Below, one piece after another: positions 1-64,000 of a stretch of 64,000 nucleotides of DNA. Location of the stretch: assembly GCA_023078555.1 (NCBI GenBank), contig CM041202.1:5938522-6002521 (forward strand), given 5' to 3'. A program made the translations under genes and the position numbers. The notes below the pieces were generated by a model. It searched no databases. It had not been told where the DNA came from and was given only the letters and a program-made list of their open reading frames with translations. Positions within the stretch are counted from its first letter, which is position 1; each line of letters begins with the position of its first letter. Source of the DNA: Ulva prolifera. Lineage: Eukaryota > Chlorophyta > Ulvophyceae > Ulvales > Ulvaceae.

Positions 1-782
1 AATGGGTTATGGTGACATGTCATAACAGCTGCAGAATTCCGTGTGAATAGTCGAGCAGTTTCAGGCCACATACATGACATCGTCGGCTCCGAATACCTGT
101 GGCGCGCCGCCAGATCTGCCTCGCGAGGCGTCGACATTGATGCATCCACAGAGCTTGTAATACAAGCCTTGTATGCATGCATGAAAGGTGCAGAAGCCGT
201 TGAAGACTTTCCGCGGCGCCGGTCACCGGCAACCGGCACCACATCACCACCCAGGACGCATCCATGCTTGGATCCACACCGTGGCGTGATCTGATAACGA
301 TGCCGTCAACGTTGGTATTGGCTTTGGTGCACGCTACGTACACGCTACTATAGTAGCCGTGGGTGGGCTGGTGGTTGTGTTTGGTGCTCGCTGCTAGCCG
401 TGGGTGGGCTATGGCGCGGTTGTAGTGTGATTGCTGATCCGGATGAGATTCGGTTTTGGTGTTTGCAATTGTCTTCTCTCGTTCACTGTTTTGTAAACAG
501 TGTGATTGTGTGTAAGTTGCTGTTGTTTCGAATGAGATTCTTTGGTGGTGTTTGTCTTCTCCCGTGTACTCTAGATCTTTTGTAACGTCAAGAAGATCTT
601 TTGTAACGTCACTGTTGCACCCCAGCCATATATGGCTATAGCACAGCAGCACACTCCAGCCATAGCGCACACGCACCGCGCTCGCTACGGTGTTAGATCT
701 GCAGTCTCGCGGGGCAAGGCCGAGATGTCCGGCAGCGGGCGGCATGCATGCAGCGGGCGGCATGCACCATATATATATATAT

Positions 783-852
783 CCGTGCTCATGCGCGGGA
801 TGCTTACGGCACCATATATATGGTGCCGTAAGCATCCCGCGCATGAGCACGG
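783..852. repeat. Perfect 70-bp palindrome, no spacer
   Basis: Two 35-bp arms (783-817 and 818-852) are exact reverse complements and meet at an accatat/atatggt centre. Such a sequence can extrude as a cruciform or fold as a hairpin. The arms resemble none of the other repeats in the window. Confidence 0.95.
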
Positions 853-988
853 GCTGCACAACAAGGATGCGGGGTACGTACGTGGGACGTCGACGGTCCT
901 GTGTGGAAAACCCAATGATAACAAGGACGCAGACGGAAGGCAGGTAGCACAGCAGAGACCGCGAGCAGAGCTCATGATTGATCATGAA

Positions 989-1083
989 CAACGCCGTGTG
1001 TACATGTAGTTACAAAGGACAGAGGCCGGGAAGCGAGCCGTTGCCAGGAATACACACGCTTATCAACGCCGTGTGTACATGTA
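989..1083 (-). mobile_element. 55-bp LINE 3'-end insertion with 20-bp target duplication
   Basis: The 20-mer CAACGCCGTGTGTACATGTA occurs at 989-1008 and again, identically, at 1064-1083. The 55 bp between (1009-1063) read on the minus strand end in CCGGCCTCTGTCCTTTGTAAC. That matches the 3' end of the LINE fragment at 6661-7421 and the shared terminus of the retroposon copies elsewhere. This is the structure left by target-primed reverse transcription that stopped after a few dozen bases. Confidence 0.85.
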
Positions 1084-1570
1084 CACGTGCGCATATGCAT
1101 GTACATACTAGAGGGGTGGGGCTGGGGGTTCCGTTCGTGCGCTTGGCCGATATATAGGGCCCTATACATGATTAATGCGGGGCACGATCGTTTTGGGCCG
1201 CCCCGGGAGGCCCCTCCGCAAGATGAGCTCATGCGCCGCCGCCCCTGCGGTGAGGGTTCCTGCCGGCCTTATACAAATGTTTCAAGGATCCTCCATCGAC
1301 AAGTTGGGAGAACCCGATAGCCCCACATGCATGAATCGCCCGCGTACCATAAGAACAGGCCGGGGACCCAGACGTGCATGCTGCAGCCGTCACTCCGCAA
1401 ATCACACCTCCTAGACACGGCAGTGCGGCAACACCACTTGCGCACACTGGCACCTTCACGAAACCACTGCGCGCACTCGGCACGCACCCACACGTGTGCA
1501 CGCATTCATGGTGCACCCCACCACCTGCGGCACATGCCCCAGGAACCCCACCGGGCACAAACATTTGCAT

Positions 1571-1597
1571 GTATTTTGGTGCAGTGCACCAAAATAC
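1571..1597. repeat. Inverted repeat, 13-bp arms, 1-nt centre
   Basis: The arms gtattttggtgca and tgcaccaaaatac are perfect reverse complements separated by a single g. No element boundary is evident. Confidence 0.85.
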
Positions 1598-1967
1598 GTT
1601 TCAATGTTTGTGCACGGTGGCAGGGAGTGCCAAGCCCCATGGCCAGCAGACCTGGGTGTGTGCACACACGTGTTTCAATGTGAAAGGCGAGGTAGATGGC
1701 ACGTATTGGTCCATGGTCCGTGCACCACAGGACCAGCGAGTGACATACGGCAGCATCGACGCCGGCCGTACAACCAAGCCGTACGTGGCGAGCATCCCAC
1801 GCCGAACAGCTGCCCACAGTCACCACCATGCACATTCAAACCAACCCGCGCTTCACAAATGTCATATTGAAATATGTACACGCAGTCACGCGCGCACCCA
1901 CCCACTTCAAGTTGCACATACTATAAGCACCAACACACCCGTGGCCACCAACGCGGCGTGCAAGGGT

Positions 1968-2003
1968 CCAGTGGTATAGCGGTCATATCACTGGAATGCC
2001 ACA
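1968..2003 (+). repeat. Dispersed 36-bp motif (CCAGTGGTATAGCGG type)
   Basis: The motif contains CCAGTGGTATAGCGG, then a CATATCACTGG-type half, then TTGCCACAA-type sequence. The CCAGTG and CACTGG ends make it an imperfect dyad. Other copies are at 10581-10617 (+), 10994-11029 (-) and 24816-24852 (+). TGGTATAGCGG fits the tRNA A-box consensus, so it could be the head of a tRNA-derived SINE, but I see no matching B box next to it. Confidence 0.7.
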
Positions 2004-2767
2004 ACAGCTGGATCCTCTGAGATCTGAGGCTGGCCGCCGCAGTGCGGCAGAAGCACCACTGGCAACACGTGTGCACAGCCCAAACCCCGCATGCGCACCT
2101 GCTGGCGGTACGCGCCGCTGGTGTGGCTGGGGGTGCGCGTCCATGCGTATGCAGCTGCGTCTGCACACACAGGCAGGAGTGTATGTAGGTGTGTTAGTGG
2201 CATTGATACTGTTGCAACCATGGTTGGCATTACTATTGTTGGTTGGCATTAATATTGTTGGTGTGCCGGCGCACTGGACTCCACTTGCAATTGGGCGCTG
2301 CACGGTAGCTAGCTGTGCGTTGTGCGTGCTGGTGTCGGGCGGATGGCGACTCATGTGGTGAATATGGTAAATGTATGGTGAATATGGTGAACATCTATTA
2401 GGCGACGTATCTGCCTCTCTGGCTGTGCCTGTGCAACACACCCCCGCACAGAAGCCCACCCACACGCTGGTGAACCCTGTGCAACGTTCACCCTGTGTGG
2501 GGGAGGCGTAATGTTTGCTTTGCTTGTTTGTCTTACCTGCCAGTGGTGACACGCGGAGGCTGCAGAGCTATTGGGTTCAGCTGTCAAGCAGATTGAAACG
2601 GTATGGTATGTATGTATGGCCATTACGCCAGGGTTATCGGCACGTGCTCCTCCTGAGGGGCTCTCATGGCTGGTAAAGGACCTCTTGCACCTATAGGGTC
2701 ATGACCCAATTAGCTGCTATGCTGCTGACCATAAGGCTGACCAATTGCCCACAGTCATGATATAGGA

Positions 2768-2812
2768 TCCAATAGGATGCAGCTCAGTAAATTCAGGTTT
2801 ACTTTGACTTCA
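2768..2812 (+). mobile_element. SINE 3'-tail fragment
   Basis: This matches the last ~45 bp of the SINE-like element at 21249-21540: ccaataggat, cagctcagtaaattcagg, then tttactttg. Only the tail end is present, as expected for a 5'-truncated copy. Similar tails lie at 4277-4311, 25508-25600 and 63009-63040. Confidence 0.65.
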
Positions 2813-4276
2813 CAGCGCATCCATCCATCCACAATCCATCCATCCCCCGGGCTGTCATGCCTGCCACACCTGCAGGCTGCGTCATGCCTGCCACACCTGC
2901 GACAGCCCTGGAGCTCCATGGAGGGCAGTGGGCATCATGATGATTATGATGCCGTTGCAAGCTTGGTGGTCATGCAGCTTGCAGCTTGGCCTAGCTAGCT
3001 TGGGCGCCAGCCCTCATGCGATATCGCATAATATTGGTGGACATGCCATGTCATGCATCCCGATCCCGTCTGTGAAGTCTGGTGGTCTGTTCCAGGTTTG
3101 CTTCCGCTGTGATTGTCAGGTTCCCAAGTGCCCACCTCTACCTGTGTGCAGATATAGTTCATGTACATGCTGATGTCCATGTGAATCCTGCATGAAAGTT
3201 CCTATGACACACGGCTGAGATTGTTGAGGACTCAGATCTACTATGCATATGTTGATCTACTATGTCTGGGCTAGGGGCTGCCAGTGGCCTGGGCTTGGCT
3301 GCACATAGCCAGAGCTGTTTGAGTCGGGATCTCTAGACCATGATACATAATGATGAGCTCTTCTTGGCTTTTGCCCATCCTGTCCTGTGGAATATAGCAT
3401 TGGGGCTTGTCTCAGGTGCAGCTTGGAAATGGCAGCTTAGAAATTGCCCAGACACCAACTTGGTGACTTGAACACCACCCACCACCTGTATGTCACAGGT
3501 CTAGTCACCTGTATGTTCAGGTTCATGTTCCCACGCCTCAGATTCCCCCAAGCTTGTCCAGGTGTAACCATGCGCAATCACGCTTTGACAGAGACTGATC
3601 ATCAGTGATGATGTCAGACTGACCCAGGTGTCTGTGGGGCCCCTGTGGCCAGGTTTATGTGGTCAGGTTTATGCATGAAAGTTGCTGGTAGCTGCAGGTG
3701 TGTGCATCACACACCAACACACCCACGCACCGCCAGCACGGCCACAGGTGTGTTTGTGTGTGGGGGGGGGGGGGGGCGGGGATTCAGCTGTGTGTTGCAA
3801 TGACAGAGGGTGGGCTGCCAGTGTGTTACTGCGCTGTCCGTGCTGTGGCTGGCTGGCTGGCACTCACATTCAAGCCAACTCTACATGGGGCCTTTCAAAC
3901 AGTGAGATTAAGTGGCCACACTCGGGCAGATTGCGCAGCATAGGCTCATCTCGTGTCACTGTGTTGACTGTGTTGACAAGCCTGCGTTGGCCAACACCTG
4001 AGGGTTCACCTCGATGTTGCTTGCATCTACAAAAACCGACGTCTAATGCAGATGCATCTGCAGATGCGGGCCCACTACTACGAAGACGTATTCATCACAA
4101 ACACACACGTATGGTACCAATGCTCGGCACATCATGATGCGTACGATCCGTATGCTTCCAGTAGGCCTGGCTTCCTTTGGTAGCCAGGCCTACCGACACC
4201 ACACACAGTCCTACCTTCACAAATCGGTTGGCTAATCCGCAAAGTGGGGCGACATGGGTCCAATGGGTTGAGGACG

Positions 4277-4311
4277 GACTCAGATTTACTTTACTTTACT
4301 TTACATTCTGG
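4277..4311 (+). mobile_element. SINE 3'-tail fragment with (TTTAC) repeats
   Basis: The sequence ctcagattta followed by repeated ctttactttactttac is the terminal simple-repeat tail of the SINE-like family. Only about 35 bp remain. Confidence 0.6.
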
Positions 4312-4679
4312 AAATTCATCCCGGTGCGCCGGTCATCGGTGACACGTGTGCAACCCACCCACTGGCCGCCTCAAGTTTTTCACTGTCAGTGCCGCGGCGC
4401 CTCGACAGATGCCGCTGACCGGTGCAAAGTACCGCCGAGCCGGCGCGGGCATGCAAACTGGTCTAGCTGTCGCATGAGGCATACGGACGGGTCGGCCCGG
4501 ACGTCTTTGCCTTCATCAACAGCATTGATGATATGGCTGTGGGGTCTGGCGCAGCCCCACGGTGGCTCGCCCAGTCCGCCGCGCGGCCCCGCTGACGGCA
4601 TGTCATGCGGGCGACTTGAAGGCAGCTTTTGCATGACTCACAGTCTCACAGTCCCGTACGGCGAACTCTTGCCTCTCAC

Positions 4680-5352
4680 AGGCCATCAGGCCTGAGCGGC
4701 GGGCCACCCCTCGCGACGCTCCGGGATCCCCGACGTCCGACGGCACCGCTCGGCGCAGTTGACCGGGATCCCCGCCCGCTCGGAGCAATTGGCAGTTGGC
4801 CTCTGCCTCTTGGTTGTTCGGCTCCGCTCGGCACGCGTGATGAATTGGAATTGCATTCGGGGGGGTGGGGGGGGGATAACTGAGGTAACATCGCCATGTC
4901 TCTGGTGATAATGCGGTTCGGGTTGGAAGGGCTGCGCGGCGGTGCGCTATGAGCTAGCCTGCTTTGCTGTGGGTCTGTGTGGCGGGTGGGGGTCGGAGCG
5001 GGGGCATCCGACGGCCGGGTGGCCCGGCCAGGCCGCCTCGGGAGTCGACGCCCCGGGTGCGGCTGTGTCGTGGACCCACGCTGATGGATTGGGGTGTATG
5101 TCGTTGTGGGTGGGCGTGTGTGTGTGTGTTCGGTTCAGGAGTTGGCGTGTGGGGTGCGGCTCCGGTGTGTTTGTCGCGGAGTGCGTGTGGTGGTCTGCAT
5201 GTTTGTGTCGGTGGTTGGGGGCACTGTGGGTTTAAAAGCAGGCGCTGCTTGCGACTGTGGCGTGGGTGCGTTGGACCGGGTTCGTGGTCGCGTCCTTGCG
5301 CTGCCTGCTGGTTCCGCGAAGCTGCCCGCCTCGCTGCCTTGGTCCTTGTGCC
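4680..5352 (+). mobile_element. Diverged retroposon copy (family RB)
   Basis: A diverged, GT-rich copy of the family best preserved at 11810-12414. One end carries the reverse complement of the ggccggatggcctg-type boundary; the other ends in gctgccttggtccttgtgcc, the shared terminus of the family. The TG-rich body (about 5090-5230) accounts for the long open frames here. I did not find a convincing target duplication. Confidence 0.55.
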
Positions 5353-6347
5353 ACAAATCGGCTGTTGGTTGCTACCGGCATGTAACTTCGTACAAGTCCG
5401 GTACCACGTGGCGGTTCAGATGGAGGCACCCCTCGCCGCCTTCACGGCAGCACTCACACATCGCTTCATTCTTAGCACCATTCTGCATCCTACTACCATG
5501 CTCGAACACGTGGCTAGCGGAGCAGCCTCAGGCTACAACGGCAGCGGCTTCCTCCGCCTCTTGGGCGCTGAACCCGCCATGATGGCCCACACCTCAGGGT
5601 GGACCCTCAAGGTGTCGGCCAACACAGGGGCCTGCTTGTGCTGGCTGTGGTTGTGTGGTCGTTTTGCTGGGTCGGTGGCCGTGCGCTTGCGATGCTCGCT
5701 GTGTGTAGCACGCATGAGGGCGGCGAGGGGTGCAGCACCGTGGAACCATCAAGCAGCCCAAGCAGCACAAGCACCCAATGCCCAGGTTGGGACCTGGTGC
5801 AGTGATCCCAAGCCACAGCCGCGACCAGAGCTGTGTGCGTGATGCTGCCTGCCCCGCCGCCTGTGTCCACAAGTGCACACACCCGCGTACACACACATGC
5901 ATCCCAACGCCCTTTGCACCCGCAAACTCGTGGACTCCCCCACGGTACCCATGGCCGGGGAAGCCCAACATGATACCGCCCGATCACCGCCAAGCGAAAG
6001 ATGAGCAGGGGGCCCCGGCCCCCGCGCCCAACTTGCAAGTTGTTCCCCGCACACCCACCACACAGCAACACCACCTCGCGCGGCGTGCTGAACCGATGGC
6101 AAACAATATGCATGACAGGGCCGTGCCGGATCGTGCCGGCCAGAGAAAGAGCAGGCACCGGCAATGCCAGACGCCGGGCAGAGCTGCCAGGCCATCGAGT
6201 GGTGACGGTCAGGAGGCGGCGCAGCGAGGCAAAGCTTTGCCTTAGCCAGGCAAGGCGCCGCTGCGGCCAGTTTTCCGGCGAGAGGGTGTCGGATGAGTCC
6301 TGCCTTGCCAGTGTGGCCCCACCAACGGGCCAGCAGTGCGCACGTGT

Positions 6348-6473
6348 GTGGCTGTGTGTGCATGTGGCATGCCGCCTGAGCCACTGTGCGTGGCTGTGTG
6401 TGCATGTGGCATGCCGCCTCAGCCACTGTATGTGGCTGAGTGTGCATGTTGCATGCCGCCTGAGCCACTTTGT
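6348..6473 (+). repeat. Tandem array, 3 x 42 bp
   Basis: Units start at 6348, 6390 and 6432, each reading gtggctg, then tgtgcatgt, ggcatgccgcct and gagccact, with a few substitutions. The array lies immediately before a LINE 3'-end fragment. Confidence 0.9.
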
Positions 6474-6547
6474 TACCAGGACGAAGGCGGCGAGGCGGGC
6501 AGGAAGCCTGGGTCAGTGTATGCATAACACATGCATGTGTTATGCAT
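6473..6547 (-). mobile_element. LINE 3'-end fragment beside a 28-bp palindrome
   Basis: 6473-6503 reads, on the minus strand, gcctcgccgccttcgtcctggtaac, the common retroelement terminus. About 16 bp further on is a perfect 28-bp palindrome (6520-6547) centred on cacatg/catgtg. Confidence 0.6.
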
Positions 6548-6660
6548 CAGAAGCCCAATTAGAACGTGCATGTGGCATGCTGCCTGAGCACACAGCACTG
6601 CAATCGGTGCGCCACAGTCCTTGCAGCCCGATAGACAAATAGACTGATAGATTTGTATGT

Positions 6661-7421
6661 AGTTACAAACAAAAAAAGAGGCCGGGTACCGGGCCGTCCC
6701 GTTCCGACTCCATCCGCAAATCCACCCGCGCATTCATGGCACTATGACGGTACGAGCACGTACCACAGCCCTGCCGGTGATGCCAGCCAAAGAGTGAAGC
6801 CCCGCACGGAGCACAAGAGCAATCCCCTTACACAGCGCCACACTCAACCGGCGCAGAGCATTCGTCACAAACAAAGCACGCTACACCGTACCACACCCAG
6901 ACGCGACCGCCGCCAGCCGATTCAAGTGATCCATAGCAGGCTGTCCCAAGCAACCATGCGTCTCATGCGACAATGGCACAAAGCTATATGCATCAGGGTC
7001 ATGCAAGCGATAAGCATTGCGTTTCTGCACGTCCCTCGTCTCCGCAGCACCCCCGTCCTCGTGGGCCGCCCGGCCGCAATAGGTGTCAGCACAGGGGTTC
7101 ACAATCGACACATCGCCTATGCACAAGGGGTCACCTGGCGGCATGAACATGATGTCACCCAGTTTCTCTTGGGCCAACGCCGTGAGCACCCACTCCAGCG
7201 ACTCCGCCTGCTCCCCAGGCCCCGCCGCATCCTGGCAACCTTGCGCCGGCACCGCCGCCGCAGCCTGCGCAGCGCCCGGCGCGTGTCGCCCCACATGGGC
7301 ACTATGTCCAGCATCGGCATTGGCGGCCTGAGAAGTCATCGGCGGCGGCGGCGGGGCCGCAGGCACCGGCTCCGCGGGCAAGGTGGTGGCCCGCGACCGG
7401 GGAGGCGGGCTGTACCGGTGT
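6661..7421 (-). mobile_element. 5'-truncated LINE fragment with restriction-like endonuclease domain
   Basis: A minus-strand frame (7381 down to 6881) reads like the C-terminal restriction-like endonuclease of non-LTR retrotransposons: a GDVSIVNP strand, then GGAAETRDVQKRNAY with the family's lysine, then SFVPLSHETHGCLGQPA. A TAG at 6881-6883 interrupts the frame. The same frame then continues with the usual LINE ending (FVTNALRRLSVALCKG). The element stops at 6661 in ccggcctctttttttgtttgtaac. The 8-mer tgtatgta flanks both ends (6653-6660, 7422-7429), a weak target duplication. The reverse transcriptase is missing and the in-frame stop makes it a dead copy. Domain assignment is from memory of the family, not from a search. 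Confidence 0.65.
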
Positions 7422-7438
7422 GTATGTATGCATGATTA

Positions 7439-8368
7439 CATAGTCGAACCCAATTGGACATTGACAAGTCCGAAATCCGGGACCGAAAGAGGCATCCAAG
7501 CAACATGCTGCCGCAGACTCTGACTTGCGCCACACAATGCAACGACACAAGCCAACTCTGCAAGAGGGGACGGGCGAATTGCAACACCCGGTACCCCAGC
7601 ATCACCACCAACACCATCAACACCCACAATGAGGACAATTACTACGTCAGACCACGAAACATCAGAGGCTCTGTCGTAAGGACCTGGCCGTGCGAGCAAC
7701 TGCCGCACCAAAGCCGCAACAGCGGAGACACGCCGATCACGATGTGCCACTGGGACAGGTGGCAGCACTGCCCCGACAGGTGCACGTGCAATGTAGGATG
7801 TGAAGACATCAGCAGCCCGTGAATGTTCCATATGTTTTTCACTACGGTGCCTACACACGAAAGGCGACAGACCAGAACGAGCAGACACGTGCACACGCAC
7901 AACAAATTTGTCGACATGACAACAATTTCTGCGCACAACAAAGAAGACAACGTGGCTGTCCTCGGCCTGCAAAACACCTCTGCGTATGGGCCGTATGAGC
8001 CGTCCGGTAGCACATGCACTGGATGACATCGTGCCCCATATTCCTTTGCAGTACTGGGCTACACGCATGCATGCACATGAGTGCTGGCGGCCGCACCGGC
8101 TCGGTGGCCATGCCGACACCTCTGCGGCTGTGCCACGGCGGTACCAGCCCCACTCCCCATTGTGGCCGGTCGCACATCCGCTGAAGCGTGTACAGCTCCG
8201 CGTGGCCGGGCCGGAAGATGCAGCAGGAGCGCGCGCCGGGCGACCACTGGCGCTCCCCGCCGTTCCTCGGTGGAGATTGAGCTCGGGACGCTGATCATGG
8301 AGCGGGCACATTAGACGCTCTACGTCCACCCGTGCACACCTAGCTAGCTGCCACAGCAATGTCGTCAC
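7439..8368 (-). other. Unrecognised 310-codon open frame next to the LINE fragment
   Basis: A frame of about 310 codons is open on the minus strand and is in phase with the endonuclease frame downstream, separated by a TAA at 7436-7438. Its last ~15 codons are translated from a SINE-tail fragment (7445-7490), so the apparent C-terminus is not genuine protein. I recognise no domain. It may be transposon sequence or chance. Confidence 0.2.
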
Positions 8369-11300
8369 TAGAGTGGAACATTAGGTTGATGGAGTGGCGG
8401 AGGGGTTTGAACAGCTGGCCCGGCATTTGTTGGTGCCCGGCGTGCCGAGGGGGGGTGGAGTTTAATGATTCACCGCCTTGAGGGCGGCCGCGTGCAGGGG
8501 TACGGGCGCGTCCTTGCGGCGCTGCTGGACTGTGCGAAGAGATGGGGGTGGTATATTCGTGTGCCGGTGTAGATTTGATGCAGTCAGGTGTTGTTTGGGA
8601 TTTGTAGGAGCGGCTGTGTTGACTTGGGACTGTCCTGCGCTCGCATGTACGTGCGGGTGGTGCTGCATTGGGTGGCGCTGTGACGGTACCACAGGGGACC
8701 GTTCTTGAACCACCCGTAAACATTCTCGACACAGGCTTTCCACATACCAAAGCATTCGATAGCCCAGCACAGTCACCACTGGCAGCGGGCAGGCCACAGA
8801 CAAACAGTGATTGTGCCCGGCCGCTGCAGCTCCAAACACCCTTGCCCTGCCCAGCGGCCTCACCTCAGCATTGCACCTGCTACAGTAGCAGTACCAGCAA
8901 CACCCGCATGCCGACCCAGTACTGACCTACAGGATGCGATGGTTAGGACGGTTTCATGCATCACTGGCATTATGCACAGCCCCGTGGAGCATAACATGAG
9001 AGACTCTCACCCAGTGCAGACGTGGACCAGCCACTGCAGACAGAGGCACTGCATTCGGCCGCTGCCGCTGTCGTCTGTACCTTCTGGCATCAAGTACAAA
9101 GCTGCAGATGGCAGTTCATGCATTGCGCTTGGAAGATCAGGTGCAGCAGGCTTCGTTCACTTCGCCAACGAATTTTGGTTCCGAACCGCATAATGCTTTT
9201 GAAAACCGACCAACCGGCGCCAACTGCAGATTGTGGCATGCGGCGTCTCGGCGATACTTCATTATCCGAGGTTTATGAAGTTCACTGCCGCAGACGATGC
9301 AAATTATGGGAGATGCCTGCGGCGCTACCTGCCTTGCACGATGTGCATACAGTCTGCGTGCGCCACACAAGTTGCCAAAACGCACATGGGAGTCAGGAAA
9401 AGGCTCACCAGAAGCCATCGTCAAGGGGAATGTGGGCTTCAGCCAAGTCTACGTAGACATGACAAGTGCCCGAAGGCATAGGTTCACGATCTGCACCTAC
9501 TGCTGCTTCGAGAGAGAATTCAGGGCTGATTTGTTTCGTCTTCTGTATTTTTTCTCACACTCTTTCACTCTTTTGCACTGTACATACACTGCTGACCTTG
9601 ACCTGGGTGAGGTCGATCCATCGACCTCACTATCGCTGTCGCCATGGCGCGCCACAGCGAAACTGTTTTCGAATGCATCACATCGTCGACACGCTCACTC
9701 ATGTGACCGCCGTGATGTTTGCTGTAGATACCACTTGAATTTTCGATCTACAGTCGCGTCGCACCTTTGCAGAGGCAGCACATGCACACTGTGCATTGAG
9801 CCTCAGGCTAGGTGCAATACCTGTGCTAGGACAAAGCATCGGTACACAAAGAGACCTGAGCCACAAAGGCGACAGCACCAGTCATGTTTTCCGATGTGAT
9901 CTGTCTCCAATGACGGCTTGTGGTGGCTGTGATGCTGTATACAACGCACTTTCTGTTCTCGCGCTTCACGCTGCGATCCGCTCGCAATCTCGGCCAAGGC
10001 GCTGTTTCGAGATTCTGCACCAATTTACATATGTGAATCACAGAAACGGCCTGCGTTCCTTCGCGGTTGCATGACGAAGTGCGTGCGTGCTTGCTCTTGC
10101 TGTAGTGTGATTCAGAGGCAGCTGAACTGTGGGCCCGCATGCACCAGCCCGTCCATGCTGACACACTCAGGCATGTACATTAATTTGTGGAGATTTGCGA
10201 AAACAGGTCTATGCAACGGCCTGCTCATCTGCTGAAATCTGCTTACACTAGTGTGAAGGCACAGCTGGTTGCCTGAATGCACGCAAGTAGATACACCGCC
10301 GATTTTATGTGCCGTCTAGCGTTACTAAAGCTTGCTCCACCGTCTGGGCTCGAGTGCGAGATCATGGCGCCTGAAGGGTCGGAAATGCAGGCAGCATGGC
10401 AGATTCAGCCATGCCTGCTTTATTGGAGGGGCAGAATTGTAGTGATAGCCCAAGCAGGTGCATATCTCTGAGGTACACTGTTCATGTGAGATACACCGTT
10501 CATGAGAGCAGCCTCACTGAACTCGCATATCTTGAGCAGATGTCAGGTTGTTGTTGCAGTCCAGTGGTATGTGCAACGATCCAGTGGCATAGCGGCCATA
10601 TCACTGGATTGCCACAGTTGTTGACATCTCGAGATCGTGTGACGAGTGTTTGCCTTGCATTGTGGACTCTGCAATGTGGCGTCGCATAGCTTGCACATGC
10701 TCAAAGTCCTCAGCTCTTGCATGAACCCATTCCCTGTAGAAATAGTACCTCTGGGCTTACATGTGAGCCATGGCTCAGGTACTTGGGTGCAGCCAACAGC
10801 CTATGAGCCACTGGAGCAGCCTTTTGACATTGTGCCCTGAGATTGCCTCCGTGACTTTCGTGATCTACAGGATGGTCCATGTCTGCTGCAAAAAACAATA
10901 TTCTCTTTTGTCTACATTCGTGGTCTGCTTTTCCGTGGCCCATGCCTTTATCAACCAATGCCTGCCTCTCCGCCTTGGTGCTTGGAATACGACTGTGGCA
11001 ATCCATTGATATGGCCGCTATACCACTGGATTGACTACCACTGGATTGACTTCGTAGCAGGTGGCAAGGCAGGCACTCCTTATACCTCAGCTGTGCCCAT
11101 ACCTCCTTATACATCAAGGCTTTGGTATGGCTGACCACCAAACCTCCAGTTGGACAGGAAGCTTGAATGACAGCACATCGGCAAACCCAGCTGGTGCATC
11201 TGTCCACATGTGCCAACTTCACATTGCTTACAAAGACAGGTGGTACAAAGTCAGATGTTTGTGGCCTGTGGTGCTACCTGCCTTGCTGGCTTTGTCCTTG

Positions 11301-11794
11301 TAACACATGGTCAGGTGTGCCTAAGCAGCTGCATGTGCATGGCTCTGCACTTCTGGTACTAGCACAAAGTCAGAGAGGCAGCTGGGTGGCACCAACCCAT
11401 TCTCATCAACACTGCCCTCAAAGGTGAACATCCTGACTCAGCCCCAGCCTGACAGCATACTCCAAATTCCACAGCCCCATCATGATGGTGTGATGGTGCC
11501 AGCGCAGTGCTTCATGCCCAATGCTTTATATATTCCATCCAGCCCCAGAGATACCCGAGAGTCATTCCTTTATCCTTGTAATACACCTCAGATGCATTCC
11601 TCAGGCCTTGGCATTTCCCAACGGCACATCCTGTCAGCTACCTCATCTGCACCTGCAGATGCGCCAGACACAGGCCTGATTTAGATCAAGGCTTGCCTGA
11701 ACATAGATACACAGGTGCTGCATGGTGCCAATCAACCTTTCAATTCACCGGTGGGAGCTTGGGTTGGGAGCATGAGTTTGGCTCGCACAGCTGT
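8369..11794. other. No recognisable gene
   Basis: Scattered short frames on both strands, the longest about 200 codons (9297-9899), with no domain I know. Two copies of the CCAGTGGTATAGCGG motif lie at 10581-10617 (+) and 10994-11029 (-). A lone plus-strand LINE terminus, gctggctttgtccttgtaacac, sits near 11290. A minus-strand frame at 10710-11222 looks protein-like but matches nothing I can name. Confidence 0.5.
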
Positions 11795-12429
11795 GCTCGC
11801 TCTGTGTGTTACAAGGACAAAGGCAGCAAGCCGGGCAGCACCGCGAAAGGAGCAAGCAGACGAAGCAAACACCAAGACACCCACGAACATCTCACCCATC
11901 ACCGGCGCAGCAAGCGACACAGATCCGCAGACCGCCAAGCACACACCCACACACCAGCACACACACGCACAGACCCACACACCCACAAACCCAAACCCAC
12001 AAACGCGCACGCACAAACCCCACGGCCGACACACAACATCACAACCACCAGCACCACAACGCCCGCCGCCGTACGACAGGGCCAAACCCAACACACTGCT
12101 GCCTGAGGCCGCCCATCATGGCCGCCCGATTGCCGGGGCCCGCCCTGGCCCCAAGACCCACCCCCACCCCACCAAGCCACAGCATACCACGCCAGCCCTG
12201 CACACCGCCGCGCAGCCCCGCCGGCCCACGCCGCACCGCACCCAGGACCCTGCATCGCCCAAGCCGTTCCGCAGTCCCCGCACATGCCAACGAAGGCATC
12301 CCGCACACCCATCGGACCCGGCCCAGCTGGAGTCAGAGGCCACAGGTCGGTGGCGTCAAGCGGACGGGGCGCCCAAGGGGCACCCCACCGCTCAGGCCGG
12401 ATGGCCTGTAAGCGGCTCGCTCTGTGTGT
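11795..12429 (-). mobile_element. Retroposon RB, 605 bp, with 15-bp target duplication
   Basis: The 15-mer GCTCGCTCTGTGTGT occurs at 11795-11809 and again at 12415-12429, flanking a 605-bp element (11810-12414). On the plus strand the element starts tacaaggacaaaggc. Other copies share exactly this end but stop at different points on the other side. Reverse-transcribed elements are truncated at their 5' ends, so the shared end is the 3' end and the element runs on the minus strand, ending gcctttgtccttgta. There is no poly(A). The body is CA/GT-rich and shows no convincing protein. Confidence 0.85.
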
Positions 12430-13587
12430 ATGGCCCTGTGTCCAAGTTGTCTATCTCACAGAGGTACACATGTGTTCAAGGAGAGTGTCCGGCCGCAAAC
12501 ACTAGCAAACAGTGTAGCACTGCACACATCTGAGCATGCACTACGGACATCCGCATACACTAGCTGGCATGCAGTGTTACAAGGAGCATACACTGCACAC
12601 ATCTGAGCATACACTACGCAACTCCGAGGCAAATTTGAGACCACATGATATCATGATCAAGGTGAGCATACCTGGGTGCCAGTTCATCTCACCTGACCTG
12701 CGGAGATTCACTCCTCCATCAACATGGCAAAGGCTGCACAGGCCAAGTTGGTCCTTCGTCAACGTTTATGTGCATGGCTACTGTAGCTCATTGGCAGATC
12801 ACCCCAGGCTCTCTGTTTCAGGAGAATGTTGCACTTGCAAGAAGCAGAACGAGGCCGGTTGCGGGAGCAGCTGTGCCACTGGCACACGCTGGGGATCACT
12901 GTCGAACGATCGCTTGCAGTGATCGATCTCTGCATCTCGCGGCCGATACACGCGTACCAGAAATTGACTACCCCTGCAGCAGTCGTAAGCGGCGGTATTG
13001 CATGCGGCAGGGGTGTATGATAATGACAATTAATCACTTGCGGTCGGCTTCGGGCATGCACAAGCACATGCACGGCGAGAAGTCGACACTGGCAATGTGA
13101 GAGCTGCACATGCGTTCACTAATCATTACACCTCCCAACGTGCCACTGCAGAGTTTTGTAATTGCCTCTGCCGCTTTGCGCACGCTCCTGGTCGCACGCT
13201 GCTCGTGCCTCGCGTGCAGGTCGCTCGCGTGCAGCTCGAAATGCTGGCTGTGAAATGCTTGGCGGTCTGTGATTACAACACAGCGAACGGGTCTCACAAG
13301 AAGCAGCACGGCACAAAAGCCTGTCGTGGGGATTCTCCTATTCACACAGCTGTACTGCAGCAGAGCAATGCTCAGCCACCCTTTGAGGCTCACTCCTGCA
13401 GAACAGCTGCAGGCACCTCAAGCACTGAAGGCCATGGTGAAACGTATATGCGTTTGCTGCATACGTTTCAGCAATTAATCTTCCAAGATATTTACAGTAG
13501 CCTGCATGGGTCTGAAACAGCACAGCGCCAGAACCAGGTTGTGTTCTTGACCTATGTGCTGCTTAGATTTCGCAGTGCTGCCCGCCA

Positions 13588-13684
13588 CCGTTGGGTCGTC
13601 GGGCCCGAAATGTAATAATTCCGAATATTCAGGTCTGATGTCTGGGCGGCAGCCCTGGAAATGCTGCAAAGCGACCCAACACTA
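13588..13684. mobile_element. Short TIR element (hAT-like MITE), degraded copy
   Basis: This is about 97 bp with ends resembling ccgttgggtcg and cgacccaacactac. Its interior, aattccgaatattcaggtct, is shared with the copies at 50523-50626 and 58967-59068. The left end has lost the cagt of the intact inverted repeat. Confidence 0.65.
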
Positions 13685-13934
13685 CAGTGCCCGCCTCGCC
13701 ACCTGTGTCCTTAAGCTTGTAACATAGCACCACTGGCATAACCTCACGAAGCAGCCACCAAGCATACAGCCACATCTGGACAACATTGTGCCAGATGGAG
13801 ATTTTTGCTTGCGCGCAACAACAGGGCCTGACTGAACAAGGCATTCCTGTATGACTCGAGATCTGCACCAAACACTACGCTGATGGCACGTCACGCGGGA
13901 GAAGCAGTTTTGGCGGGAGTCCCAGTCCCGTCTG

Positions 13935-14432
13935 ATGGCCTCTCGCCGCAAACATGCCATCCGGCCTGAGTGGGACTGCGGGGACGGCTTGGGCACCGCA
14001 TCGTCCCTGGTGCGATGCAGCGCGGGCCGGCCGGGCTGCGAGGCGGTGTGCCAGGCTGGCAGGGTGCGCTGTGGGTTTGGGGGTGGGGTGGGGTTTGGGG
14101 CGCCGGCGGCCCCTGGCAGTCGAGCGGCCCGGATGAGCGGCCTCGCGGGCGGCAGTACTAGTGTGTCGGGCGCGGCTCTGTCGTATGGCGACAGGCATTT
14201 GAGGTGTTGGTTGCTGTGTGGTTGTGTTTGAGGCGTTGTGTTTGGGGCGTTGTGGTTGTGTGTGCGTGTGTGGGTGTGTCCTTGGCGGTCTGCGGATCTG
14301 TGTCGTTTGCTGAGAACGTGGCGAGCTTTATGTTTGTTGCGTGCGTGGGTGTCTGGGTGTGTGCTTGATCTGCTTCCTCCTTCCGCGGTACTGCCCGCGT
14401 CGCCGCCTTCATCCTTGCAACACCCACGCATG
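13935..14432 (+). mobile_element. Diverged retroposon RB copy
   Basis: Its 3' end reads gccgccttcatccttgcaac near 14430, the family terminus. The body shares the GT-rich stretch and the gcggtctgcggatctgtgtcg segment with the copies at 11810, 25162 and 53550, in the opposite orientation. It is more diverged than those three, so older. Confidence 0.7.
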
Positions 14433-16412
14433 CAGTTGTAGCTCGTACTTCCAGAAGACCAGCCGGCTTCAAAGCCAGCTTGGAAGTCTAGCCGGCTCTG
14501 AAAACACGAATGGGCAACAGCTGCCCTTATCGATGCCATATCTGCTCGTGGAGGCCTTGACAGAGGTGCTAGGTGGACAAGAATGGATGAACTTTAGATA
14601 ACAATTGAAGAACGACAGCTGGCATGTGAGTTTCCGAAAAGAGTTTCCGAGTCGGAGGCGCTTGCTGAGAGATGCTTCTGAAGCGCTAGCTGTCCTGTGC
14701 TTTGTTGCTGTACACCCCACTCGCAGCTTGAGCTGCAATGAGCTCTGCAATGAGCTCTGCAATGCTATAGTATGAGATATGCCAGACAGCTGCATGTGTC
14801 ACATGTCCATGCATAAGCTAGCCAATGCATTGCTAGCCAATACAGTGTTGATTTCTGGATCCATGTATAGTTGGGTAAAGTTGGGAACTGCGGTCCACGC
14901 GTTCGGATCCGGAAGCACTCGCAGCCACGGCGCATCACCGCTCTCGGCGCAGTGGCTGCGAGTTAAAGCAGGGCCCAGGGACGTGATTGCACCTTGGTTC
15001 CACTGTGGGCGACCCATGCATGGCTAGTGGCCATTGGCCACCTCAGCTGAGCTCAGCCCGGCCAGGCCCGGTGTGCGCATGCGTAGAACGCGTTGTAACG
15101 GACAAAGCGGTTACATTTGCATGCGCACCGGTGCACACCATGGCTGACCGAGCGCGCCGAGTCGGGTAAGTCGTCTGCTCTGCCGTTCGCGCTGTGTTCG
15201 CCCGCAAGCTCATCCCTCGAGGATATCAGGGCCAGGCCTGTGCACACCATGGCGCTTGAGGATTCCGTAACAACTTGCCGATGTTCACGAGCATAAGCTT
15301 CACATATCAATAAAACTTGCAAGTCATGACATGTTACGCCTTTGGCCAGATTTTGCGCCTGTGCTCTGGTGAATGGCTTGTGCAGGTTAAACAGTTGATT
15401 GTTCTGGGGAGACTGGTCGGAATAACACTGTACATGTGTCGGGCTTGACGTAATCGTCAGTGGGGTGATCCGCCCGCCCCGAACGCCAAACGCAGCCTAG
15501 ACAAGCTTGTTCACAGCCCGGTATGACCTGGGTTTTATCCCACAGCGGGACTCTTTATGTCATGCACGGCGGCATCTCATCATGTAGCACTCCCGAGTCT
15601 GGCCGCTACGCTGATTTCACGATACAAGTCGAGATATCGGCCAACATGTTGCAACAGCGCGGTTGTTCACAGGCGGCCATGCATGCACGGAGTTGTCCAG
15701 TCAGCGACACCTGTTTGTTAACGTTCCATATTCCAGATCAGGGCCCAATGCATATGTGTTTTTGGCGAGTACACGCTGTCGTGGAATGTTGGAGCAATCT
15801 GTGTGTGAGGATGGCTGCCGTACAACACCGACTGTCCAGGGAGGACGGGTCTGAATCGCTGCGGCTGCGGCACCCTTACGCTGAGTGTGTTTCATGGAGG
15901 ATGGGTGCACCACTATTACTTGGGATGAGGTCTTGGTGTTTATGTGCATTATTCGGCACTGAACACCTGGATTTCCGGGCATGACCTCGAACAAGACCGG
16001 CTGGCGGGGTCCTCGCACCACCATCCCTGCGGGCTCGTTGCGAGTTTGGGTAGCAACAACGCTAGGGTCCATGGGGCATGGTCATCTGTCGGCAGGGACT
16101 TTACCCATCCCATCGAGAGAGTTTTGCGCCTGGCGTAGCCCAATGGGACGCAGGCGTGGAGCGTAAGTCACGCAACATATGCGAATGCCTCTGGTGGTGT
16201 TCCGCTTCTGTTACCGCACACAGTTTGTCGACGAGAGTGCAGCAACACGATTATGACCTTGTGCAATGAAGTCTTGTATACGTTTGCTTGATGGATAACC
16301 ATGCCAGTCGCGAACTGGTTGTAAGCAGTTCGAACAAAACATTGCGTGGCGACCGCTCGGTCCGCTTCAGCATGGCAAGCTATATGATGATCGCATAGTT
16401 TTATACTGCAAA
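14433..16412. other. Upstream region of the receptor-like gene, no gene identified
   Basis: Nothing here could be assigned. An ATG in good context (accatgg, 15140) is followed 26 nt later by a canonical gtaagt donor at 15166, which could be a tiny first exon, but no partner exon was found. A 153-codon frame at 15523-15984 matches no family I know. The promoter of the gene starting at 16413 should lie in the last part. Confidence 0.5.
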
Positions 16413-19400
16413 ATGTGCTTCCTCAGTGTGCTAGGCGGTCTTGTCGGCTTGTGCCGGCTCCTTCCGACTTGGCGTGCACACCGAGCATGCCGGGCTGTCG
16501 CCGTGCCAAGAGCCTCGATCGCCGCGGTCCTGCTGGTGCTGGCGATTCATTTTGACGGTCTAGGGAGAAGCATGGGGCAGGAGGCTGACTACGCTTCCGT
16601 GAGTTCTCCAGGAGAGCTGCAAGACGCAGTCAATCGGGGCGTGCGCCACATCATCGTCACGGCACACCTGGACATGGCATCGACGCCTCTTTCACAAGAC
16701 TCCAGAACTCAGGAAGACTTTGTTCTGTCAATTGTGCAGGCGCTAGAAGGCGGGTACACTCGCAGCATACGGGTACGTTGGGCTGTGTGACCCTCCAGCC
16801 GTAGGACATGAACTCGCGGTCTACTGGTACATGTCACTTTGCGGTTAAAGGCTTGCAAATGTAAATTCAACCTCGCTCACGTTCTTGCTGTTTTGGCTCG
16901 GGTATTTTGGTGCCCTGGTGTGCGACAGTGCCAGTCTGGAGACCTAGGCACACGTGCAGGGCAACTGCAGTACGCACGCTAGGGACGTACCTCCCGAGCC
17001 GTCCCTGCTATCCCCACGGCAGTGCATCATCACAGTGAGAGACAGCTTTCTCGATGTTGCCGTCGATGCCGCAGATGTGTGGCTCTCCGATCTGTACATC
17101 CGCGTCGCAAGCTGGGACGTGACACCCAGGACAGTGCTCAGGGCGGGGAGAGGAGACCTTTGGCTCACCCATGTCTCGCTCATTGGGCAAGGGGAACTCT
17201 GCAGAGGTGTTGAGGTACATGAAAAGCGAAGGCTTTTTGCGAGAGGTAACTCCCACTCACTCTTGACTCTGACTTCACACTTCCTGTGCCAAGCAGAATA
17301 AGCACACAGTCCACAGATCAGCCATACGGAACGCACAGTCTCTTCCTCTAGCACAGTGAAGACATCGTCGCTAATCTAGCAGCAGAATTGTATGTCTCAT
17401 AGGCCCACGCCTGCCCTTCCTCAACAGGCCTGTCAAGGCTCGTGGTACAATAGAAACCACTGCCTTGTCCTGCAGCGTAGCCCAGAAGGCCATATGCATA
17501 TACGATAACACGTGCCCGAGCAATTAACTATTGCGCTGTGTTGAATATACGAAGGCAAGCACGTCGACTGACGACACCTTGACGCTCTGATTCACAAAAA
17601 CACCACCCACACCTTGCCCCCGACACCCTCCCCGCATTGCCACAGCACAATCATTCGGCCGTTACCATACCGGACGTGTGCAGAGAGCACCATCACGGGA
17701 TTCAAACACACCCGCGACGCCGCGTTCCAGCTCCGCCCCGCGGCCACCGCCACCTTTGTCCGCACCACCTTCTCCGCAAACGAAGTCTCTCAGCGCTCGG
17801 ACCCCCTCGCCCCCGAGATCGTCCCCATCGGCCCGGACGGCGGCCTCCGCTCCCCCCCGGCCACGACCAGCCGCCGCAGCCTCACCGCGGCCGATGACAA
17901 CGCGGCCGCCGTGAGCTACCACGCATGCCGCTTCGAGAGCCGCTCAGCGCTCCCAGCGCACAGCGTGGCCGTCGACACGGCGCGGTGCCGCGTGTACAGC
18001 GACGGGTACGGGCCGCGGGTCTACGACGCGGAGTCGGGCCGCGTCAGCGGGCCGTGGGAGCTCGTCGAGGACCCGGCGGCGGCGGCGGCGGCGGCGGAAG
18101 TGCCGGCGGGGTCCCCGGAGGACATCTACCAGAAGCGCGGCTTCCCGAGAGAGGCGGACGTGGTGTTCAGCGAACTCGTGCAGGCGCGCTTCCCATGCGT
18201 AAAGTAAAGGAAGCTCGAATTTACGTGACCACTCCAGAGCACCCCCTCCTCCTCGTAGCTTACTATGCCGCTTCAGCGATCCAACGCTCGTATCTATGGT
18301 GTCAAAGAGGTAGAGATTCTTCTTTGTGTGTTTTGTCCGCTCACGTTGCCCGCACTCATCTGTGGCACATGCCTATGGCATCGGCCACGCTCCCATTTTG
18401 ACTCTTCCTGGCCGTCCCTTACAGTTGACCCCGGGCTGATACGTGCGTATGCCACTCCAAACAATCGAGCCGATGCTGGGTGCGACGGCAGGCCAACACA
18501 AGCCTGGTTGAGTGCTGCTGTGTTGCGAGGACAAGCCAGACAGGCGGAACCCTGCAGATGACACGGGCACGCCGCTAGCTGCACGGGCGCAGCTGTATGA
18601 AACGCAGCTTTGATACATGGCACGGGAGGAGGCAAGGGACACCGCAGACACAGGGAGCAGCTCGATAACAGGGTTACCATTGGACTCACAACGTAGCTGT
18701 GTGCAGGAGGAGGTCGCCGTGAGCGGGCTCCTCATGGAGATGGCGCTGCCGCTACCAGCCGCCACAGAGTACACCGTCCGGCCGCCCTCCGGCGCCGACG
18801 AGGCCGCAGCCGCTGCAGAGGGGGGTGAACCGGGAGTTTCGGGGTGGTCGCCGGTGAAGTTCGCGCTCGTGTTTGCGGTCGCAGGGGCCATCCTCATGCT
18901 TCTGCTCGGCATCGTCGGCGTGCTGCTGCGCGCGCTGATGCTGCAGAGGCGGAAGAAGCAGCAGACGTGTGACGCGCCAAAGTGGCCAGAGGTGCGCTGA
19001 GTCCCCCCTCCCCATGTCGCCTTGCACCGCGCAACACTGCATGAGCGGCCCTGGTCTGGCTGCTACCTGAGCGCAGCGCCGTCTCATTACGTTTGGGGAC
19101 GGCGACTGCGGGGGAAGATCACCCTCGTGTGTGCGCTGTGCGAGAGTCTCCAGCGCTCTTGTGCAGGATTCTGTGGGGGACGGGGAGCCACGCTGCGTCT
19201 CGAGCCTCCCGAGGCCGAGCCTCCCTGCAGACGAGTCTTTGATCGCAGTGTCGCTCGGTACCGGCACGACGCCCATGAGGAGTGCGTTCTCTCTGAGCGG
19301 CCGCGCACACGGCCCGCCCCCTCCGCCGTCGGCAGGCAGCGATGAGCCCCGCACCAGTCACCCCCCTAGCCCATCCCGCCCGGAGGGCCCGGGCCCCGCC

Positions 19401-22400
19401 CCGCCCCCCGCGTGGCCGAGCTTCAGCCGAGAGCGCGCCGCCGTCGGAACCGCCGGCTCTAGCCGCGCAGGCGGCGGCAGCCGCCGCTCCTCTACGGCCC
19501 ACGACCGAGAACCCGGCCCTGGCCTGTGCCCCCCCGCGGCGCAGCTACAACACGGTCACAACCCTGCGTACGCCATCGCGCAGGCCCCCGCGTCCGCGCC
19601 GGCGCCTGCGGCCCGACACCCCGGCCCCGGCGGCCCCATGTATATTTCCCCTCCAAACAGCCTGCCGCCGATTACCAGCGCCCGCGCACAGAAGCCGATC
19701 CGCCGCAGCGCGCAGTCGGCCGCTGCCGACGAGCCTACGCAGTCGCGCTCGCTGTTTGATGTCTACGCGAATCTGAACCGCTCCGTCGTCTTTCCCAACA
19801 TGTCGCCGGCCACGACGGAGCGCGGCTACCCTGCCACGGACGCACGCAGGCAGCCGCCGGCGTCACAACCGCAGCTGTCTCCCCGCTCCGACCCCCTGAA
19901 CACGCACGCTTGTGCCGTAGAGCCAGCCCCGGCTGACGTCTCTGAGCTCGCGAAGATCAGTTCAGGCGGACGAGGCAAAGAGGGGGGTGTATGGGACCGC
20001 GTCGGGACATGGGTGCGGACGAGCTCGCCGGCGAGCGGCGCCGCCGTGGACGACATGCATGCATCAATACACGCAGCCGCTGCGGCCGCGCCGGACGGCA
20101 ATGCGGCGTGGCGTGGCATTCCAATCTGGGGGGGCATGCATGCCGGCGACCACCGCGCGCCCACGTCGCCGCCGTCGGCGACCATGGGAAAGTATGGGGG
20201 AAGCGTTCCAGGTGTGCCGCCACGTTTCGCGGGGCCGCACGATGCGACGGGGCCGCGTGACACCGTGACACTCGACCCCCAGAGTGCCCCCCCAACCTCC
20301 CAGAGGCTAACTGTCACCGCGGAAGGCGAGGCAGGTCACTCCACTGCCATGCTCGGCGGCCCAGGGGGCCTGCCGGCGGCCGTCCCAGCCGCCGGCGTCA
20401 CGTCCGTCCCCCAGAACGTGCTCCTCTACCAGGGCGCAAGTACGGAGACGGGGGAGCTGCCGGAGGTGCCCCTGAAGCCGCCCTCCAAGGGCTCCCGGGC
20501 GGGGGGCCGCAGCGAGGAGCGGGCGTCGGCCGGGCTCGTGTCGGATGCCGGCACGCGCGCGCCGGGGGAGGAGTGGTGGGGGCCGAGCGAGATCGAGGCG
20601 CGGCGGACGCGGCTCGTGGAGCACCTAAACCACCCGGTCGCGAGGTCGCTGCCCGCTGGACTGATGAGCCTGGTGCCTGCCCAGGAGCACCGCGACGGCA
20701 GCCGTGCGCCCCCTCACTGCTTCCAACCTGCTGCGAGCCCTCCGGCAAAGTGAGATCTCTCTCGAACTAACCTCGAACTAAACTCGATGTATAATCATAA
20801 TATAATCATAATCAACTCGATAATCTTCTTAACTCCTGTGGTCCGGCTCACTGTCCTGGAGCGTGTGTTGTTTGTGTGTGGTTTCGTCGCTGCGCGGTTC
20901 GTGCGAGGTGGTCATGCTGCATGCATGCCTGCACGCGCCCGTCTCGGTGTGCGCTGTCTGTGATGTGTCGCCGCGTCGTGCTGGTTTGAACTGTCTGTAC
21001 TGCACAGCCTGCGCCTGCGGTGTATTGAAGCAATCCGATTTATGCATCAGGGGGGGGGGGGGGGGGGGGTGGCAAGCCGTGAGGAGGGGAGGGCATGCCG
21101 GCACCGCAGATGTACGACTGCTCCTCGGAGTTTGCCCATGAGCACCCATCAGCAAGCCCAGGGTAGGGGGCCTTGTGTGTGTATGGCTGCGGCCAGAGCG
21201 GGTGCTGCCGTGTGCGGTTGCGTGGGTGTGTTGGTCTGTGCCGCGTGTTAAGTAAAGTAAAGTAAATCTAAATTTACTGAGCCGTATCCTATTGGACATT
21301 GACAACTCCGAATTAACGGGACCACATATGCCGAAGGGGTAAACCACCTGGAAACCCCCCTCAGACGACCGTACGCAACTCACAGGGCCTCCTCCTGTGC
21401 TAAGCGAGGTGGTCACGTGCGGCCGTTTCGATTCCCCAAAGCGCACGCAGAATCGAACCCACGACCTCCTGAAACGGAGGGGGTAGCTGTGTTGTGACCG
21501 CGGTGCCACCTGCCTTGCTCGCTTTGTCCTTGTACCACACATCAGCAATCCCAGCAGGTGTGGGGCATGCACGATCTGCAGCAGGGTTGTTGTGCTCGTG
21601 TCTGCTGTCCTCGCTCTTCTCCCACGCCTCTGCAGTCAAGGTCAAGGGGATGCGTGGCTATGGGGGAGAGGGGCAGTGCAGGGATCGTTTGCGGAGCTGC
21701 TGCCTTTGGCAGTGAGAGTGGCAGTGGCTCTGCCATGAGGGGCAGTGAACGATCACATGCTTGTCTGCAGGGGGTGGGTGAATGTCTAGGGTGGAGTGTG
21801 AGAGGAGCCATGTATGCATACCAGAAGGAGCTGGCAGGCAGGTGGCATGTGGGATGCCCATCCCACTGAGAACTTCAGGCATGACTGTGATACAATAGTC
21901 GTAACCAAACATTGAAATATAGTGAACTCACTCCTTCACAGCCTGGTGTGCTGTGGTACCTGCCATGAGACATTGCTATGGGAAATTGCTTGTTGTGAGT
22001 ATTCTCTTGGAGGGTGGCCATTGCAAAATTTACTTACTGCAGCACTGGTGACCGCACTAGCACTAGTGACCGTACTGGTGAAGGCAAGGCACAACGGTCT
22101 GCGCAGGTGGCCCTGCTTGCTGCTCCTCAATGCGAGCAGACGCTGGAGACTGCAGCCAGTTATTGCTTAATGCACAGCACAAAATTGATGCATTCTGCCT
22201 TGTTGCCCTGTAGCTTTGCACATTTCCCACTCTGATGGGCCACTACACCAGTGTGTATAGGAAATGACCCTGTGGCTATGCCTGCTGTTGTTGGCAGGAT
22301 GGCCTCATGCTCCAACAAGAGCTATGGCAAGAGCTCAAGCATGCACTACAGTATCACACGTTTCTCATCAAACCCCCTGCTTCCATGCCCAGCAGGGGTC

Positions 22401-25400
22401 CTCCTGATTCCGACTGCTGCAGCTCACAGCTGTGCCACATAGCAGTCCCTGTGCCATACCTGCTGACAGTGCGCTTCAGTGATGCCCTCCAAAGTGCATT
22501 GGAGGCTGTGCCCCTGTTGCACTGCAAATGGTGTCCCCCTGTTTGTTTGACTCCGGTTCCTCATGACCTTCTCCATGTTTCTGCCATGCCTCTGAAAGTT
22601 CGCATGTTCAGAATCCAAATTGTTCTGATCTCTTCTTTCTCGATCTGTGAGGGTTTGTTTCGTCACTGGAGCTCACAGGGACCTCTGTGCCTAATGTGAG
22701 CAGTTGGGTGCTGGCTGGCCAGCTCAGCAGGCCAGCTCAGCAGCTGCTTAGGGTGTCAACCCTGAGACACTGTGCACAATGTTCAGCGTCAGCATGACCA
22801 CAAGGAGGAATGCAGCCACTTGTGTACCACAAGAACACAGCAATAACACTAATACCAGCAGTGTACCGCATCCAGGTGCACATTACTTTTTCTTGACTGG
22901 ACAAGTGCATCGCATTGCTTGTAGTCAGCCTGAGCCCCATGACACCTGCACATGACAGGACAGGCTGAGCTTACTGTTGAAAAGCTATCTGTGTGTGCAT
23001 TTACACTCAAGCCACCCTCCATTTCATCATTGATGATGTGCCAGAGGGTGGCTTTAGTGATCAAGCACATCAGCAACAGTATTTATAAGCAATGCTCCCA
23101 CCCCCATGAGTCGCAGCAGACAGCCACACAATCAGCCACAGCATACTCAGCAAAGCAAGTCAGTCTGCACTGCCAGCCTGCTGAGCACACATTCACACAT
23201 CTGAAAGTGCACTGTCCACCTCTGGTGATGCACACCCCCTCTGCTCATGGTTGACTCAGAGGCACAGGAGGTGACTATGCTCACCTGCTGAGCAGACAGC
23301 CACCCCTTGTAGACACACCCTGCCCTCGCTGAGCCCCACCACTCCTGCATTGCAAGCGGCATGAAACAGTGCAGTCCATTCAACATTGGCGATCGTTTGA
23401 TTTTAGGTGATCTGGCCGAGTCCGGGGCAAAGTGGAGTGCGGCAAAGTCGTGTCAAAGTTGTGACATGTCAACCAACCACGGATCCTTATTGGACTGCAA
23501 CATGCTCCGGAGGCGCATGATACACTTGACGTCGGTTGCGTGCAGTATAGTCACGACGACAGACCTATTGCGTTTGGTGCACTCCCGTGATATGATATGA
23601 ACTATGACTGCTGCACCTCTGTACGCTTGCACGCCGGCGCTCATGTCAGTGGAATCCCGACCGACCTTTGCAAGATGTGATACGCCCCCGCCCCCGCCCC
23701 TCACTCCACGGCCGCGGAGTGCAGAGTACACAGTCGTCCAGTTTGCGCGGCGCGTGCACGCCGGCGGCGAGGTCGCCGTGAAGTTCTTCCTCGAGGCCGA
23801 GCACTTCCAGGCGGAGCGCCGCACGCAGTACGTGCCCGCGCTGCGCGCCGCGCGCCTGCCGCTCGAGAGCGTTCACGGCAACGAGGACGGCGCCCTCACC
23901 GACGGCCACGGCCAGCCGCTGCCGCCGTGCATCGTGATGCCGCGGGGCGTGCCGCTCGAGGAGTGGATGCGCCGCGAGAGCCCCGACATCCTCCACGCCG
24001 TCGCGGTGCGCCCCCCCTTCCGTCTCCCCCAGCACGCCGCGCCAGATGCGCAGCAGGCTCCTGCAGCCTTTGAGCTCGGTTTGCACCGCGGCGGCCCATG
24101 CATGATTGTGTGCGGCACAGATCGGGTCACAACGCAGACACTGCGTGAGCCTCCCTCGGCACCTCTCCTGCAAGCCCTTTACTTATCGCGTGTGCGCCTC
24201 GCAGCCGCTCACAACCGGTCAGGGATCGGGATCGTTTCACATGGTCGCTTGAGTAGTCCCAGAAGGTTGGTGGTTCGCTGAATGCTGTGAATTTCTGCAG
24301 GTCAGCTTGTGCTCGAACACTCTGCACCATGCTGCCATCATGTAGTGCTGTGCCACAGCCATGCATGCTGCAACCCTGTTGTCCAACTCTACGGAATCTG
24401 AATTTGAAGGAACAGATCGTGGAACGTACTGCGACTACCGACACACCAGGTGCATCTAGCCAGCCAGCATGTGTATCTCGAGGACGGTACCTCTCCGCAA
24501 TTGCCGGTGTGGTTCATGCTGTTGCCTCGAAGCTGCTGCTGCATGAGGGCACATTTGTCCGGGTCATGTGGGTCATTTCGGCCTTAGTCCGAACAGATCT
24601 GCTGGCGACACCTGTGGGGTCGACCAGTGTTATGATCTTTCGTGAATCACGAGCGTAGTATGCGGGTTGCGGAGCACAAGCGGGTTGACCGGAAGTAAGT
24701 GTTGGGAATAGGGACAGGAGTAGGTCGTGACAAGGGCCGATTCTTGGAGCTGCCAAGGACCAGGCATAGTAGCTCCGGTGTTGCATTCCCTCTGAGCTCC
24801 GGCTGACCCAAGGGGCCAGTGGTATAGCGGCCATATCACTGGATTGCCACAAGCAGTATGTGATACAAGGACACAGCCGGAGTGGCCGGCAGCACCGCCA
24901 GGGCAACGAGCAAGCGCCCCAGCGGCCCAACACTCGCACGCCAGGAGAGTCACCCAGTCGCTGGCCACAGCCGTGTGTGGACTCGTGTAGAAGCTGGTGT
25001 GTGGACTTGTGTAGACGGTGCAGCACTGGGAGCAGCGCGATTGACTTGACTGACACCACGCATGCAAACATGCACCATATGGTGCACAGGGCCCTGCCTC
25101 TGCCCGTGCCACTGCAGTGCTGCAGCCTGTGTCACAAGGACAGGGGGGCTGCAGCCTGTGTTACAAGGACAAAGGCAGCAAGTCGGGCAGCACCGCGAAA
25201 GGAGCAAGCAGACGAAGCAAACACCAAGACACCCACGAACATCTCACCCATCACCGGCGCAGCAAGCGACACAGATCCGCAGACCGCCAAGCACACACCC
25301 ACACACCAGCACACACACGCACAGACCCACACACCCACAAACCCAAACCCCCACACGCGCACGCACAAACCCCACGGCCGACACACAACATCACAACCAC

Positions 25401-28349
25401 CAGCACCACAACGCCCGCCGCCGTACGACAGGGCCAAACCCAACACACTGCTGCCTGAGGCCGCCCATCATGGCCGCCCGATTGCCGGGGCTGCAGCCTG
25501 TGTGCACACCCCTTCGGCATGTGTGGTCCTGTTAACTCGGATTTGTCAATGTCCAATAGGATACGGCTCAGTAAATTCAGATTTACTTTGCTTTACACCT
25601 GCTCCTGCCGATGCATGCTCTCATGCTATCACCCTCTTGCGATGCACAAATTCGGTTGCTGGATAAGGCTCCCAGATGAGGCTCCAACCACAGCCACACA
25701 CAGCAGGTTGGCCATTCGCATGATGGCTCTGTATGTGCACATCGTCTCACCACTGTTGTTTCTTTGGCATGCGAGTGTGTGCATTGTGTGTGCAGTGGTC
25801 ATGGTTTGTGTTGTGGTTTGTGTTGGGCCCGTGTTGGGCCCTTGCGTGGTTCTCTCTTAGTATAACAAAAGAGTGAACGGGAGAAGACAAACAGCATCTC
25901 ATCAGGCCGTTCTGTCTTCGTTGGTGGCTATGGTGCGACTGGGTGTAACGCGTTATAACGTCCTGTGTTCCTGTGCGGTTCCTGCGGTGATACCTGCTTG
26001 TCCGACTGTGTCCTTGTACAACTGCTCTCAACACTGGCAGTTGTAGCAGGTCGTGTTGCAGACGAGATTTGTGTTTCCGGGGTTCGACCTTCTCACATGT
26101 GCAGCTGCTATCTCCCTGATGCACATTGCGCACACGGGAATCTCCCCCAAACCTCTTACGCGGACGCCATGGCCATGCATTTGGTCAAGGAGGGGGCTCC
26201 TCGTTCCGGCGAACGTTAGCCATGATTCAGTCAGCCTGGCCCTGACGGCCTCAAGCACATCCGGCGCGCCTGCACAATTCGTGCGTACAGTATTCACGCA
26301 TGTTGTGGCGTTGACGCGGTGTCTTGCCCTGCAGCTGTGCATGCAGTCAGGCCTCATAATCGAACGGTTCTCTGGCACGCATGCCTGCTCTGCTTCCTCG
26401 GCCCAACCAACAGGAAGCGAGGGGAAGGCGAACTCAGCAACCGTCATATTACACATGGGAACCGGCTGTTCCACGCGTGGCCACGTGGCTGTGCGCTACA
26501 GTATCTCGATAGCCCCGCTGTCTCGAGATCGAGGCGGCTCGCTGCTGCTCCTGCGAATACATGTGAGATATCTAGAGATGTTGCACTGCCCGACCACGAA
26601 GGTAGCGCTCTGGATCCGCCTCGCAAAGGTAGAGATACACCGAAGGCAATCTCGTGAATACACGCCCGGCAGGTGCCGACCTGGGCGTACAACGACCATC
26701 GTTTGACACCGCTGTACGCTGATCACCGCATCTCTACGTCACACCCCGTCGCCACATCTGTCATGATGGCGTTGGACACGCGGTGCAGATGGCTCGCGCT
26801 GATGCCATGTACGTGCCGAACATTGCATGTCCGGCGCGCCTCACCACGCGAGTGTCGCGCGACCCGCACTCGCGACGCCTGTGCACCCGACTTTAACGTC
26901 AACTGAGCTGCTCGCCCGGTCATCCTGGCTCCTGCCGACGTTCATGCAGTTCGATTGGTGCGGGGCTGTGCGTGCAAGCGTCGCTCACTGCAAGCGCACA
27001 CAACAGTGAAAGGTCTGCGCAGTTGTGACTTGCGCAGACCTTTCACTGTTGCGAGGGGTGATGTCGCGTTGCCGATGCCCCTGGGCGCTGCAGTGTATGC
27101 TATCCCTGAGGTAAGTGCGGAGTACCCTAGAAGGCCCACCAAGTCGTGGCCAAGTTGCCACTCGCCAATTAACAGCTCGCCTGCAGGCGGGCGCCCACTC
27201 GGTGGGCATCATCACCAACACCGCCGTGCACCGCTTAGGCCGCTCCATGCATGAAAGTGCACTATGATGGGAACGCGGAGGTCATGCCAGAGGTCATGCC
27301 AAACAGCTGCCCTGGGCTGTTCACAAAAATGGGGTGCACAGACTAGCGACGACAACGTTCCTCCTCTGGATCCCTTCGATGCCCACAACCTCAGCACTGA
27401 CCACAGCCTGCATGCAGGCGCTGGCGGCCATCACGAAGCGGCTGCAGGTGCTCCATGACGGTGGCTACGCACACCGCAACATCAAGCCCTCCAACATCCT
27501 CTGGCTCCCGCACTCCAACTCCTGGGCGCTCACCGACCTGCGCTGCGCGGCGCGCATCGGCGAGCCCGCGGCCGCGGCGCGCGACCTGCGCCTCGCGTAC
27601 GCCGCCCCGGAACTCGCGCCGCGCCCCGGCAGCGGCCGCCGCAACGGCGGCGCCCGCTTACAGCGCGTCGAGGCCGCCTCAGACGCGTGGGCCCTCGGCG
27701 TTATCGCGGTGCAGCTGCTCACCGGCTCCTGCCCGCTGGACGATAGCACCGCCTCGAGCCGCAAGGAGGTGCGCCCGTCCGCCCATGCACGCGTTAAGCA
27801 CGCCTCCATGGACTGGACCTCGTCATTGAAGTAGCAAGTGGCATCGGCTGGTGTGGCCTCAAATGGCTCCCCGGCGCGAACGGCAGCTGGATGCACCACC
27901 CCCTTCATCTCAACGCATCAGTGGCGGCAACTCTGCCAACCCCAGCATTCTGTCCCATCTGTCACATCATTCTGTCACAACTCCGCAACGAAATCTGTCT
28001 GCCTGCGGCGTCACAGGGCTCTGATCACATGCGGCGCAGGGCGGCTCCTCCAAGCCACATCTTTTTTTATACTGTTTGAGCGCGGCGGCGGCATGCATTC
28101 AGTGCGGCAGCCGTGTAAACGGGTGTACACGTGTGTCTGACAATGATGTGTGCTTTTGGCGTGCAGTTGCTGGCGCAGCTACAGGGCAAGGCGGAGCTGC
28201 CGTGGGAGGGGTGGCCGCGGGAGATCCGGCAGAAGCTCGGCGCGCTGCGCAAGCCCGTGCTACGCCTGCTGCAGCGCTCCCCCGAGGCGCGGCTCAGCAT
28301 GGCCGAGCTCGGCAACGCCTGCCTCGCCGTCTTTGACGCCTCCACCTGA
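16413..28349 (+). CDS. Receptor-like transmembrane pseudokinase with beta-helix ectodomain
   Basis: Eight exons in consistent phase: 16413-16772, 16960-17245, 17684-18198, 18707-18991, 19167-20703, 23725-24005, 27418-27768, 28167-28349; 1265 residues. A hydrophobic segment (ASIAAVLLVLAIHF) near residue 40 should act as a signal anchor. Residues ~60-380 resemble a right-handed beta-helix (WLSDLYIRVASW, WLTHVSLIGQG, AAFQLRPAATATFVRTTFSAN). One transmembrane helix spans ~439-461, followed by RRKKQQ. A ~510-residue Pro/Ser/Ala-rich linker comes next. The kinase-like domain has the VAVK lysine (~1014), HRN in place of HRD (~1107-1109), KPSN, DLR in place of DFG (~1128), APE and SDAWALGV. Without the HRD aspartate it is probably inactive or weakly active. 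Introns 5 and 6 (3.0 and 3.4 kb) carry repeats. The exon 5-6 junction is the least certain. The ligand is unknown. Confidence 0.82.
21050..21069 (+). repeat. Poly(G) run, 20 bp
   Basis: Twenty G in a row lie in intron 5 of the pseudokinase gene. Its length is likely to vary or to be miscounted in assembly. Confidence 0.9.
21249..21540 (-). mobile_element. tRNA-derived SINE with (TTTAC) tail
   Basis: On the minus strand this element has an A-box-like tggcaccgcgg (21508-21498), a CCTCC/GGAGG stem, and a B-box gggttcgattc (21460-21450) at tRNA-like spacing. About 190 bp of body follow, ending in cagtaaatttag and tttactttactttac. This is the layout of a tRNA-derived SINE with a pol III promoter. 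The sequence before the A box is the common LINE terminus in opposite orientation, either part of the SINE or the site it landed in. It lies in intron 5 of the pseudokinase gene. Confidence 0.65.
24816..24852 (+). repeat. Copy of the dispersed CCAGTGGTATAGCGG motif
   Basis: This is a near-exact copy of the motif at 1968-2003. It is followed within 20 bp by a retroelement terminus (gatacaaggacacagccgg) in intron 6 of the pseudokinase gene. Confidence 0.7.
25145..25503 (-). mobile_element. Retroposon RB, 5'-truncated, with 17-bp target duplication
   Basis: The 17-mer GGGGCTGCAGCCTGTGT is at 25145-25161 and 25487-25503. The 325 bp between are nearly identical to the matching part of the copies at 11810 and 53550. 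Its truncated end stops after gccgcccgattgcc, well short of the other copies. It lies in intron 6 of the pseudokinase gene, and its high identity to the others suggests recent movement. Confidence 0.85.
25508..25600 (+). mobile_element. SINE 3' portion
   Basis: This is the reverse complement of 21249-21345, from ccccttcggcatgtgtgg through ttgtcaatgtcc to cagatttactttgctttac. It begins right after the target duplication of the adjacent retroposon, so that element probably landed in or beside an older SINE. Confidence 0.7.
27001..27051. repeat. Inverted repeat, 21-bp arms with 9-nt loop
   Basis: The arms 27001-27021 and 27031-27051 are exact reverse complements (outer end caacagtgaaagg) around the loop gttgtgact. 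It lies in intron 6 of the pseudokinase gene, about 370 bp before exon 7. A transcript would form a strong hairpin. Confidence 0.95.
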
Positions 28350-29129
28350 GCCACACCGCCCTTTGTTTGGAGTGTGGTACCCGGGGGGTTCCGGACGCTA
28401 TCCGAAACGGCGCATGCGTTCTCCTCTGGATCTTCATCTCTCCCGCATGAAGGCCCGAGCTGCTGGGGTGCTGATGCATTGTACAGAATCGTGCCCAGTT
28501 TGTGTGGCAGCCGGCCCTGCGGCACACGGTTCGCGCAGAGCAGCGCGTAGCGCGCAGCAGGAGACCGCGCAGGCCAGCAGACGCATGGGTGTGGCCGGCG
28601 GGGCTGCGTTGTGCACGTGGGGTTTGCAGTGTTTGGAGCTGCTGCTCTGCGGAGGCGAGTTGCAGTGCGGCCTGCGTCAGCGTGGACAGCGCAGTCATCG
28701 CGGGGCCTGCAGTGGCAGCACGGTCTGCGGTCTCGCTAGTTTCAGACGAAACCGTACGATGGTGTTGTCTGAACACCTGACTTCTGTGGTTAGTCCAGCA
28801 CCGCGTCGAGGGGCAGCTTCGTTCGGCCACATCGAGGTGGGCTGCATTGCTGCGTGAGCCATATTTCAGTGTTGGGGTTGTGGCAGATGCAGAAGTGGCA
28901 TGTTTTCACGGGCGAGACCCCGCTTTTGGACTAGTTTGGTAGGCACTTGGTAGGAAATTTGAGTGGCGCTGCACCTGCTCAAGGCGCAGCTGCGTGCGCA
29001 GGGCCGGCTGGGGCGGGCAGAGGTAAGCACAGGGCAGCAAATGCTCCGGTGGGTTCAGCTCGGCCTCTGCTCTAGCGTGACCACGGACGACAGGAAGGAC
29101 GTGCCGACGCCGCGCAAACATGCGAACAA

Positions 29130-29135
29130 TTTATT
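29130..29135 (-). terminator. Candidate polyadenylation signal AATAAA for the MIF gene
   Basis: The plus strand reads tttatt, giving AATAAA on the minus strand about 145 bp beyond the MIF stop codon. It is the only such hexamer I noticed at a suitable distance. Confidence 0.45.
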
Positions 29136-29280
29136 GCGATTGGGATTTGAATCACCAATAATTACATGGCATTTGCCAGCAGCCGCAGCTGTAGGACCCT
29201 AGATGCAACAGCGTAGCCATGGGCCGCTGCCCGCCCGCCTGCAGACGTTAGTGATGTTTTCAGTCAGTTGCGCCACAGCC

Positions 29281-30869
29281 TCATCCAGCGAACGTGGCTC
29301 CCTTGAAGCCGCAGTTTTCCCGTGGCACGTCGAAGAAGTTGATGTAATACCTGCATGGCACCTGTCACTTAGCAAGAGTCCCTGCTGCGCCCGTGTTGCT
29401 GCAGATCCACACAGGTCATGCCACACACCCTTGGTCGCATCCACACAAGGCCTCTCACTACTGTTGGCCTCAGGCAAACGACCGCATTGATCAGGGCTAT
29501 GTAGATTGCATGTTGCTGCCCAGTCAAAGAAGCCTCAGGACGGAAGCGACGATTGGAGGACATGCATGCGGATCCAGATCACACGGAGCTCCTGCCATGC
29601 CCAAGCCACTAGCCGGCGGACAGTCTCTCCTCTGGAGAGGCACACGCATGGCCGATTGGCTGTGCCACCACACCATGCCGCACTCGAGCAGTGCACAGCG
29701 CCTGATTGAGCCTCGTGGTGAAATGACAGCTAGCCTAACGAATGCAGGGCATACATGCAGTCATCCCACTGACCTGTCCAGTGGTGTTGTGGCACACAGC
29801 CACAAGGCCACCAGGTGGTAAGAGAAACAGTTAGGGAAGAGAGCTAGGGAAACAAAACAAGGGAAAGAAAGAGCGAGAGACAGATCGAAAGAAAGAGAGG
29901 GGGATGTGTAGGCTCACTGCAGAGGTATCACAGAAACAGAGCAAGAGTTTAACATCCGAGAAACCTGGGCCGAGGGAGAGATGGTGGCTCATGCTGGAGG
30001 CGGGACGCACCTGTCCTCTGCGATGCCGTGTGGCGCGATGAGGTCCGCGAAGGCCGCGCTGAACTGGCGGTTGTTCTCGAGTGTGATGGAGCCGAGCGAG
30101 TTGAGCTGCGCCAACGCACACGGCGCCGCCTTGCCGCCGAAAACCATGTCCAGCTTGTCCTACACCCCCTCACGCATGTCATGCAGACACACACACATCA
30201 CTAGAAACACACCATGATGCATGAGGCAGGGTGCAACATGTGTGCATGCCGATATGCAGATGCGCATCTCTGTTTTGGACGTGTGGCGTGCACAAGCGGC
30301 GACCCCGACTCGCACTGATGCTCGAATGGGGCTTTCAAGGTGGCGGAGAACCGAGTCGGGTCACCTCGCGGAATTTCAAGGCTGGCATCCGGAAACTAGG
30401 CCTAAACAGTCGGAATCGTTCTGTGTGATTGGGCCCAAGATCGGTACAAGCGCAACTGTGTGGGCTGAAGTGGCAATCTGGGGACTGATTTCCAGAGCAC
30501 GATATCCTCATTATGAATGTCTTGCTGGATCTGTTGTACATCAACACTGCGTTCTCGAGGGGGGTGTGGTGTGAGGTAGTGGCACAGTACCTGACAATGC
30601 TAGACAGAAGAACGTGGAGTGGACCACCATGGCAGCACTGTGCATGTAAGGTGTTTCCGCAAGCAGCGATCTTGTGCAGCTGGGCAATGCCATGACGCCT
30701 GCTTTCAGACATGTAGTGGAGGACTGCGTACTATCACACACACTGAGACGAAGGCCTCGGGCTTTCCCAGGCACTGCGCAACCGCTGCAGATGCATCGAC
30801 CATGAAGGCATTCTTACGGTCGCCCATGTCCACGTTAGTGTGCACGACCAGAGATGGGTCACCGGGCAT
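29281..30869 (-). CDS. MIF: MIF-family (tautomerase superfamily) protein
   Basis: Three minus-strand exons: 30869-30738, 30159-30011, 29350-29281; 116 residues, close to the usual ~115. Family landmarks are PSLVVHTNV near the start, GKPEAFVSV, MVFGGKAAPCALAQLNSLG, ENNRQFSAAFADLI, then YYINFFDVPREN and the terminal GATFAG. These proteins form trimers and use the proline exposed after removal of Met1 for keto-enol tautomerase activity. Here the aligned proline is residue 5, preceded by MPGD. An ATG nine codons further upstream is also open. The exon 1 donor is ambiguous (30738 or 30744), a two-residue difference. The exon 2 donor is gtgcgt. The gene converges on the pseudokinase gene and diverges from the PREY-like gene. 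Confidence 0.88.
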
Positions 30870-31851
30870 CTGCTGCAGGGAAGTGTTGCAGGGCATGCTG
30901 GTTGCTTCCTGTTGAGCCTCGCCAGAAGCCTGCACAAGAAGGCCGAGTTGCAGCTTCACGGGCACTGAGCAGCCGTTTACAAACCAGTGGAAGGACACAC
31001 CCGCATGACGGAAGGGCCTCTGTGCTTGTGAGCTCTGGGGAGGACAGAAGAGCTGCAGTGGACCCCAGCTGGCACAGATGTCGAGATTTGGCCCTGAGCA
31101 CAAGCGCAAGTCAGTGAATGTGTTCCGAGCATACATCGTCGTCTCGGTAAGACATGCGCCACCACACAGTTGAACGTCCGCGAAGCTCTTCGAGCCCCGG
31201 AGGTGCTTGATCGCACGCACTGTTCATGCGCATGCGTGCTGCAGGCGATCCTCATCGCGAACATGCTCATCTGACGGAAGTGTGCGTACCCGGTGATGCA
31301 ATAGATTGGGAGACAACATTTGCGGTATGTGATGTGTGCCGACCGAAGTGGATGCGGAAAAGCGACACTGGTTCGAGATACTAGCCACGTCAATCGCCGT
31401 GCTCCGTTAAGCCAAGCATCCGCCAGTCCCCAATGCTGATATATGAATACTTTCGACTCGAAGTTCAATTGAAAGGTGCGTGGACATCCGCGGTCTATGC
31501 TGGTTGTACCGTTGCACGTCGCGGTGCCGCATGCGGTCATGCAGTGTGGTGCTGCAGCGGCCCTTGTCACCACAATTTGATCTTGCTTGACGGTGAAGGA
31601 GAATCAGCCGTGCCCTGAGTGAAGTATGATTCCATCACCTGTCCACCGCGATGATCCAGAGTAGCACATGTCGCTCTCATGATACCGCTCGTGTTGTCAG
31701 TGTGGAGCCGTATGCCACGCCAAACGCCAGCATGTGTATGATTATTGCACGACTTTTCCATTACAGCGAGGAATTGTAAACATAAACAATGCATTATGAA
31801 TTTTGCGTTCTGACGGATCCTGCGTGTGTGCTTTAGAAGGCGTGGCTGCAC

Positions 31852-32466
31852 ATGCTTCCTCTCCTTCGAGCCGGTAGAGTCCTCTGTATCCGTGGATCTG
31901 CAGCACTGCCGTGTGACAAGAACCTCGGAAGGTTCTCCTTCAGCAGCAAAGGCACGATCGACGTGCTACTTTCGCTAAGATGCCATGCTTATCATGGTTA
32001 AACTTCCGAACTGGCCAAACGCTGGGAGAGGCCGGCCCGCACGTAACAGCATGTTTTGCATGTTGCAGAGATCAGCAGCTCGCAAGATAACAGTACCATC
32101 GCATCAGAGGAGGCTGTCATCAATCGATCAGAAACGGCTGGCAATCAAGCTGGCAATGCATACATCCACGTCCACGGCCATTTCGTTTGCCCGCTGTCGA
32201 AGGAAACATTAAAGTGCGGCAGCTCATCCTCTTTCAACCCATGCGATGTCTTGTTGAGCGAATCGTGCCCTCTTGCTCATCGCACAGCCTTCATCAGCAG
32301 ATCTGCGAGGATAGAGAACACCTCCTTGCCTTCCAGGTTTGATGAAAACACATCAGAGCTAATCAGTACAAGTCTCGGACTTGGCTATCCGATCACGCAT
32401 GGTGTTCCTGTTCTAATTCCCAGAAAAGCCAGGTTCCTGGAAGGTGGAGATAGCAACCAGAAATAG
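31852..32466 (+). CDS. PYURF: Mitochondrial PREY / Trm112-like small protein
   Basis: Exons 31852-31996, 32069-32213, 32337-32466; 139 residues. The C-terminal half matches the Trm112/UPF0434 fold as in human PREY: FVCPLSKETL, then ENTSELISTSLGLGYPI and GVPVLIPRKARF. Only one cysteine is present (CPLSK instead of CPxC), as in PREY, so zinc is probably not bound. The first ~35 residues (MLPLLRAGRVLCIRGSAAL...) are Arg-rich, Leu-rich and nearly acid-free, like a mitochondrial import signal. PREY is reported to stabilise mitochondrial methyltransferases involved in coenzyme Q synthesis and complex I assembly. Intron 2 is 123 nt and stays open if unspliced, but splicing restores the family alignment exactly; its donor is gtgcgg. 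The stop lies 207 bp before the TFIIIC start. Confidence 0.8.
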
Positions 32467-32673
32467 GACAGGTGTGCATGTGCCTCCTGATTGCCACGTG
32501 CAGATACCACTGGAACCTATCTGCAACTCCCTCCGACTTCCACGCTCCTTGGTAAAAGGACCAGGGAGACGCAGGTGAAGACTGCTCTCCTCAGCACGGT
32601 CACCTGTGGACACAGGATCAGGTGTACAATGGCTCGCTCGCTCGAGGCGCTGTCACAGGCATAACATAACAAA

Positions 32674-35600
32674 ATGAAGTTAGGGCCATGTGCAGGCAAC
32701 CAATTTGCTAGCACAATGGCGCTAGTGGATGATGTGTTGAGGGTGATAACGACCTACCTCGGTCTCCAAGGTGACGTGGGTACCCCCCTGCACGTCCTCT
32801 GGGAACATCTCACGACAGAGGGCCCCTTTCAAGGGCTCCCGGAGCTCCCTAATGGTGTCAAGGACGCAGCTTGGGGTGCACTCCGGAGCGACCCGGATGC
32901 ATTCGTGCTCTCATGTCCCCAACAGACAGCACAAGTGACCGGGAAAACTGAGGCGTATGTTGATGGTGCGCAGCAATGTCTCCATCTGCCAGTGCCGTCA
33001 TCTTTCAGCTTGCAGCCGATGGGATGATGGATGCTTCTGGCTGGATATAGCCTTGGCAGAATCAGTGTTGCCAGCCACAGCATGTGTGTGACACCTGTGA
33101 GGCCTCAACCTGTCAGGCTGGCTTTGAATCTCTTGCATTTGCTCTTCATATACAGCAGCTGTAGTACACTGCGATGTCAAGATCTCCTTACATGTATTGT
33201 TTTGTTGTCCTGTATTCGCCACCGTTCATGAAATCGGAAAGTTCCTGCAGATGATGTCCAGAAGACATACGCCGAAGAGCAGGCCAACGTCCGCCAACTC
33301 ACGGCCAAGAAAAAGAACTTCAAACGGCCACCGCCTTCAGCTCTCACTGGGTTCGAGGTCAAGGGCTTCTTGGTGCTCGCGGTAGCACGGGCCACCCTTG
33401 CGCGTGACGCTGCTGAGAGTGCCGGCGTGCAAGTGATCATGACCAAACACCTGCGACAGGTCGCCCTCGATGTGCGCACAGCGGAAGTCACTCCCGCGCG
33501 GTGCACTGCCCTGTCTCCGGTCGCCATGGTGCGCATTTCTGCTGCATGGACGCTCCTGCCCTGTGCGATGAAAACACATGCAAAGGGGAGTCATGGGCGT
33601 TTTGCGATGTCGGTTCACCGATGTCACTCGCATGAGGCATGCACGTGCACCACAAACCCCTGCAAAGTGAGAGCAGCCCAGCATGGTTGAAAAGGACACA
33701 GACGAGCAGACAGCACCGCTGCAGAGGTATGCAAACCAATAGCACATGCAAGCCACAGCCAGCGCCTGTTGCAGACGCATGTGCAGCATGTGTATGTAGC
33801 ACTTGCAGGCCTGACGAGGCTGCTTTGAGTAGCCAGCTGTTGATGTGTGAGCCTATCTCGCAGGCGTCACTGGAACGGATTGCGAGGTCACGCACAAGCG
33901 GCATCCTCCGCAGCGAGCTGCCGAAGCAGCTTGGGGTCAAGCAGAGCAACTTCCACTACGTCATGAAGCAGCTGCTGTCCCGCAGTCTGGTGAAGGCGAC
34001 GCCGATCAAGTTCACCCGCAACCGCACCTGCATCAGCACTGCGGCGCTGCATCTGACACGGTTTGCGCCGGAGATCTCACTGGCAAGCTGTCAGGTGTGT
34101 CTGTCACACCCTGCGGCCCTTTGCACATCCCGCCCCTGGTCCACCTGTCTTGATCTAGTGCTGCTGTCAATGCTGGGATATTATCATACAAGAACCCACG
34201 TCATGTCATTGTGCTCGAATTTAGTGGAGTGCAGTGCTTCATGCAGCAGAGCTAGTGTGGCCAGTCCCTGAAACGTACGGTGAGTGCATCACGGGCTCCT
34301 CACAGCCTGTGATGCTAGTCGGGCATTCTGACAATCAATCATTCAATCAATATGCGGCATGCTTTGCGATATGCGCGTGTACCACTCCTGAGCATGCTTT
34401 GAGGGGAATCTCTTTGTGGCAGGAATTTGTTTTATCATAGTATTGAACTGATTGAACTGGAGTGGCTGTAGGCCCTGACCACACCAGATGGTGACACGAA
34501 TGCTGTACGAATCGATGACGAGGCATGCCTGCTGCTGGAGATGTGCGCAAAGCTCGCCTCGCTGCCTGGCCAGACAGTGCCCGTGTTTGAGTTTAAGAAG
34601 TTTTACGGCCTGCAAAATGTTCAAGGCCATAGGCTGTGGCGGAAGATGCGCACGAAGCTGATGAAGGATGGCTGTGCTGAATGCTACGATGGGGTGGTAC
34701 ATGTGCGCCACCCATGCTGCTTTGTGTGCACCATCAAGCAGACGTTGGAACGTTGCCGATTGTGTGCAAGAGCGGGGCTGCTCCTCAGGCTCAACATAGG
34801 GTGACGGCGTGTGCATGTTCATCACGTTGTCATCTTGGTGATGGCTGGAGCGGTGCACGTTCGTATTTTCTGCGTGCTTCCACCTGACCCCGTGGGTAAA
34901 CTGCAGGAGAAGGTGATGGTCCATATGATTCGGCTGCTGAAGCCATGGAACCCAGATGACACCTCCGGAGGCAGCAGTGAATGGCCTCTGACAGCCCCAT
35001 ATGATGCGGTGTGGCCTGTACACATCTGCTGCATTCTTGGTGTTCTTGTTCGAAATTCCAGCGGTCCCCCCCCCCCTCCCCAAACCTTTGTCCTTGTTGC
35101 ACAATTGCTGCGCTCCCATTGCCAGTCTGCACCACTGTGTCGCTTAGACGCCTCAGAGACAACCACTGTTGCTAGCGCTGTCCTCATTCCACCGGATTCA
35201 GCCACGCTACACGCGTCATCTCACACGTGTGACCTCGCCGTGCATGTGTGCGTCACGTGGCAATGACGACACGCCGTGTGCACGCATGCGACCTCACTGT
35301 TTTTGGTGCGCCGCAGGTGCTGCCCCGCAATCTACCGGCACTGCGGGCGATGCTGGAGGCTCTGGTTGGCTCTGGCGCTGCCGGCGTGTCGAGTGAAGAG
35401 ATGATGGACCTCTTCCACATCACCTCCAAGGCCGCCAGCCTCCTCATCCGGCCGTTCATTGAACACTACGGGGTGCGCCTCCATGCACATGCACCACTGC
35501 GTGCTCAGACCATCGCTCCGCAGCGCCTTGTGTCGGACAGCAGTGTTTGGTCTCTGGGCTCGAGCACACACAACGATCCTGAATCCTTAAATGTTGACGT

Positions 35601-38600
35601 TCTGCGTGGCAGCGCTGGAAATGGTGCAAGGCGGCCCGGCACTGCTTCACAGGAGAACTTGCAGTGTGGTGCCGTGGACTCGCTGCCACACATACAGCCA
35701 TCAGTGCAGTGTGGTCCCACATGGCTCTCGTACCGCATCGTTATGCTCCGTACACCTGCTTTGACATTCATGCATGGCTGCATCTGCTCCTGCTCTGCAC
35801 ACGATGCTGATCGCGAGCATGCTCACTCCTATCATGGACTCTGTGTCTGTGAACTCAATGCAGGAATGCTTCCACGCTGCTTGCACGTTGGTGCGGTGAG
35901 TCGGACCCTTGCGTATGGTGGATGTCGCGGCGTGTGCAGGTGGAGAGCCATCGCGAGAACGGCCTCAAGAACAAGCGCGCACTCGTGTACCGCTACTTCG
36001 CGACCAAGGAAGTCCGCGCCGTCGTCCTCCCGCTCCTCCGCGACCAATCGCACGCCCACATCCCCTCCTCCTCCCGCATCGACGCCGGCGCCGGCGGCGC
36101 CGGCGCCACCCTCTCGTCCGCCGCCGCCGCAGTCCTCGCGCCGAGCGAGCCACCGGAAGCCGGTGGCGCCGGCGACGCCGACGTTCCGGTGGCGGATGCG
36201 GAGGAGGGCGCCGCGGACGGGCTTGCGCGGGCACGCAGCTGCGATGGTGATGAAGCGTCGCCATCGCGATCGGGCGATGCCGGGGACGAGGGTGGCGGTG
36301 GTGCGGCACCGAAGCCCAAGGTGAAGATGAACCTGAACCTGGTGCGGCAGCTGCGGCAGGACATCATCAAGGAGCGGCTGCAGGAGGCGAAGATCATCCT
36401 CCGGTCGGAAGTGCGGTACCTGTGGCACACGTATGCGGCTGAGGTGCGCCCCCGCGAGGACTGGGCGGCTTCTGCGTGGTGCATGCCTGCAGCTGTCTGG
36501 CTGCTGTCTGCAGTTCTGCGGGAGGGTTTGCCCACCCTTGATGCTGGCTCTGGTCGCAGAAGCTGCTGTGTGTGCCTCTGTGCGGCATCGCCACAGACTT
36601 GAGCATGTGTTGATTGCCTGCTGGAAGTCAATATCCCAATGAACTGTTCGATGGGGAGGAATGTTGCAGAGGAAGCTGCCGAGCGAGCTAGGAGCTGCGG
36701 ACCCGAAGACCGTGGGGCGGCTGATGAAGATCATGCATGAGAAGAAGCTCGCCTCGGATGGCATCGTCGTGAACATCCCTCCTGCAAAGAGTTCACTCGG
36801 TTTCTGCCAGCCGCGGGAAGTTGTGGTGTACACTGCATACGACAGCAAGGTCCGCCACGGCCTGTTTGCATCGGACTCGTTGCAGCATTGTGCCACCACA
36901 TGTCTAGAAGTAACGCAGCGTTTCTGCCTGGAATTGAAGGGCCACGACTGTGCGTCGAGTCTGTCTCACTCGGCATCCTACAGCTGCTTCTGAGCGGATG
37001 CTACCCCATGAACGCCTTTCAGAATAGTCGTTCACATGATCAGAGGTCAGGTTCTGCTCAGCGGCATCTGCGTCCACAGTCGTGTTGAACCTTGCTGTGA
37101 GCTTGTTGTGCAGATACCGATGCAGGAGCTGGAGGCGATGGCCCGGGCCCACTCTGTCATTGTGGACAGGCGCCTGCGCTCCCGCCAGTACGTCGACCGC
37201 AACACGAAAAAGTCCAAGTCCGCCAAGGCCAGAGAAGGGCCTGTGCTGGAGCATGTTGGGCAGCTCATCCCCGATGTGCGTGACCGCGTCGATGCAGCCC
37301 TCAAGACCAGCAGTGCGAGCCCCTCTCGCACGCGCCGTTCCGCGGTCGCCGTGTGTCATTCTGGGATTCTTTTCAGCAAATCGTACATTGCATTGCACTG
37401 GCCCGTTTCAACGTTCCACTCGTCAGGGCTTCGTGATGCCATTGATGTGGTAGCTTGTCTGGAGACTTCTTTGGCCTCGCACATCGCCGCTCCAGCGGAC
37501 ACTGCGATATCCTGGCAGCGGTCCGCAGCAGCAGCAATGGAGTTTTTGTGGCTGTCCAACGGGCTTCACGCATCAGAGCATAACCCTTGCAAAGGTCTAC
37601 TGCATGGAGTGTCTTTGGGGTTTTCCTGCAGGGGCACCCTCTGTACCCGTGCTGCCTGCCATGCGCTATGTTCCCGCCGGTAATTAGCTTACGATAGGCC
37701 CGCCCAAAGCGACAGAGGAACACACATGTTGCTGCAGAGACGTATCGCCGCGCCATGCGATCCCCTGCCGCATTCCCCAGCAATCACTCCGTGGACGAAG
37801 GCGATGGCAACGCTCGCCCCCAGTCCCCAGGCAGCAGAGGACAGGCCGCCCTCGACAGCACGCCCGATGGCAGCGCGCCACCACAGCCGCTCTCCCTCCG
37901 CGAGAATGACCAGCGCAGCATCCACATGCCCGAGGTCGCACGGGAGTTCTTCAGTCAGGGCTCGGGCGCCTTCTGCGGCGCCGACGCGCCGCTGCCGCCG
38001 GCGGCGCGGGAGCGGCTGTTTCGGGTCAGTCTGGTGGGGCGCGCATGGACGCGCGAAAAACGTGCGCGCAGCCCGAAAGCGAGCGAACGTGGTGCGGTGA
38101 AGCACCTGCGCCTACAGTTTGGGACGAAGGCATTTTCAGGGTACATCAGCGCGATCCGCGCGAGTGGCTGCCTGCTGGTCAAGGTCCGGCTGCTTCTCAC
38201 TCGCCCAGGAGACTTGTTCACTCCTCTACGTCACAGGTGCCTGTACAGTGGTATCGTGCTTGTCCGGTCAAGCGTCGCAGAAACGTCTGTGCCGGGTGTC
38301 GCTAAAATGCGAGATGTGCGGGCTTAGCGTCGTGTAGGCAACGCACAAACACAACTCCAGAATACACACGGAAGGAAACACGTGCGATCAGGTCGCGAAC
38401 GGTCATCAGCGGTCATTCTGGTTACGCGCCGACTGGGTAAGTGCGGTGACATTGCACTTGCATCGTTCTGAGTTGGTTGATGAAGGCCATCTTGCGGCCA
38501 CACCGGCGCACCCGAGTGTGATTGTGTGTGTAAGCGCTGTGTGTATGTGGCGTGAGAGCCACTGACGTCAGGCGGAGTGCTGCAGGCGTGGCGCATGCGG

Positions 38601-41600
38601 GCCCTGCACTTCCATCTTGTACAGCTCGTGGGCCTCCAGGGTGGCGGCCCGATGCCGAGCCTGGCGCTTGCGCAAGCCCGCCCAATCCCCAAGCACCTCT
38701 TGTCCCGGGCGATCCGCCTCACCAGGGTCGACCGGGGGGCTCCGGTAGCAGAGCCCGCCGCGGCGGCCCCTGCGCCGGTGGGGGACGTCGCCCCGGAGGA
38801 CGTCGTCCTGAGCCCGCTCATCGTCCTCATGAGCGCTCCCGTCTGTGTCATCATGCAGCTTGTCGGTGCGGCACGCCACAGGCCTCCTGCAAGCTGATTT
38901 TTTAATCTGCTATGCCTGCACATGAGAACCTGCCCAGAGTGCTTGAGATGCCGACTTGCGGCCGCACGCAGCCATCGTGCGTGGACCCTGTCGCGGCCGC
39001 TCAGCTGTCTTCTTGCATGCGATCGTGCAACTCGTACCTTGCCCTGCAGCCATGGCAACGTACCCTGGAGGTCCCTCGTACTGTATTCTCGAATCGCCTT
39101 GACTCGCATCACCTGCGATAACCATTGAGGTCGAAGCGATGACATGATCACAGGTGATTGCGCCACCACTGCAAACCGGCCATGAGGTCGTACCAATGTC
39201 GCGCTGCAGGATCCACAACGAGCCCAAGCAGCGACGGCACGGATGAGAGCTGTGACGCGATGCATGACGACCGCGTCTCCGCCTCCCTCTCCGACGCCGA
39301 GCTCGAAGGCCTGCTCGACGACGGCTGCATCCGCCGCATGCTCACGCTGCTCACCAACCTCGCCAACATGGGCCTCCTCACGCACTCCTTCGCGCCGGGC
39401 CGCTCTGTCGCGATCGATGTGGCCCCCGCGGCCGCCGCCGGCCACAACTTCCGCCTCGCGACGCGCGTCGAGTTTGAATCCCCGAAGCCCGCCGACGACC
39501 CCTTCCGGGACGCGATGATCCAGGCGCATGAGGCCGGGGGGGGTGCCGGGTGCCGCACGGAGGTCGCGGTGGCAGTGGCGCGGTCGGAGTATGCTGCGAG
39601 TGAGGCGTTTGCAGAGCTGCTGCAGCACGAGGGCGGCGGCGGACAGCTGGCGATGGCCGCCGGCGTCGCCGCCGACATGCAGCCGGCCTCCGGGCCGAGT
39701 GCCGAAGGACCGGCAGCTACAGGAGCGACGGCCGACGTGCGTTTGGCCGCCGGAGTTCGAGCCGATGAGCCATCAGCTGCTGGAGCCGCCGCTGATGTGC
39801 CTCCGGCCTGCGGCGCGACTGCCGGAGGGAAGCCGGCTAGCGGGGCGACAGTTGAAGCATCGGCTGCACCAGCTTCCACATCACCGCTGGACGATGTAGA
39901 GATGTCTGCAGCGCCCGCGGCTGACGACCCGGCTTGCCCGCAGCCCGAGCCGGAGCCCAGTACCGTGGCGCCCGCCGCAGCGGACGTTCCGACGATAACT
40001 GCGCAGAAGCCGCAACGCAAGCGCGAGAAGACCGTGGCTGAGCTCCTGACACCGGACCCACGCATCCACACCGTGGAGTCGGTACACACGAGCACGACAA
40101 ATAATTGGTATGTGCTCACGTACGACGTCTCGACATGGGGTGGCTGGATCGGCTTCTGGGATCACTGCGCCTTCATCCGCGCCTCCCCGGACCTCGCCAC
40201 GCTGTGCTCCGGCACGAAGCCGTTCTCAAAGGTCGGGAAGGAGTACCTGGTAGCCACCCGCGGCTCGTTGGCGTCGACGCTGTTGCACGCGGGCCGCGCG
40301 CTCGCGGCGGAGCGCAAAGCGCGCGGGAACGCAAAGGCGCTGCCGATCGCGGCGACGCGGCGCGCACTTTCGCGCATCGGGCTGTCCCTCGCCGAGGCTG
40401 CGGTGGTGCGGCGCATGGCGGCACGGGCAGAGAAGTACGCGCCAAAGTGTGCGCCGGGGCGGGCGCGGCCGCACTCTGGCCGCCTCGGGCGGCTTCAAAC
40501 TGGTGCGTGCTTTTACTGCTGCTCCAGGGTTTCCATTATCATCATGGTAGGCTGCGCGTTGCCTCTGTTCCCCCAGGTGCACTGCAGGCCTGGACCTGCG
40601 CACCAGGAGCTCCTGGCTCATCAGGTATTCGGTTAGAGCATCAGGGAGTGGCGTCGAGTAGCGGTTGAAGCGGCTGGTAGTGCAGCAGTGTGGTCACGCC
40701 ATAGTCTATGCAAGCCTGGAGCTTTGCGCTGTTCGTTGTTGCTGTGCCAACGTGCCCAGACGGCTCGTCTATTCTCTGTGCACGACCACTGGCCATGTGC
40801 GTGCGTCATCGATACTGTAGTCCTGAGACTGTATGCAGCGTTCGTCTCGGTGGTTGGCAAGAGCCCCAGGGCCTCCTGGTGCACACGGCACAACGCCGCC
40901 TCATTTTGCTGCAGGAATACCCCGCCCCGCCTCAGCTTCACGCCCCACCAGCGCCTCCGTGCTCCGCAAGAAACAGCGCGCGGCCAAGTCCGCAGACGCT
41001 CCGGCTGCCGCCAGGAAGGCCGCCGCCGGCAAGGCCGCCTCCGCTGCCCCACCGGGGCCGGACGGTCTGGGTGTGACTGTTGCGAGTCCGGCGGTGGACC
41101 AGGGCGGGCCCCCGGTCAAGAGGCGGCGGGCACGGCGGCCTGTGCGCAAGCAGCGCGGCAAGATCGGGTGCATGGTCCACGGCGCGTACATCGAGACGGA
41201 GATCTACGACTCGGACGAATCTGAGGGCGGCTACGATGTCCTGATGCAGCGCCGCGCGATCCGTCGGGTCTGCCCCGCCTCCTCCTGCTCTATATGTCCT
41301 TTGCGCTGTATATGTGCGGCCGTGGGCCGGGTCCATGTGTTCAGGATTGTACGCGCCATATGCACACGGACGTGCACAACCATGTCATTCGGAGCTCTCG
41401 GGCATGCATGCGGATGCTGGCGAGTCCCGGTTGCGGGCTTGGTCGTTGTCCGTGTGCACTGTATTCTGTGCATGCATGTATACGCACGAGTGCGTTGCGG
41501 ACAGACCGTGAGCATTCTGCCCGACTACGCCCCAGCGGTCGCGGTGTTCTCAATGGCGACGTAGTAGAACCCGCACGGCCTGAGTGTCCACCCCCGTCCG

Positions 41601-44600
41601 AACGAGCGCATGTGGCGGTGCAGTCAATGGAGTCAGTCGAGGCGGACCTGAGCCTCGTGAAGCCGGGCGCGTTCACCGGCAGCAAGCGCGACCGCCGCGG
41701 CGCCGCCGGCGCCGTCATCATCCGCCACTCCGGCCTGATCACGAAAGCAGAGTTTGTGGGCGAGACCGTAACCCTGCGCACCGGCGCCGTGCGGCGGCGC
41801 GCCGATGAGGAGGCCTCTGACTCGGAGACAGAGGAGGTGGAGGAGGAGGACGAAGAGCCGGAGGCTGACTGGCATATCCCTGGTCAGGTGTGCTGTGGCC
41901 TCCTCTGCGAATCCAGTGGTGCTGTGTTTGGATCACTGGGTAGCCACACCTCCTCCTGTCGCATGCAAACGGGGCCTGACTCCAGTGGTGCTGTGTTTGG
42001 ATCACTGGGTAGCCACACCTCCTCATGTCGCATGCACACGGGGCCTGAATGCCCGGCCACGTCAAGACAAAAAAATCGAATGAAGTTGGTAGTCTTGGCT
42101 GTTGCGCAGTTGCCGCACAACCGCTTGTGCATGTGTACGTGTTGCGAGCGTGAAGGCTACCCTTCGCGATCAACGAGCGAGGTGGTGGGTCTGCGGTGTT
42201 CAGGGTAAGGCGATCGAAGGGCAGCTGCGTGGCCGGCCGAAGCGCTGGCCAGGACCGGAGGAGAAGGCCCTGCTGACGGCCATCGTGCGCGTGACGGTCA
42301 TCGCGGGGCCAGACCTCAACCACACGATGGTGCCGTGGGGCCAGTTCGCCGGCATCCGGCACACGACGAGCGCGTGCACCCGCCGCATCTCGTTCTACCG
42401 CCTCGTCAACGCCCCGAACGACAAGGCGCTCCCGGAGCTCCCCCCCGGCAAGCGCCGCCGCAAGGCCGACCTCTCGAAGGACAACCAGTTCTACCAGCTG
42501 TGCTCAGTCGCGGCGGAGGTGTACCGCCTGCGGCAGCGGCGGCGCGTGGAGGCCGTGCGGGCCGCGCTCACGGCAAAGCTGACGGAGCTGTCGGCGGTGC
42601 GGGGGCCGGGCGGGGACGTGAGCGAGCCATGGAGCCTCGCGGTCACGGACGAGCAGGACGCGCTGCTAGCGCTCCTGCCGACGCAGCTGCGGTCGGTGCT
42701 GCCGCGGGAGGAGCTTCGCGCGGCGCTGATGCCGGAGGACTTCAGTGAGGTCGCCCCCGGGCGGCTGTTCATGGCGCACGACGCGGAGGAGGAGCGGCTG
42801 CATACAGAGCTGCGTCAGATGCTGCTGGCGTTCTACGACAGCATCCCGGTGCAACGGCCGCAGGGCGTGTCGCACAAGGTGAAGCCGCTGGATGACTCGG
42901 ACCTAAACGGCTGCCCGGACAATGCGTCCACGCGCGTCGCCGCCCCCGCGCGGCGGCTTCGTGGCGAGCTGCGCTCGGCCGCGCGCGGCCTCGCTGGCGC
43001 CGTCGCTGGTGCCGCCGCGTCGCTCGCGGCTGCAGACGGCGCCGAGTGGCGCGTGGCCGCGGCCGCTTCCGCGCTGCTGGCGGCTGTGTCCGCGAGCGAC
43101 CCCGGCGACCCAGCCGCAGCGAAGGGCGAGCCCGCCGCGCTGCTTGCGGCGCATGCACAGGCGCGCGTGTCGCGCGCCGCGACCGTGCTGTGCGAGGCGC
43201 GTGTGCTGCACGCAGCACGCGACGCGCGCCTCCTTGTGACGCAAACCCGGCAGGCGCAGCTGGCACGGGAGGCGGTCGTCGAGTTTGCGCCTCCGGTGTC
43301 CGAGGTCCGCGGCGCGGAGCGCGTGTTTACAAACAATGGCGGAAAGCTCCTGCTCACCCCGCGGCAGCGCGGCTGGGGCGGCCTCATGGCCGTCATCCTC
43401 ACCGGCGCCACCTCTGGCCACCTCAATCTCGCGCTTTCCGTCACCGCCGACGTCAACACCGCGCAGAGCGACCTCGCGGAGCTCGACCAGTTCCTCCACA
43501 GCAGCACGGTCGCCATCAGCGTGCAGAACGCGCCGCCCCACGGCGCCCCGGCGATCCACTCTGGCAAGCTGCTTTCCACCCGGCAGCCCCTCTGCCTCAA
43601 GCTCCATAGCGCCCTCTTCACGCTCGCGACGCGCTCGCTGCACCTCGTCACCTCTGCGTTTGGTGTCGCGATCGCCGACTCGCAGCGCACGAAGCCCGCC
43701 TGCCTCTCGGTCCGCGGACCCCTCGGCCCTGACGGCAGCGCGGAGGTGGCCTCGGGCCGCAAGGGTGCATCAGACCCCCGCAGCGGCGTCAAGCAGCAGC
43801 TGCAGTCGGCGGCCGCCGCCGCGACGATCCCGCTCCACACGCACCTCGTCGCCGCCGGCGCTCTGCCGCCGGCGTTCGTCCCGCCGGTCTCGACCGTCAG
43901 TGACGCCGCGTGCGCGGCGTTCAGCGCATGCATGGCCGCCGTGCGAGCGACCGCGGATCGCGCCGGCGCGGCGGGGGTGTCGGTCACGGCGCTGCTGCGG
44001 GCAGTCGTGGGGGACCCTGCGGCGGCGCCGGGCGAGGACGGGGCCGTGGCGGTGGAGGAGCGGGAGGGTGTGCTGCGTGACGCGGTGAGGGTGGGCCGGG
44101 CTCTGGCGCTGCGTGATGGAGCGGTCACAGGCACAGCGATGCTAGCGCTGGACCAGACGCAGTGGCCGGCCGTGGCAGAGGGGGCTGACGGAGAGGAGCA
44201 CGCGCTGGCATGCTCTGGACTACAGGTGCGCTTCGACTATGCAATCACGCATACAAACCTGTGCTGTCTGTGTCAGTTGGTCGGCATTCTGACCTGGACC
44301 GTCGGCACCCGGCAGTCGTGTCTCCGCCTCTCGTTGCGGTATATTCGTGGCTGTGTTGAAGCGTAACCTGACATTGTATTGCGTTGAGAATACGATTGTC
44401 CGAGCTGTGGAGCGCGTGTGGTCTTTCACATGGCTTCTTGTCCTGAAAGAATGGGAGTGATTCCATTGTCGTGCCGATGCGCCACATGGAAGATCCAGCT
44501 AGTGTCCCCTGTGTGCAGGCGGCGGTCAGCGCCCTTCAAGCCCAGGACCGCATCTCCCTCAAGCCCCACCTCGGCTCCTCCCTCTCCCTCGTCTCCACGT

Positions 44601-45169
44601 CTGCACACCCCCAGCCCGACTCCCCTCCAGCCCGCAGCACCGCGACCGACCCCCCCAGCCCGCGCAGCCGCGCCACGAAACCCCACCACGCCCTCGCGGC
44701 GCCGTGGATCCTGCCATCCGGCAGCGTCCACTGGCCGACGCTCCGCGACATCGTGTGGCAGGTCCTCTGCGCCCTCTCTGCGTTCCCCGGCATCCCGGAG
44801 GACCTCCTGGCGGAGAAGCTCGGCCACAGCCTCGGCCGCGCCCACCTGGTGATGCTGCTGCAGCGGCTCGAGGCGCAGGGCCTCGTGCGCTGCGTGGCGC
44901 TGCCCATGCATGTCGACTGCATCACCGGTGGCACGGCCCCGTGCGCCGACGACGGCGAGAGCGTCGAGGTGAGGCCCGCGGAGGGGCTGCTTGCGACGGC
45001 GCACGGGCTGGTGCCGGCGATCTTTGGCGGTGGCAGGGGAGCTGCCGAGCCGCGCGGCCCAGATGCGGAGGTGCTGCGGCTGCTCCCGTTGGTGTCGCAC
45101 TACTTCAGCGAGGTCGGGGCGAGCCTGGATGCCGACATGGAGAAGTACGGCGAGCATGCATGGGTGTGA
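32674..45169 (+). CDS. GTF3C1: TFIIIC B-block-binding large subunit
   Basis: Exons: 32674-32965, 33251-33471, 33864-34094, 34472-34702, 35317-35472, 35940-36443, 36670-36849, 37114-37279, 37738-38024, 38586-38865, 39210-40502, 40915-41267, 41624-41887, 42204-44225, 44519-45169; 2376 codons (human about 2100). It is the DNA-binding subunit of TFIIIC that recognises the B box of tRNA genes for pol III. Landmarks: N-terminal winged helix (VDDVLRVITTYLG), the B-block domain (~172-230, LRSELPKQLGVKQSNFHYV), a second winged helix (~249-325), NNWYVLTYD (exon 11), WPGPEEKALL with FYQLCSVAAEVYRLRQRR (exon 14), and the C-terminal domain (PGIPEDLLAEKL, exon 15). Extra length lies in Ala/Gly-rich inserts of exons 6, 11 and 14. 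A Met at 32716 is an alternative start. Exon 8-9 and 11-12 junctions are inferred mainly from phase. Confidence 0.92.
35541..35644 (+). mobile_element. Diverged hAT-like MITE in TFIIIC intron 5
   Basis: It starts cagtgtttggtct and ends ggcccggcactg. The interior (cctgaatcctta, then ggcagcgctggaaatggtgcaagg) aligns with the copies at 13588, 50523 and 58967 along its length but with many changes, so it is old. Confidence 0.5.
41913..42049 (+). repeat. Tandem duplication, 2 x 69 bp, in TFIIIC intron 13
   Basis: Units start at 41913 and 41982 (ccagtggtgctgtgtttgg...ggggcctga) and differ at only a few positions, indicating a recent duplication inside the 316-nt intron. Confidence 0.92.
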
Positions 45170-45473
45170 CCGCATTGTGCAGGTGCAATGGTCAGATAAG
45201 ATCCACGGCGGGTGAGCGAAGGGGGCTGATTTTTTTTTCAGCGGGCCGTGCCAACCTCACTTCCCGCGATTCAAAATGCACATTCTCAAGTCTACGTCGC
45301 CACAACGGGCAAAGTACACGGTTACCCACAGTCAGCTGCGGAAGCATGCCATGAGAGGTGAATGTGTCGGTGCTGAAATGAAATGGCCCAGTTGGGCTCA
45401 GACACGACGCGTCTTTGTTTTCGGGGAGTCGCCGTGTCTGCGGGTGCAGAGCACCAGGCAAGAAGGATGCATG

Positions 45474-45479
45474 AATAAA
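45474..45479 (+). terminator. Candidate AATAAA polyadenylation signal after the TFIIIC gene
   Basis: AATAAA lies 305 bp beyond the TFIIIC stop. The ~1-kb gap to the convergent carrier gene (45170-46181) contains a 135-codon frame of no recognisable family and nothing else I can identify. Confidence 0.3.
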
Positions 45480-46181
45480 GCTTGGCGGAGAAATACTGTA
45501 ATGAGACAGATGAACACACCACCACCGCATCAGCGTTACTGCGGGGCGCTGCCTGTCGGACCACTATGCTGTACAGTGTGTGCACTCCAATCGGCGAGGT
45601 TTACCAAGAAGGAGTGTTACAACGGCAAGCATTCAGATGGTATATTCACCAGGAATTTAGCATGTTACTGTCGCGAACTCTAATGACCTACATCCACCTT
45701 GCATGCTCTCAAGCATCGTCTCTCGTGCGGTGGACGTGACAGATACCCACAACAACTCCACAACAGCGGTGTGAGCTAGAACGCGGCATGTTGAGGATCC
45801 ACGAACTGCAGCACTTTCGCAGTGCCGCTGTCTGATCGTCACACACTGGTCACGTTTGAGCGAAGTCGAACACTGCCGCCTTCACTACCACCCCGCAGTT
45901 GCCCGACACAGTGCATCTGCAACCCACTTGCAGCCATACCCACACGGCCGCGCCATGCTGTGCATACCAATTATTTGTAGCATCGGCAGCAGCCCCTATC
46001 CTCCCAGCAAGGACAGCGGCATCCACGCTCAACGTCCACAAAGTCGTGGTCATCTGTCAACACCTGCCGCCGTCACGCCGGCAACATGCGTGTTGAAAAC
46101 GTCCCCCCCGCCACCCCATTGCCGTATTGTATCAAACATTTATCATCATTGAGACGCAATGAGCCGGCGCGGTGTGGATGG

Positions 46182-48975
46182 CTACAGGTGGTTCTCGAGC
46201 CCAAGCAGGGTCTTCAGCTGGTCGTACACAGTGAAGCCGACCGCCGTCGCGGGTGTGACCTTGATGTAGTTCACCGCCACCCCCCGGAACAGGCCGCGCC
46301 AGCCGTACTCCTGCACGATGGCACGTGCGGTGCCGAGCATCGTCGCGTGCGCGCCCTCTGCGCCCGCCCGCAGGTTGCTCACCTGCAGCCGCCGCCGCAC
46401 GATGTCCAGGGGGTACGTCAGCGTCTGCGCGACGAGGCCCGCGCAGCCGCCAAACGCGAGCGAGACGAGGAGCGGCGGCCGCGGCTGCCGCGGCGGCGGC
46501 GCGGGCGGGCCACCGTGCGAGGCGTCGAGGGAGGAGTGGGGCAGGTGGTCGAGCGCCGCGTCATGGTGGTCCGCCCAGAAGCGTTTCAGGCTCTGGTACG
46601 TGTAGAACTTGATCCCCGCGTACGGCAGGATGCCGAGCAGCGTCGGCGCGCACCCCTGCGGACGAGCACGCCTGAGTGTGTGTGTGGGGCACGGACAGAG
46701 GCGGCGAGGTGGGCAGCACGGCGGAACGATCGTTCCGCCGTGCTGCCCACCTCGCCGCTCGAGCGAGCGTTGCGATAGCGAGCGTTGCGACACGGCCACC
46801 AGCCCAGCCTCAACGCACCCTTGTCACAGCCGCAACCACCGCAAGCAGGCCCAGAGGCCCCCACATCGAGCATGTCGGTGTGAGGGTGTGTGTGGCGCAG
46901 AGGGAGCCCACGTCGCCGTAGGCACCGCCATGCATGCAGGATCGGGTGCACAGGCCGGCCCCCAATACAGGGACCGCAGCCATGGCTCTACGATGCAGAG
47001 TCGTGAAACATGCCCATTTGCCCGCCGAGAAGTACCTGGAGGAGCGCGTCGTCATCCTCCTGTGCTGACGCTGCCACTGCGACACAGGCACAGCCAACGA
47101 CCAACACCCCGAAGCATACTGAGAAGCGGCCTTGGCGATTGCTCATGGTAACAGGAAAAACAACACAACAGCAGCGTGGCAAGGGCACAGGCAGGTGCCA
47201 GAGCATGCCCTTGAGAGCAAGCAAGTGTACACGGTCCACAGCATCGCCGCCCTCAATGGCGCAGCGCCTACGGTTCCGGCCGCACAAGCAGCGGTGGCGA
47301 CGCATCTCGCAGCTTGGACTGAGGGCGGCTCACCCTGTACAGGCCACGCAGGCCCTCCTCCTCCACCACAGCTTGCAGCGTGCGGAGGATGCTCCGGTTG
47401 CCGGGTAGCGGCCGCTGCGGCGCAGCCGCCGCCGCCGCCGTGCCGGCGGCGCCCCCGGCGTCGATGCTCCACGCGAGGCGCGTGCGGATGAGGTCGAGGG
47501 GATACGTGATGGCGACGGCGGTTGCGCCGGAGCAGGAGCCGGCGAGGAGGTCGACCCAGACCGGCGGCCGCTCGGTGGCGGCGGCGGTGCCGGGGCGCGC
47601 GTGCGCGGCGATGAGGGCGGTGCGGTAGTGCTCGTAGGTGGTGTAGTGCAGCGCGGCGTACGGCACGATGCGCACGACGCTGGCGCCGTTGCCCCTGCAT
47701 GGGTGCGGCACAGCTTGCACGAACGGCTAGCATGAACGGCTGGCTCTATCGGGTGACCAATGCGAAAGAGGATGCGGTAGCATATCTCATTCCTCACACA
47801 GATGGCGGGGATAGCTTGCGGGATGTGGGGTGTGGGGGAGGTGGACGTGGTGACAGGCGGCGTGTGATATGGAATATGGTTTGTGCATGGATGTGCCGGT
47901 GCGGATGCACGGACCCGCCTCGATGCAATATTCGCGAGGCTGCTAAGCGCAGCTGCTTGATCTATGAGCTCCAGACAGTGTGGGTGTAAACTACAACGAC
48001 GATGCCAGGCTGATGTTTTGGCAGTGAGGGGTGCAATTCAGGGCCAAGATGGGGGGGGTGGCTGCGATGCGAGGCTCGTGCCGTGGCCTGTGCGTGCTTC
48101 AGACGGCATGAAACAGATGTGTGGGCAGTGCATCTAGAAGGTGGCACAAACTTGGGATGAAGAGGCACGCGGCTGAGCATTGCTGCTGAGTATGCAATGC
48201 GCTGGCAGTGCGTTCCGTCAAAGACGACAATCGTGGTGGAGGTGCCGAAGCGATGCAATGGCTGCATACATACAGCGATTGACGTGGCGTCTACAGCATG
48301 ACGAATATAATACCTGAAGAATCCCATGGCACCCTCCGACTTGTAGATGTGCCGGAGCACATGATCCACTCGTGCGTAAGGCGAGGCTCCAGTCTGCACA
48401 GAACGGCGCAAGTATAAGCACGGCCCCGTCGATGATCTATCCAAGCAGATAGATAATGCGCATCAATGCATTGCCTCGGTGCACACATCGACGTGGTGTG
48501 CCGTACCAAAGCACAGCCACCACGAACGTGCTCGTCTCCTTGCAAATGGCAAGCTCAAGCCGCGAGCTTACAGCAAAGCTGATCCATCTAGGAGCCACGC
48601 TTCTCAGAGATGCAAAGTGGCCCGACAGGTGTGAAAACTCAGTCAGCTAGTTCGGCTCGTGCACCAGATGATGGCGTGGGATGTCACGGCAGTGCTGCAC
48701 ATTCTCAAAGTGAACAGAAAAGCGATGGCGCACTTGAATTAATATCTTCGCTCGTTCTAGCGGAGCAACAGAGCTCTTTCCTAAGGCTCCTGCCAGCCCA
48801 CCCGCGACCACTTCCTGCGCGTTCTCATGTCGTGAATTTCAGTGCTCTTCTCAAGGCGTCAAACGCGGGACGGACACAGCCCCAAAGCGCCACAGTCAGA
48901 TGCAAGTGATTGTACAAACCTTTCCAAGGCGCTCGAGTGCGCTTGTTTCAACTGCGACTTTCGAATCCATGCCAT
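46182..48975 (-). CDS. SLC25A42: Mitochondrial coenzyme A carrier (SLC25A42-like)
   Basis: Five minus-strand exons: 48975-48916, 48814-48734, 48393-48314, 47694-47334, 46655-46182; 351 residues. All three carrier signatures are present: PLERAK (~38), PLDLIR (~139) and PLDIVR (~276), with paired helices between. [25 protein letters not shown], split across two exons, and TLLGILPYAGIKFYTYQSLKR are typical of the plant and animal CoA carriers that import CoA across the inner mitochondrial membrane. Ala- and Pro-rich inserts after the second signature (~155-170) and before the third repeat (~226-255) lengthen it slightly. Exon 1 (MAWIRKSQLKQ..., 20 codons) is inferred only from phase, a start and a gtacaa donor, and is the least certain part. 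The 678-nt intron before the last exon holds a 58-bp palindrome. Confidence 0.9.
46701..46758. repeat. Perfect 58-bp palindrome made from a retroelement terminus
   Basis: The arms 46701-46729 and 46730-46758 are exact reverse complements centred on acga/tcgt. Each arm is the subterminal sequence (ggtgctgcccacctcgccgc type) found beside the ccttgtaac end of the LINE/RB family, and the left arm is preceded by an eroded version of that end (cacggacagag). It is therefore a head-to-head inverted duplication of a retroelement fragment, inside the carrier gene's last intron. Confidence 0.9.
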
Positions 48976-49397
48976 ATTTCTATATCAAGTGCATCGGGAC
49001 CTCAGCTGCGAGAATAACACGACGTGACGATGTAGGTATCTGATTCAATAGATTTTTATTTGATGCTCTTCAAGACCACGGCCATCGCTGACCATTGCAG
49101 CTGTGTCCGCCGAAGCATGTGGTGATGGGGGTGCACAGGCCGTTCACAAGGCGCTGTGTACCGTCGGGCCGCGCGGGGAACTTCCGCAGTCCAGAATGTG
49201 CTTTTGGAATTGACGCTCTGAACATGATCATCGCCAGTGGGCAACTGTGCTGTATTTTCCGCTGGTCTGCGCTTTCACACCGTCGACGTTCAAGGCTTGC
49301 TTGCAAAACGCCATCGCGCAGTAAGGAATTTGCGGCATTGAAGCAGTCTATATGAGTCGTAATTAAGATTTATTTCCGCTCAGATGTCGACGATTTG
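48976..49397. promoter_or_regulatory. Shared divergent promoter region, CoA carrier / AP-2 sigma
   Basis: This is 422 bp between the proposed carrier start (minus) and the AP-2 sigma ATG (plus). Both promoters and 5' UTRs must fit here if the first carrier exon is right. No TATA box stands out. An 86-codon plus frame (49095-49355) matches nothing I know. Confidence 0.35.
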
Positions 49398-51444
49398 ATG
49401 ATCAGGTGGTTCCTTCTACAAAATCGCGCTGGGCGCACACGCCTTGCCAAATACTACGTGCCAGTGGATGACGAAGCAAAGAGGCGAACAGAGTATGACG
49501 TATTCAAAGCTCTCAGCTCTCGAGAGAATAAGTGGTCGAATATCGCCGAGGTAAGTTGTTTTCGGCATGATGCCTGCTTTGCTTTGTCCATGTATACAGC
49601 GGCTAAGAGCCTGATAGCATGAAGAATGCACATTCTATAACATGCATGGTCAATTGTGAGTGGGAGTCATGCTGATCACGCTGTTTGCCAAGTCACGTTG
49701 ACAACGGTGGCCATCCTGTCAGCCAAACAAACCGCCATGCAGTTCCAAGACTACAAGCTGGTGTTCCGAAGATATGCTCATCTTTATTTCATTATGTGTC
49801 TCGACATGGGCGATAACGAGCTAGCGGCGCTGGAGGCCATCCACCTGTTCGTTGAGATCCTGGATCACTTTTTCACCTCGGTCACCGAGCTGGACATTGT
49901 CCTGAACTTCCACAAGGTAGGCACCTGCAACCTTTCTCATTGTTCTGTATCGCCATGTAGAGTAGCGCTTGTACAGCAATTTGTCAAGTTTCTATCATCC
50001 TGTACTCTGAGCAGTACTTCCAAGTTGAGCCCGCCAGCTGTCAGCCCAGATCTCATGTTCGCACCTTCAAAGCACTATCTGCACCTGCATCGGCATGCCA
50101 GCATTGGCTCATCTGAGAGCAGACCGCATCAAGCACATGTCTATCTTTGTCTTCCAGCTCCAAGACTTCCAGCAAGGGCAAAGCTGTCCTGGCCGCTAGA
50201 GCTCGAAATGATCCTGTTGATAAATCGAAGCCATAATGCACTTTGGCGTGGTGGCACATACATGCATCCCCTCTTGGGGAAAGGGCTGATGCGGCAGCAC
50301 TGTTTGGGGGACATTTACTTTTCTTTTCTGTCGTCGTGCCTACATGCGAGCCTGAAGCTCTGTGGTGGCATCATGGCAGCATCTACAAGTGTTGTACATA
50401 GACCAATGTAGCATTGTGGTTGGTACGTCTCACGCTGCAGCGGTGTGGGCATATCGGCACAGCCACAGAGCCGCTGACAGGCACAGCCTCGCACACGCCT
50501 GTGCCCCTTCTGGCTGGAGCACCAGTGTTGGGTCGCTTTGCAGCATTTCCAGGACTGCTACCCCGAAATTAGACCTGAATATTCGGAAAAATGTTCCATG
50601 TGATCGGGCCAGATGACCCAACACTGTGCTCCAGGGCCGGGGGTGCACGTCGGTGCTGACGCCGCTCAGCTTCCGCAATGCTGCGAGGACGTGCACTACA
50701 CCCCCTGGCATCACCCCCTGGCATCACCGGCTTCCCGCCCTCTGCCCTTCTGACACATGCACTTGAACACTCACTTTGCCAGCCACCACCAGCGTCCAGG
50801 GCGGGTGCCGCGGGCCGGAGTCCGGTTGCTCCCAGCCTACAGCGCTGCTGCCAGCTCACCATGTCTATCAGAAACCCTCATGCGATCTAGTGTGGAGTCC
50901 GACCCGTCAACGTGTTTGATGCGGTCGTGTGGAAGGGCTGGCCCGATGGTGTACCCCTTTGGCATGAGGTCGTCCGGGGTTGTGAATGTCCTGTAACGGG
51001 TCGGCCCAGTAGATCCAGATCGCTTTGAAAGCCAAGAGTGTCTTTTGCTGCCTGCTTGTGGCTACACAATCATGCATACGTCGTTCCTGTTCTTGATTTG
51101 CACACTGTTCCTGCGGTGCTACCTCCCCCCCCCCCCCCCCCCCCCCCCCCCCGCCCATTACCGTGTAACACGCACAATCATGTTCTGCGCATCACAACAC
51201 CCATGCGCTGCTCTGCACATTGCAACACACATGCATGCTCTGCACATTGCCACACACATGCATGCTCTGCACATCATAACACCCATGCATGCTCTGCACA
51301 TTGCAACACACGTGCGCTGACCTGGTGCAGGCGTACCTCATCCTCGACGAGTTCATCCTCGCGGGGGAGCTGCAGGAGAGCAGCAAGCAGGTCATCCTCG
51401 AGCGCATCAGCCAGCTCGAGGGCCACGGCCTCGCCCCCTCCTGA
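49398..51444 (+). CDS. AP2S1: AP-2 complex sigma subunit
   Basis: Three phase-0 exons: 49398-49550, 49743-49916, 51331-51444; 146 residues (family ~142). This is the small sigma chain of the AP-2 clathrin adaptor, which helps hold the tetramer together and binds acidic dileucine cargo signals in endocytosis at the plasma membrane. The start MIRWFLLQNRAGRTRLAKYY, the core YKLVFRRYAHLYF, the stretch DNELAALEAIHLFVEILDHFF, and the end AYLILDEFILAGELQESSKQ are diagnostic; AP-1 and AP-3 sigma differ at the N-terminus. The tail is a few residues longer than usual. Donors are gtaagt and gtaggc, without the GTGCG type common in its neighbours. The 1414-nt second intron carries a MITE, a poly(C) run and a tandem array. 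Confidence 0.96.
50523..50626 (-). mobile_element. hAT-like MITE in AP-2 sigma intron 2
   Basis: This is 104 bp with 12-bp inverted ends cagtgttgggtc and the near match gacccaacactg. The interior is the reverse complement of the copy at 58967-59068. The flanks tggagcac and tgctccag are not a direct duplication but almost mirror each other, so the perceived inverted repeat runs past the element. Confidence 0.75.
51125..51152 (+). repeat. Poly(C) run, 28 bp
   Basis: Twenty-eight consecutive C lie in AP-2 sigma intron 2, 178 bp before exon 3, on the transcribed strand. Confidence 0.9.
51185..51312 (+). repeat. Tandem array of 26-27 bp units
   Basis: About four to five units of the type ctctgcacattgcaacac plus acatgcatg, starting near 51211, 51238, 51264 and 51290. 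The array ends about 20 bp before AP-2 sigma exon 3 and so replaces the usual polypyrimidine tract region. Confidence 0.85.
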
Positions 51445-51784
51445 ACAACCGGCTCCCCTCGCCCGAGCTCGTCAACTCGGCCGCCGCACCTGCCGCGTCG
51501 ACTGATGCACGTCGACTGATGGCAGCAACGCAGCCCGGTGCTTCGGTGCCACCGTGCCTGTGCGGCTCATGATCAGACGTGGCGGTGCCACTGCGGCACA
51601 TGCGGCGCGCTGTGGTGCTGGCAGGCGTCTAGAAGCAGGCAGGCTCGCGGCGATGCCGCATGCGGGACCGGCGCACGGGTCTCGTGTGCATTGTGTTGGG
51701 CTCACAGAGGGTAGGAGATGGTCGGTGGGTGCATGCGTGCGGGTGGCTGCACAGTGGGGGTGTGCAACCTGCAGTGTCCCGTGC

Positions 51785-51787
<3 letters not shown>

Positions 51788-51866
<79 letters not shown>
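51788..51866 (+). repeat. (TG)n microsatellite, about 39 units
   Basis: An uninterrupted 79-bp TG run, likely polymorphic and able to adopt Z-DNA. Confidence 0.97.
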
Positions 51867-51867
<1 letters not shown>

Positions 51868-53173
51868 ACTGCTGTCGATATGGTGGTGTAGGTGCTGCAG
51901 CCGGGAGTGAGACCTGGAAGGGAGACGAGGTTTACTGCAGCATGGCGGCGGAGATTCCAAGGCAGTTCGATGCTTGTTGAGCCAGGACTGCTTTGCGCAT
52001 TGCGATGTTCCGGCGAGATAGCGGTTATGCAGCCGTGTGGGGCTGTCGAAGCAGGTACCTGTGGACAGGGTGCAGTATCTGCACGGACTGGACAAGCGTA
52101 CTACGGTCGTCCTAGTCGACCGATGAACAGGATTGACAGCCCTGCACGGCGCTTCGTTCTTAGCTGTCCTGTATATGGTGACAAAACAGTGACATACGCC
52201 CCCGAGGCCTGCGCGTGCTGCTCCGTTGTGGACCGCCCAAAGCAATGCCGTGCATGCGCCCACACATCGCCACTGGACGATAGCATTCCCAGAATGACCG
52301 CCTTCCTGGCGTGATTACAAACACCCGCTTGGACGAGATACTTCAGAAACCGAATCCGAGGGCGCAGGGCCCAATGCATGGCCATGGCCGCTGTGTCTCG
52401 CTGCTCTGTCACCGCAGAGCCCCTGGCCACTCCACCTGTCTGAGCTACAGCAGCCTCTACTGGCACATCGCTTGACATCTCTGGCAGCAGCGCATCAGGC
52501 TGGGCTGCACCCACCCGGGGAGGCGGACTGCTGCGGCAGACAGGACCCAGAATGTGCGGAGAACGTGGCGCAAGCTAAAGCGCGAGGCGGTGCTGGAGGA
52601 AGGGGGCGCAGCTGCACTGAAGCCACTTTCAGGTACTTCGAGCTCTGGAGCGACACCTCGGTGGACTATACAGCTGCAAGGTGGTCCTGGGGCAGGTCGC
52701 GGGTGCAGCGTCATGCAGGGGCCGCCCTTTTTCGAGACCCTTAGCTTATGCCTGCACCTGTGCACATCACACCAGGATGGGATGAGCAACATCTGAGCGT
52801 GCAGCGTCTCGCTCTGCAGACCCTGCTTGCGTGCAGGCCCATCTCAGTCTATTCCTGCCATTGCCGTAACACTTGAAGCAGATGAACACAGCTCGGGTGC
52901 ATGTCAGCTGTGCCCCGAGACTCTGCTGGCTGTGCACTGTCCATGTTTCATGGACTTGTGTTGAACGGTGGCATGGGACGTCCGCTGGGCATGTGTGCGG
53001 GAGGCTCTGACAACCCAGCGCCTGACTGATTATGCTGCTCAATCAAATTCTAGAGCTCCACATTCCTTGCACGCGGGCGAAGCCCATCGCAATCAGCACA
53101 TCAGCAAGTCCATGCGTATGGTCTGCATGCATGGTGTGCTTGCAGGCATCTGACTGCTGCACATCTGTGATAG

Positions 53174-53275
53174 CATGGATGTGCAGCATGGATGTGCAGA
53201 GCGTGTGCACAAACAAGGCATGTGCAGCATGGATGTGCAGAGCGTGTGCACAAACAAGGCATGTGCAGAGAATCT
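53174..53275 (+). repeat. Tandem array, 41-bp unit, about 2.5 copies
   Basis: Units begin gatgtgcagagcgtgtgcac at 53191 and 53232 and continue aaacaaggcatgtgcag. The copies are identical over the shared length. Confidence 0.9.
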
Positions 53276-53535
53276 GTGCACAGCAGGGGGACTTCTCACA
53301 AATAGAAAAAATGCCCCGAGGGTGTTTGTTGAACTCATACCATACAAGCTTGCAGGAAAACTCAGGGAGCAGTGCACATGGCAGCGGACAAAAGCCTGAA
53401 ACATGATGCTGTGTGAGATCTTTGTATTTGGGACTCTGGTGCTGCTTTAGACATATCAGTCTCGCACAAGTCAGCTTCAGGCAGGTTGCTAGAGCACAGA
53501 ACAGCTCGATCGGCGCTCTGGCAAAAGGAAATTGT

Positions 53536-54115
53536 CACCAGTGTGTGTGTTACAAGGACAAAGGCAGCAAGTCGGGCAGCACCGCGAAAGGAGCAAGCAG
53601 ACGAAGCAAACACCAAGACACCCACGAACATCTCACCCATCACCGGCGCAACAAGCGACACAGATCCGCAGACCGCCAAGCACACACCCACACACCAGCG
53701 CACACACGCACAGACCCACACACCCACAAACCCAAACCCACACACGCGCACGCACAAACCCCACGGCCGACACACAACATCACAACCACCAGCACCACAA
53801 CGCCCGCCGCCGTACGACAGGGCCAAACCCAACACACTGCTGCCTGAGGCCGCCCATCATGGCCGCCCGATTGCCGGGGGCCGCCCTGGCCCCAAGACCC
53901 ACCCCCACCCCACCAAGCCACAGCACACCACGCCAGCCCGGCACACCGCCGCGCAGCCCCGCCGGCCCACGCCGCACCGCACCTAGGACACTGCATCGCC
54001 CAAGCCGGTCCGCAGTCCCCGCACATGCCAACGAAGGCATCCCGCACACCCATCGGACCCGTCGGACCCCGAAGGCATCCCGCACACCCATCGGACCCGC
54101 ACACCAGTGTGTGTG
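53536..54115 (-). mobile_element. Retroposon RB, 552 bp, with 14-bp target duplication
   Basis: CACCAGTGTGTGTG occurs at 53536-53549 and 54102-54115. The element between (53550-54101) starts ttacaaggacaaagg, as in the copies at 11810 and 25162, and matches the 11.8-kb copy closely for about 510 bp. Its other end differs and contains a short internal repeat (cgaaggcatcccgcacaccc, twice). Confidence 0.85.
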
Positions 54116-55620
54116 CAAGCAGACTCGCGAGCGATTGACACACAGATGACAATGCGTGGAAGCCACCACATGACCATGGCAGCTGCCGACGCTTACACAG
54201 CGCAAAGCAGCAGTACAACTGTAGACACGTGCAGTCAGCAGGGATGCGCTGCCGGCGAAAGCGACGCCCGGCCTGGCTAGGCTGACGCGCGTCTGCATCA
54301 CGTCCGTCCCCATGTATGGACCTTGCCTCGAGATGCGCCTTGAGGCCTCGCGACAGACTATGAAATGCACTCGGCTTGTGGCCACCAGACCAGCGCCTGC
54401 GGCCCAGTGCTGTTGGGGCCAGCTTTTGGTGCTGGCGCTCGCACTCGTCAATGTCCCTGGGAGACTGGGGACGCACTGGTTTATACATATATGGAAACGT
54501 TCATAGATGCTGTTGAGTCTAAGGCTCTGCAAGGGTGCATGTATGCCCAATCCAGCAGAGCATCCTGAGATACACGCATCGCCCAACCCGCCAGCAATTG
54601 CTCGTCCAGACCGAACCGACTCAGCGACATTATACGATTTTTTAATTCCAACAATGTCGTCTCAGCGCTGCCCATCCTAACGCTATCACTGGGCAAACAG
54701 CTAGCGCGGCACTGCTTGGCACCTGGGTGATCGGCAAACGATCTGCGAACTCCAGGGCCGCGTTGGCCACAACGCGAACAGGTGCGGGACTCCAAGTGCA
54801 GCCTCTATGCTCCTTTCAGTGCCGACACCGTATGCTTCCTGTGCTGTTTCATTGCGACCTGAGTTGCCGCGGCTCGCCAAGTGCATTCGAGCAGAGTCTC
54901 AGGCGAGGCGATGTGGCTGGAGCAGCACATGCCGCTACTTGGGCCGGTCGGCGGCTGCTTTCCTGGAAGCGTTAATCATGATCTCTTTGTGCAGCATAGT
55001 GGCCGTATATGGTCTTTGCCCCGTCTACCCACGGTTGCAGCATTGGCCAGAGACCAGTGCGCTGGTCAAGCTCCAACACCGTCTCAGAACGCCGCGCAAC
55101 GACTCGAATGAACTTGCTCTCCGAGCAGTCGCAAGAGAGTACACGTATTTTAGATATATCAATATGCTGTGATGTGTCGCTTGAGGCTCAGCGTGACGAG
55201 CCATGCAGCACGTTGACAGCACGAGTACGCATGTGGTCAACCTGAGAGTGCACTCTCAACTGAATTGCCATTCCTTTGGTACACACAGTCATCGAAGTGC
55301 CTGCGCCCACGTGCCACTGTATCAGCAGCGTACGGCAGGCGTGAGACATACTGTAGGTGCAACAATGCTGCCCCGCAGCAGTGGAGTTTTCAGACTTGTT
55401 TCCTGCAACAAACACTCAACAGCAGCCTGCACACTGTGATGCCATCTGGACGCTGAACCACCTGTGCCACCTTGTGGCCAATACCCATGTACACACGCCA
55501 GATCCCACGACATCCATGCACACCGTCGTGTCACCACTGCATGCTCATTGCCGCAGCTCGTGCTCAAACACACAGTGACGCCTACGCCACTCTTGCAGGG
55601 CTGCACGGCGCCCGGTGCCA

Positions 55621-56100
55621 ATGAAGACCTTCCAGGAGCTGTACGACGAGACACTGCAGGCACGCAAGGAGCGCGGCCCCTGCGCCGTCGCTGCGGACCT
55701 GGAGCCGCACGTGGGCGCAACCCGCTGGCGAAACGGGGGCGAAGTCCTCGCATGGGAACGGCCGTTCCTGGAGCGCAAGAGGCGGTACGCCAGCCGCGGA
55801 GGCACACTGGCACAGCCTTCCTTCTGGAGCCACCAGGCGTGGAGTCTCGCGAGGAGCTGCTGCTGCTGCCTGCTCGGGGCCCTCGCGCGCTGCGGGTGCT
55901 GCGGCCCGATCCCCGCAGACATCTCGGCCCGCATGCATGTGAACTTCCTGTACCTCTTCTACGTCGAGCAGCACGGGCTCGCCTCGGCGGAGAAGAGGCT
56001 CATGCATGCGTTCAAAGTTGTGCACACCGGGGCGGACGGCGAAGGGGAGGCGACGTATCGAGCGTTTGCCAACGGGGTCGTGGAGGGGGTGCTCGTCTGA
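55621..56100 (+). CDS. Unrecognised protein, possible terminal exon
   Basis: A 159-codon GC-rich frame from MKTFQELYDETLQARKERG to EGVLV, with codon use like the genuine exons nearby. A tcttgcag acceptor ends at 55598 and the frame stays open from there to the ATG, so this may be the last exon of a longer gene whose upstream exons I could not find. The middle has a cysteine cluster (SCCCCLLGALARCGCCG), and a more ordinary stretch (RMHVNFLYLFYVEQHGLASAEKRL) follows. No family is recognised. The cysteine-rich part could hide an unspliced intron. Confidence 0.4.
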   Translation: MKTFQELYDETLQARKERGPCAVAADLEPHVGATRWRNGGEVLAWERPFLERKRRYASRGGTLAQPSFWSHQAWSLARSCCCCLLGALARCGCCGPIPADISARMHVNFLYLFYVEQHGLASAEKRLMHAFKVVHTGADGEGEATYRAFANGVVEGVLV

Positions 56101-56398
56101 GCTGAGGGAGTGAACTGCTGCAACTGCAGCTGTGAGGCCCGGAGTGACCCCCTGGATGAGCCTGTGACGATGGTGTAGACCACTGAGAGAGCCTATGGTG
56201 CATTCCCCCTAGCTGAGGTAGGTCACGGGTGCTTATGCTGCTCCCCCGGGCAGTACACGGAGCCATGTGCATGATCTGATTCGATAGAACGGCCGTGTTC
56301 GCCTGTGCGGCGTGGAACCTACAAGCTGCCTGTAATGAATTGACAACCGTTGATCGTAGCCTACAGGCTGGATCTCGAGATGCCGGAGCAGTGTGCTG

Positions 56399-56446
56399 CG
56401 GCCCCCCGGCCACAACAGCTGCGCAGCTGTTGTGGCCGGGGGGCCG
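56399..56446. repeat. Perfect 48-bp palindrome
   Basis: Two 24-bp arms, 56399-56422 and 56423-56446, meet at gctgc/gcagc. They are very GC-rich (cggccccccggcc at the ends). The palindrome lies 300 bp after the 55.6-kb ORF. Confidence 0.97.
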
Positions 56447-57142
56447 TGGACGCCGCGGTCGCTGCGTGTAACTGCTGCGCCAATGATGGGCCAGAGCTGG
56501 CGGGTCGCTGGAAGTGGCGTCCGCGTGTATGCATGCGCATGCATGTGCACAGCGAGGCGGGGCACCCCGTCTCATTCTGGCAGTTCACTCTGTGAGAGCC
56601 GAACCATGTACACCGCCACCACGCGGAGGTCCAGGTGGCGTGTGGGCGGCGCGGGTGACGTAAATGTGTTTCTTATATTATGATCTCTAGATGATCTCTC
56701 CTCAATGCTGCAACATGTAGCTGCGGTGTGGGCTGCTGCAGCCCAGGCTAGCTCTGCTGCCTCATGCCCTACACAGCCCATGCGGGAACACCGAGCATGG
56801 GTGCCCCACCAGTGCCCGCGGCCTGGGCTATCGCCTTTGTGGCAGTTGCCGCACCGTCCAGCTCCAACACTAGCAGCGAGCAATCTGAACCGGGTGCAGC
56901 TGGGGTGTCCTGCGGACTTTGCAGTGGAACAGCACGACCTGAAGGCTGTTGAGAGCATATGCCGCATCTCACACCTGCCTCGATGCATGCGTGTCCGTTG
57001 CCACAGCTGATCGAAATGACAATGTCGCGTTGCTCAACACCGTCTTACTATACAGACATACCTCAAGCTGTGTGACTAAAGAGATACAGACTCACCTCCA
57101 GCTGCAATCATATCGGTGCAGCAGTGGTAAGGCCCGCAAAAG
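56447..57142. other. Intergenic, nothing recognised
   Basis: Short frames only. It contains a cluster of RY-alternating sequence (tatgcatgcgcatgcatgtg near 56530). No repeat copy of the main families was noticed. Confidence 0.5.
57138..57141 (-). terminator. Pol III oligo(T) terminator
   Basis: TTTT on the minus strand begins two bases after the tRNA-Arg discriminator base. Confidence 0.8.
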
Positions 57143-57215
57143 TGACGGAACCAGGGATCGAACCTGGAATCTTCTGTTCCGTAGACAGATGCCTTATCCA
57201 TTGGGCCATACCGCC
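57143..57215 (-). tRNA. trnR-ACG: tRNA-Arg (anticodon ACG)
   Basis: A 73-nt minus-strand gene with no intron. The acceptor arm is GGCGGTA with TTCCGTC (one T-T mismatch, one G-T pair) and discriminator A. The A box is TGGCCCAATGG. The anticodon stem TCTGT/ACAGA encloses CTACGGA, giving ACG, which is read as Arg (A34 normally becomes inosine). The T arm is CCAGG TTCGATC CCTGG with B box GGTTCGATCCC. TTTT, a pol III terminator, follows at 57141-57138. CCA is not encoded, as expected for a nuclear gene. Confidence 0.96.
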
Positions 57216-58966
57216 ATTGCGATTTCATACGACCGATGCAACTTTGGGGGAAAATACAAACTATAAATATATACAAATGTTCTTTAGTCCGTGTTTTATC
57301 AGTGTGGAAGATGGTATTCATTGACGCTTCTGCCTGCACCTGCTGTGGTACATCTGAGATGCTGCCCACTGGCTCGTGTTATCTGATCTTTTGAGACATC
57401 GGGTAGGCTTACCGGATGCCGCAGCTAAATTCAGCACACTGAAACGTAACACGTTTGCTTAGCTGACCATTCTGAGATGGCATATCAGTCCACGCAGTAT
57501 TAGTGGTACTGGAGAGGAAGCTTGCCATGCTAGTGCTTAACCTGCGCAAGCCGTGCGAGAAGCGTGTCTGTAATAACTCTGATCATCGCTCTACATCGCT
57601 TCAGGCCCAAAAACGCCATCTCAACATATATCTTGCATTCTGAAAGCTTTCCCGGACATCCTTCTCGATACCTGACCCGTTCGCCCTGCAATCAGCTGGT
57701 CTAGGTACTCGTCCGCGTCCATGGGCCCGCAGAGCGATTAGCGCAGCCTAGAAGACTCAAGTTCGGTACGACATGCTGTCAGCAAATGTCGGAAATTCAA
57801 CGTGCCGTGGATTTTCTCTTCATGAATACGTCGCGCTCGGGCTGACATCTCGGACGCTCTGTGTGGCGACATGCAAGTCAAAGCAACCTGCGGTTCTCAT
57901 ATGTGAAGGTTCATGTACGGAATAATGCTCCCAGTGCTTGGCACTGTCTGCCATGGATTGACAGATCTCTGCCTGCCAGGACGGGCCACTTTGAACGTGT
58001 GACACAGGTGGCCAGCAAACTGAATTCCCTCATTAGTGAACTCTCTGGATGTGGCCTCACGTTGATCCCCGCACAGTGGCACGACTTCTGCAGAGACTCT
58101 TGCACTCCAGCCACATGACGTGCACCCAGGTACCACACGTTTCTCCTGGTACTCCTCCCAGCCGCCCGAAAATTTGACGCTCTGCGCTGCCGCTGCCTGT
58201 CCGTGATACCACGCAGCAATCGCTGCCGCTGCCTGTCCTAGACTTGCGCGCAGTCCATGCCGTGCCACCTGCGTCGGCCTCCCTGAATCTTCCTGCATAA
58301 TACCACGCAGCCATCGTCGGCGTCTCCTGTCGGAGACTACGCAGTGGCCCGACCTGGACATCTTCACTCCGGACTGGACCTTCCCGCTGCATGCAGCATG
58401 AGGGTGCCACGCGTTGGCTGCAGCCTTGCACATTTGTCCTGCTAATGCGCAGCCCCTAGCAGCAAGCGCTGCGGCACACTAGTAGTGCTGGCGGCGGTGC
58501 ATGCATGGGCGGGCGACCCCAGGCCTGTGCAGCGCGGTCCCCTAGTCCCCCTCCCGGCCGTGGACAGTCCCACCAGATCAGGAGCCGGCCGGTCCAGATT
58601 CCGCCTTCGGCACCATGCATGGCCCCGTCGTAGCAACGTCCCGATACGTGTCCTCATCCTACACAGGAGGCTGATCGCTGGCGGGCACACGGTGCGGCCC
58701 GGCGCGCCACACGTCCGCCAGCCCCCGCGGACTCCGGCTCATTCGGGATATAAATCAAAACAGCGCAAGCCCCGATGGTCCTGCTAGAGTGTGTTACAGA
58801 AGAGTGCATGGGTGCAGACATGTTTTCGCAAATAAAATCTCTCCCGAATCGTGATCCTGCCAGAGCGGTGTATATCAGGATCAGCGAGGGTATCTGGCAA
58901 GCATCTGCTGGACTTCCAGGAGCACCAGGGCGCATGCCTCGCGGCCGTGGCCACAGCCGCGGCATC

Positions 58967-59068
58967 CAGTGTTGGGTCATCGGGCCCGATCACATAGAAC
59001 AATTCCGAATATTCAGATCTAATTTCGGGGTGGCAATCGTGGAAAAGCTGCAGAGCCACCCAACACTG
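58967..59068 (+). mobile_element. hAT-like MITE, 102 bp, intact ends
   Basis: The ends are cagtgttgggt and acccaacactg (11-bp perfect inverted repeats). The 8-bp flanks are gcggcatc (58959-58966) and gcggtatc (59069-59076), matching at 7 of 8 positions. Terminal CAG and an 8-bp target duplication are the marks of the hAT superfamily. The element is too short to code for a transposase and would need one from elsewhere. Relatives are at 13588, 35541, 50523 and, as a vague remnant, about 30345-30445. Confidence 0.8.
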
Positions 59069-59595
59069 GCGGTATCACATGGCTGCGGCATTGAGCGCAT
59101 GTGTGATCCACTGCACACAGACAATGCCATACAGCTCATGTGCCGGAGAACACAGTCCCGGCCACATGCCGTCCATGAACGTGGTGCCACGGGAACTACA
59201 TAGTATGTACTTCTTGTGGGTACTTGACCCACAACCTTCGAGTCCCAACCGCAGGCCGAGCTGCGCCAAAGGGGCCGTGGCACGCATGTAGCGCTGACAT
59301 GCATGCACACGGTGAGCATGCTGGCATATTCTTCTTGATGGTGTGTACTGGAGGGCAGTTTCTATACTGTTGCCTCAAGTGCAAGCAATGGTGTGCAATC
59401 AGTAAACAGGAAGGGCACTGGCGGTTCGCAGTCGTAAGCAGAAGCCTGAGCTCGGAGTCCAGATGCGCGTTGCTCTTTGTAAGTGCATAACAACTGCATT
59501 ATCCTTGGGCCGACCTGCTTGTAATGCTTTGGAGCCCAGACGGGTTGAGCGAACCTTGGGCTGGGTCACCTTGGTGGAATGCCCCAGCCACCCCG

Positions 59596-59637
<42 letters not shown>
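59596..59637 (+). repeat. Poly(C) run, 42 bp
   Basis: Forty-two consecutive C, preceded by accccg. This is the longest homopolymer in the window, and its length is probably unreliable in assembly. Confidence 0.9.
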
Positions 59638-62600
59638 ATTTGGTTAACCAAAACATATGCATGCTAGCGCTGACACGCGCGAGTGTGTACAACACCCGCA
59701 CTCACGGGGGAGGGAGGCTCAACTGCAAATCTACCAGATTTGCACACACTTCACAAAAGTTTCGGTGTTCATGCGTCTACCTGCATCCCGATCATTGGGC
59801 CGACCGTGACTCTGCAGCCGACTCGGAATGGCCAGTTGGCCCTTCCCGATATCGTATGTCCCGTACATATGTCCCATACATATGTCCCATCGATGGGATA
59901 TCCCAGTATCGCATGCGCACGTGGTACAGAATTCAGGTCAGGCCAAGATGCCGATGAGCACGAGCCCTATCCGATCATCAAGATCACCGCGGCGCACCTG
60001 TATCTATGACGGCTAGGCCTAGCTTGTATTGGTAGACCCCGAAATCCATATCTCGGGAGACTTGCACGTGCCGATCTCCAACGCACATGTACGTATACGA
60101 ATGCATGCATGGGCCCCGCGGGGCTCCAGCTGGGGAGTCATTTGCATTTGTTTATACTTGCCAAGGTTGGACAGATATACATGACTATATGTACGCATTG
60201 CGCGTTAACGGCATCCCTGGGAATGTGTCCCTGTGCACCTGCCATAGCGTGCGATGCAGGATCCTCAAGGCATCGGCCTGCATGGCGCAGCTTACGCCCT
60301 CGTGACCATGACTGAAATCGCACGGCACGCCGCTGTTTCGATATGCAAATCATGGTGCGATGCATGCGTCATGGCGCGGGATTTGCGGGCACTTTGCAAA
60401 GCTTTTGCACAGCTGTGCACAGTCGAGCCCGTCAGCACGCACGATCGTGCGGTCATGCTACGTCGCGACGCATGGCAGCTCAGCATGTAGATATTGACGC
60501 TGAGATACATGTTTGAACACGCACCGCAGTGCAATCATCGAGTGTGTACGATCGAACAAAGACCTAACGCAGCCTGCGGCGTCTCATCTAGGCACCAAGG
60601 TTCGCACGGATGCCCTTGCATGATAAGCCACGCAAAACCTCGGCATAGGCCTCGAGGCTTGGGTGTTTTGTGACGTAGAGTGTGTCGTTCGCGGAGCCGC
60701 ATGCGCATCGATATCGACGGTGCACCGCGGTGCTGCGTATACTTGATCAATAGAAAGCTCATGAGCTTTCCCAAAGCGGCAGCGCTGTTTGGACGCTACC
60801 ACAATAGGGCAAACTGTTGATGAAGAGCACTTGCACAGCTGCATCATGTGATAGCATTGATCGCTGTTGCATGTTCACTTGCGCCGTTGTGCAAGTGTCT
60901 GGACTGTTCAAATCCCGCGGGGCCGTGGCGGGGGTGCGCTGGATCGGCACTCCGCGTACACCCTCCACGGGACATGTTGGCATGCCAATCAGAGCAAGAT
61001 TCTGGATAGCCTCTCTGTCAGCAGACTGCTCTTGACCATATTGTTCTTCGCGCTAGCTATCATGGGCATCCTTGTATGACACAAGAATTTTTGATACTCT
61101 CGTGTGCACGAGACACACACACCAATAGACGCATTTTGTTTCCAAATTGGAGTTATTTCAGCAAATTCCTCATGTCATTTCGTGGCGATGCTGCTCCTGC
61201 GCGATGATGTCCGCTCTCCCAGGCCTCTTCATTTGGAGCTGAACGGTGCTCCATCCATTGTTGACCTGGCTGATGATTTTTTCTATCTCTCAGCAGGATT
61301 TGGTGAGGTTCTGCCCCTTGCGTGCCCTGCTGTCGCGATGGTACCCAGCCTGCTCACACGCTGTTGAGCTGCGTAGCAGCTAGGAGTTATGCAGCATACT
61401 CCAAAGCAGGCCAGTTTTGAAACCTACCGTATAATGTAGACGCTGTATGTTGTATTGTGCTCTTGGTACCATGCTGCTGTCTCGAATGGAGCGGCAGCGA
61501 AGCGAGTATACACACACATCTGTATATCTTGAGCATGTGTAAGCGCTCCGTATGTCCGACTGCATTTATGTCCCAAATTTCAGATCATAGCTCTGGATTG
61601 AGTTCAGCGGCCCTGGACGGATATGCCAGCGATCGGCGCCTCCAAGGGTTCGCGCTTGCTCAGCAACAGCAACAACATTGCGTTGGCCTGCGGGAGGCTA
61701 AAGCTTCTGGTAACGCTAATTCTACCATTACCATACGTACGTGGGACATTGTCAACCTTCATGCTTTCTTTACTTCTGTTGCGCCAATACTGTTACGCAA
61801 GTATGCACACACCAAAAGCAGCCGCGACGGGCTTCGATGCGCCCAGAACCGCACCACCGTTGCAGCGCCTGCTTCCACTGTATTCTCTACGACTGTATCG
61901 CTTTCACGTGCATCGTGACGTCATGAATATGCATACGAGACTGAAGCTCTTCGATAAACCAACCTGATGAAGCGTATGCTTTGTCTTCTTCCAGATGGTG
62001 CTTATGAGAGCACATCCCAGTATGACAATACATCACTTCTCGAATTTAAAGGTGCACCTGGCTCGCTTTCTCGCCAAGTTGTCCGCTATCGTTTATCAAA
62101 TTTCCTGCCAGCCGTGCCGCAACGGCTATAGACCCGAGCTTACGTGCTTACAGGCCTAGGCCCAACTTGAATGCACAGTCACACTATGATTGTCATGCCT
62201 GAGCCTTGCTCACGGACTTTCACATCGTGAGGGGACGCAGGCCGTGACGTTCACTGTTCCTGCGTTACACTTCACCTTTGCGCATGCACGGCGACTCAGA
62301 TATCCCGGAGACCAAATGCTGACTCAAACCTGTTTCAGCAAGGCATGTAGACCCGGCAATGGTGCTATATCCGCCGTTCCCCGATAGCTGTTCTGGCCAG
62401 CCTGGCCCATCGTCGTCGCGACCAAGTCTGTCATTCGTATTCTGCATCAGATCACATGCTTCAGACCATGTTTTAAACTGTTGTCGGCTGCTTGGGGGGC
62501 GTGATGTGTCAGCGTATATTACGAGCGTGCCCGCAAAAGCGCGCCCAAGTGCGCCGGGTATTATCTGGTACAACTCTCTCTAGTGCAAACCAGCTCGATC

Positions 62601-63008
62601 ACACGTTATCACGACTAAGATGTCACTGATCTACATTTACAGCTCTGTAGTGGTTGTATCTTGCTATGCATGTATACAGTGCATGTCCATGATAGCCCAT
62701 TCGTGGCCTTGGCTTCCTGCTTCTTCTTTCGCTTAAACAGCAGTGAGACTGTCACAATCAACAATCTACTCATAGTACTCACTGTGATGGAGGATTGATT
62801 TGCTCTGAATGCATTTTCCTGTCCCCGAACGATGGAAGTTCTTTACAGCCAATTGAAGGTCCACATGCCCATCTCACAGACTGCTGCGCCCTTTCTCAGG
62901 GTCAACTGCACCAATGGTTGTGAAAGTGAGCCGCGGAAGCATCGCTGATTTGAAGTATGTGTGGCGACCTTCCTGTCGCCATCCGATCCATTTCTCGTGT
63001 GGAGTGTT

Positions 63009-63040
63009 AGGATACGATCCAGATTTGCTTTACTTTCACT
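63009..63040 (+). mobile_element. SINE 3'-tail fragment
   Basis: taggatacgatccagatttgctttacttt matches the tail of the SINE family. Only about 30 bp are present. Confidence 0.5.
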
Positions 63041-64000
63041 GGACTGAGCACCGGCGTGGTCAGGAATCCTCAGATGTGCAGGTTGGCAGGAATGAGGGCG
63101 CCAAAACGCGCCTATCACTTCTGCAGCTCTTGCTTCCAGCTGCGTTCTTCTTTCCAGCCTGCAGCCGCCTGCTCGGAGCAGGCCAGCATTCAGGTATACG
63201 ACATGCAAGTCTCCAGGTGCGCCCCGTGCCGTGCCATCTCGCCCCATCTTAGACTGCACCTCCAAAAGGCTGCCAGCAGCAGCCATGTCTGCCCGTGGAC
63301 TGTGATTCACAGACACAGACACGCGTGTGTGTGCCAGACATCCCATAACAATCAGGCGTCTACGTTCAGTGTCACCCAAGCAGTGCAACCACGTGGTGCT
63401 GTGGTTGTCCTCGTAGCCACAGCATGCATGCAGCAGCAGTGTGCATGCACTTGCTGCAAGCCCAAGCCCCCGGCCTTGTCCCACAGTACAGCACACAGCA
63501 CAACCCGGCCATGAATCGCCCAGCAGCTTCCACACAGCAGCTGCTGCACACAGGCTCTGTCCTTGTAACACAGAGGCTCTGTGCAGCTGTGTGATATGCC
63601 TGCATGCTCTACTGCACCTCCGGGTGACAGGCCCACCCTTCCCCACAGCACAGCACAGGGCGTGGAGGATTCAGCCTGTCACATGCTGTGGAGTTGAGTA
63701 GCTGCCTCTTGGGTTTTGCAATAGCTGGTACCCGGGGTGGAATGCCCAGCATCCCCTCTGGTGGTGTCCACCAGCATGCATGGCAGCAAGGTTCCAGGGA
63801 TGGGCAGCTTCCACAGTGGCACTAAGGTCTCTGGCATGTCCACACTGTCGGGGTGATTCAGCTAGGGTTTCTTGAGGACAGGGTGTAGTACTGGAGTCAG
63901 CGCATTTCAGGGTTGCCATGTGCACACTGCCCCACAGAACAGCGAGGTATCTGGCAGCAACGCAGTGTAGCAGTAGTCTTGATGCAGAGCTAGTCCTGAT

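Follow-up and report, generated by a model that had tools for sequence, protein, structure and literature searches.

A gene in the window, which is the whole 64,000-nucleotide stretch analysed in this study (C7:5938522-6002521 of a genome of 88.9 Mb in 44 contigs), may encode a type I receptor within a large chlorophyte family of receptor kinases, one whose kinase has turned into a pseudokinase and which serves as a regulatory co-receptor of active paralogues; we consider the chances of this reading as a whole to be about even. The gene occupies 16413-28349 on the + strand, where eight exons in one open frame form one gene of 1265 aa. Exon borders were fixed by comparison with the paralogue L053 (C1:4350800-4355800). 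The eight exons of the first-pass annotation are thus all present in a single frame, but some of their ends shifted when set against L053 (those of exons 2, 5, and 6), with exon 2 corrected to 16960-17245, the end of exon 5 to 20703, and the start of exon 6 to 23725. The start of exon 2 was placed by the paralogue sequence beginning GNC, and the end of exon 5 aligns with paralogue exon ends reading LGPNDRRQGG. An earlier model, in which exon 5 ran to 20749 and exon 6 began at 23720, was dropped because the glycine-loop exon of the paralogues stops sooner, at the position of a GTGCGC donor in the window. All seven introns have the form GT...GCAG, with the donor GTGCGC in four of them.

The first exon (16413-16772, open frame, donor GTACGT) encodes a signal-like N-terminus and the start of the ectodomain (aa 1-120), matches the L053 exon SNPSQFQRAVRQGVNHIVIAEHLDM, and has a counterpart in L155. 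The ectodomain continues through exon 2 (aa 121-215), which shows 30-38% identity to five paralogue exons with an invariant Cys and Trp, and exon 3 (17684-18198; aa 216-387), which shows 25-34% identity to three paralogues. Exon 4 (18707-18991; aa 388-482) encodes the juxtamembrane region and a transmembrane helix, followed by exon 5 (19167-20703; aa 483-994) with a low-complexity intracellular linker and the first half of the glycine-loop region. The kinase N-lobe, including the VAVK Lys (23781-23783) and the alphaC Glu, lies in exon 6 (23725-24005; aa 995-1088). Exon 7 (27418-27768; aa 1089-1205; Pfam Pkinase E 1.3e-13) carries the catalytic loop HRN, KPSN, DLR, APE, and the F-helix Asp, while exon 8 (28167-28349; aa 1206-1265), with 40% identity to the last exon of L053, contains the end of the C-lobe and the stop. 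Within intron 6, two perfectly complementary 21-base arms (27001-27021 and 27031-27051) form an inverted repeat around a 9-base spacer, resembling a hairpin. The same intron holds one copy (25155-25454) of a 300-bp repeat that is found in the window in three copies 98-99% identical to one another (the others at 11803-12102 and 53544-53843); this repeat is a mobile or repeat element that spread recently. Elsewhere, the window contains a clathrin adaptor small chain exon (49641-50408, + strand; Pfam E 7e-22) and a tRNA-Arg (acg) gene (57142-57215, - strand). Nuclear Rubisco small subunit genes, each split by an intron, were found on the large contigs C1 and C9; their best solved-chain matches were the Chlamydomonas chains 9hvm and 1gk8, with land-plant chains ranking below these, and on this basis we treat the host as a chlorophyte.

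Hydropathy identified a hydrophobic stretch close to the N-terminus (residues 29-47) and a single strong transmembrane helix (residues 439-457; peak value 2.87), in agreement with the single helix claimed by the first-pass annotation, and a hydrophobic stretch was read by eye at the matching position in L053, L043, and L054. The disordered linker of about 510 residues that had been proposed corresponds to a low-complexity linker of about 512 residues composed of 57% P/A/S/G/T. Hydropathy and homology thus predict a receptor-kinase layout, with an ectodomain, one transmembrane helix, and an intracellular kinase in one polypeptide, and the N-terminal hydrophobic stretch combined with the single helix points to a type I orientation. 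The order signal, ectodomain, transmembrane helix, linker, kinase is identical in L053 and L155, and the layout of L054 is like that of the window gene and L053.

Whether the ectodomain and kinase belong together was examined across the genome using the L053 ectodomain as the query (E up to 0.01), which returned 58 pieces grouped into 36 loci. A same-strand kinase catalytic exon lay within 12 kb downstream of 25 of these loci, compared with a mean of 0.93 pairs and a maximum of 4 when loci were placed at random on the same contigs (2,000 trials), while only 3 of the 36 loci had an opposite-strand kinase exon in the same range. The 36 loci and 25 pairs include the window gene and one probable duplicate pair (C7/C23), and the list of 160 kinase exons on which the pairing relied is incomplete. 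With 25 of 36 loci paired where about 0.9 would be expected by chance, it follows that the ectodomain and kinase form one gene, as had been claimed. A pair of adjacent genes, one for an ectodomain protein and one for a kinase, fused by reading across intron 5 would fit the length of that intron (3,021 bp) and the 11 of 36 ectodomain loci for which the incomplete list gives no kinase exon of matching strand in the 12 kb downstream. However, the same order and strand recur in 25 of 36 loci, L053 follows the same plan, and exon 5 closes with linker and glycine-loop sequence that the kinase exon needs, all of which make such a fusion very improbable.

The ectodomain matched no family at cut-off in Pfam or NCBIfam and no PDB profile. 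Hydropathy autocorrelation was computed over 35 lags for four aligned ectodomains. The z values were 1.87 (lag 25), 2.98 (lag 34), and -3.33 (lag 4), and no clear rung periodicity emerged in these four sequences, the signal at rung length being non-significant. The beta-helix-like ectodomain of the first-pass annotation therefore stays unconfirmed by Pfam or PDB profiles and by rung-length autocorrelation, and both a beta-helix fold and a carbohydrate (sugar) ligand are guesses. A different ectodomain is present in the gene at C1:7198124 (L156, C1:7197900-7205900), which has long proline-rich repeats resembling PTTPVDPAP, then a weak match to a fasciclin-like domain (E 0.007, below cut-off) and, before the linker, a hydrophobic segment resembling a transmembrane helix. 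Since a relative of the window kinase is thus found behind another ectodomain, an exchange of ectodomains is suggested.

Exons 6-8 match Pfam Pkinase (PF00069; E 1.5e-13, 51.2 bits against a gathering cut-off of 31.7) and, judged by homology to L053, span both lobes of the kinase. The best PDB sequence matches of the kinase were RSK, PknA, and MELK, which establish the kinase fold together with Pfam and leave membership in RLK/Pelle unsettled. The substitutions reported earlier, HRN for HRD (27472-27480) and DLR for DFG (27535-27543), are both read in the sequence, as are the ATP-binding Lys of VAVK, the Asn of KPSN, and the Asp of the DFG position. Three motifs are altered in total (glycine loop GGQG to GSQYT, HRD to HRN, and DFG to DLR), while the Lys, Glu, Asn, DFG Asp, and APE are unaltered. 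That the first-pass annotation saw no clear glycine-rich loop is explained by intron 5, which splits this region. Once spliced, it reads HRDGSQYTVVQFA, compared with RRRGGQGVVQF and RRAGGNGAVQF in the uninterrupted relatives L035 and L063, respectively. The glycine loop also varies among other relatives, with GQA and GQS common and no such pattern in L012 and L033; because some relatives with HRD and DFG vary here, the glycine-loop change by itself says little. The beta3 Lys is present in every aligned row that covers the site. By its residues the window kinase is a predicted pseudokinase, in which the HRD Asp is Asn and the beta3 Lys and DFG Asp are kept, and HRN combined with the retained Lys, Asn, and DFG Asp constitutes the pattern known from HER3.

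The same retained residues (Lys, Glu, Asn, and DFG Asp) could also belong to an atypical but active kinase, in which the HRN form retains phosphorylation, at a low rate or through a different mechanism. Kinases of the HER3 type can keep weak activity, which counts against the pseudokinase reading; excerpts of PMC4718504 describe weak trans-autophosphorylation of HER3 in vitro, and the abstract of PMC9403797 describes Arabidopsis ILK1 as the sole pseudokinase of plants whose activity has been confirmed. In the window gene, however, three motifs are altered together, the glycine loop and the Phe and Gly of DFG having changed in addition to the catalytic base, and we regard an active kinase as unlikely, although it is the strongest of the competitors to a pseudokinase.

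The kinase belongs to a large family. Exon 7 matched at least 150 places in the genome, including the window gene and three probable C23 duplicates (150 of 257 candidates scored), and exon 6 matched at least 146, including the window gene (150 of 175 candidates scored); the weaker exon 7 matches may come from neighbouring kinase families. Among 109 distinct sampled loops, the catalytic-loop Asp site was occupied by D in 94, N in 7 (five HRN, one HCN, and one HTN), A in 5, G in 2, and S in 1. HRN is consequently not lineage-wide among these paralogues, a question that the first-pass annotation had raised; it had also named HRD paralogues together with GAC reads at this site as grounds against its reading, and the paralogue half of that pair is what these 94 loops provide. 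DFG was exact in 82 of the 109 loops and its Asp was kept in 100, so that 78 loops were canonical, 31 departed in some way from the HRD/K/N/DFG set, and 21 lacked the HRD Asp or the DFG Asp. An in-frame stop was present in two of the 109 rows (L130 and L140). Departures from DFG were found in 12 of the 15 loops without the HRD Asp versus 15 of the 94 loops with it (Fisher 1.6e-6, with kinship ignored), and loss of the HRD Asp therefore appears to go together with departure from DFG. The 109 loops leave out nine of the 80 fetched exon-7 loci, which were identical over 42 residues to others and all had HRD and DFG, as well as L122 (HRA, DFD), L133 (HRD, GFG), six C-lobe pieces lacking the loop, and the listed places that were not fetched. 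With the 11 left-out loci (the nine duplicates, L122, and L133) restored, the Asp was kept in 104 of 120.

Several dozen kinase paralogues form dense arrays on both strands at C5:7.2-8.7 Mb, where the sampled members are mostly HRD/DFG and some copies are degenerate (HCN, HCD, and HRS with GFS or SFT). A cluster at C7:0.56-0.73 Mb contains several members with HGA, HRA, HRG, or YGG combined with DFD; these make up a subgroup that resembles pseudokinases and has a distinctive motif. The series of kinase matches at C23:14-27 kb and C7:626-639 kb are nearly equal in spacing and scores, and the former looks like a second haplotype or a duplicate of the latter.

Exact DNA patterns searched over the whole genome, with other kinase families included, recovered HRN[L/I/M]KPxxN at five places and the HRD form at 184, while reversed control patterns gave zero matches genome-wide. 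All five HRN matches read CGC AAC, which fits the one-base change from GAC to AAC that had been proposed; given this shared codon pair, a G-to-A change in a CpG would yield all five, and HRN probably originated by such a transition in the CpG across CGC|GAC. A single base would likewise suffice if HRN were a sequencing or assembly error; yet several bases differ over the three motifs and four further HRN places exist in the genome, which renders an error in HRN and DLR extremely improbable. L057, the HRN copy on C5, shares 62 of 67 positions with an HRD copy and groups with the HRD copy L008 (branch support 97/87), and a single clade of five HRN copies was rejected in a tree of 38 rows and 191 columns (p 0.0062). 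These two results indicate that HRN arose at least twice in this genome. Without the C5 copy, the 38-row tree did not reject a shared HRN origin of the remaining four (the window gene, C2:1364836, C2:5072573, and C4:5177106; p 0.138), nor one origin for the window gene and C4:5177106 (p 0.44), and a 64-column tree of the 109 exon-7 rows did not reject one origin of all five (p 0.47). The nearest relative of the window gene in the 38-row tree was C1:7198124, with support of 86/91 that is not strong and a kinase that is itself atypical (HRD but KPGH and DYA). Ectodomain matches to exons 1 and 2 and a transmembrane stretch read by eye accompany the HRN copy at C2:5072573 (DFA), and a transmembrane stretch, also read by eye, lies in frame upstream of the kinase at C4:5177106 (DLE). 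Receptor-like HRN copies thus appear to recur in the genome.

It is also possible that the gene is decaying, as a paralogue freed of constraint and heading toward a pseudogene. Its ectodomain-to-kinase distance of 9.2 kb is the longest among the 25 pairs, introns 5 and 6 measure 3.0 and 3.4 kb with a recent 300-bp repeat copy in the latter, its end branch is 0.91 versus a median of 0.35, and copies of the kinase bearing stops (L130 and L140) exist in the genome. Against this, 1265 codons run without a stop or frameshift and seven splice pairs are regular, even though exon 7 identity to the closest relatives is no more than about 52-56%. GC3 is very high in the three kinase exons (0.93-0.97, compared with 0.82 for the whole coding sequence, and with a total intron GC of 0.52-0.66). 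In addition, when 23 conserved positions were defined from 79 canonical family members, the window gene kept 13 of the 15 fold positions outside the catalytic motifs and 5 of the 8 within them, a small contrast that is insufficient alone as proof of selection. Decay is considered quite unlikely, though less so than the fusion or the error.

Under the co-receptor reading, the kinase domain would still fold and phosphate transfer by it would be poor or absent. Since the Lys, Asn, and DFG Asp are kept, ATP and one metal ion would be allowed, as in HER3, and the domain may bind ATP in this way. The ectodomain would bind an extracellular or cell-wall ligand, and the intracellular domain would pair with an active paralogue, regulating it allosterically or keeping it inactive. 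With 78 of the 109 loops canonical, the simplest role is that of a co-receptor for a ligand, which would switch an active paralogue on or hold it back. The scaffolding favoured in the first-pass annotation could be the role, and a regulatory effect on an active paralogue is no less likely, given that many of the kinase relatives are canonical and some (L053 and L054) have an identical layout. The identity of the partner as an active paralogue is a guess.

Excerpts of a 2024 review (PMC10868138) show 1 to 4 receptor-like kinases per chlorophyte (for example, Chlamydomonas reinhardtii about 4, Ulva mutabilis 1), compared with at least 150 exon 7 matches in the one chlorophyte genome studied here; the counting rules of the review may exclude this family. 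None of the matches listed (the best 8-20 in the open-licence literature, as titles and abstract openings) on chlorophyte receptor kinases, algal kinase expansions, or beta-helix or fasciclin kinases described the receptor-kinase family of the window gene, in which a kinase is joined at 25 loci to a single ectodomain type that matches no Pfam family. The 21 of 109 loops without the HRD or DFG Asp are close to the predicted pseudokinase share of about 20% among Arabidopsis RLKs given in excerpts of PMC4718504. Tentatively, chlorophytes could have evolved their own receptor-kinase system with interchangeable ectodomains (one containing cysteines, another with proline repeats and a fasciclin-like part), whose recurrently inactivated members would be co-receptors of active paralogues; such a system would parallel the land-plant RLK network and HER3-HER2 pairs but have arisen independently of them. 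We regard this broader picture as possible, with the balance tilting against it. If receptors and their pseudokinase partners did evolve separately in algae, the pseudokinase share could be tested as a general property of receptor-kinase families.

Several known systems bear comparison with the window gene, and HER3, which acts as a heterodimer with HER2, is likened to it by residue pattern alone. HER3 has an intact DFG and an ectodomain unrelated to that of the window gene, ILK is cytosolic and has no ectodomain, and plant RLKs of the BIR2 type combine an LRR-type ectodomain with an RLK/Pelle kinase. According to excerpts of PMC4718504, HER3 (ErbB3) is a receptor in which, as in the window gene, the HRD Asp is replaced by Asn while the beta3 Lys, catalytic-loop Asn, and DFG Asp are kept, and it binds ATP with one Mg and works through heterodimers. 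It is, however, a receptor tyrosine kinase that has lost the alphaC Glu (same excerpts), whereas the window gene keeps this Glu and has DLR. ILK likewise has lost the catalytic Asp and kept the DFG Asp with a basic residue at the Gly site (DVK at the DFG position in ILK, DLR in the window gene), but it lacks the catalytic-loop Asn that the window gene keeps (excerpts of PMC4718504). Plant RLK pseudokinases such as BIR2 resemble the window gene as pseudokinase regulators with a variable glycine loop in a large green-lineage receptor-kinase family (excerpts of PMC4718504 and PMC10868138). The LRR receptor kinases of brown algae are similar in being receptor kinases of independent origin within algae (excerpts of PMC8307928), but they have an LRR ectodomain and belong to another lineage. 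By analogy with these systems, the window pseudokinase would act on an active paralogue in the way that HER3 acts with HER2 or, in excerpts of PMC10868138, BIR2 with BAK1.
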